Below, one piece after another: positions 1 through 36,959 of a stretch of 36,959 bases of DNA. Source of the stretch: Bacteroidota bacterium (lineage in GTDB: Bacteria > Bacteroidota > Bacteroidia > Flavobacteriales_F > PHOS-HE28); contig JAFDZG010000246.1 of NCBI GenBank assembly GCA_018267065.1, positions 1 through 36,959 of the forward strand, read 5' to 3'. A program made the position numbers and the translations under genes. Numbering within the stretch: position 1 is the first letter of the stretch; every line of letters starts with the position of its first letter. A model generated the notes under the pieces. That model had not been told where the DNA came from and ran no database searches. It was given only the letters and a program-made list of their open reading frames with translations.

Positions 1-2
1 GG

Positions 3-1880
3 ATCGGTTATGAACTGCGTGCCTCGGCGCCCCTAACGAACTGGCTGGAGGTCGGGCTCTTTGCCATCCACGGCAGGTTAAGCGCCAATGAGCACGGCAC
101 GGGGCGCAACTTGAACTTTGAATCGCGCATCACCACGGGCGGTGTGCAATTCACGTACAACTTCAACCAGTTGCTCAATCCGAAGCACGTGGTGGAACCA
201 TGGGTGAGCGTGGGGTTTGAGAGCTTGGAATTCCTGAGCAAGACCGACCTGAAGGACGCACAGGGCCGCTACTACCATTATTGGAGCGACGGCAGCATTC
301 GGGACATTGCCGAGGATGCACCCAATGCGAACGATGCCGTGGTGATACAGCGCGATTACAGCTACGAAAGTGATGTGCGCGAAAGCAATCTCGACGGTTT
401 TGAAAAGTACCGTGAACAAACGTGGGCCATGCCCGTGGGCGCAGGAGTCCGCATGAACCTGGGCCATGGCTTTGATGCCCGGATCGGGACTACCATGCAC
501 TTCGCCGCCACGGACCTGATCGACGGCGTAACCGGCAACAGCGTGGAGGACCGCAAGGGTGACGGACGGAACGACCGCTTTCTGTTCACCTCCTTCTCCG
601 TGGGCTATGCCATCAGTACAGAACCCAAGGCCAAAAAGTTCAAGCCCACGCTCACTCCCGAGCAGATGGATGCCATTGCACTCAACGATGATGAGGACGG
701 CGATGGCGTGATGGACTGGAACGACTTGTGCCCGCATACGCCCCCGGGAACCGCCGTGGATGCGCACGGCTGCCCCTTGGACAGCGATGGCGATGGCGTA
801 CCTGACTACCTGGATGATGAACCGGGCACCTTGGCTGGTGCAGCAGTGGATGAACATGGCGTAACGCTCAGCGATGACGACATCCTTCGCGGCTACCTCA
901 ACTACAAGGATTCCGGGAACGTAACGCTGGTGAGCAGCCGCGTGGAATCCTTCGGGCCCGTGGGCAAGCCCACCGTGAAAAGGCCGCCGATCCCCTTGAA
1001 GCGCACCTATGTGGTAAAAGTGGGTGCCCAAACGGAAGGCATTTCGGAAGAGATGATCCAGCGCATCCTCAGCCTGCCGGACGTGCGCACCATTGAGCGT
1101 GGCGACACCACTTACTACGTGGTAGGCGATTACAACGCTCTTCCCGATGCCATCAAGCGCCAGTTGCAGATGAAGGGCCAAGGATTTGATGGCACCGTGA
1201 TGATGGAAGAGGACGGCAAACTGATGGACCTGCCCAGTGGCGGCATCACCCCGCGTGAGGAAGAGGCCTTGAACATCCTTGCTCCCGCAGCCCCCGAAAA
1301 ACCCGGAAAAGTGGTGGTGCGCGTCCAGTTGGGGGCATTCCGCAACAAGCTGGCAGAGAACATCTTCAAGAATGTCCCGGACATGGTGACGTTGAAGGAC
1401 AAGGATGGCCTTACCCGTTATTACACGGGGTCTTTCACCGACATCAACGATGCCGCCAAGCACAAGGTGAACATGCTCCTCGACGGGTTTGAAGGCGCGT
1501 TCCTCGTGGCCTTCAAGGATGGGAAGCGCGTTTCCATCACCGAAGCCGGTGCCCAGCTCTCCGGGCCGGAAAACCTGAACAATGTTCCCGTGGGATCCAT
1601 TAACACCGAGCACCTCACCTTCCGCGTGCAGGTGGGCACTTTCGTGGGCAACGTGCCCATGGAAACAATGAGCAAGTACGTGAACCTCGGCAACGTGAAG
1701 CCGGTGACCAGCGAATCCGCCACGCGATACCTCTACGGAGATTACCCAAGCCGCGCAGCCGCTGAAGTGGCCCGAAAGGAGCTGCAAAACCTCGGATTCA
1801 ACGATGCGTTCGTGGTGGGCGAGCTCAACGGCCGCATCATCCAGGCGGAGGATGCCGAACGGCTCCAGAAAGGGCAGTAG
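3..1880 (+). CDS. Outer-membrane protein with thrombospondin type 3 repeats and SPOR-like domains (5' partial)
   Basis: The reading frame is open to the left edge, so the N-terminus and any signal peptide are missing. The visible 625 residues start with strand-like sequence resembling the end of an OmpA-type beta-barrel (about bases 3-640). A calcium-binding thrombospondin type 3 stretch follows, with DDEDGDGVMDWNDLCP and DSDGDGVPDYLDDEPG (about 690-825). Three similar C-terminal units of 70-80 residues come next, each starting with a [TF]xVxVG or VRVQLGAF motif (about 1003, 1315 and 1620) and resembling SPOR or other peptidoglycan-associated folds. This suggests a barrel held to the cell wall through repeated SPOR-like domains instead of the usual OmpA domain; that role is inferred. 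The gene ends 115 bases before the alpha-2-macroglobulin gene, with two hairpins between. Confidence 0.8.
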   Translation: MGYELRASAPLTNWLEVGLFAIHGRLSANEHGTGRNLNFESRITTGGVQFTYNFNQLLNPKHVVEPWVSVGFESLEFLSKTDLKDAQGRYYHYWSDGSIRDIAEDAPNANDAVVIQRDYSYESDVRESNLDGFEKYREQTWAMPVGAGVRMNLGHGFDARIGTTMHFAATDLIDGVTGNSVEDRKGDGRNDRFLFTSFSVGYAISTEPKAKKFKPTLTPEQMDAIALNDDEDGDGVMDWNDLCPHTPPGTAVDAHGCPLDSDGDGVPDYLDDEPGTLAGAAVDEHGVTLSDDDILRGYLNYKDSGNVTLVSSRVESFGPVGKPTVKRPPIPLKRTYVVKVGAQTEGISEEMIQRILSLPDVRTIERGDTTYYVVGDYNALPDAIKRQLQMKGQGFDGTVMMEEDGKLMDLPSGGITPREEEALNILAPAAPEKPGKVVVRVQLGAFRNKLAENIFKNVPDMVTLKDKDGLTRYYTGSFTDINDAAKHKVNMLLDGFEGAFLVAFKDGKRVSITEAGAQLSGPENLNNVPVGSINTEHLTFRVQVGTFVGNVPMETMSKYVNLGNVKPVTSESATRYLYGDYPSRAAAEVARKELQNLGFNDAFVVGELNGRIIQAEDAERLQKGQ

Positions 1881-1894
1881 GCCCCTTTGAACCC

Positions 1895-1934
1895 GCGCCC
1901 AAGCTTGGGCGCACCTTGGCCTTGATCAGGCCAA
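1895..1934. repeat. Two adjacent palindromes, possible terminator
   Basis: A perfect 18-base palindrome (GCGCCCAAGCTTGGGCGC, 1895-1912) is followed at once by a 7-bp inverted repeat with a 5-base loop (TTGGCCT/AGGCCAA, 1916-1934). They lie 15 bases after the stop of the upstream gene. No U-run follows, so classical Rho-independent termination is uncertain. They may instead end or process the upstream mRNA. Confidence 0.45.
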
Positions 1935-1995
1935 CTGTCCGTACTCAAGGCTGGTGCGTCCCCGTTCTATCTTTAAGCCCCACCAATCCACGCCC

Positions 1996-4900
1996 ATGCA
2001 ACACGCCCTGCGCAAAGTGCAACTTTTGCCGCTGCTGTTCTTCCTGTGTGCCCTGACTCTTCCGGGCTGCAGGTCCGATAAAGGCCCGGAACGGCCCGGC
2101 GCAGCTTTCATCCCGTACATATCCGCGTTCACTTCAGGGCACATCTCCGCCCGCGCCGCTGTCCGGGTGCGGATCGCGGAAGGCCTTGCCCTGAAGGATA
2201 CCAGCCATGCAGCGATTCAAGGCCTGTTCTCCATCAACCCATCCGTGGAGGGCACCGTAAGTTGGCAGGAAGGCCGCATCCTTGCCTTCACGCCTGCAAA
2301 GCGGCTCCTGCAGAACAGCGGATACACGGTGACCTTTCACTTGGGAAAGCTTGCCGAAGTGCCGGATGACGTGAAGGAATTCAAGTTCTCCTTTACCACG
2401 TTTGAACAGCGCATTGACCTGCGTGTGGAGGACCTGGTATCCCTGAGTCCTGCGGACCTGACCTGGCAGCGCGTGGTGGTGGGCGTGTTCACCAGCGATG
2501 ATGCCATGGGGCAGGACCTGGAGGGAAGCGTGAGCGCAACGCAGGACGGGCGTACGCTCAAGATGACCTGGGAACATGAACCCGGCGGAACGCTGCACCG
2601 GGCCATGGCCGACAGCGTGCGGCGCGGGGACAAGGCCAGCACCGTGGTGTTCACCTGGGACGCGGGCACGATCGGTGGAAAGGGAACCGGCAGCCAAACG
2701 TTCAACGTGCCTGCCATCGGCGATTTCAGCCTGATCGCGGCAACCACATCCACGGATGGCGAACAAAGCGCCACGCTGCTCTTCAGCGACCCGCTCGATC
2801 CAGCCCAGGACCTTTCCGGATTAGCCGGCATCGCGGGAGCGGACAACGTGCGCACGGGCATCACCGGCAACAAGTTGATGTTGTACCCGGAACAGCGGCT
2901 CACCGGCAACCAGAGCGCTTTCGTGGCAGCTGGCCTTAAGAACGTCAATGGCCATGCCTTGGGAAAAGACCTCACGGTAGACCTGGATTTTGAGGAAGTA
3001 AAGCCAAATGTGCGCGCCGTGGGCAACGGCACCATCCTGCCAAGCACCGATGGCCTGCTCTTCCCCTTCGAAGCCGTGAACCTCAATGCGGTGGACGTGC
3101 GCATTGTGCGCATCTACGCGGACAATGTCCCGCAATTCCTGCAGGTGAACAACTTGGCCAGCGACCGCGAACTGGCACGCGTTGGCCGCTTGGTGCTGAA
3201 GCGCACCGTGCCGCTGAACACCAAGGATTCCCCGAGGCGCGGGGAATGGAACCGGTACTACCTGGACCTGGACAAATTGATCAAGGCGGAACCGGGAGCC
3301 ATCTACCGGATCATCATCGGCTTCAGGCAGGAATGGAGCACCTACCCTTGCGGCAAACCAACGGCCGCGCCACCGCTGGTGAACACGGAACAAGGTGATG
3401 AGGAAGAAGCACAGTGGGACGAGGCGGACCAGTACTACTACAATGGCGATGAATACTATGGCGAAGGCGAGTACAACTGGAACGAACGCGAAGATCCATG
3501 CACGGCAAGCTATTTCCGCGACAAGGGCAGCGTGGTGCAGCGCAACATCCTGGCCTCCGACCTGGGCATCATCGCGAAGCGCGGAAACGACGGCTCCGTG
3601 CTGGTGGCCGTAAGCGACCTGCGAACCACGGAGCCCCTGAACAATGTGGAGATAAAGGTGCTGGACCTTCAGCGGCGGGCCATGGCCACGGTGAGCACCG
3701 ACAGGGAGGGCATGGCCACCCTGGCTTCCACCCCGCACAAACCTTTCCTGCTGGTGGCATCCAAAGGCAAACAGCGCGGCTACCTCAAATTGGATGACGG
3801 CAGCGCGCTCAGCGTAAGCAATTTCGATGTGGGCGGCGAAGAGGTGAACAAGGGACTCAAAGGCTTTCTCTACGGCGAGCGCGGCGTTTGGCGCCCGGGG
3901 GATTCGCTCTACCTCACGTTCATTCTCCAGCAAACCCTCCAAAAACTTCCCAAGGACATCCCCGTGGCGCTGGAGCTCAGTGATCCACAAGGGCGCTTGG
4001 ACCAGCGCATCGTGCGCACAACCGGGGTGGACGGCACCTATTCCTTCCGCTGCGCCACACAGCCCGACGCACCCACCGGTGTATGGAGCGCGCGCATCCT
4101 TGTGGGCGGAACTTCCTTCTACAAGCCGCTGCGCATTGAAACGGTAAAGCCCAACCGGTTGAAGATCCTGCTGGACCTGGGCGGCGACAAACGGTTTGCG
4201 GGGGATGACAAGCCGGTCCAATTGCAAGGCAACTGGCTTCACGGAGCCCCGGCCAGCGGCCTCAAGGCACGTGTCACCGCAACGTTCATGCGAAGCAGCG
4301 CGGAGTTCAACGGCTTCGCGAAATACAACTTCAACGACCTGAGGAACGACCTGGGCACCGATGAAACTCCCTTGTTCGACGGGACGCTTGATGCCAACGG
4401 GCACACGTCCTTCCCTTTCAAACTGACATGGAACGGAGGGGCGCCTTCCGCAGTAAGGGCCAACATCGTAACGCGCATTTTCGAGGCTGGCGGGGATGCC
4501 AGCATGGACCGCACTGACCTGCTGTACTATCCCTACACCAGCTACGCCGGGCTGCTTGCCGCACCACCTTCCACCGATTGGGGCGGCTACTACACGGACA
4601 CCACATACACTTTTGCGGCAGTGGCCTTGAAACCCGACGGCAAGCCGATCGCGGACCACCCCCTGAAAGTGCAAGTGGTAAAGCTGGGGTCCAACTGGTG
4701 GTGGAGCGGCGACATGGATGAACCATCCAACTACATGTCAGCTCCCAGCACGCGCGTGCTGAAGGAAGAGGACATCACCACCGATGCCCAAGGAAAGGCA
4801 CGGTTCAACTTCCGCGTGGACCGGCCGCTTTGGGGCAGTTTCATCGTACGCCTCTCCGATCCGGCAAGCGGGCATGTGGCCGCCGGGCAAGTGTATGTGG

Positions 4901-7605
4901 ATTGGCCGGGATACGGCGGGCGCAGCAGGCGCGAGGACGGCAAGGCCGCAGCCATGCTCAGCTTCAACACGGACAAAACCAAATACGCCGTGGGAGACCA
5001 ATGCGTGCTCACCATCCCCAGTTCCGGGCAAGGCCGCGCCTTGGTAAGCCTGGAAGCCGGCAGCCGGATCCTGCAGGCCAAGTGGGTGGCCATGAAAGGC
5101 ACGGAAACCAAATACAGCTTCACCATCACGAAAGACATGGTGCCGAACATCTATGCACATGTCACCCTGGTGCAGCCCCATGCCCTCACGGCTGCCGCCG
5201 GGGACAGCACCGCGAGCCGTGGCAACGACCTGCCCATCCGCCTGTACGGAGTGGTTCCCATCCTGGTGGAAGATGCCGCCACGCACCTTGCGCCCGTGAT
5301 CCTCTGTTCCAATGAATTCAAGACGGACCAGCCGTTCACGGTGCAAGTAGCCGAGAAGGACGGCAAGGCCATGACCTACACGCTGGCCATTGTGGATGAA
5401 GGCTTGCTGGACCTTACGCGCTTCAAGACTCCCGACCCTTGGGGATATTTCCTTGCCCGGGAAGCCCTCGGCGTACGCACATGGGACTTGTATGACGAAG
5501 TGATCGGTGCGTTCGGGCAACGGCTGCGCCGCGTGCTTGCCCTTGGTGGCAGCGACCAAGCCAACCCGGCCGCAGCGGCCAAGGCCCAGCGCTTCAAGCC
5601 GGTTGTGCGCTTTGTCGGTCCGTTCACCCTCGCGAAGGGCGCCAAGGCCAAGCATACGTTCACCATCAGCAACTACGTGGGCAGCGTGCGCATCATGGTG
5701 GTGGCCAACACACCGGGCGGCGCCTACGGCAGCACGGAAAAGGCGGTGCCCGTGCGCAAAGCATTGATGGTACTGGCCACGCTGCCGCGCGTGGCCGGCC
5801 CTGGCGAAACGGTGGACCTGCCCGTTACCGTATTTGCCATGGACCCCAAGGTGAAGAACGTAACGCTCAGCCTGGCCGCCAACGACCTATTCAGCGTGGA
5901 AGGCGGACTCCAACAAGCGCTCACTTTCGCCAAGACCGGAGAGCAAACGGCCTCCTTCCGCTTGAAATTGAAAGACCGCATCGGCGTTGGCAAAGTGACG
6001 CTCACGGCGGAAGGAGCCGGGGAAAAAGCATCGCAGGGCATTGAACTTGACGTGCGGCTTGCCAACCAGCCCGAAACGGATGTCGGCGCAGCCGTTGTGG
6101 AACCGGGCAAAACATGGGAAGGCACGCCTGCAGCCATTGGCGTAGCGGGCACCAACAGCGCTTATGCGGAGCTGAGCACATTGCCCCCGCTGGACATGGG
6201 GCGGCGACTGCAATACCTGATCGACTACCCGCACGGCTGCCTGGAACAGACCACCAGCAAGGCATTCCCGCAACTCTATATCGCCGACGTGATGGAAATG
6301 GGCGATGCAGGAAGGGATGAAATGCGCCGCAACGTGCAGGCCGGGCTCGGCAAGCTCAAGCAGTTCCAAACGGCCAGCGGCGGTTTCGGCTATTGGCCGG
6401 GCAATCGCGAGCCTGATGACTGGACCTCCACATTCGCGGGCCATTTCATGGTGGAAGCCGAACGCAAGGGATTTGCCGCACCACCGGGCGTGAAGGATGC
6501 CTGGCTGGCATACACACGCAAGCAAGCGCGGGACTGGGCCCCCGGCGAGCGGGACACATGGAGCCGCGGCAGCAATGAGCTTGCCCAAGCCTACCGCCTC
6601 TATGTGCTCGCATTGAACAACACCGCGGAAGCCGGTGCCATGAACCGGCTGCGCACCACGCCGAACGTTTCCGACAGGGCCCGGTGGATGCTTGCCGCCG
6701 CCTACGCATTGAACAACCGCAAGGACGTGGCCCGGGAGGTCGCAAAGAACCTCACCACCAGCGTTCAGCCTTACCGCGACATGGGATGGACGTACGGCAG
6801 CGGCCTGCGCGATGAGGCGGTCATGGCAGAAGCATTGATGGCCATGGATGACAAGCCCGCAGCCGCGGCCGTGGTGCGCACCATTTCCGGGCAGCTCGGC
6901 AGCGGCGAGTGGTACAGCACGCAAAGCACGGCGTGGGGCCTTCTTGCCGTAAGCCGTTTTACGACAGGCATGGACCTCGGCAAAACCATGCACTTCACCT
7001 CCGTGGTGAACGGGAAATCCGAGAACCGCGTGAGCGCCAAATCCATTGTGCGCCTGGACCTCCCTGCGCCGAACGGACAGCGGAAAGTCACCATCACCAA
7101 CACGGGCAAGAACCTGCTGTACCTGCGCCTGGTGCGCACGGGCACGCCCGTGGCCGGGCTGGAAACACCGGCCAGCCAGGGGCTTGCCATGGACGTATCC
7201 TACCAATCCATGGACGGCCGTGTGGTCGATCCGGCAAAACTGGACCAGGGCACGGACTTCCAAGCGGTGGTCACCGTACGCAACCCCGGCACCCGCGGGG
7301 AATACCAGCAACTGGCGCTAACGCAGGTGTTCCCCAGCGGCTGGGAGATCCGTAACAGCAGGTTGGAAGGCACGGAAAATGCCATTGTGAACGGACCGTT
7401 CAACTACCAGGACATCCGGGACGACCGCGTGCTCACATACTTCAGCCTGGGAAATGGCCAAGAAGTGACCTACCGGGTGCTGTTGAACGCCGCATATACC
7501 GGCCGCTTCCACTTGCCAAGCACCACCTGCTCCGCGATGTACGACAACACCATCAACGCCAGGAACGGCGGGCAGTGGGTGGAGGTGGTGCAACCGGGGA
7601 AATAG
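1996..7605 (+). CDS. Alpha-2-macroglobulin family lipoprotein with thioester motif
   Basis: A bacterial alpha-2-macroglobulin of 1869 residues (YfhM class), thought to trap proteases in the periplasm. I chose ATG 1996 over GTG 1954 because it gives a clean lipoprotein signal (MQHALRKVQ..., hydrophobic core, then TLPGC with the lipidated Cys at residue 25). The repeated macroglobulin-type beta domains include the typical GERGVWRPGD segment (about base 3880). The thioester motif CLEQ lies at residues 1415-1418 within YPHGCLEQTTSKAFPQ, followed by the alpha-helical thioester domain and a C-terminal beta domain. An acidic, Tyr-rich insertion occupies about residues 465-502. The usual partner pbpC (penicillin-binding protein 1C) is not in the window. 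A weak -7-like TATCTTTA lies at 1968-1975. Confidence 0.93.
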   Translation: MQHALRKVQLLPLLFFLCALTLPGCRSDKGPERPGAAFIPYISAFTSGHISARAAVRVRIAEGLALKDTSHAAIQGLFSINPSVEGTVSWQEGRILAFTPAKRLLQNSGYTVTFHLGKLAEVPDDVKEFKFSFTTFEQRIDLRVEDLVSLSPADLTWQRVVVGVFTSDDAMGQDLEGSVSATQDGRTLKMTWEHEPGGTLHRAMADSVRRGDKASTVVFTWDAGTIGGKGTGSQTFNVPAIGDFSLIAATTSTDGEQSATLLFSDPLDPAQDLSGLAGIAGADNVRTGITGNKLMLYPEQRLTGNQSAFVAAGLKNVNGHALGKDLTVDLDFEEVKPNVRAVGNGTILPSTDGLLFPFEAVNLNAVDVRIVRIYADNVPQFLQVNNLASDRELARVGRLVLKRTVPLNTKDSPRRGEWNRYYLDLDKLIKAEPGAIYRIIIGFRQEWSTYPCGKPTAAPPLVNTEQGDEEEAQWDEADQYYYNGDEYYGEGEYNWNEREDPCTASYFRDKGSVVQRNILASDLGIIAKRGNDGSVLVAVSDLRTTEPLNNVEIKVLDLQRRAMATVSTDREGMATLASTPHKPFLLVASKGKQRGYLKLDDGSALSVSNFDVGGEEVNKGLKGFLYGERGVWRPGDSLYLTFILQQTLQKLPKDIPVALELSDPQGRLDQRIVRTTGVDGTYSFRCATQPDAPTGVWSARILVGGTSFYKPLRIETVKPNRLKILLDLGGDKRFAGDDKPVQLQGNWLHGAPASGLKARVTATFMRSSAEFNGFAKYNFNDLRNDLGTDETPLFDGTLDANGHTSFPFKLTWNGGAPSAVRANIVTRIFEAGGDASMDRTDLLYYPYTSYAGLLAAPPSTDWGGYYTDTTYTFAAVALKPDGKPIADHPLKVQVVKLGSNWWWSGDMDEPSNYMSAPSTRVLKEEDITTDAQGKARFNFRVDRPLWGSFIVRLSDPASGHVAAGQVYVDWPGYGGRSRREDGKAAAMLSFNTDKTKYAVGDQCVLTIPSSGQGRALVSLEAGSRILQAKWVAMKGTETKYSFTITKDMVPNIYAHVTLVQPHALTAAAGDSTASRGNDLPIRLYGVVPILVEDAATHLAPVILCSNEFKTDQPFTVQVAEKDGKAMTYTLAIVDEGLLDLTRFKTPDPWGYFLAREALGVRTWDLYDEVIGAFGQRLRRVLALGGSDQANPAAAAKAQRFKPVVRFVGPFTLAKGAKAKHTFTISNYVGSVRIMVVANTPGGAYGSTEKAVPVRKALMVLATLPRVAGPGETVDLPVTVFAMDPKVKNVTLSLAANDLFSVEGGLQQALTFAKTGEQTASFRLKLKDRIGVGKVTLTAEGAGEKASQGIELDVRLANQPETDVGAAVVEPGKTWEGTPAAIGVAGTNSAYAELSTLPPLDMGRRLQYLIDYPHGCLEQTTSKAFPQLYIADVMEMGDAGRDEMRRNVQAGLGKLKQFQTASGGFGYWPGNREPDDWTSTFAGHFMVEAERKGFAAPPGVKDAWLAYTRKQARDWAPGERDTWSRGSNELAQAYRLYVLALNNTAEAGAMNRLRTTPNVSDRARWMLAAAYALNNRKDVAREVAKNLTTSVQPYRDMGWTYGSGLRDEAVMAEALMAMDDKPAAAAVVRTISGQLGSGEWYSTQSTAWGLLAVSRFTTGMDLGKTMHFTSVVNGKSENRVSAKSIVRLDLPAPNGQRKVTITNTGKNLLYLRLVRTGTPVAGLETPASQGLAMDVSYQSMDGRVVDPAKLDQGTDFQAVVTVRNPGTRGEYQQLALTQVFPSGWEIRNSRLEGTENAIVNGPFNYQDIRDDRVLTYFSLGNGQEVTYRVLLNAAYTGRFHLPSTTCSAMYDNTINARNGGQWVEVVQPGK

Positions 7606-7695
7606 GGCTGCTGGTGCATTGTTCGGGTTGCAGGCCAAACGCTTTACCACCGGGTGGCACGGAGGTCATTGGACCTTGCAGGCCCACCATGGAAG

Positions 7696-7703
7696 TAAAT
7701 TCG
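7696..7703 (+). promoter_or_regulatory. Candidate promoter of the lipoate ligase gene
   Basis: TAAATTCG matches the Bacteroidota -7 box TAnnTTTG at all but one fixed position. A TTG that could serve as the -33 element lies 17 bases upstream (7676-7678). The gene starts 22 bases downstream. Confidence 0.4.
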
Positions 7704-7725
7704 CGCCGCCATCCGCGACCTGAAC

Positions 7726-8715
7726 ATGCTATTCATTGACAACGGCAACAACAATGATCCCGCCTTCAACCTGGCCTTGGAGGAATATTGCTTGCTGAAC
7801 CTTCCGATCGACCAGAGCTACCTGCTCTTCTACGTGAACGCACCCTCGATCATCATTGGGAAACACCAGAACACGCTGGAGGAGATCGACACCGGCTTTG
7901 TGCAGGAACACGGCATCCGCGTGGTCCGTCGCATTTCCGGGGGCGGTGCCGTTTACCACGATCTGGGCAACCTGAACTTCAGCTTCATACGCCGTTACGA
8001 AAAGAGCCAGTTCAACAACTACCGCGAATTCACCGCACCGGTGCTGGCCGCGCTGAATGAGCTTGGCGTGCCTGCCGAGCTCAATGGCCGCAACGACATC
8101 CTGGCGGACGGCCGCAAAGTGAGCGGCAATGCACAGGCCGTGCGCCGCGACCGCATGGTGAGCCACGGCACGCTGCTTTTCCGCTCTGAACTGGACAACG
8201 TGGTGCTGGCGCTGAAGCCCAAGCCTGGCAAGATGATCTCCAAGGGCATCCAGTCGGTGCGCAGCCGCGTGGTGAACATCGGCGAGTTCCTTCCGTCCAC
8301 GCTCACCATGGCCGAGTTCCGCGCCACCCTGCTCAAGCACCTCTTCCCCGGAGCGGCAACCCCGCCCCGGTACAAGCTTTCGGCACAAGACCTGGAACAG
8401 GTGCAAGCATTGGCGGAAAGCCGTTACCGCTCGTGGGATTGGAACTACGGCGAGTCGCCCGCGTTCAACCTGCAACGCGTGCAGCGCTACGCCGTGGGCG
8501 AGGTGGATGCCCGCCTGTTCGTGGAACGGGGCCGCATCGTTACCGCAAAATTCCACGGAGACTTCTTCACCAGCCGCGAGATCGCGGAGCTTGAACAGGC
8601 ACTTACCGGGATCCGCTACCACCCCGATGACATCCGGAAGGCCTTGCAATCGGTACGCGCCCATGAATTCTTCGAAGGCGTTTCCGAGGATGAACTTGTA
8701 AGCCACCTGTATTGA
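7726..8715 (+). CDS. lplA: Lipoate--protein ligase
   Basis: LplA joins lipoate, via lipoyl-AMP, to a lysine of the E2 and GcvH proteins of 2-oxoacid dehydrogenases and the glycine cleavage system. The protein has 329 residues, close to the usual size. The family signature RRISGGGAVYHD lies at residues 68-79, followed by NLNFSF. The GRND motif at 121-124 precedes the DGRKVSGNA segment whose lysine (residue 131) binds the adenylate, then HGTLLF. The C-terminal part from about residue 240 has the small accessory domain of full-length ligases. ATG 7726 gives the expected N-terminus. The next gene starts 29 bases after the stop and may be cotranscribed or have its own promoter. Confidence 0.93.
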   Translation: MLFIDNGNNNDPAFNLALEEYCLLNLPIDQSYLLFYVNAPSIIIGKHQNTLEEIDTGFVQEHGIRVVRRISGGGAVYHDLGNLNFSFIRRYEKSQFNNYREFTAPVLAALNELGVPAELNGRNDILADGRKVSGNAQAVRRDRMVSHGTLLFRSELDNVVLALKPKPGKMISKGIQSVRSRVVNIGEFLPSTLTMAEFRATLLKHLFPGAATPPRYKLSAQDLEQVQALAESRYRSWDWNYGESPAFNLQRVQRYAVGEVDARLFVERGRIVTAKFHGDFFTSREIAELEQALTGIRYHPDDIRKALQSVRAHEFFEGVSEDELVSHLY

Positions 8716-8732
8716 GGCCGCTCCCCTCCCCT

Positions 8733-8740
8733 TATTTTCG
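8733..8740 (+). promoter_or_regulatory. Candidate -7 box just before a start codon
   Basis: TATTTTCG differs from TAnnTTTG at one position and ends only four bases before ATG 8745. If active, transcription would start at or near the start codon, giving a leaderless mRNA for the propeller gene. Confidence 0.35.
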
Positions 8741-8744
8741 TTGC

Positions 8745-9890
8745 ATGCGCCAATTGTACGCCATGTTGGCAACCCTCCTTCCGGGAGTGGTGGTGCTGCA
8801 TGCCCAGAGTTTCCAATTGACTTACGGCGGCGCCAACCTTCAAGATGCCGTGGCCACCGTGAGCGATGGAACCGGCCACAGCACCTTGGTGCGCGAAGCT
8901 TTCCGGAACGGCGACAAGGTGCGCATCCGCTTGCTGCGCACCGACTTGCAGGGCCAAAACCAACAATGGTTCGACGTAGCCCTCAACGGTGCGTGTTTCG
9001 TGCAACAGGCGGTGCCTTCCGGCGACGGCAACATCACACTTTGCGGCTCGCGCATCGCGCCCGGCCGTTCGGACCAGGACGCGCTGATCGCGAAGATCTC
9101 GCCAACGGGCGCGGTGCTATGGAACTGGACCTCCAATTCCCCGGGTTCCCAAGAAGAATTGCGCGGAATGCAACGCACCGCTGACGGCGGCTTCATCGCC
9201 AGCGGCAGTTGGCGGGACACGGCAGACAGTGATGCCCTGCTCGTGCGGATCGATGCCAACGGCAGCCTGCTGTGGCAAAACCAATACGGCACTGCGGCAA
9301 GCGAATCAGCCGAGGCTGTTGCTTCCGACAGCGACGGATACATGGTGGCCGGCCGCATCACCGGGTTCAGCGGGGACGCTGACGGCTATGTGCTGCGCGT
9401 CGGGAACGACGGCGGTGAGCAGTGGTGGCAAGGATGGGGCGGCGTAAAGGATGAGGTACTATACGGGATCGTGCGCAGCGGAAGCGACTTCATTATGGCT
9501 GGCTGCACGGACAGCTACGGCCCCGCCTCCGGAAGCCAACATGTGCGCAGCGTGTACCTCCTGGCCATGAACGACGCCGGGGACACCCTCTGGACGCGCA
9601 CCATCGGCAACATCGCGCAGGCCAGTGCCGCACAGGACATCCAATTGGCGGCCAACGGCGATCTGCTGCTTGCCGGGCAGGCCGGCAACAACCATGCAAC
9701 GGACGGCATGGCCATGCGCCTATCGCCCACCGGCCAACAGATCTGGATGCGCACCTACGACCTGGGCGGAGAAGACGTGTTCCACCATATGGAGCTGTTG
9801 CCCGACGGTGGTTTCATCGCAGCGGGCCGGTCCTTCGGCCAGCAAGGAGCGCAGGCGGTGCTGGCACGGAAGAACAGCGCCGGGAATTGA
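8745..9890 (+). CDS. Secreted beta-propeller protein, function unknown
   Basis: ATG 8745 gives a 381-residue protein with a typical export signal (MRQLYAMLATLLPGVVVLHAQ). The rest is about 50-residue repeats like those of SBBP/delta-60 propellers: a GGFIASG-type strand, an LLVRxDxNG turn, then an aromatic strand such as LLWQNQYG. I count seven closing strands, including the N-terminal FQLTYGG. The last repeat stops at VLARKNSAGN, exactly where the N-terminal strand would complete it, so a closed seven-bladed propeller is likely. No type IX sorting domain is visible, so the final location is unclear. Similar repeats form the N-terminal half of the large T9SS protein at 31046-35386. Substrate or binding partner is unknown. 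Confidence 0.78.
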   Translation: MRQLYAMLATLLPGVVVLHAQSFQLTYGGANLQDAVATVSDGTGHSTLVREAFRNGDKVRIRLLRTDLQGQNQQWFDVALNGACFVQQAVPSGDGNITLCGSRIAPGRSDQDALIAKISPTGAVLWNWTSNSPGSQEELRGMQRTADGGFIASGSWRDTADSDALLVRIDANGSLLWQNQYGTAASESAEAVASDSDGYMVAGRITGFSGDADGYVLRVGNDGGEQWWQGWGGVKDEVLYGIVRSGSDFIMAGCTDSYGPASGSQHVRSVYLLAMNDAGDTLWTRTIGNIAQASAAQDIQLAANGDLLLAGQAGNNHATDGMAMRLSPTGQQIWMRTYDLGGEDVFHHMELLPDGGFIAAGRSFGQQGAQAVLARKNSAGN

Positions 9891-9904
9891 CCGACACGCT
9901 TTCT

Positions 9905-10630
9905 TCAGCCCAACTTCATCAGGTCATCCACCCCGATGGCGCGCTCCACGGTAAAACCTTCGCCGTAAGGCACGCCGATCAAACGGCCCATGTCGTGGGC
10001 ACGTCCTTCCAACGTGGGCAAGAACTCCGGCACGCTGATGGCGGAAACCGGTTCGGTGCTCTTGGGATCGAAAAACTGTGACTTGAAGCAGGCCAATACT
10101 TCCATCTTCTTCTTCCAGAATTCCGTGACGTCCACCACCAGATCGGGGTGCACCCAACGGTCCTGGATGCAGTGGTATACCGCTGCCGGCCGCCATTGCT
10201 CCTGCTCCTGTCCTTCGTAGCTCGTGGCGATACGGCGCAGGCCGCTTAGGAAGCAAGCTTCTGACACCAGGTGCGAGCCGCGGCCATGGTCGGGGTGGCG
10301 GTCCTGTACGGCATTGGTGAGCACGATGCGGGGCCGGTGCCTGCGCAGGGCAACCACCACTTTCAGCAGGCTCTCCTCGTCAGCACGGAAAAAGCCGTCG
10401 CGCATGCCCAGTTGGTACCGAAAGCTGGCGCCCAGCAGTTTGGTGGCGGCAGCGGCCTCCTGCTTGCGGATCTCACCGGAACCGCGCGTTCCAAGTTCGC
10501 CCACCGTAAGGTCAATGATGCCCACCGCATGGCCCAAGTGCAGGTGCCGCAGCATGGTGCCTCCCATGCCGATCTCGGCATCATCCGGGTGTGCGGTGAT
10601 GCAGAGAATGTCCACGTGTCCGTTGCTCAT
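9905..10630 (-). CDS. bshB1: Bacillithiol biosynthesis deacetylase BshB1
   Basis: A PIG-L/LmbE family zinc hydrolase of 241 residues. BshB1 removes acetyl from GlcNAc-malate, the second step of bacillithiol synthesis in Bacillota and Bacteroidota. The zinc motif AHPDDAE is at residues 13-19 and the second metal motif HPDH at 112-115. GELGTRG at 44-50 is typical of the BshB1 subgroup and separates it from mycothiol and chitooligosaccharide enzymes. ATG 10630 puts the motifs where the family has them and overlaps the stop of the upstream peroxidase gene by four bases (ATGA), so the two are translationally coupled. bshA and bshC are not in the window. Confidence 0.92.
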   Translation of the reverse strand: MSNGHVDILCITAHPDDAEIGMGGTMLRHLHLGHAVGIIDLTVGELGTRGSGEIRKQEAAAATKLLGASFRYQLGMRDGFFRADEESLLKVVVALRRHRPRIVLTNAVQDRHPDHGRGSHLVSEACFLSGLRRIATSYEGQEQEQWRPAAVYHCIQDRWVHPDLVVDVTEFWKKKMEVLACFKSQFFDPKSTEPVSAISVPEFLPTLEGRAHDMGRLIGVPYGEGFTVERAIGVDDLMKLG

Positions 10631-11190
10631 TTGCCTTCCACCCAATTGACGATGGCATCGCTCAAAGGTTCCTGGGCGCTGGGGTACATGGTTACCAACC
10701 GGCCCTGCCCATCGATGAGGTATTTCTGGAAATTCCACTTCACCTCGCTGTCCATCACTCCGTTCTGCCTCGCCTGCGTAAGCCACGCGTACACCGGGTC
10801 CTGCCGTTCACCTTTGGTATGCACCTTCGACATCATGGGGAAGGTAATGCCGTAATACTTTTTGCAGAAGGTGGCTATGGCTTCCTCATCGCCCGGCTCC
10901 TGGCTTCCGAAATCATTGCTGGGAAAGCCTATGATCACCAGTCCCTTGTCCTTGTAGCGCTCGTAAAGTTCCTGCAATTGCTCGTACTGCGGGGTGTACC
11001 CACACTCGCTGGCGGTGTTCACCACGAGCACCTTGTGGCCCGCAAGCTGGGCCATGTCGTATGTTCTTCCGTGGATGTCCACGGCTTTCAACTGATGGAA
11101 ATTCATGGGTAGTTGGCCGGTTTCCGGCGTGTTGGAGGTTTGGCCGCAACCAAACAGGGCAAAAGCCAGTATAATGATCTTGTTGTGCAT
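10627..11190 (-). CDS. Glutathione peroxidase-like thiol peroxidase, lipoprotein
   Basis: A 187-residue protein of the GPx fold that reduces hydroperoxides. Starting at ATG 11190 it has a lipoprotein signal ending in ALFGC (Cys15), so it should sit in the envelope. The peroxidatic residue is Cys63 in TASECGYTPQY, a cysteine where animal enzymes have selenocysteine. The other active-site residues are Gln97 (FGSQEPG) and Trp152 (KWNFQKY). Cys109 is a likely resolving cysteine, as in thioredoxin-dependent GPx enzymes. It is first in a two-gene operon with bshB1, which links it by context to thiol redox balance. Whether electrons come from thioredoxin or bacilliredoxin cannot be told from sequence. 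Confidence 0.92.
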   Translation of the reverse strand: MHNKIIILAFALFGCGQTSNTPETGQLPMNFHQLKAVDIHGRTYDMAQLAGHKVLVVNTASECGYTPQYEQLQELYERYKDKGLVIIGFPSNDFGSQEPGDEEAIATFCKKYYGITFPMMSKVHTKGERQDPVYAWLTQARQNGVMDSEVKWNFQKYLIDGQGRLVTMYPSAQEPLSDAIVNWVEGK

Positions 11191-11208
11191 GCGGGTACTT
11201 CCGTGCCA

Positions 11209-11216
11209 CAAAGTTG
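11209..11216 (-). promoter_or_regulatory. Candidate promoter of the peroxidase-bshB1 operon
   Basis: Read on the minus strand this is CAACTTTG, one mismatch from TAnnTTTG, 18 bases before ATG 11190. It faces a forward -7 box 26 bases away, so the two divergent units share one short control region. Confidence 0.4.
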
Positions 11217-11242
11217 CAAGATCCCCAACTGACAACAGCGGA

Positions 11243-11250
11243 TAACTTTG
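11243..11250 (+). promoter_or_regulatory. Bacteroidota -7 box (TAACTTTG)
   Basis: An exact match to TAnnTTTG. It lies 3 bases before ATG 11254 and 33 before ATG 11284, and should drive the duplicated exported protein. I see no clear -33 TTTG at the standard spacing. Confidence 0.55.
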
Positions 11251-11283
11251 TTCATGCCCACGCCACCCAGAAACCCAGCCGCC

Positions 11284-12108
11284 ATGCGCCTCCCCATTTC
11301 CATGCTATTGGTTGCCTTCACTGGCTGCCTTTTCGCCCAGCAACAGGTGAAGATCATGGACGCCACCGCATTGAGCACCGCCCCCGATGTGCGCAAGGAC
11401 AAGGCGGCCGTGGAGGCCCTGCGCACCGGTGAGCTGGGCAATGATGAGATCGTGCAGGTGCTCCAATACGGCGACCGTGATTTTTGGCCTGCGGGAATCC
11501 GCAGCGATACGGCGCTGCGCTCAAACATGCCTTATGTCCAGAACTATGTGGGGTTCCGGATCTGCGCCTTCAAGCAGGACAGCACCATGATGGCCTTGGT
11601 GATGGTGCCCGCCGCGAGCAACATGCACATGCCGGAGGTGATGCGCCCCTTGGCGGATTTTTACCTCGTGCTCCCGGAGCAGGCCCTGGCACAGGCCGAG
11701 CCGAACAGGCCGAGGCCCGCGATAAGCAGGGGTCCACGCTGGAAAAACCGGCCCAAGGTGAAGATCATCAAACCGGGCGACCTCTATGGCACCTATGACC
11801 TTGCCAGCGACAGCGCCGGCCTTGAGGTGTTGGCCCAGAGGGGCATGAGCAAGCCGGAGATCGATGCGGTGGTGTTCCGCAGCACGGAACGCAACTGGCC
11901 CGATGGCATTGACAACCTCAGTTCCCGCGAGCCGTTCCTGAAGAAATTCACCAAATACCACGCATATCTCGGTGCCCGCTGGGATGACAAGGTGATGCTC
12001 ATTGTGCCCGTGGAGAAGAACCGCCGGATGCCAACCGCCATGCGACCGTTCGTGGACCTGTACTTCATCTACAAGGCCTCCGGCGTTGCGGTGAAAGGCA
12101 AGGAATAG
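11284..12108 (+). CDS. Exported protein of unknown function with an internal duplication
   Basis: Not recognised. From ATG 11284 it has 274 residues with a short export signal (MRLPISMLLVAFTGCLFAQ; the internal TGC leaves a lipoprotein possible). ATG 11254 is in frame and would add ten residues. Two similar halves follow, about residues 36-131 and 162-265. Both have WP[AD]GI (68-72, 205-209), a hydrophobic strand ending in MVP or IVP, then MPxxMRPxxDxY (for example MPEVMRPLADFY and MPTAMRPFVDLY). A basic, Pro-rich linker joins the halves. The stop is two bases from the stop of the convergent DUF4442 gene. The fold may be a tandem surface or periplasmic domain; no function is proposed. Confidence 0.75.
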   Translation: MRLPISMLLVAFTGCLFAQQQVKIMDATALSTAPDVRKDKAAVEALRTGELGNDEIVQVLQYGDRDFWPAGIRSDTALRSNMPYVQNYVGFRICAFKQDSTMMALVMVPAASNMHMPEVMRPLADFYLVLPEQALAQAEPNRPRPAISRGPRWKNRPKVKIIKPGDLYGTYDLASDSAGLEVLAQRGMSKPEIDAVVFRSTERNWPDGIDNLSSREPFLKKFTKYHAYLGARWDDKVMLIVPVEKNRRMPTAMRPFVDLYFIYKASGVAVKGKE

Positions 12109-12110
12109 CG

Positions 12111-12617
12111 TTACACGTTGGTGCGCACCTTGTCCCAACGCTTTACTTGCCATGTAATGCGCCCGGTGGCCAGGTGTTTCCCGCCTTCATCATGAACGGG
12201 CACCTCGGCAACGTACAAGCAGGACTCCGAGGACCCGAGCGGAACGCGCAGTTGCGCATCGATTTCCTTTTCCGACGGTGCAAATACCGCAGAAGCGCGG
12301 GATTTCGCCTGCCAGTGGTAGTCCATGTGCAGGCTCATCATGATGATGCGGTACTGTTTGGGGTCCAAGCTTCCGATCAATGCCAGGCCGCTGCACAGCT
12401 CGGCCGCCGTGGCCAAGCAACACGCGTGCATGCCGTGAATGTGGTTGAGGTTTGCCCGCTTGAAGGGGACTTCAACGCGGATACCGCCGTTTGCAAGCGG
12501 CACAACCCGGAAGCCATGGGGCTTGTTGAACGGAATGGACCGGCGCAGGCCCACGTTCAACCAATAACGCCGGAGCGCCGAATTCCGGGCACGTTCAAGG
12601 AGGCGTGAAAGATCCAT
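12111..12617 (-). CDS. DUF4442 hotdog-fold protein (PaaI-like thioesterase family)
   Basis: A 168-residue protein whose layout matches DUF4442, a branch of the hotdog thioesterase fold. The key segment is HIHGMHACCLATAAELCSGLALIG (about residues 58-81), equivalent to the start of the hotdog helix in PaaI-type acyl-CoA thioesterases. It has no signal peptide and is cytosolic. Acyl-CoA hydrolysis is inferred from the fold; the substrate is unknown. ATG 12617 is preferred, but TTG 12623 is also in frame. It lies nine bases downstream of the MazG-like gene on the same strand, so they form an operon. Confidence 0.8.
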   Translation of the reverse strand: MDLSRLLERARNSALRRYWLNVGLRRSIPFNKPHGFRVVPLANGGIRVEVPFKRANLNHIHGMHACCLATAAELCSGLALIGSLDPKQYRIIMMSLHMDYHWQAKSRASAVFAPSEKEIDAQLRVPLGSSESCLYVAEVPVHDEGGKHLATGRITWQVKRWDKVRTNV

Positions 12618-12626
12618 GCCCAAGTG

Positions 12627-13040
12627 TCATTGACCGATCACGGAGGCAATGTCCGGGCGGAAGTAGTTCGCTCCTTTCAGCACCTTGCCGTCGGCCCGGT
12701 AAATGGGTTTTCCATCCTCCCCCAGCTTGCTCATGTTGCTTCGCTGGATCTCGCGGAAAACGGCTTCGATCTTGTCCTGCAGGCCATGCTTGAGAATGGT
12801 TCCGCAAAGAATGTAGAGCATATCGCCAAGCGCATCGGCCACTTCCACCAAGTTGCCCTGTTCGGCGGCCGCCAGATATTCCTCGTTCTCCTCGCGCATC
12901 AGTTCATGCCGGAGCCTTGCCCCTTCCATGCCAATGTTGCCCGCAGGCCCTTCCGCGCAGGAAATGCCGAACGCATCATGGAATTTGCGCACGCATCCGA
13001 TCGTCCCTTGCAAGGTCATTGGTTCACTTTCAGCACCCAT
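12627..13040 (-). CDS. MazG-like nucleoside triphosphate pyrophosphohydrolase
   Basis: A 137-residue all-alpha NTP pyrophosphohydrolase related to MazG, phosphoribosyl-ATP pyrophosphatase and the DR2231 group. The two metal-binding acidic motifs are EENEE (about residues 50-54) and EVADALGD (about 66-73), matching ExxE...ExxD. The C-terminal part (FREIQRSNMSK, then a Lys- and Gly-rich loop with FRPDI) is typical of the Cof-like/DR2231 subgroup. It probably hydrolyses non-canonical or excess NTPs to NMP and pyrophosphate. ATG 13040 follows a perfect -7 box at 13067-13074. It is first in a pair with the DUF4442 gene. Confidence 0.85.
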   Translation of the reverse strand: MGAESEPMTLQGTIGCVRKFHDAFGISCAEGPAGNIGMEGARLRHELMREENEEYLAAAEQGNLVEVADALGDMLYILCGTILKHGLQDKIEAVFREIQRSNMSKLGEDGKPIYRADGKVLKGANYFRPDIASVIGQ

Positions 13041-13066
13041 GGCGTTCCCTATTTCGTAAAGTTGCC

Positions 13067-13074
13067 CAAAGGTA
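13067..13074 (-). promoter_or_regulatory. Bacteroidota -7 box (TACCTTTG, minus strand)
   Basis: An exact match to TAnnTTTG read on the minus strand, 26 bases before ATG 13040 of the MazG-like gene. Confidence 0.55.
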
Positions 13075-13093
13075 TGTGCCTAAGCCCGCAGCG

Positions 13094-13109
13094 GTTAACA
13101 CATGTTAAC
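13094..13109. promoter_or_regulatory. Repeated GTTAAC palindrome between divergent genes
   Basis: GTTAAC, a 4-base spacer and GTTAAC again; each half is itself a palindrome. It lies between the -7 box of the MazG-like gene and the moxR start, where an operator could control both directions. No regulator is identified. Confidence 0.3.
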
Positions 13110-13142
13110 TGCAAAACCACCGGAAAAGCCCGCCAATAGCGG

Positions 13143-13150
13143 CAATTTTG
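13143..13150 (+). promoter_or_regulatory. Candidate promoter of the moxR-bat cluster
   Basis: CAATTTTG differs from TAnnTTTG only at the first base and lies 30 bases before ATG 13181. It is the only reasonable -7 candidate between the upstream divergent gene and moxR. Confidence 0.35.
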
Positions 13151-13180
13151 CAATCGCGCCGGAAAAAACGGCCACCTCCC

Positions 13181-14215
13181 ATGGACATGGACCAGACATC
13201 CCCGATGACCGTCACGGCATCCACTTCGGACACGCTCCGTGCGCTCAATGAACGCATCCAGCAAGCCAGCTCCTTCGTGGACCTGATCGACCAGGAAATG
13301 CAGAAGACCATCGTGGGCCAAAAGGACATGGTGCAAAAACTGCTGGTGGCCCTCCTTGCCGATGGCCATATCATGCTGGAGGGGATGCCCGGCCTGGCGA
13401 AGACCCTGGCCATAAAAACCTTGAGCGATGTGGTGGACGTGGGCTTCAGCCGGGTGCAGTTCACCCCGGACCTGCTGCCTGCAGACCTGGTGGGGACCAT
13501 GATCTACAGCCCGAGAAGCGAGGAGTTCAGCGTGAAGAAGGGGCCGATATTCAGCAATTTCATCCTTGCGGACGAGATCAACCGCGCGCCGGCAAAGGTT
13601 CAAAGCGCATTGCTGGAAGCCATGCAGGAAAGGCAGGTCACCATTGGGCCCAACACCTACAAGTTGCCGGAGCCGTTCCTGGTGATGGCCACCATGAACC
13701 CCATTGAACAGGAAGGCACCTATCCCCTGCCGGAAGCCCAAACGGACCGCTTCATGCTGAAGGTGGTGCTGGATTACCCGCGCAAGGAGGAAGAGCGTTC
13801 CATCATCCGCCAGAACACCGCCGCCACGCCGCGCATTCCGGTGCAGAAGGTGATCCACCCGGACGATATCATCAACGCCCGCAAGCTGGTCCGCGAGGTG
13901 TACATGGACGAGAAGATCGAGCAGTACATCGTGGACATCGTGTATGCCACGCGCAAGCCGGAGCAGTACCGCCTGAACGACCTCACTTCGTTGATCAGCT
14001 TCGGCGGCAGCCCCCGCGCCAGCATCAACATGGCGCTGGGCGCCAAGGCATACGCGTTCACCAAACGGCGCGGCTATGTGATCCCCGAGGACGTTCGCGC
14101 CGTTTGCCCCGATGTGATGCGGCACCGGGTGGGGCTTACCTACGAAGCCGAGGCGGAGAACATTTCCGTGGCCGAGATCATTGACCGCGTGCTCAACACG
14201 GTGGAAGTGCCTTGA
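13181..14215 (+). CDS. MoxR family AAA+ ATPase
   Basis: A 344-residue MoxR ATPase, a chaperone-like AAA+ protein that acts with von Willebrand A proteins. Walker A is GMPGLAKT (residues 68-75). Walker B with the acidic pair is FILADE (Asp131, Glu132), followed by INRAPAKVQSALLEAMQE. Sensor 1 is TMNPIEQEGTYPLPEAQ with the key Asn at 173. The C-terminal lid has the usual SPRAS motif. ATG 13181 is preferred over TTG 13148, which would prefix a basic tail. It heads the bat cluster; its stop is 41 bases before the frame that continues into the DUF58 gene. Confidence 0.94.
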   Translation: MDMDQTSPMTVTASTSDTLRALNERIQQASSFVDLIDQEMQKTIVGQKDMVQKLLVALLADGHIMLEGMPGLAKTLAIKTLSDVVDVGFSRVQFTPDLLPADLVGTMIYSPRSEEFSVKKGPIFSNFILADEINRAPAKVQSALLEAMQERQVTIGPNTYKLPEPFLVMATMNPIEQEGTYPLPEAQTDRFMLKVVLDYPRKEEERSIIRQNTAATPRIPVQKVIHPDDIINARKLVREVYMDEKIEQYIVDIVYATRKPEQYRLNDLTSLISFGGSPRASINMALGAKAYAFTKRRGYVIPEDVRAVCPDVMRHRVGLTYEAEAENISVAEIIDRVLNTVEVP

Positions 14216-14388
14216 TGGAAATGGCCGATTGCCGGTTGCCAGCTTCCGGCCATTAGATACCCGCCGCCAAGGCACATCGCGGAGAACACCAATCACGGAT
14301 CACCATTCGCCAACTTCCTATCGCAACCCAACGAAATACCAAGGACCTCATCAAGAAGGTTCGGACGATCGAGCTGAAAACACGCGGC

Positions 14389-15198
14389 TTGAGCGACCAC
14401 ATCTTCAGCGGTGAGTACCACAGCGCCTTCAAGGGGCGCGGCATGGCGTTCAGCGAAGTTCGCGAATACGTGCCGGGCGACGAGGTGCGTGCGATCGATT
14501 GGAACGTAACGGCACGCCTGGGGCACCCCTTCATCAAGATCTTTGAGGAGGAACGCGAGCTCACGGTGATGCTGGTGGCCGACGTGAGCGGCAGCGGGGA
14601 TTTCGGCACCGCCCAGCAATTGAAGCGCGAGCTGATCACCGAAGCGTGCGCCACCATTGCCTTCAGCGCCATTCAGAACAACGACAAGGTGGGCCTGATC
14701 CTCTTCACCGACCAGGTGGAACTCTTCATCCCGCCCAAAAAAGGACGTGGCCACATCCTGCGCATTGTGCGCGAACTGCTGGAGTTCCAGCCGAAGTCCA
14801 AGGGAACGGACATTACGGGCGCGCTGAAATACCTGAACAACGTGATCAAGAAACGCAGCATCGCGTTCCTGATCAGCGACCTGATGGACGAAGGCTACGA
14901 CGATGCACTGAAGATCGCCAACCGCAGGCATGACCTGGTGGTGTTGCGGACCACCGACCCGCGTGAACTGGAACTGCCCAGCATGGGGCTGGTTCAGTTC
15001 AGGGACCCTGAAACCGGTGAAACCCAATGGGTGAACACCAGGAACAAAGCCGTCCGCGATCATTACCGGGCTCAAGCCCTGAAGCATCAGGCCCGGTCGC
15101 GCGACGCACTTCGCCGTGCCGGCGTGGACCATGCCGTGATCAGCACGCGCGACGGCTACGTGAAGCCTTTGATGAACCTGTTCCGCCAACGCGACTGA
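14389..15198 (+). CDS. DUF58 domain protein with a non-standard or displaced start
   Basis: DUF58 proteins are soluble, VWA-like partners of MoxR. The first ordinary start codon in frame is TTG 14389 (269 residues, MSDHIFSGEYHSAFKG...). The conserved family N-terminus (KDLIKKVRTIELKTRG) is encoded just upstream, at 14341-14388, and the frame is open back to a TAG at 14254 with no ATG, GTG or TTG. Visible family motifs are FKGRGMAFSEVREYVPGDEVRAIDWN (read across 14428-14505) and the metal-site-like DVSGSGDFG. The true start may be a rare codon (ATC 14350 or 14320, ATT 14305). The end overlaps the next gene by one base. Function is assured by context; the start is not. Confidence 0.85.
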   Translation: MSDHIFSGEYHSAFKGRGMAFSEVREYVPGDEVRAIDWNVTARLGHPFIKIFEEERELTVMLVADVSGSGDFGTAQQLKRELITEACATIAFSAIQNNDKVGLILFTDQVELFIPPKKGRGHILRIVRELLEFQPKSKGTDITGALKYLNNVIKKRSIAFLISDLMDEGYDDALKIANRRHDLVVLRTTDPRELELPSMGLVQFRDPETGETQWVNTRNKAVRDHYRAQALKHQARSRDALRRAGVDHAVISTRDGYVKPLMNLFRQRD

Positions 15199-16199
15199 TG
15201 ACGGAAAGGGCAGCAGAACGGAACAGCCGCGCATGGCCGCGGCTGCAATTGGCCCCGGTGGCCGCGCTACTGGCAGGCTTGGCCGGTGTGCCTGCCCATG
15301 CCCAGCAGGTGAAGCCGCATGCCGCATTGGACACTGCCCAGATCTTGATCGGCCAGCAAGCCCATTTGGAACTCAGCGTGACCTACCGCGTGGACAGCGG
15401 CCATGTGAACATCCAATGGCCAGCGATCACGGACACCCTCACCGCCAAGGTGCCCGTCCTCCACGACAGCCATGTGGACACCATCCTTCCCGACAAGGCC
15501 AAGGACCCGTACCTCTTCAAGCAAACGCGCACCTTGACGATCACCTCCTGGGATTCGGGATTCTGGGCGATACCCCCCTTCCAGTTCGTGATCAATGGCG
15601 ACACCGTGGGCACTGAACCGCTGCTGCTCACCGTGCACACCGTGGCCGTGGACACCACCAAGGCCTTCCGCGACATCAAGGAAATCTACACGCTGCCTTT
15701 CAGCCTGATGGAATGGTTGCGGGAGCAGTGGCCCTGGGTAGCAGGGGGCCTTGCCCTGGTGGCGGTCCTTACCGCGCTGATCATTTACCTGCGCAAGCGG
15801 AAGCGCCGCCCGAAACCATTGGCCCCGGAGCCGCCGAAGGCCCCGCTGCATGTGCGCACCCTGCTTGCGTTGGAAGCCCTGCAGCAGAAAAAACTGTGGG
15901 AACAGGACCGCCAGAAAGAATACCATTCGGAGCTCACCGACATATTGCGCGGGTACATCGAGGAGCGCTACGGGGTGCGCGCCTTGGAACAGACCAGTGA
16001 GGAACTGCTGGCGGCATTGCGCCTCAGCAGCATGCCCTCGGCCTCCCGTGGGCAGTTGGCCCAAGTGCTCCGCTTGGCGGACATGGTGAAGTTCGCCAAA
16101 TGGAAAGCGTTGCCCGCGGAGAACGAACAAGCCATGTCCACTGCCGTCCGGCTGGTGCAGGAAACGGCGGAAACACGTCCAGATGCGCCGCTCGCGTGA
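15198..16199 (+). CDS. Membrane protein of the bat cluster, BatD/DUF4381-like
   Basis: A 333-residue protein with an N-terminal signal (ATG 15198, cleavage near VPAHAQ), a beta-rich exoplasmic domain of about 140 residues, one membrane segment (WPWVAGGLALVAVLTALII, about residues 180-200), a very basic stop-transfer stretch (RKRKRRPK) and a cytosolic helical domain with ILRGYIEERYGVRALEQTSEELL. The same C-terminal helical motif occurs in BatD. This is the usual gene between DUF58 and batA in Bacteroidota. ATG overlaps the DUF58 stop (TGATG), and its 3' end overlaps batA by 17 bases. Confidence 0.8.
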   Translation: MTERAAERNSRAWPRLQLAPVAALLAGLAGVPAHAQQVKPHAALDTAQILIGQQAHLELSVTYRVDSGHVNIQWPAITDTLTAKVPVLHDSHVDTILPDKAKDPYLFKQTRTLTITSWDSGFWAIPPFQFVINGDTVGTEPLLLTVHTVAVDTTKAFRDIKEIYTLPFSLMEWLREQWPWVAGGLALVAVLTALIIYLRKRKRRPKPLAPEPPKAPLHVRTLLALEALQQKKLWEQDRQKEYHSELTDILRGYIEERYGVRALEQTSEELLAALRLSSMPSASRGQLAQVLRLADMVKFAKWKALPAENEQAMSTAVRLVQETAETRPDAPLA

Positions 16200-17265
16200 C
16201 CTCATCATCCTCGTGGTGCTGCTGCTCCTGGTGCATGCGGCAACCTTCGCCGCGTGGTGGTGGCTGAAGGACCACTACGAACTGGCCGCCCCGCGCATGC
16301 TTTGGGCGCTCGCCCTGGTGCCGCTGCTGGCCATTTGGTTCGTGGTGCGGCGCAACAAGCGCAGGCCATCCGCCACCTTGAGCACCTTGAAGGCGATGGA
16401 GCACGGCCCCGTGGACCTGGTTGCGCACGCGCGCCACGTGCCTTTTGCATTGGCACTGTTGGGCCTTGCCCTCCTGCTGCTCTCCATGGCACGGCCACAG
16501 AGCAAGGACAGCTGGCAGGACGTGACCCATGACGGCATCGACATCATGATCGCCATGGACTACAGCGCGAGCATGCTGGCCAAGGATTTCAACCCGGACC
16601 GCCTGGACGCCGCGCGTGACGTGGCCATGCGCTTCATTGACGACCGGCCCAACGACCGCATCGGGCTGGTGGTGTACGAAGGCGAAGCTTTCACGCAATG
16701 CCCGCTCACCACGGACCACGACGTGCTGAAGGACCTGTTCATGAAGGCCAAGACCGGCATGATCAACGGTGGTACCGCCGTGGGCATGGGGCTGGCCACC
16801 GCCATCAACCGCCTGCGCGAAAGCAAGGGCAAAAGCAAGGTGGTGATCCTGCTCACCGACGGCATGAACAACGCCGGCACCATACAACCGCTGGATGCCG
16901 CACAGATCGCCGAGGAGCTCGGCATCCGGGTATACACCATCGGCGTGGGCACGCGCGGAAAAGCGCTCTCCCCGGTGGCGATCTATCCCAACGGCCAATA
17001 CAAGTACGATTACGTGGACGTGGACGTGGATGAAGCCATGCTCAAGAAGGTGGCGGCCATGACCGGCGGGCGCTATTTCCGCGCCACGGATGAAAAGAAG
17101 CTGCGTGAGATCTACCAGGAGATCGACCGCTTGGAGAAAACGCGCGTGAAAGTGACCGAGCACAGCAGCCACACCGAGGAATACTTCATGCCCCTGGCGG
17201 GCGGGTGCGCACTGCTCGTCCTCTCCCTGCTGCTGGGCAACACCATTCTCCGCACCACGCCATGA
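16183..17265 (+). CDS. batA: BatA, von Willebrand factor A membrane protein
   Basis: A 360-residue membrane-anchored VWA protein. Hydrophobic segments lie at about residues 7-27, 39-55 and 86-101, before the VWA domain, and a final one at about 336-353. The metal site is complete: DYSAS (126-130), Thr198 in NGGTAVG and Asp226 in LLTDGMNN. Most homologues have DVSGS; the Tyr is unusual but leaves the DxSxS ligands intact. The first segment (MRRSRDLIILVVLLLLVHAA) appears to be an extra one compared with the two N-terminal helices usual in BatA. It probably pairs with BatB in the Bat complex linked to aerotolerance and envelope stress. Confidence 0.92.
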   Translation: MRRSRDLIILVVLLLLVHAATFAAWWWLKDHYELAAPRMLWALALVPLLAIWFVVRRNKRRPSATLSTLKAMEHGPVDLVAHARHVPFALALLGLALLLLSMARPQSKDSWQDVTHDGIDIMIAMDYSASMLAKDFNPDRLDAARDVAMRFIDDRPNDRIGLVVYEGEAFTQCPLTTDHDVLKDLFMKAKTGMINGGTAVGMGLATAINRLRESKGKSKVVILLTDGMNNAGTIQPLDAAQIAEELGIRVYTIGVGTRGKALSPVAIYPNGQYKYDYVDVDVDEAMLKKVAAMTGGRYFRATDEKKLREIYQEIDRLEKTRVKVTEHSSHTEEYFMPLAGGCALLVLSLLLGNTILRTTP

Positions 17266-18413
17266 GCACGCCCGGCACATACCGAACCGGCGCAGTATCC
17301 GCGGTGGTCCTGTGCGTGGAAGCACTGGCGTGGGCCATCGGGGGCGCCTTCCTCTATTCCGCCGCACACTACCTGCCCCAGTTCCGTTTCCATCGGCCCG
17401 ACGTGCTGTGGGGCTTGCTTGCGGGCCCCGCCCTGGTGTTGGCCTTCCTGATAGGCTTGGCCTTGAAGAACCGCGCACTGCACCGCTTCGGCAGCGATCC
17501 GCTCATTGCCGACATGGTTCCCGGTGTTTCTTCCTGGCGTTCCACGCTGAAGTTCCTCCTGCTGCGCCACGGGTTCAGCTTTGCGGTGTTCGCGCTTGCC
17601 GGGCCGCAGATGGGCACGCGCCTGGAAGAAGTTACCGCCAAGGGCGTGGACGTGGTGATCGCGCTGGACGTGAGCAACAGCATGTTGGCTGAAGACCTCA
17701 AACCGGACCGGCTGGAAGTGGCCAAGCGCGCCCTTTCGCAATTGATCGACCAAATGAGCGGCGACCGGCTTGGCATCGTGGTGTTCGCGGGCGAAGCCTA
17801 TACACAACTGCCCATCACTGCGGACCGCAGTGCGGCCAAGCTCTTCCTTCCGAGCCTGGGGCCCGACCTGGTGCACACCCAAGGCACCGCCATCGGCGCC
17901 GCCATTGATGAAGCGCGCAGAAGCTTCGGAAAGGATGCCGCCAAGGGAAAGGCCATCATTGTGATCAGCGACGGCGAAAGCTTTGAGGACGACGGCGAGG
18001 CCGCAGCCCAGCGTGCCGCAGCGGACGGCATCATCGTGAACACCATCGGCATGGGCTCCGAACAAGGGGCGCCCATTCCCATCCGCGTGAACGGCCGCAT
18101 GGTAGGCTTCAAGAAGGACAAGGACGGGCAAACGGTGATCACCAAGCTGAACAGCGGCATGCTGGCCCGTATCGCTGCAGCCGGGCACGGCGATTACATC
18201 CACGCAACGGCCGCCGATGCCGGGGTGGGCCGGCTGGTGGCCAAATTGCGCGGCATGGACCAAAGCAAGCTGGGCACCTATAAGTTCGCGGGGCATGAAG
18301 ACCGCTTCCAGTACTTCCTTGCCGTGGCTTGCGCCATGGTCCTGATCGGCCTGTTGATCGGCGAGCGCACCATTCACCTCCGCCTTGGAAAACACCTGCC
18401 ATGGCACGCCTGA
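17262..18413 (+). CDS. batB: BatB, von Willebrand factor A membrane protein
   Basis: A 383-residue second VWA protein. ATG 17262 overlaps the batA stop (ATGA). Membrane segments are at about residues 12-33, 48-68 and 100-114, with another near the C-terminus (about 350-370). The metal site is DVSNS (136-140), then a conserved Thr in TQGTAIGAAI and Asp in VISDGESFEDDG. Sequence around LxEDLKPDRLEVAKRALSQLI is typical of BatB. Its 3' end overlaps batC by 13 bases. The two VWA domains are clearly related, but BatB has a much longer insertion after the last strand (the GRMVGFKKDKDG region). Confidence 0.92.
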   Translation: MSTPGTYRTGAVSAVVLCVEALAWAIGGAFLYSAAHYLPQFRFHRPDVLWGLLAGPALVLAFLIGLALKNRALHRFGSDPLIADMVPGVSSWRSTLKFLLLRHGFSFAVFALAGPQMGTRLEEVTAKGVDVVIALDVSNSMLAEDLKPDRLEVAKRALSQLIDQMSGDRLGIVVFAGEAYTQLPITADRSAAKLFLPSLGPDLVHTQGTAIGAAIDEARRSFGKDAAKGKAIIVISDGESFEDDGEAAAQRAAADGIIVNTIGMGSEQGAPIPIRVNGRMVGFKKDKDGQTVITKLNSGMLARIAAAGHGDYIHATAADAGVGRLVAKLRGMDQSKLGTYKFAGHEDRFQYFLAVACAMVLIGLLIGERTIHLRLGKHLPWHA

Positions 18414-19132
18414 ACCTCCTGCTCCTGCTGCTTGCCTGCGCATTGGGCCTTCATGCCCAGCAGGCCGACCGTGCCATCCGCCAGGGAAATTCGGCTTACA
18501 AGGAAGGTGACTTGAAGGATGCGGTGAAAGCCTACTCCAATGCAGAAAAGGACGAGCGGGGCATGTTCAACCTCGGCAATGCCCTTTACCGGCAGGACAG
18601 CGTAAAACAGGCCCAACAGAGCTATGAGAACGCCGCTTCCATGGCCAAGGGCCCGGATGCACAGGCCAAAGCCTACCACAACCTGGGCAACAGTTGGATG
18701 CGGCAAGGAAAGTACCAGGAAGCCGTGAATGCATACAAGGAAGCACTAAAGCGCACGCCTGGTGACGATGATACCCGGTACAACCTGGCATACGCACAGG
18801 AGAAACTTGCACGGCAACAACAGCAACAGAAACAGGACCAAAACAAGGATCAGCAGCAAAAGGACCAACAGAAGAAGGACCAACAGCAACAGGGGGACCA
18901 ACAGAAGCAGGACCAGCAAAAGCAGAACGACCGGAACAAGGACCAGCAGCAAAAAGACCAGCAGGACCAGCAGAAACAGGACCAGGCACAGCAGGGGCAG
19001 CAGGACCGCATCGACCCGCAGGATGCCAAGCGCATGCTGGATGCCGCGCAACAGCAGGAAAAGGACGTGCAGGAAAAGGTGCGGCGACTGATGCAGCCCA
19101 AGCCCACCTCCCCACCTGCAAAGGATTGGTGA
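18401..19132 (+). CDS. batC: BatC, exported TPR protein with a Gln/Lys/Asp-rich tail
   Basis: A 243-residue protein starting at ATG 18401 with a signal peptide (MARLNLLLLLLACALGLHAQ). Tetratricopeptide repeats occupy about residues 25-130 (GNSAYKEGDLKDAVKAY, HNLGNSWMRQGKYQEAVNAY, LKRTPGDDDTRYNLAYA). A low-complexity tail of about 65 residues is made almost only of Q, K, D and N (bases 18810-19010). It ends in a helical segment with DAKRMLDAAQQQEKDVQEKVRR, the part usually conserved in BatC. The tail is common in this family and is probably a flexible spacer. Confidence 0.88.
   Translation: MARLNLLLLLLACALGLHAQQADRAIRQGNSAYKEGDLKDAVKAYSNAEKDERGMFNLGNALYRQDSVKQAQQSYENAASMAKGPDAQAKAYHNLGNSWMRQGKYQEAVNAYKEALKRTPGDDDTRYNLAYAQEKLARQQQQQKQDQNKDQQQKDQQKKDQQQQGDQQKQDQQKQNDRNKDQQQKDQQDQQKQDQAQQGQQDRIDPQDAKRMLDAAQQQEKDVQEKVRRLMQPKPTSPPAKDW
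18810..19010 (+). repeat. Low-complexity coding repeat (Q/K/D/N-rich)
   Basis: A stretch of near-repeats built from CAG, CAA, AAG, AAA, GAC and AAC codons inside batC, with units such as KDQQQKDQQ. Such tracts vary in length between strains by slippage or recombination; here it keeps the reading frame. Confidence 0.75.
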
Positions 19133-19135
19133 ACC

Positions 19136-20875
19136 ATGTTGAAGAACATCATACCACTTGCCTCGTTCCTGCTGCTGGCCTGCTTTCCCGCGCGGGCCCA
19201 GCAGATCACCTTCCAAGCTTCGGTGGACCGGAATGAGATCGCCGCGGGCGAACCGGTGAAACTGACGATCTCACTGGAGAACGCATCAGGTGGTGCAATG
19301 ACCACCCCGGACTGGGGCGGCATGGTGGTGATGCAAGGCCCGATGGAAAGCAGCAGCTTCAGCAGCATCAACGGCCGCATGAGCCGCTCCGTGTCGCGCA
19401 TCTGGTACCTCACCGCCACCCAACCGGGCAGCTATGTCATCGGTTCATCCACGGTGCGCGTGGGCGGCGGCGTGCTGCACACGGACCCCATCACCATTAA
19501 AGTGGCCAAGGGAGCGGCAGGCGGCAGCAGCGCGGACGTGGACCGTGCACAGAAGAAGGACCCCAATCTTTTCTGCACCATCAGCCTCAGCAAAAGCAAG
19601 GCCTTCGTGGGCGAACAAGTGATCGCGACCTACACGCTCTACTACCGCTACAACTCGCTCCAACCGCAGGATTACAACCTGCCCAAGTTGAACGGCTTCT
19701 GGGCCGAGGAAGTGGACATGGGCAACCAGAACGGCAGCACGGCCACCATCAACGGCCTGCGCTACAACGTTGCCGTGCTCAAGAAACAAGTGCTCATTCC
19801 GCTGCACAGCGGCAAGCTGCGCGTGGAACCCATGACGCTGAACTACCTGGTGAACCCCAGTTTCTTCAGCAGTGGCACGCCGGTGCGCATCCAGAGCAAT
19901 GCCAGCGAACTCACGGTGATCGACCTGCCAGGCGGAAAACCTGCCGACTTCATGGGCGCCGTGGGCGACCTGCAAATGGAAGTAACCACCGGTACGCCGC
20001 AGGTAAAGGCCAATGAAGCCATAGACCTGTCCGTCCGCTTCAGCGGAAGGGCCAATTTAAAATTGATCGACGCGCCAAAGCTCACCCTGCCTCCCGATTT
20101 CGACACCTACGACCCGAAGATCAACGACAAGATCACGGTGAACGGATCGGGGATGAGCGGAAGCCGTGAGTTCCAGTATTTGCTGATCCCGCGCCATGCC
20201 GGGAAGTACGATCTGGGCACGCTCACCTTCAGCTTTTTCGACCCTTCCAGCGGGACGTACAAGCAATTGCGCTCCGCCCCATTGACCTTTGACGTGGCCC
20301 CCGGGGATGGCAACGGAACCGCCACCGTGGGCACACCTGTGCAGAGCGACGTGCAGCGCCTCGGCTCCGACATCCGCTACATCCGCACCGGCGACCTGGA
20401 TTTGCGGCCCAAGGGCCACTACCTCTTTGGATCGTGGGCATACGTGCTGGGGATGGCACTCCCCCCCTTGCTGCTGCTGCTTTCCTTCCTGGTGCACCGC
20501 CGCCGGGAGCAGCGCCTCGGCGATCACGAAGGCCAGCGCAGGCGCGGTGCCGACAAGGTGGCCAAACAGCGCTTGGCCGCAGCCGCAGCCGCATTGGAGA
20601 AGAACGACCGCAACGCATTCCACGATGCCCTGGGCAAGGCATTGGAGGGCTACTTCGCCGACAAATTCAACCTGGGCGTGGCCGAAGTGACCGAAACTTC
20701 CATCCGCGAAAAACTGGGCATCCTGGACGGGGGCCGGACGGCGGAAGCCTATATCGCACTGATCAACGACGCCCAAATGGCACGCTTTGCGCCGCTGGAA
20801 ACCAAGCCCCAACGCCAAGCCTATGATGAGGCGGCGGAGATCATCAGCCGGATCGAACACCAGTTACGAAAATGA
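19136..20875 (+). CDS. batD: BatD, exported Ig-like membrane protein
   Basis: A 579-residue BatD protein, starting three bases after the batC stop. Signal peptide MLKNIIPLASFLLLACFPARAQ is followed by the family's first strand (ITFQASVDRNEIAAGEPVKLTI) and several Ig-like or Oxa-like beta domains to about residue 415. One membrane helix (about 430-453) is followed by a basic cytosolic helical domain (RRREQR, then DALGKALEGYFADKFN and the VTETSIREKLG segment). The protein should span the inner membrane with a large periplasmic part, probably a scaffold for BatA and BatB. Confidence 0.92.
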   Translation: MLKNIIPLASFLLLACFPARAQQITFQASVDRNEIAAGEPVKLTISLENASGGAMTTPDWGGMVVMQGPMESSSFSSINGRMSRSVSRIWYLTATQPGSYVIGSSTVRVGGGVLHTDPITIKVAKGAAGGSSADVDRAQKKDPNLFCTISLSKSKAFVGEQVIATYTLYYRYNSLQPQDYNLPKLNGFWAEEVDMGNQNGSTATINGLRYNVAVLKKQVLIPLHSGKLRVEPMTLNYLVNPSFFSSGTPVRIQSNASELTVIDLPGGKPADFMGAVGDLQMEVTTGTPQVKANEAIDLSVRFSGRANLKLIDAPKLTLPPDFDTYDPKINDKITVNGSGMSGSREFQYLLIPRHAGKYDLGTLTFSFFDPSSGTYKQLRSAPLTFDVAPGDGNGTATVGTPVQSDVQRLGSDIRYIRTGDLDLRPKGHYLFGSWAYVLGMALPPLLLLLSFLVHRRREQRLGDHEGQRRRGADKVAKQRLAAAAAALEKNDRNAFHDALGKALEGYFADKFNLGVAEVTETSIREKLGILDGGRTAEAYIALINDAQMARFAPLETKPQRQAYDEAAEIISRIEHQLRK

Positions 20876-21624
20876 AGCGCCTGCTCACACCGCTCCTGCT
20901 TGCACTGGCATTGCCGCTTGCGGCACAATCAAGTACCGATGCCTTGCTGCGCCGCGCCGAGGCCGCCTATGCCAAAGGCGACCATAAAAGCGCCCTGGCC
21001 CTCTATGATTCCGTGAACACCCGCATGACCTCGGCCAGCCTGTTGTTCAACATTGGCAACTGCTGGAGCAAGCTGGGCGATGTGCCGCACGCCATCCTGT
21101 ACTACGAGCGTGCCTTGCGCCTTGCGCCCGGTGCGGAGGACATCCAGGCCAACTTGGACCAGGAGCGCGCCAAAGTGGTTGACCGCATGAACGAACTGCC
21201 CTCCTTCACCTTGGGCTCCTTGTGGGACAGGCTGCAGGGCGGCACCGATGTGGACCAGTGGGCCAGGCGTTCACTTTGGGCCTGCGCCCTCATGGCCATT
21301 GCCGCCATTACCGGGACATGGGCCCGCGCTCGCGGTGCCAAGCGCTTGTTGTTCGGCACTGCGGCAATTGCCCTTGTGGCAACCGTTTGCTCCGCGCTTC
21401 TCGCATTCTACCGGGTGCAGCAGGTGGAAGACCGTGGTTCGGCCATCATCATGACGCCTTCGGTGGACATCCTCGGAGAGCCGCATGCGGGTTCCACGAG
21501 GCTCTTCATCCTGCACCAAGGAACCAAGGTGAGTGCCTTGCAACGCCATGGAGAATGGCAGGAAGTGCGCTTGGCAAGCGGTGCCGTGGGCTGGTTGCCC
21601 TCGGGGTCCATCGAGGTGATCTAG
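20872..21624 (+). CDS. batE: BatE, TPR and SH3-like membrane protein
   Basis: A 250-residue protein whose ATG overlaps the batD stop (ATGA). It has a signal peptide (MKRLLTPLLLALALPLAAQ), tetratricopeptide repeats at about 24-100 (AEAAYAKGDHKSALALYDSV and VPHAILYYERALRLAPG), two membrane helices (about 135-155 and 160-182) and a C-terminal bacterial SH3 domain (about 195-250, ending WLPSGSIEVI) that could bind peptidoglycan. This is the standard BatE plan and the last gene of the cluster. Its stop is 14 bases from the stop of the convergent beta-helix gene. Confidence 0.9.
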   Translation: MKRLLTPLLLALALPLAAQSSTDALLRRAEAAYAKGDHKSALALYDSVNTRMTSASLLFNIGNCWSKLGDVPHAILYYERALRLAPGAEDIQANLDQERAKVVDRMNELPSFTLGSLWDRLQGGTDVDQWARRSLWACALMAIAAITGTWARARGAKRLLFGTAAIALVATVCSALLAFYRVQQVEDRGSAIIMTPSVDILGEPHAGSTRLFILHQGTKVSALQRHGEWQEVRLASGAVGWLPSGSIEVI

Positions 21625-21638
21625 GCGATCACCCGCGA

Positions 21639-24600
21639 TCACGGCACCTGCTCTGAACGGGTCTGCGTGCTGAGGGAACTGCCCAGTACAATGAGCACCT
21701 GGTCACGGTCGTTTGATGGCCCGGTGTAGGACACAACGCCGTCCATGTTCACGTCGCAATTGTTGTAGCCCGATACGGTGTGCGTGGGTTCCAAACCGCC
21801 CGTCAACAGCAGGATCGCGTCCCGGTCGTTGTTCACTCCGGTATATTTCACCTTGCCGTCGTCATTCACGTTGCCCGGCCATAGGGCCATCACACCGCCC
21901 ACGTTCCTTTGGGCGGCGGTTCCGAAGGTGGGCGTGGAAGGCAGCGTGAAATCCAGCAGTTCACCGTTGCCGGTGAGCAGCGTGGTGGAAAGCGCCGCCA
22001 GGTGGTTGCGGTGCCTTACGGCCACATGGCGGTTGGCCGTAGTTCCATTGAAACCCAACAGCACATTGCCGTCCGGGGCCACCACCGTGCCGTCACGCAA
22101 CAGGAGCGCAGCCCTGCGGCCTGCCAGGGAATACGCGGGATTGTCCTCGTGCAATTCCAGCATCACCCAATCCACCACCGCTTGGGACCCCGTTGCCTGC
22201 ATCACGGCAGGGGAAGCGACAGCACCGGCATTCTCCACCACATAGCCCATGGCCGTATAGGGTTCAATGGAAGGAACCAGTCCTTGTGCACGCAGGTCGT
22301 CGCGCATCAACGAGCTTCCGGACTGCATGGCCCCGCCCAGCATCATCTTAACGCGGACCTTGCCCGTGGGCACGGCAGCCCCGCAATCCGGGCCTTCATA
22401 CTTGTAGGCAACCACCGAGGAGTAGGCCGGCACCGTAATGGATGCCGCAAGGAAATTGCCTGCAACATCCTTCCAGCAACCGTCCGGAAGCGTAAAGCTT
22501 TGCGCGGTTGCCAGTTCATTCACAAAAATCTTGTGCCGCACGGCCGGATCAAGCGGCTGCACCGTCACCTTGGTCACCTCCACATTATCGAGGTAGTACA
22601 TCGGGTCGGTCCATTCGTTGACGAACTGGATCTGTGCCTGGTCCGTAAGGTCGCTCTGGAAATACATCTCCAGGTCGCGGCGTTCCGAGGTTGCCGGAAG
22701 CATCCATTGCCACGTGGTGTAAGGCGTGGAGAAGGTGGACTGCCCCTTGATGCCCACGGTGACATCCTCGGGGTTGTTGCTCTGGATGCTGCACCGCACC
22801 CGGTACCACGCGCCGTTCTGAATGGGGAAAAGGTCCGGATTGTGCAGCGTGAAGTTCGGATACATGCTGTTGTCAGGCAGGTAAGCCTTCAGTGCGCCAT
22901 TGTCCAAATGATCGGTTACCCGGCTCACTTGTGCGTTGGTGGGCCAGCCGGTCCAGCCGTTCACATTGTTGGTGAAATTCCCGTTGATCACCAGGTTGGA
23001 GCCCAATTCCTGCACGGTTGCATAATCGGACAACCTGAGTGGGCTGCGTGTGCTGCCAGCATCTTCGTTCTTTTCCTGTTGCCAGCGTTCAAGGCTGAAA
23101 AAACGCGGGTTGCCCACCACGAAATTGATGACCTTGATGCTGAGTTCGTTGTAAGGGTTGAAGTAGCGGTTGTTGGCGTAGGTGCCGAAATCCACCGGAT
23201 CGGCCCCGTGCGTGTTGTACTGCAGCATGCAGAGCTGGTCCTTGGTGAGGCAGTACATTACGTTTCCGCTGTACACATCGTTGTAGTTGGGCACATAGTA
23301 CGGGGGCGTGGCGCCTGCACCGGTTGCGTTGGAATAGTCGGACACCGTGATCTGCACGCCGTTATTGAAGAACACGTTGTCCTTGATCTGCAGCCCGGTG
23401 GTCACCATGGTGTGGTCCACGTGAATGCCCGATTGCGGGCAGTTGTACACGGTGTTGCGCTGGGCCGTGGTGTTCTTGATGGATGTGTTCCCGAAGTAGA
23501 TGCCGATGCCCATCCGCTCATTGTGGGGCACCGTATTGGGGCAACCGTTCTGCCAGGAGCCGATGGGGTCGCTTACGATATTGTCCTGGATCACCAAGCC
23601 ATCAGCGTGATCAATGGCAATGCCGCCGCCATCGTTCATGGAGGCCAGCGGATGGTGCACCACGTTCTTCTCCACCAAGGCATTCGCCTCGGCGATGATC
23701 CCGATGTAGCCGATGGTGTCCAACCGGTTGCCGCGGATAATGGTGCCCGAACCCGTGGTGCGGATGCCGAAATAGCCCCATGCGCTCTCACCCTCACCGT
23801 CCACCAGTGCGATGGCGTTCAGGGTGTTGTCCGAGATCTGGATGCCGTTGCCCAATGCCATGATGCCCGTGGCATAGGTGTTCCTGAACGTGCAACCGGT
23901 ATAGGTGCTGTTCGTTCCGGCGCAACGGATGCCATGGTAAAGGTCCCTGAAGGAGCAGCCTGCCACCGTCACATGGTCGGCACCGTCGTTCAATACACCG
24001 GCAAGGCGCTGGTGCCGGAATTCCAGGTTCTCAATGCGGAGATAGGACCGGTGCCAGTAACAGTTCACACCGGTCTTGTACACGGCCGCCTCCACGTTCT
24101 GGCTGCCGGGATCACCATTGTTGGGGGGCCAGAAGTAGAGCTGCTGCGCGGTGCGGTCGTAATACCATTCGCCCGGGCTGTCCAGCTCGGAAAGCTTGTT
24201 CTTCATGAAGAAGCCCCATTGCGTGTTGCCCAAGTTGAGGGTGGGTGTGGTGAAATTGAGCGTGCCGGTGGAATAATTGGAGACCACCAGCGTATCAAAC
24301 GAACTGGCGGAGCTGCGCACTACGGCCGTGGCACCGTTCCAATACCCCGAAGGCTGCGTGAGGTCCGCGCTTTGGATCTGCGTGCCGCCTCCTTGGTTGT
24401 TGCGCAGCCATCCGCTGTTGGGGTAGCGTGCGGGGGTCATGCGCACACCGTTCACGTAAACCTGCTCCACCCTTCCGCTGGTAACGGAAGCCCTCCAGAT
24501 ATGGCCTTGGTAATTGCTCCAGCCCGTGACCAGTTCACTGCCCTTGATGAGGGGCTTTGCGCCGGTGCCATAAGCACCCACTGTAATTACTTGGCCCGCT

Positions 24601-24833
24601 GTTCCATTCACGCCCAGAATGATCTCACCACGCCATGTTCCACCACGTTCAAATAAGATCCTGTCCCCCGGCTGGTAGCTGAAGGCATTTTGGTTTACAC
24701 GCCAAATGGTGCGCCATGCCGCGGCAGGCGATGTTCCGTTATTGGAATCATTGCCGCTTTGCGAAACGTAATAATCCGTGCAATGGGCGGCCATGCCAAG
24801 GAGCAGGCCGATGAGCGAAAGGATGTACCGCAT
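21639..24833 (-). CDS. Secreted right-handed beta-helix protein with a C-terminal dockerin-like module
   Basis: From ATG 24833 the protein has 1064 residues and an export signal (MRYILSLIGLLLGMAAHC). The N-terminal half starts with YYVSQSGNDSNNGTSP and AAAWRTIWRVN, typical of DUF1565/NosD-type right-handed beta-helix proteins that often act on or bind polysaccharide. A beta-sandwich region like a carbohydrate-binding module follows (NLVINGNFTNNVNGWTGW onward, about bases 22540-23000). The last 240 residues (below about base 22370) form a separate module ending in two EF-hand-like loops, NVNDDGKVKYTGVNNDRD and DVNMDGVVSYTGPSNDRD. No T9SS type A or B domain is seen. Catalytic residues are not identifiable, so no enzyme activity is claimed. 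Confidence 0.82.
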   Translation of the reverse strand: MRYILSLIGLLLGMAAHCTDYYVSQSGNDSNNGTSPAAAWRTIWRVNQNAFSYQPGDRILFERGGTWRGEIILGVNGTAGQVITVGAYGTGAKPLIKGSELVTGWSNYQGHIWRASVTSGRVEQVYVNGVRMTPARYPNSGWLRNNQGGGTQIQSADLTQPSGYWNGATAVVRSSASSFDTLVVSNYSTGTLNFTTPTLNLGNTQWGFFMKNKLSELDSPGEWYYDRTAQQLYFWPPNNGDPGSQNVEAAVYKTGVNCYWHRSYLRIENLEFRHQRLAGVLNDGADHVTVAGCSFRDLYHGIRCAGTNSTYTGCTFRNTYATGIMALGNGIQISDNTLNAIALVDGEGESAWGYFGIRTTGSGTIIRGNRLDTIGYIGIIAEANALVEKNVVHHPLASMNDGGGIAIDHADGLVIQDNIVSDPIGSWQNGCPNTVPHNERMGIGIYFGNTSIKNTTAQRNTVYNCPQSGIHVDHTMVTTGLQIKDNVFFNNGVQITVSDYSNATGAGATPPYYVPNYNDVYSGNVMYCLTKDQLCMLQYNTHGADPVDFGTYANNRYFNPYNELSIKVINFVVGNPRFFSLERWQQEKNEDAGSTRSPLRLSDYATVQELGSNLVINGNFTNNVNGWTGWPTNAQVSRVTDHLDNGALKAYLPDNSMYPNFTLHNPDLFPIQNGAWYRVRCSIQSNNPEDVTVGIKGQSTFSTPYTTWQWMLPATSERRDLEMYFQSDLTDQAQIQFVNEWTDPMYYLDNVEVTKVTVQPLDPAVRHKIFVNELATAQSFTLPDGCWKDVAGNFLAASITVPAYSSVVAYKYEGPDCGAAVPTGKVRVKMMLGGAMQSGSSLMRDDLRAQGLVPSIEPYTAMGYVVENAGAVASPAVMQATGSQAVVDWVMLELHEDNPAYSLAGRRAALLLRDGTVVAPDGNVLLGFNGTTANRHVAVRHRNHLAALSTTLLTGNGELLDFTLPSTPTFGTAAQRNVGGVMALWPGNVNDDGKVKYTGVNNDRDAILLLTGGLEPTHTVSGYNNCDVNMDGVVSYTGPSNDRDQVLIVLGSSLSTQTRSEQVP

Positions 24834-24986
24834 GTAGTTCCGTCTAATGCCCCGGGAAGGGCACGCGAAATTCGTCAGTCCCAAGCACTTGTACAGGCCT
24901 GCGCGGCAAGAATGATCAACAATTCGACCACTCCCCCACCGTACCCGACCAAACCGCCTTTCAGCCGATGATCAGGCAATCACAGA

Positions 24987-26372
24987 TCACTCCCCGGCGC
25001 GCTCCCAGTCAATTTTCCGGCTCAGGGCCATTACAATGGCCAGGACAATGAACAATCCGATGCTGCCGATCAGCAGGGCGTAGTCTTCCTGGTTGATCAC
25101 CGTGAACATGAAACCGAAGACCAGCAACATCACCAACGCGAGCAATTGCGTGGCCTTCACCTCGCGGAACACGCTTCGTGCGTAAAACACCACCAGCCCG
25201 ATCACGGCCAGCGCGGATGCCACGTACGCCTTGCTGAACCCGATGTGTTCGCTGAGCGCAATGAGCAAGGTGTAGAACACGCAAAGTGCAAACCCGACCA
25301 AGAGGTACTGGATGGGATGGATCCGCAGCTTTTGCAGCACTTCCACGAAAAAGAACACCAGGAACACCATCACGATCAACATGGCGCCATACTTGGTGGC
25401 GCGCGTGCTTTTCATGTATTCATCCACCGGAAGGATCAAGTCCGCGCCGAAGGAACTCGCCTGGAGTTCATCCCCCCGGCTGCCCGTGAATTCCTGCGGA
25501 TAAGGGCGGTTGAGGTGAAGTACTGTCCAGCGGGCGCTGAACCCGCTTGCATCCACTTTGGAACTATCCGGCAGAAATGCGCCCTGAAAGCTGGGGTCCG
25601 GCCAGCTGGAATGCACCGTGGCAGTGGTTGTGCGCCCCGTGGGCACCACGCGGATGCTCCCGCTGCCGTTAAGGTCCAGCGCTATGCCCAGCTTGATGGG
25701 CGCATGCACCGCCGCACTGTCCATGGGGAACGCAACGCTGATGCCGGAGGCCGCCATGTCCGTGCTTGGCAAGCCCGGTTCAAAGGCAAAATTCTTTCCT
25801 CCCACAGTTACGGCAACTTGCTCCTTGATGCTGCGCAGGTCCGAAATGCCCAAGCAGAGCACGGCTTCGTTCCAGCGCAGCGCGGAGGCCACCTCCGGCA
25901 AGCGGCCAGCCATGGCCGCGAATTCAGCATCCAGCTTGAACTTGCCTTTGTACACCACCACGTCATAGATCCCCCGGTGCCTCTTCTCCGGATCCAAGGA
26001 ACTGGACACGTTCAACATTTCCGGTAGGAAGTGGGCATATTGGGTTACATCGCGCAGTTCGCTCCTCCCATCGCCCAGATCTACCCGGACCGCAGCGCGG
26101 TATGGCACACTGATGTATGGCCCGGTGAGGGTTTGGCTGCCGCCCCAGCTGGCGCTCACGCCGTCCACCGCCTCTTGCTTGCGGCTTTCCCGCTCCCTGA
26201 TCAACTCCTGCACCATGGCCAAAGGGATCAGCAGGAGCAGCACCAGCACGGCCACCACAACCGCCCTGAAGGTCATGGAGCGCCGCAGCCAGCCCATGCG
26301 GTTGTTCTTCCCCGGCCCGGCGGTTGGCTCACCCGGTGCTGGCATGCTGCTTTCGTTGTTCTGATCGGTCAT
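24987..26372 (-). CDS. creD: CreD family inner-membrane protein
   Basis: A 461-residue protein starting at ATG 26372. One membrane helix near the N-terminus (about residues 35-55, RAVVVAVLVLLLLIPLAMV) precedes a large exoplasmic beta-rich domain. Five closely packed helices follow, containing the CreD signature HPIQYLLVGFALCVFYTLLIALSEH. The length fits E. coli CreD (about 450). In E. coli creD is controlled by the CreBC two-component system and affects envelope integrity and colicin tolerance. No creB or creC is near, so regulation here is unknown. The N-terminal 30 residues are polar and Pro/Gly-rich. Confidence 0.9.
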   Translation of the reverse strand: MTDQNNESSMPAPGEPTAGPGKNNRMGWLRRSMTFRAVVVAVLVLLLLIPLAMVQELIRERESRKQEAVDGVSASWGGSQTLTGPYISVPYRAAVRVDLGDGRSELRDVTQYAHFLPEMLNVSSSLDPEKRHRGIYDVVVYKGKFKLDAEFAAMAGRLPEVASALRWNEAVLCLGISDLRSIKEQVAVTVGGKNFAFEPGLPSTDMAASGISVAFPMDSAAVHAPIKLGIALDLNGSGSIRVVPTGRTTTATVHSSWPDPSFQGAFLPDSSKVDASGFSARWTVLHLNRPYPQEFTGSRGDELQASSFGADLILPVDEYMKSTRATKYGAMLIVMVFLVFFFVEVLQKLRIHPIQYLLVGFALCVFYTLLIALSEHIGFSKAYVASALAVIGLVVFYARSVFREVKATQLLALVMLLVFGFMFTVINQEDYALLIGSIGLFIVLAIVMALSRKIDWERAGE

Positions 26373-26503
26373 GGTGGTGGATCTTGGCAGGAATGAACGC
26401 AGTTCAAGCCTGCGAAGTATGGGACCTTGCACAAGCGCCCATGATACATTTTCACGACACTGCGTGTAAAAGCCTTTCTTTGCACCCCGCCAAGGAAAAA
26501 GTT

Positions 26504-26578
26504 CGGGGTGTAGCGCAGTCCGGTTAGCGTACCTGCTTTGGGAGCAGGGGGTCGCAGGTTCGAATCCTGCCACCCCGA
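26504..26578 (+). tRNA. tRNA-Pro (anticodon UGG)
   Basis: A full cloverleaf can be drawn. The acceptor stem is CGGGGTG/CACCCCG, the anticodon stem CCTGC/GCAGG with loop TTTGGGA giving anticodon TGG, and the T arm GCAGG-TTCGAAT-CCTGC. The discriminator is A; CCA is not encoded. A weak -7-like TTTCTTTG lies at 26475-26482. Confidence 0.96.
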
Positions 26579-26587
26579 CAAGGAAGG

Positions 26588-26624
26588 CAAAGGGTCGTCT
26601 CACAAGAGGCGGCCCTTTGTGTTT
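26588..26624 (+). terminator. Rho-independent terminator after tRNA-Pro
   Basis: A 14-bp stem (26588-26601 with 26606-26619, two G-U pairs) around the loop ACAA, followed by the T-rich TGTTTG. It lies ten bases after tRNA-Pro. Confidence 0.7.
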
Positions 26625-26662
26625 GCACTTCAACGGCGCGGCACCATAACCATGTACCGCCC

Positions 26663-26670
26663 TACTTTCG
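26663..26670 (+). promoter_or_regulatory. Weak -7 box upstream of tRNA-Arg
   Basis: TACTTTCG is one mismatch from TAnnTTTG. It is about 100 bases before tRNA-Arg, so a long 5' leader would need processing. Confidence 0.25.
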
Positions 26671-26766
26671 CGGCTTGTACCCTTGGCTTGATGGCCTGCG
26701 CGCAACGCACAAACAGGTTTTCGCTGCATCGGGCTGAGCCTCTTGGTTCATTGAAAGAATGCGTAC

Positions 26767-26840
<74 letters not shown>

Positions 26841-26858
26841 CAGTTTGAACCAGGCGGC

Positions 26859-26866
26859 TATATTTG
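26859..26866 (+). promoter_or_regulatory. Bacteroidota -7 box before tRNA-Ser (TATATTTG)
   Basis: An exact TAnnTTTG match ending 11 bases before tRNA-Ser. It lies mostly in the loop of a short GGCGGC/GCCGCC inverted repeat (26853-26858 and 26866-26871), so tRNA-Ser probably has its own promoter. Confidence 0.5.
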
Positions 26867-26877
26867 CCGCCCAATTC

Positions 26878-26969
<92 letters not shown>

Positions 26970-26971
26970 CC

Positions 26972-27001
26972 GAACAAGCCGCCCGAATGGGCGGCTTGTT
27001 C
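26972..27001 (+). terminator. Strong hairpin after tRNA-Ser
   Basis: A perfect 13-bp stem (26972-26984 with 26989-27001) around a GAAT loop, followed by ATTTCCC. It starts two bases after the tRNA CCA end, so it is a likely terminator, and it is the first of three overlapping inverted repeats. Confidence 0.6.
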
Positions 27002-27057
27002 ATTTCCCGGCCCACCACGAGCACAGCTTGCAAGGAGGGCCGGGAAATGAACAAGCC
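26993..27057. repeat. Perfect 21-bp inverted repeat overlapping its neighbours
   Basis: Arms 26993-27013 and 27037-27057 are exact reverse complements with a 23-base loop. The left arm reuses the right arm of the preceding hairpin, and the right arm reuses the left arm of the next. Confidence 0.85.
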
Positions 27058-27085
27058 CTCGGAGCGCTGCTCCGAGGGCTTGTTC
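27049..27085. repeat. Perfect 17-bp inverted repeat
   Basis: Arms 27049-27065 and 27069-27085 are exact reverse complements separated by GCT. The outer nine bases, GAACAAGCC/GGCTTGTTC, are the same as in the first hairpin of the cluster. Confidence 0.85.
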
Positions 27086-27163
27086 GGTGAAGCCTCCCCC
27101 TCCAGGGATGGCGCGCCTCGCGCAATCCCCCAAACAACCATTTGGGGTTCAATGGACTTCAAT

Positions 27164-27207
27164 GGACGGTGATGGTCACGGCTGCTTCGCCGTGTCCATC
27201 ACCGTCC
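27164..27207. repeat. Long hairpin with one mismatch
   Basis: GGACGGTGATGG (27164-27175) pairs with CCATCACCGTCC (27196-27207), and CACGGC (27177-27182) pairs with GCCGTG (27189-27194). A single T-T mismatch separates the two parts, and the loop is TGCTTC. It lies about 70 bases before the thiolase -7 box. Confidence 0.7.
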
Positions 27208-27276
27208 TTCCGGGGTCCATTCCGCCTGGGCTGCCGCTCACCAAGCAGCGGCACACACGCCCAGCATGCTGCTCCG

Positions 27277-27284
27277 TACCTTTG
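27277..27284 (+). promoter_or_regulatory. Bacteroidota -7 box of the thiolase gene (TACCTTTG)
   Basis: An exact TAnnTTTG match 25 bases before ATG 27310. No clear -33 TTTG is seen. Confidence 0.55.
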
Positions 27285-27309
27285 CGGCCCAATTCAAAAC
27301 CTCATTTCC

Positions 27310-28488
27310 ATGGCCCGTGAAGTTGTTATCGTTTCCGCAGTACGAACCCCCATCGGCTCCTTCGGGGGCGCGCTTTCCACCGTGCCCGCCACCGAGCTGG
27401 GAGCCACGGCCATCAAGGCCGCAGTGGAAAGAGCCGGTGTAAGGCCGGAAGATGTGAACGACGTGATCATGGGCTGCGTTTTGCAGGCCAACCTGGGCCA
27501 GGCACCTGCGCGCCAAGCCTCCAAGTTCGCCGGCCTGCCGGACGGAATCCCCGCCACCACCGTGAACAAGGTGTGCGCAAGCGGCATGAAGGCGATCATT
27601 TACGGCACGCAGGAAATCCTGCTCGGCGATGCCGACGTGGTGGTGTCCGGCGGCATGGAGAACATGAGCCGCGCACCCTACTATGTGGAGAATGGCCGCT
27701 ACGGCTACCGCTTCGGCGATGGCAAACTGATCGACGGCATCGGCAAGGACGGCCTCACCAACGTTTACGACCAGAAGGCCATGGGCGTGTGCGCAGACCT
27801 CTGTGCCACCGAGCAGAAGATCAGCCGCGAAGAACAGGATGCCTTCGCCATTGAAAGCTACACCCGCAGCGCCAATGCCTGGAAGGAAGGCCGCTTCAAG
27901 GAGGAAGTGGTGCCCGTTACCGTAAAGGGCCGCAAGGGCGATGTGGTAGTGGGCGAAGATGAAGAGTACAAGAACGTGGACTTCGCCAAGCTGAAAACCT
28001 TGAAACCCGTGTTCACCAAGGAAGGCAGCGTTACCGCAGGCAACGCCAGCACCATCAACGACGGTGCGGCGGCACTGGTGCTCATGAGCGCCGACAAGGC
28101 CAAAGCCCTCGGCTTGAAGCCGATCGCCAAGGTGCTGGGCTATGCCGATGCGGAGCAAGCCCCTGAGTGGTTCACCACCAGCCCGGCCAAAGCCGTGCCC
28201 ATCGCCGTGAAGAAGGCGGGGCTGAAAATGGCCGACATCGACCTGGTGGAATTGAACGAAGCCTTCTCGGTGGTGGGCATCGCGAACACCAACATGCTGG
28301 GCCTGGACCCCGCCAAGGTGAACGTGAACGGCGGGGCCGTAAGCCTGGGCCACCCGTTGGGCTGCAGCGGTGCGCGCATCATCGTAACGTTGGTGCATGC
28401 GCTGAAGGAGCGCGGCAAGAAGTATGGCGCGGCCGGCATCTGCAACGGAGGTGGCGGTGCCAGCGCGCTGGTGATCGAGGCACTTTGA
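27310..28488 (+). CDS. Acetyl-CoA C-acetyltransferase (thiolase)
   Basis: A 392-residue biosynthetic-type thiolase that condenses two acetyl-CoA to acetoacetyl-CoA, or cleaves it in reverse. ATG 27310 gives the family N-terminus REVVIVSAVRTPIGSFGG and the standard length. The catalytic residues fall at the classical positions: nucleophile Cys89 (VNKVCASGMKA), His348 (GHPLGCSGAR) and Cys378 (CNGGGGASA). ELNEAF with the conserved Asn is also present. A strong terminator follows the stop, so it is probably a single-gene unit. AtoB, PhaA and ThlA are all possible names; no neighbouring gene shows whether it serves fatty acid degradation, isoprenoid or amino acid pathways. Confidence 0.95.
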   Translation: MAREVVIVSAVRTPIGSFGGALSTVPATELGATAIKAAVERAGVRPEDVNDVIMGCVLQANLGQAPARQASKFAGLPDGIPATTVNKVCASGMKAIIYGTQEILLGDADVVVSGGMENMSRAPYYVENGRYGYRFGDGKLIDGIGKDGLTNVYDQKAMGVCADLCATEQKISREEQDAFAIESYTRSANAWKEGRFKEEVVPVTVKGRKGDVVVGEDEEYKNVDFAKLKTLKPVFTKEGSVTAGNASTINDGAAALVLMSADKAKALGLKPIAKVLGYADAEQAPEWFTTSPAKAVPIAVKKAGLKMADIDLVELNEAFSVVGIANTNMLGLDPAKVNVNGGAVSLGHPLGCSGARIIVTLVHALKERGKKYGAAGICNGGGGASALVIEAL

Positions 28489-28506
28489 TCCTGCCGGTAC
28501 ATTGCG

Positions 28507-28546
28507 ACGGGCCTGCGGAGCACATTCTCCACAGGCCCGTTTTCAT
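28507..28546 (+). terminator. Rho-independent terminator after the thiolase gene
   Basis: The stem pairs 28507-28515 with 28532-28540 (ACGGGCCTG/CAGGCCCGT) and, after one mismatch, GGAG with CTCC, around a CACATT loop. It is followed by TTTCATTT. Confidence 0.8.
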
Positions 28547-28627
28547 TTCCCGCCATCAACGGGGCGCCGCGCAAAACTTGGGGATGCGGCGTGTGCCGCC
28601 CCATCCGTCCCTGCACATTTTCGCCCC

Positions 28628-29392
28628 ATGAGTGAACAGGAAGCAGCGATCTGCCCGTTGAGCATCGTGCCGGTGCGCGCCGAGCCCAATGACAGGGCCG
28701 AACAGGTTACCCAATGGCTTTTTGGCGAAACTGCGGATGTGCTGGAACGCGCCGGCAAATGGGCCCGCCTGCGGTTCCACCATGATGATTATGAAGGCTG
28801 GGCGGACGTGAAGCAGATCGCGGCTGCCGGGGGGGAGGAAGCGAAGCCCGTTCGGTCCATTGAACAGTTCCTGCACATCAACACCGCATCAGGAGCGCTG
28901 CTGGTGCCGTTTGGCGCGGTATTGCCGGGCTATGCCGCAGGTGCTTTCCGCATTGGCCAGGAACGGCTCACCTTTCCCGGACGCACCACCGCCCAGCCCA
29001 ACGGCACCCCGGTGATGCGGATCCTCGCCTTGAAGGACCAGTGGCTGAACACGCCTTACCTCTGGGGCGGCCGCTCCCCTTTCGGCGTGGATTGCTCCGG
29101 CCTCACCCAAATGCTCTTCCTCGCCGGTGGCGTAAGCTTGAAACGCGATGCCTGGCAACAGGCGGAGCAAGGCACCTCCGTGGATTTCATCGACTTGGCC
29201 ACCACCGGCGACCTCGCTTTTTTCGACAACGATGAAGGCCGCATCATCCACGTGGGCATCATCCTTGAAAAGCACCGGATCCTGCATGCCTCGGGCCGCG
29301 TACGGATCGATACCTTGGACCACCAGGGCATCTTCAATGCTGAAGCGGGCTGCTATACCCATCGTTTGCGCACCATCAAGCGCATCGTGTAG
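28628..29392 (+). CDS. NlpC/P60 family cysteine peptidase with SH3-like domains
   Basis: A 254-residue peptidoglycan hydrolase of the NlpC/P60 family, which cuts between D-gamma-Glu and the diamino acid of the stem peptide. The catalytic triad is visible: Cys156 (FGVDCSGLTQ), His208 (IIHVGI) and His220 (ILHASG). The first 120 residues look like SH3-type domains (VPVRAEPNDRAEQVTQWLFGE, then KWARLRF and DYEGWAD). ATG 28628 is in a good position. No export signal is visible at this start, as in many Bacteroidota homologues, so a role in muropeptide recycling in the cytosol is possible. A CATTTTCG element ends four bases before the ATG. Confidence 0.9.
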   Translation: MSEQEAAICPLSIVPVRAEPNDRAEQVTQWLFGETADVLERAGKWARLRFHHDDYEGWADVKQIAAAGGEEAKPVRSIEQFLHINTASGALLVPFGAVLPGYAAGAFRIGQERLTFPGRTTAQPNGTPVMRILALKDQWLNTPYLWGGRSPFGVDCSGLTQMLFLAGGVSLKRDAWQQAEQGTSVDFIDLATTGDLAFFDNDEGRIIHVGIILEKHRILHASGRVRIDTLDHQGIFNAEAGCYTHRLRTIKRIV

Positions 29393-29415
29393 CCGCCATG
29401 ATCCCGGCACCGGGG

Positions 29416-29435
29416 CCAACTTCGCCCGAAGTTGG
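29416..29435. terminator. Short perfect hairpin between the NlpC and xseA genes
   Basis: CCAACTTC (29416-29423) and GAAGTTGG (29428-29435) form an 8-bp stem with a GCCC loop, 23 bases after the NlpC stop. No U-run follows, so it may be a weak terminator or an mRNA processing site. Confidence 0.4.
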
Positions 29436-29452
29436 TACACTTGCCCGTGCCG

Positions 29453-30835
29453 ATGGCGGAACGCAAAGTCTATACACTGAGCCAAATTGGCTCCGCGATC
29501 AAAAAGCGGATCGAGGAGGCCACGCACGGCGAAGCCTATTGGATCAAGGCGGAGATCGCCTCCATCCGCTGCACGCAGCACGCTTACCTGGAACTTGCCC
29601 AGCACCGGGACGGCGAGAAGGTCGCCGTGATGCGCGGCACCATTTGGTCCTCCTCCTTGCAGCAGATCCGCCATGCGCTTGGGGCTGAAAGCGGCAATAT
29701 CCTGAAGGACGGCGTGGAGATCCTCTTCCTGGCCAAACCACGCTATCATTTGGTATACGGACTGAGCCTGGCCATCGAGGAGATCGACCTGGACTTCAAC
29801 ATCAGCGGGATGGAGCGCCGTAAGCGCGAAACCATCGCCACGCTGAAAGCGGAGGGCCTTATCCACCGCAACCGGCTGCTGCCGCTGCCGATCGTGATCC
29901 AGCGCATCGCCTTGATCTCCTCTGCAGGCACCGCCGCCTACGCGGACCTGATGCAGCACCTGGAGAACAACGAGCACGGCTACCGCTTCCACGTGCAAGT
30001 CTTCAATGCGTCCGTGCAGGGCGACGCGGCTGCTGCCGAACTCCGCGCTGCCGTGTCCGCCATTGATCCACCATGCTTCGACGCCGTGGTGATCATTCGC
30101 GGAGGCGGCTCCAAGCTGGACCTTGAGCCCTTCAACGACCTGGAACTTGCACGCTTGGTGGCTACGTTGCCCATCCCCGTTCTTACCGGCATCGGCCATG
30201 AAGTGGACATTTCGGTGCTGGACCTGATCGCCAACAGCCCGCACAAAACGCCCACGGCAGCCGCGGACTTCATCGTGGACCGCATGCTCTATTTTGAAAC
30301 AGGCATGACCGGCATGCTGTCGGAGATCCACAACACCATGCTTGCCGCATTTTCCCGGCACAAGGAAACACTTGGCGCCTGGAGGGAGATGGCCACCATG
30401 CGGCCCGCTGCGCATTGCCGCGTGCAACGCGGTGCATTGCACACCTTCACCAGCCAGTTCACGCGCCTGATCACCGAAGAATTGAACGGGCAGGACAAAC
30501 TGCTGGACGGTTTCGGCCAAAGCCTGCTTGTCCTGCCCCGCCACAAACTGGCCCAGGTGGAAACAGCACGGGTCCGCGAAATGGCTTCCGCCCTTGCAGC
30601 CCGCGCCCAGCTGGGCATCCAGCATGTGATCGGCAAACTGGAGGGCATCGGCAACGCCGTGCACCTGCTTGCCCCGGAGCGGCTGCTGGAGCGCGGGTTC
30701 AGCATTGCACGGGCCGGGGGAAAGGCCATCAAGCACGCGGCGTTGCTGAAGCCCGGTGACGAAATTGAAACCACCTTTGCCAACGGAAGAACGTGGTCCA
30801 CCGTCAACAAGATCGAAGCCGATGGAAAAGGTTGA
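29453..30835 (+). CDS. xseA: Exodeoxyribonuclease VII large subunit
   Basis: A 460-residue catalytic subunit that degrades single-stranded DNA from both ends to oligonucleotides. ATG 29453 gives MAERKVYTLSQIGSAIKKRI, the start of the N-terminal OB-fold. The core contains RIALISSAGTAAYADL, the DAVVIIRGGGSKLDLEPFNDLELA loop and PVLTGIGHEVDISVLDLIA, all hallmarks of the XseA nuclease domain. It is followed by a long helical region and a C-terminal beta part (LLERGFSIARAGGKAIK). TTG 29432 is possible but less likely. It overlaps xseB by 14 bases. Confidence 0.95.
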   Translation: MAERKVYTLSQIGSAIKKRIEEATHGEAYWIKAEIASIRCTQHAYLELAQHRDGEKVAVMRGTIWSSSLQQIRHALGAESGNILKDGVEILFLAKPRYHLVYGLSLAIEEIDLDFNISGMERRKRETIATLKAEGLIHRNRLLPLPIVIQRIALISSAGTAAYADLMQHLENNEHGYRFHVQVFNASVQGDAAAAELRAAVSAIDPPCFDAVVIIRGGGSKLDLEPFNDLELARLVATLPIPVLTGIGHEVDISVLDLIANSPHKTPTAAADFIVDRMLYFETGMTGMLSEIHNTMLAAFSRHKETLGAWREMATMRPAAHCRVQRGALHTFTSQFTRLITEELNGQDKLLDGFGQSLLVLPRHKLAQVETARVREMASALAARAQLGIQHVIGKLEGIGNAVHLLAPERLLERGFSIARAGGKAIKHAALLKPGDEIETTFANGRTWSTVNKIEADGKG

Positions 30836-31028
30836 AGCGAAGCTCACCTATGAAAAGGCCTACGCCGAACTGGAGCAGATCATGCAGGACCTGCAGCAGG
30901 ACAAAATTTCCGTGGACGACCTTTCCGCCAAGGTGAAGCGTGCCGTTATGCTGATCACGTTCTGCAATGAAATGCTGCGCAGCACGGAAGCGGAAGTGGG
31001 CGCACTGGTGAAGAAACTTGGCCTCTGA
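30822..31028 (+). CDS. xseB: Exodeoxyribonuclease VII small subunit
   Basis: A 68-residue helical protein starting at ATG 30822 inside the end of xseA. The family pattern is clear: LTYEKAYAELEQIMQDLQQDKISVDDLSAKVKRA (read as two helices), then a third helix ending GALVKKLGL. XseB subunits coat the XseA helices in the holoenzyme. The 14-base overlap suggests translational coupling to hold subunit ratios. Its stop is 17 bases from that of the convergent T9SS gene. Confidence 0.93.
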   Translation: MEKVEAKLTYEKAYAELEQIMQDLQQDKISVDDLSAKVKRAVMLITFCNEMLRSTEAEVGALVKKLGL

Positions 31029-31045
31029 CCGGCACACACACCGGC

Positions 31046-34000
31046 TCAATGGCCTGAACCGACCAATTCAATGGTGCCGGCAAGGACTTCCACGGCAGCA
31101 TCCGCACTACGGACCGTGATCGAATAGAAGTATGTTCCATCGCTGCACGCAATTCCGGCGGGCGTGTGCCCGTCCCAGCCGCCATGCACCAGGTTCCCTT
31201 CATAAACCAGGTTTCCCCAGCGGTTCCAGACCCTCACGTCCAAGCCTTTGAAATTGCCGGTGGGCAGCCAAACATCATTGACCCCGTCCCCATTGGGGGA
31301 AAACACATTGGGCACCTCCAACCCGCACACCTCTTCACCCACCTGCACCATGGCTTGCACTGCACAGCCATGGAGATCCATGGCCTGTACGCTTACCGCA
31401 CCCGGTTCCGTAAGCACAATGGATGAACCGGTACCGCCCGTGGACCATTGAACATCACTGAATCCCGGGGGAAGTTGCAACGTCACACTTTCGCCGGCAC
31501 AGATCGCCGTATCCGCCGGGATCCCCGGAGCAACCGGTTCCAATATGGTTACAAACAGGGATGATGGCGGTCCATCGCATCCTTGCAAAAACGGCGTACA
31601 CACGTACGCGCCCATATCCGCCGCGGTGGTTGCGGGAATATTGATGCCGACACCTTGGAGCGATGCCGTCGGCGTGGTCCATTGAAATTGCACCAATCCA
31701 GTATCCTGGGCCATGATCTGCAAGGGCGTGCCCAAGCAAATACTGTCCGGTCCCGTCAAGACCGGTGCGCCGGGGCTTGGCAACACCTCCACCCAAACGC
31801 TGTCGGCCGGCCCCGTGCAGTTCCCTTCCGCCAACCGCACAATGAGCAGCATGCTGGTGCCCGGTGCAAACGACCAGGACTGGCCGTTGCCCAGCAGCGA
31901 ACCATCCACCGCGTACCAGTTTACTTGCCCGGTGCCGGAAGCGTGCACTACTGCCGTATCGCCGCCGCAAACCGTATCGCCGGTGGCAATGGGCGGGCCC
32001 GGAACAACCGCCTGTGTTACCTGCACGGCGGCTGATGTGTCAGTGCAGCCGAATGAGTTGGTCATCACCACGCTATATGTGCCCGGTTGGGAAACGACCA
32101 GGTCCGGGCCAACTTCCTGCCCCGGCAGCCAACTGTACGCATAAGCCCCGGTATCCGCTTGAAGCACGAGCGTATCACCGGGGCAAAGCACATACGGAGA
32201 GGGAGTGGAGATCGCCGCTTGGACCGCTCCGTTCTCCACCACAATGCCCAGAGTTGTGGTGATCCCACAGGAAGAAACTGAGCAAGTGTAGGTTCCCGGT
32301 TGATCCACCACCTGCAGCGGTGCGTTCCCACCCAAGGGTGCATCCCACACGATGGAAGCCCCAGGCGTGGCCAGCACTTGGATGGTGACCTGGTCATCCG
32401 GCCCGCACAGCGCCTGTGCCCCGTTCAGCGCTAGGAACGGCGTGCCGTACTGGCTGATGGTAATGCTGTTGCTGGTGAGGGGGCAACCCTGCACATCCAT
32501 GCCGAGAAAATACGTGCCCGGCGTGGCCGTGGTGAACGTGGTGCCCAAGCCGCTGATCGGCGGGAAGGGGCCGTACCACACCACATTGGTGCCTTGTGCG
32601 GTGGTGGTAATGGTTGCAGCAGCCCCGGGACATAGAATGCCATCGGGAGGTGAAACGGTGAGCACTGGTGGGTTGGGCGTGGGGATATACTGGAAGGCAG
32701 CCCCCGTAACGTTGCAGCCATTGCTGTCCACCGCCATGGCAGTGAGCAACAGATAACCCGGTGCCCACATCCGATAACCCATTGCCCCGTATGGAGCGCC
32801 ACCGGGTGAACTCCATGCCAAGGAATCACAGATGTTGCATGAGGCCGTGAAAATCACTGTATCGCCGCTGCATATCACCTCCGGTCCGGAAAATTGGACA
32901 GTAACGGGAACGGGGGCGAAGAACCTTATGTACACGCTGTCCACACCATGGACAAACAACGTATCACCGCACCCACCGTTATCTACCCGGACCACCACGT
33001 GAAAGACGCGCCAGCCTTCTGTAAGCACCAGTATGGCTCCGCCGCCTGGTCCATCCGTGTTCGGCAAATCCGGTTCAATTGGGGAAAGTGCGTAATGAAG
33101 GTTCAGGCCAGCAGGAATGTGCTCCACCGGGGCACCGTTCATGGTCCAAGATGGAACATAGTTGTAAGAAATGAACGGTTGAGGGCAAACATCGATGGTG
33201 TCGTTCTGGTCCGGATCCTGCGGAAACTGAACGACCATGGACATGCCCAGTCCGTCCAAGGAAACAAACGCATTATCTTCAACTTGTACTGCCTGACTTG
33301 AAACGCACCCGAAGGAATTCACATAGTTGCAATGATAAAATCCCGTAGTATCCAATAGCACCGAATCGTTGGTTACCGCCTGACCGGAGGGCGACTGCCA
33401 AATCACGGAACAATCAGAGGGAACATTGTTCGCCCACACCCATTGGGGTTGTGAGTTGCAGAGTCCGATGATACCCGGAAAGGATTCCTGCACGGATACT
33501 GCGGAATCACCGGAAATCACCGGTGTGGTCGGCGATGGATTGACATGCACCTGCACTGTATCTGCCCATTGCCAGCACCCGTTCAGCGCAGTGACTTGCG
33601 CCCAAAAGATATCTGAAGCCGTGATGGGAGGATGCCTGTAGTCTGGGCTTCCATCCGACCATGTTAAATCGGCGGCAGGACCGATGCTGTACAGGTAGGG
33701 CACCTTCACAACAGAAAAGGATGCGGTTGCATAAATTTCACCGAGAGGGCAGATGGCCAAGCTATCCAAGCAATCCGCGGGTACAGGCCCGGCTATAATG
33801 CACAAGTCACCTCTCTCAAGTACACAATCCCCGCCTTCACGGCGCCACCAATCATAGGGCCTTCTGCCCTGCACGTATCCGCGCGCCAGGAACCCGTCTT
33901 CGAAAGCCGAAGCAACAATGCCGGCATAAGAACCGTAGTTGGGGTCCCCGCAGTAACTCGTTGCATCATTTCCGTTCAGGGTCGTGGCCTCAGTGGAAAT

Positions 34001-35386
34001 CTCCGCAGCAAAGCCGGGCTGTGCGGGGAAAATCAGTGTTCCCTGGAACGATCCGCAAAACACCAGATCACCTCCGGGGAGGTAACACATCCCTCCGGCC
34101 GTCTTGCCGGAGATGCCCCCGAACTGCTGCGCCTCCTGCAGCGCCAAACCGTTCAACGCATGCTTGGCCACAAACAGATCTTGTGTGCCTGTGGCCATGA
34201 ACAGGGCATCGCTGCCATAAAAAAGCATGAGATCGGAAAACTGGCAGGTGAATGATCCGAGCACCGCAACCGAGTTGCCTTGCGCCGCAACTGCACTCAC
34301 CGTAACCCCGCTTGTGGAACCTTTGGTGGACAGCTCCAACAACTGCCCATCGCTGCCCACCTTCAACAAGTAGTAGGAATAAGCCCCGCTTCCGGGAACC
34401 GGAACATTGGTGCCCCCAGCCCAAACCATGGTTCCTTGCAGGTCCCCCACCACCAGGAGACCACCATCGGGTGCAAGGGAAATGTCCCGCACTTGGTTGA
34501 AGGTTGCGCCGCCCATGCGGCGGAACCAGCTGTCCGTGCCGTCCGGTGCGAGGCAAAGCAGGAATCCCGCGTTCAACATGGTGTTGGTGTACGTCTGGCC
34601 GAAAGTGATGTCCTGGCTGAACTGGCCTGCGACGTACAAGTTGCCCGCGGCATCATGGATGATGTCCACGGCCTGGTCGTCCTTGGGGGCTGCGCCTTGC
34701 TTCACCCAAAGCAACGAGCCTGTGGGTGAATAATCGGCAATGAACACATCGGCACTGGGCAAGCCGGTATCCGGATCGTTGGTGCTCGTCAATGAAGTTG
34801 CATCCCACTGCGCCGTGCCCCGGAACAAGCCGGTAACCGCCACCTGCCCGTCCGGGGCCATGCTTACCCCGGCAGGGGCATCCGTGCCCGTTGGCCCGCC
34901 TCCTTGGCGCACCCATTGCAGCGTGCCATCCGTCTTGTTCACCAACGCAACAAACATGTCCGTGGTGCCAGCGGCACTGGTCAACGTGGTGCCAAACAAA
35001 TTGGCGGTCCCCATGAACTCGCCGGCAACGGCAACTGCGCCACCGTTGCCCACGGAGAGCTTCAAGCCGCGATCGATCCCGGCACCTCCCCCGCGTCGCA
35101 ACCAGATCAAGTTCCCTGCGGCATCCAAGCGGGCCACGAATGCATCAAGGCCCCCATAACCGGCCAAGCCCACACTATCAAGCAAAAAGGTTCCGCCGTA
35201 GTCCCCGGTAACATAGATGGAGCCATCCACATCCACTTGCACATCGGCAATGTGATCATTGCCCGGACTTCCCGCCTTTAAGGCCCAATAGGGTTGCGCT
35301 TGTGTGGCCGTGCATGCCAAGCCGGAGCATACGGCAATGGCCAAACGCAACATCCGGTGCAATTGATCAGCAAAGGTTCCAAGCAT
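31046..35386 (-). CDS. Large T9SS cargo protein with propeller repeats, Ig-like domains and a gliding-motility type C-terminal domain
   Basis: A 1446-residue surface or secreted protein. ATG 35386 is used; ATG 35353 (MLRLAIAVCSGLACTATQAQ) is an equally good signal-peptide start. About residues 30-480 hold SBBP-like propeller repeats (VDVDGSIYVTGDYGG, LDAFVARLDAAGNLIWLR). A Cys-rich linker and about eight Ig/PKD-like domains follow (repeated PGTYxxxVxxxxG and CxGDTxxxxA motifs). The last 90 residues (bases 31046-31335) are the type B sorting domain: VPNVFSPNGDGVNDVWLP, WNRWGNLVYEG and W-DG...CSDGTYFYSI. The C-terminal domain shows export through the type IX system and is strong evidence for a Bacteroidota host. 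The ligand is unknown. Confidence 0.93.
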   Translation of the reverse strand: MLGTFADQLHRMLRLAIAVCSGLACTATQAQPYWALKAGSPGNDHIADVQVDVDGSIYVTGDYGGTFLLDSVGLAGYGGLDAFVARLDAAGNLIWLRRGGGAGIDRGLKLSVGNGGAVAVAGEFMGTANLFGTTLTSAAGTTDMFVALVNKTDGTLQWVRQGGGPTGTDAPAGVSMAPDGQVAVTGLFRGTAQWDATSLTSTNDPDTGLPSADVFIADYSPTGSLLWVKQGAAPKDDQAVDIIHDAAGNLYVAGQFSQDITFGQTYTNTMLNAGFLLCLAPDGTDSWFRRMGGATFNQVRDISLAPDGGLLVVGDLQGTMVWAGGTNVPVPGSGAYSYYLLKVGSDGQLLELSTKGSTSGVTVSAVAAQGNSVAVLGSFTCQFSDLMLFYGSDALFMATGTQDLFVAKHALNGLALQEAQQFGGISGKTAGGMCYLPGGDLVFCGSFQGTLIFPAQPGFAAEISTEATTLNGNDATSYCGDPNYGSYAGIVASAFEDGFLARGYVQGRRPYDWWRREGGDCVLERGDLCIIAGPVPADCLDSLAICPLGEIYATASFSVVKVPYLYSIGPAADLTWSDGSPDYRHPPITASDIFWAQVTALNGCWQWADTVQVHVNPSPTTPVISGDSAVSVQESFPGIIGLCNSQPQWVWANNVPSDCSVIWQSPSGQAVTNDSVLLDTTGFYHCNYVNSFGCVSSQAVQVEDNAFVSLDGLGMSMVVQFPQDPDQNDTIDVCPQPFISYNYVPSWTMNGAPVEHIPAGLNLHYALSPIEPDLPNTDGPGGGAILVLTEGWRVFHVVVRVDNGGCGDTLFVHGVDSVYIRFFAPVPVTVQFSGPEVICSGDTVIFTASCNICDSLAWSSPGGAPYGAMGYRMWAPGYLLLTAMAVDSNGCNVTGAAFQYIPTPNPPVLTVSPPDGILCPGAAATITTTAQGTNVVWYGPFPPISGLGTTFTTATPGTYFLGMDVQGCPLTSNSITISQYGTPFLALNGAQALCGPDDQVTIQVLATPGASIVWDAPLGGNAPLQVVDQPGTYTCSVSSCGITTTLGIVVENGAVQAAISTPSPYVLCPGDTLVLQADTGAYAYSWLPGQEVGPDLVVSQPGTYSVVMTNSFGCTDTSAAVQVTQAVVPGPPIATGDTVCGGDTAVVHASGTGQVNWYAVDGSLLGNGQSWSFAPGTSMLLIVRLAEGNCTGPADSVWVEVLPSPGAPVLTGPDSICLGTPLQIMAQDTGLVQFQWTTPTASLQGVGINIPATTAADMGAYVCTPFLQGCDGPPSSLFVTILEPVAPGIPADTAICAGESVTLQLPPGFSDVQWSTGGTGSSIVLTEPGAVSVQAMDLHGCAVQAMVQVGEEVCGLEVPNVFSPNGDGVNDVWLPTGNFKGLDVRVWNRWGNLVYEGNLVHGGWDGHTPAGIACSDGTYFYSITVRSADAAVEVLAGTIELVGSGH

Positions 35387-35660
35387 CCGTTTCCCCGGTC
35401 AAGGTAAGCACACCGCGAATTGTTGCTCCATCGCCACATGGATCTTCCTTTTCACCCGGCCATTCTCCTTTCAAGCCCCACAGGTCCGGAGGATGGTGTG
35501 ATGCAGAACTACTGAGCCGGTGAGAAAGATCCGGTCTTCCATCGCCTCCTCCGTTCCGGTGAAGAGGAAAACAAGTGAAGATGGGCATGGTTTCCCTACA
35601 TCTTCACTGCTTCACGAATTGGCCGCCATGAGCGCTTCTTTGATACCGTACCAGTAAGCC
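35387..35660. other. Gene-free stretch between the TonB receptor and T9SS genes
   Basis: About 270 bases without a supported gene. It holds the terminator of the receptor gene (35574-35608) and a weak minus-strand element TACCTTGA (35398-35405) that might be a diverged -7 box for the T9SS gene. Short frames here lack any recognisable protein feature. Confidence 0.5.
35567..35608 (-). terminator. Rho-independent terminator of the TonB receptor gene
   Basis: The 10-bp perfect inverted repeat AGTGAAGATG/CATCTTCACT (35574-35583, 35599-35608) with a 15-base loop lies 52 bases after the receptor stop. On the minus strand it is followed by TGTTTTCC. Confidence 0.7.
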
Positions 35661-36959
35661 TCAGAACCGCAAGGTGTACTGGACAACCGGCAACAGCGCC
35701 AACTGCGGCACGTCCTTGATGGTCCGCGTCCGCTTGTCGTAGTAGTAATACACCGGCTTGGCCGCGTTCAGCACGTTCTGCACATCCACCTTGAACTCGT
35801 GGCTCACCTTGGGACGCCCCACGCGGTAGCTGGCCACGATGTCCACTTTGTGGATGGCAGCGGCCTTTTCGCTCCACACCGGGGTGCCGTCCTTCTGCTC
35901 ACCGGCGGCGATACTGGCCTGCAGGTCGATCGGCGTGTAGTACTGGCCGCCTTGCACCGACCAGCGGAACCCGGCCAGCAGCGTGCGGTCCTTGTCCTCG
36001 GGGCCCAGCTTCCACTCCTTGCCGGCAAGCACATTGGCCACCGGCCCAATGTTGAACCGCGAGTTGTGCCATTGTCCGTCCAAGGCCTTGTACTTTGATT
36101 CGCTGTAAGAGGCGGTGACCATGTAGTGGTATCCACGGGTGAAGTACTTCTCCACGCTCAGTTCCAACCCGCGGTTGTAGCCGGTGCCTTCGTTCACCAG
36201 CGGCTTGTTGGTGAACCATTCCACCATGTTGTTGGCCGTGAACGCGCTGGTGGGATCGTTCTCCACGGGCAGGTCGTAGAGGTATTGGTAGAACAGCTCG
36301 GCCTTCAGTTGCACGTCTTCCGCAAGGCGCTGCTCATAGCCCGCCACTACGTGCGCTGCACGGGTGAGGCCCAGGTGCTCGTTGGGCGTGGTGATCTTTC
36401 CGTCGGCATCCACATCCTGCGCCAGGTAGGTCATCAGCGCCTCGGTCTTGGAGTGGAGTCCCGCACCCAGGGTGAAAGCACGGTCCGGACGTTGCTGGTA
36501 GCGCAGGGCCAAGCGCGGTTCCACGCTGGTGGCGTTGTTGAGGTCGTAGTGGAGCACATGCACGCCGCTGGTCAGCGTCCATTGTTCGTTCCAGCGCCAA
36601 CGCCAGCTGGTGAAGGCCTGCACGGTGTTGCCCTCGCCGCTGCGGTCCAGGTTCACCACCATGCGGTCGCGGTCGGGGTCCCAGGAGTTGGAGTACATCC
36701 GGAACTGTTCGGCGGAAATGATGATGCCCGAGCGCAGCTTGTGGTGCGCGTTGATGCGCGTGTTCAAGGTGCTGGAAAGGCGCCAGGTCCACTTGGCCAG
36801 GTCGTCCTCATGGCGGAGTTCCTGTGCGCTCTCACCCGGTGCGGGGCTTTCGGTGTAGTCCGTACCGCTGCCGTTGCCGCTGAGCGAGAGGTTGGTGTAG
36901 AGGTAGCTGTGCTCGCCCAGGGTGCGGGTGTGGCCCAGGCCCAGCACGCCCATGCGGGA
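35661..36959 (-). CDS. TonB-dependent outer-membrane receptor (5' partial)
   Basis: The frame is open through the window end, so only the last 432 residues are present, about half of a receptor. They form alternating aromatic beta-strands of a 22-strand barrel (TWRLSSTLNTRINAHHKL, VEPRLALRYQQRPDRAFTLGAGLHSK) and include the GLELSVEKYFTRGYHYMVTASYSESKYK region. The C-terminus VPQLALLPVVQYTLRF ends with Phe, as barrel proteins do. The plug domain and TonB box are outside. The type looks like carboxypeptidase-regulatory-domain receptors of Bacteroidota, but the substrate cannot be told. A good terminator follows. Confidence 0.9.
   Translation of the reverse strand, partial: SRMGVLGLGHTRTLGEHSYLYTNLSLSGNGSGTDYTESPAPGESAQELRHEDDLAKWTWRLSSTLNTRINAHHKLRSGIIISAEQFRMYSNSWDPDRDRMVVNLDRSGEGNTVQAFTSWRWRWNEQWTLTSGVHVLHYDLNNATSVEPRLALRYQQRPDRAFTLGAGLHSKTEALMTYLAQDVDADGKITTPNEHLGLTRAAHVVAGYEQRLAEDVQLKAELFYQYLYDLPVENDPTSAFTANNMVEWFTNKPLVNEGTGYNRGLELSVEKYFTRGYHYMVTASYSESKYKALDGQWHNSRFNIGPVANVLAGKEWKLGPEDKDRTLLAGFRWSVQGGQYYTPIDLQASIAAGEQKDGTPVWSEKAAAIHKVDIVASYRVGRPKVSHEFKVDVQNVLNAAKPVYYYYDKRTRTIKDVPQLALLPVVQYTLRF

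Follow-up and report, generated by a model that had tools for sequence, protein, structure and literature searches.

A portable X-dockerin-like C-terminal module that probably stands in for the type A T9SS domain on secreted proteins of Bacteroidota

A 36,959 nt stretch of Bacteroidota DNA (contig JAFDZG010000246.1, referred to here as the window) carries the gene for a large beta-helix protein, and the C-terminal part of this protein raises the question of whether it is an anchoring or sorting domain of a kind that has gone unrecognised, as was proposed from inspection of the sequence. The module forms the last 239 residues of the protein (21642–22358, minus strand; stop codon at 21639–21641), and translation probably starts at an ATG at 24833 (MRYILSLIGLLLGMAAHC...), giving a product of 1064 aa (Table 1). 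The original prediction had placed the module at 21639–22370, and while all of the motifs it quoted are found in the module translation (VAVRHRNHLA, VRVKMMLGGAMQ, NVNDDGKVKYTGVNNDRD, DVNMDGVVSYTGPSNDRD and the terminal TRSEQVP), the end at 22370 takes in four linker residues.

Table 1. Features of the beta-helix protein gene and its C-terminal module (window coordinates)
Feature	Coordinates	Strand	Evidence
Gene for a 1064-aa secreted right-handed beta-helix protein, module at end	21639..24833	-	ORF and translation; Pfam Beta_helix 4e-15, GH141_M insertion domain
Probable Sec signal peptide, ~18 residues	24780..24833	-	Read by eye
Cargo region, beta-helix and following domain, 807 aa	22359..24779	-	Pfam; paralogue with type A T9SS domain, 75% identical
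N-terminal half of module, X-module-like beta domain, ~155 aa	21894..22358	-	AlphaFold model; whole-module match to X-dockerin dyads
Conserved RHRNH motif in X-like half	22002..22016	-	HRNH in 99/99 sequences, R115 in 93/99
Dockerin-like half, two EF-type loops, 84 aa	21642..21893	-	Profile A4 against PDB; distant member against Dockerin_1
EF-type loop 1, NVNDDGKVKYTGVNNDRD, 16 residues	21819..21872	-	Helix begins at invariant D178, the expected EF position 12
EF-type loop 2, DVNMDGVVSYTGPSNDRD, 16 residues	21702..21755	-	D202 and D217 in 99/99; helix begins at D217
Terminal EQVP motif	21642..21653	-	Family mostly [EQ]Q[LVI]P at extreme C-terminus

Scans with Pfam and NCBIfam returned no family that covers the module, and none of the T9SS models in either library matches the window protein at E<=1, in keeping with the claims that the module is unrecognised and free of a T9SS signature. 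This negative result is informative because the same scans detect a type B sorting domain (TIGR04131, CHU_C) in the same window, at 31049–35386 on the minus strand, where the gene encodes a 1446 aa SBBP-repeat protein. The type A models (TIGR04183, PF18962), which do not match the window protein at E<=1, also failed to match 28 and 99 relatives at E<=0.1, while the type B models (TIGR04131, PF13585) matched no module. The full NCBIfam scan gave no T9SS match, with a library that may not hold a model for type C (ChiA). Elsewhere the window encodes an alpha-2-macroglobulin-type protein of the bacterial kind (1954–7602, plus strand; 1883 aa from a GTG start), and two long ORFs (28892–30847 and 35664–36953, both minus strand) in which neither Pfam nor NCBIfam finds anything at E<=1e-5.

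The genome containing the window is a 3.34 Mb draft in which the module occurs ten times, the other nine copies matching at E values of 1e-22 to 1e-63 with 40–48% identity to the window copy. These matches, together with residues that are invariant across 99 relatives (HRNH, NDR, D202, D217 and the final proline), argue that the module is not a chance resemblance; 95 of the 99 end in QLP, QVP, QIP or QMP. All complete copies in this genome are C-terminal and follow differing proteins, the cargo (named partly by eye) including fungalysin-type, C25-like and trypsin-like proteases, a reprolysin-like protein, a metallophosphatase, and PKD and FG-GAP proteins. When one genome per species was scanned, 555 relatives were recovered, and the 80 loci that were kept are all from Bacteroidota; viral contigs and plasmids, when searched, held no relatives of the module. 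Across more than 140 frames, not a single residue follows the module in any complete near relative. The parts upstream of 100 non-redundant modules fall into 30 unrelated clusters, and 56 of these parts match 57 Pfam families, with cargo types that include M36, C25, reprolysin and PPAD-type enzymes as well as kelch, FG-GAP and PKD proteins. A start resembling a signal peptide was found, by a crude rule, in 75 of 89 complete module proteins. The module is thus portable on varied Bacteroidota proteins, as had been supposed, and the profile search of Bacteroidota that was set as the test of this idea extends well beyond one family of orthologues and almost never finds the module at internal positions. 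It was detected in 52 of 395 sampled Bacteroidota genomes with a narrow profile (22 family groups) and in 54 with a broader one. More distant members have dockerin-like loops of ordinary length, mostly followed by a similar ...VP tail.

An AlphaFold model built from the 99 aligned modules shows one compact unit (mean pLDDT 96.8, pTM 0.93). Foldseek searches with this model gave nothing at E<0.001, and placed two X-dockerin chains within the first seven entries. When the 1000 top chains were realigned with VIA-align, five X-dockerin dyads, in which a beta-sandwich module is packed on a dockerin with two EF-type loops, had Z scores of 8.5–9.4 over 143–146 residues at 3.7–4.1 Å, and the next entry scored 3.8. 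The whole 239 residues therefore resemble an X-module plus dockerin dyad, which bears out the description of the module as dockerin-like. A diverse profile (A4) searched against PDB sequences also placed dockerins and the CipA XDoc chain at the top (E 3e-4 to 2e-3). The Pfam Dockerin_1 model (PF00404) does not match the window module, and two distant members match it, one of them at the cut-off (22.9 bits). Since the dockerin half folded alone retrieved no dockerins, it is the profile and the fold of the module as a whole that link it to dockerins.

The loops themselves had been noted as unlike the classical dockerin pattern, and in 97 of the 99 sequences the distance from EF position 1 to the aspartate that starts the helix is indeed 16 residues, with YTGxxNDRD inserted; the XDoc arrangement, a pair of 12-residue calcium loops whose ligands occupy positions 1, 3, 5 and 12, is not found. 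The suggested need for calcium fares unevenly. Loop 2 carries a full ligand set in 84 of 99 sequences by a strict rule and in 99 of 99 by a relaxed one, but loop 1 does so in only 28 of 99 by the strict rule, and its frequent degeneracy weakens the case for a general calcium role. The loop ligands thus back the predicted calcium dependence in part.

A closer view of what the module may do comes from the beta-helix cargo, which was searched for in 45 genomes of the genus and matched in 44, mostly as two copies of unequal frame length. The second copy in the window's own genome (G000:C145) is 75% identical and ends in a type A T9SS domain. The same pairing, a single type A copy beside a single module copy, is seen in 30 genomes, and one more has two plus one; in the other ten genomes with fetched copies, one copy is absent or its tail is unassigned. 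The type A-like tails of two loci (L188 and L194) fall below threshold and were assigned by eye. The two tails never occur together in a near-relative frame (0 of 164/194). In genome G427 a single 1.94 Mb contig carries both the type A and the module gene, and a gap-free DNA alignment of the two, 2,429 bp long and 98.27% identical, begins just past the signal peptide and ends at the tail junction. Two of the beta-helix module copies (L158 in G430 and L189 in G417) seem to have lost their frame or been cut short within the module, by decay or sequencing error, and in three other genomes (L170, L221 and L223, in G396, G405 and G395) the beta-helix frame continues past the cargo into more repeats, with neither a module nor a type A tail as far as it was read.

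In a tree of the cargo, copies of one lineage are neighbours whatever their tail, and a topology that unites all module copies in one clade is rejected (p-AU 0.0003). Taken by itself the cargo tree implies at least 13 changes of tail, and repeated independent tail swaps were considered as an explanation; the modules of the beta-helix copies, however, form nearly one group (2 changes against 28 when shuffled), and a BatE-like gene adjoins the module copy in all eight loci examined. Clustered modules and conserved synteny favor one old duplication with gene conversion over repeated swaps. The simplest history is that the duplicates have long had differing tails and that repeated gene conversion has acted on the cargo with the tails preserved, so that the cargo appears to be homogenised while the tails stay distinct. 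The exchange of tails extends to other proteins. Among loci fetched for other purposes, type A homologues were found for 10 of 56 module-cargo clusters, including those of a C25-type protein, of the M36 protease in G431 and of a pair of PPAD-type proteins, one with each tail, on the same contig (L057; 66% identical).

The gene for SprA, part of the T9SS translocon, is present in all 52 genomes with the module and in 304 of the 395 sampled (Fisher p 4e-7, a value that ignores phylogeny, and many of the listed genomes without SprA belong to one family). The window's own genome encodes SprA and yields about 150 type A matches, and the module occupies the type A-like position, closing off Sec-exported cargo at the very C-terminus in a genome equipped with T9SS. 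Among 723 clustered flanking ORFs there is no conserved neighbor or dedicated shuttle gene, just recurrent cargo and ordinary synteny. PorV-family proteins have multiplied in the genus of the window (45 genomes; 4–6 in most), and are candidate shuttles for CTDs of other types, although no tie to the module was seen.

As the module takes the place of the type A tail on homologous cargo, where the export machine is present, and has no such tail after it in near relatives, it is best read as an alternative address module. The explanation we favor, and regard as reasonably probable, is that it is a portable X-dockerin-like C-terminal address module that replaces the type A T9SS domain on some Sec-exported, T9SS-type cargo. 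Under the proposed mechanism, Sec would transport the protein into the periplasm, where a shuttle protein, or the machinery of the T9SS at the outer membrane, would recognise the folded C-terminal module in place of a type A domain. Once translocated, the dockerin-like half would dock on a cell-surface receptor, and the fate of the cargo would thereby differ from that of its type A twin. It is possible, and we put this forward tentatively, that the module represents a further class of T9SS sorting module built on an X-dockerin fold, with the twin genes keeping one copy per tag, their cargo being converted, and the tag setting the destination.

The fold could instead be taken at face value. Clostridial X-dockerin dyads fix scaffoldins to cell-surface cohesins (PMC5141474), and both the fold match to these dyads and the dockerin matches of profile A4 are what would be expected of a purely anchoring dockerin that, as in cellulosomes, attaches to a scaffold or to a cell-surface receptor of the cohesin type, its carrier being exported by an unrelated route without T9SS. 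We consider this unlikely. The cohesin family PF00963 was found neither in the window's own genome (E<=0.1) nor in the 45 genomes of the genus (E<=0.01), thresholds at which a very divergent cohesin would escape; this explanation also leaves the route across the outer membrane unaccounted for, and the module stands exactly where the T9SS-directing part of its twin stands.

The position, the exchange with type A and the association with SprA would also fit a module that is an export signal only, a further CTD type that is removed or inert after export and whose dockerin-like fold is incidental, and type C shows that there are CTD types beyond the first ones (PMC10202324). The size of the module, about 240 residues, is far above that of the type A model (~70 residues), and the strict conservation of RHRNH and NDRD, as judged from the alignment, suggests a binding surface. 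A divergent internal copy also bears on the matter. In one orthologous group (L267-L271, from five genomes of deep Bacteroidota lineages), proteins of ~2,100 aa carry the module near residues 1280–1540; after it come Ig-like repeats and then a type A-like tail of their own, the latter recognised by eye in most members. The fold alone, therefore, need not be an export signal, and in these proteins it is unlikely to be one, so that a role in docking alone is conceivable. Taken together, these points make the export-signal-only explanation quite improbable. The C-termini of secreted enzymes often bear beta-sandwich accessory domains, and the internal copy would suit a plain domain of this kind, but that the module is a substrate- or glycan-binding accessory, C-terminal by chance and with the export signal elsewhere in the protein, is very improbable given that proteases, deiminases, beta-propellers and adhesin-like cargo have no common substrate, that near relatives never add the module to a type A domain, and that the G427 cargo bears one tail or the other.

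If the address-module interpretation holds, it has consequences for how secretomes are read. T9SS cargo is catalogued by CTD type, and an unlisted type, present in 54 of 395 sampled genomes and attached to many proteins, would mean that part of the secretome has been missed. We found no paper in the open-access literature on a dockerin-like T9SS sorting module. Near-identical twins that differ in their tails amount to a natural experiment on the part played by a C-terminal tag, and they connect a docking fold of cellulosomes with surface display in Bacteroidota.

Among known systems, the closest in fold are the type II XDoc dyads of the clostridial scaffoldins CipA and ScaA (PDB 2b59, 4fl4, 5g5d, 4u3s and 4wi0), which have the same order of a beta-module followed by a dockerin with two EF loops; ~145 residues superpose at 3.7–4.1 Å, and the diverse profile matches CipA XDoc weakly (E 7e-4). 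The module differs from them in sequence (10–15% identity), in its 16-residue loops with YTGxxNDRD, in the conserved RHRNH and in the terminal QLP, and it is found on many enzymes and other cargo rather than on scaffoldins, in T9SS hosts and in a genus with no Pfam cohesin. With Dockerin_1 (PF00404) it shares the duplicated DxNxDG loop and the helix that follows, but its loops are longer and are coupled to an X-like half, and the Dockerin_1 model does not pick up members from around the window's genus. The known T9SS CTDs are of types A, B and C (PMC10202324). The module resembles the type A CTD (TIGR04183, PF18962) in lying at the extreme C-terminus, in the cargo families it is attached to and in being evolutionarily interchangeable with it on the same cargo, whereas it is longer (~240 against ~70 residues), has no sequence match to it, and is X-dockerin-like where the type A fold is a seven-strand Ig-like domain (PMC10202324). 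Types B (TIGR04131, PF13585) and C (ChiA) illustrate that one secretion system can use alternative C-terminal sorting domains, and genes with the module differ from those of type B in having no linked PorP/SprF-like neighbor, which is usual for that type (PMC10202324, PMC12618676).
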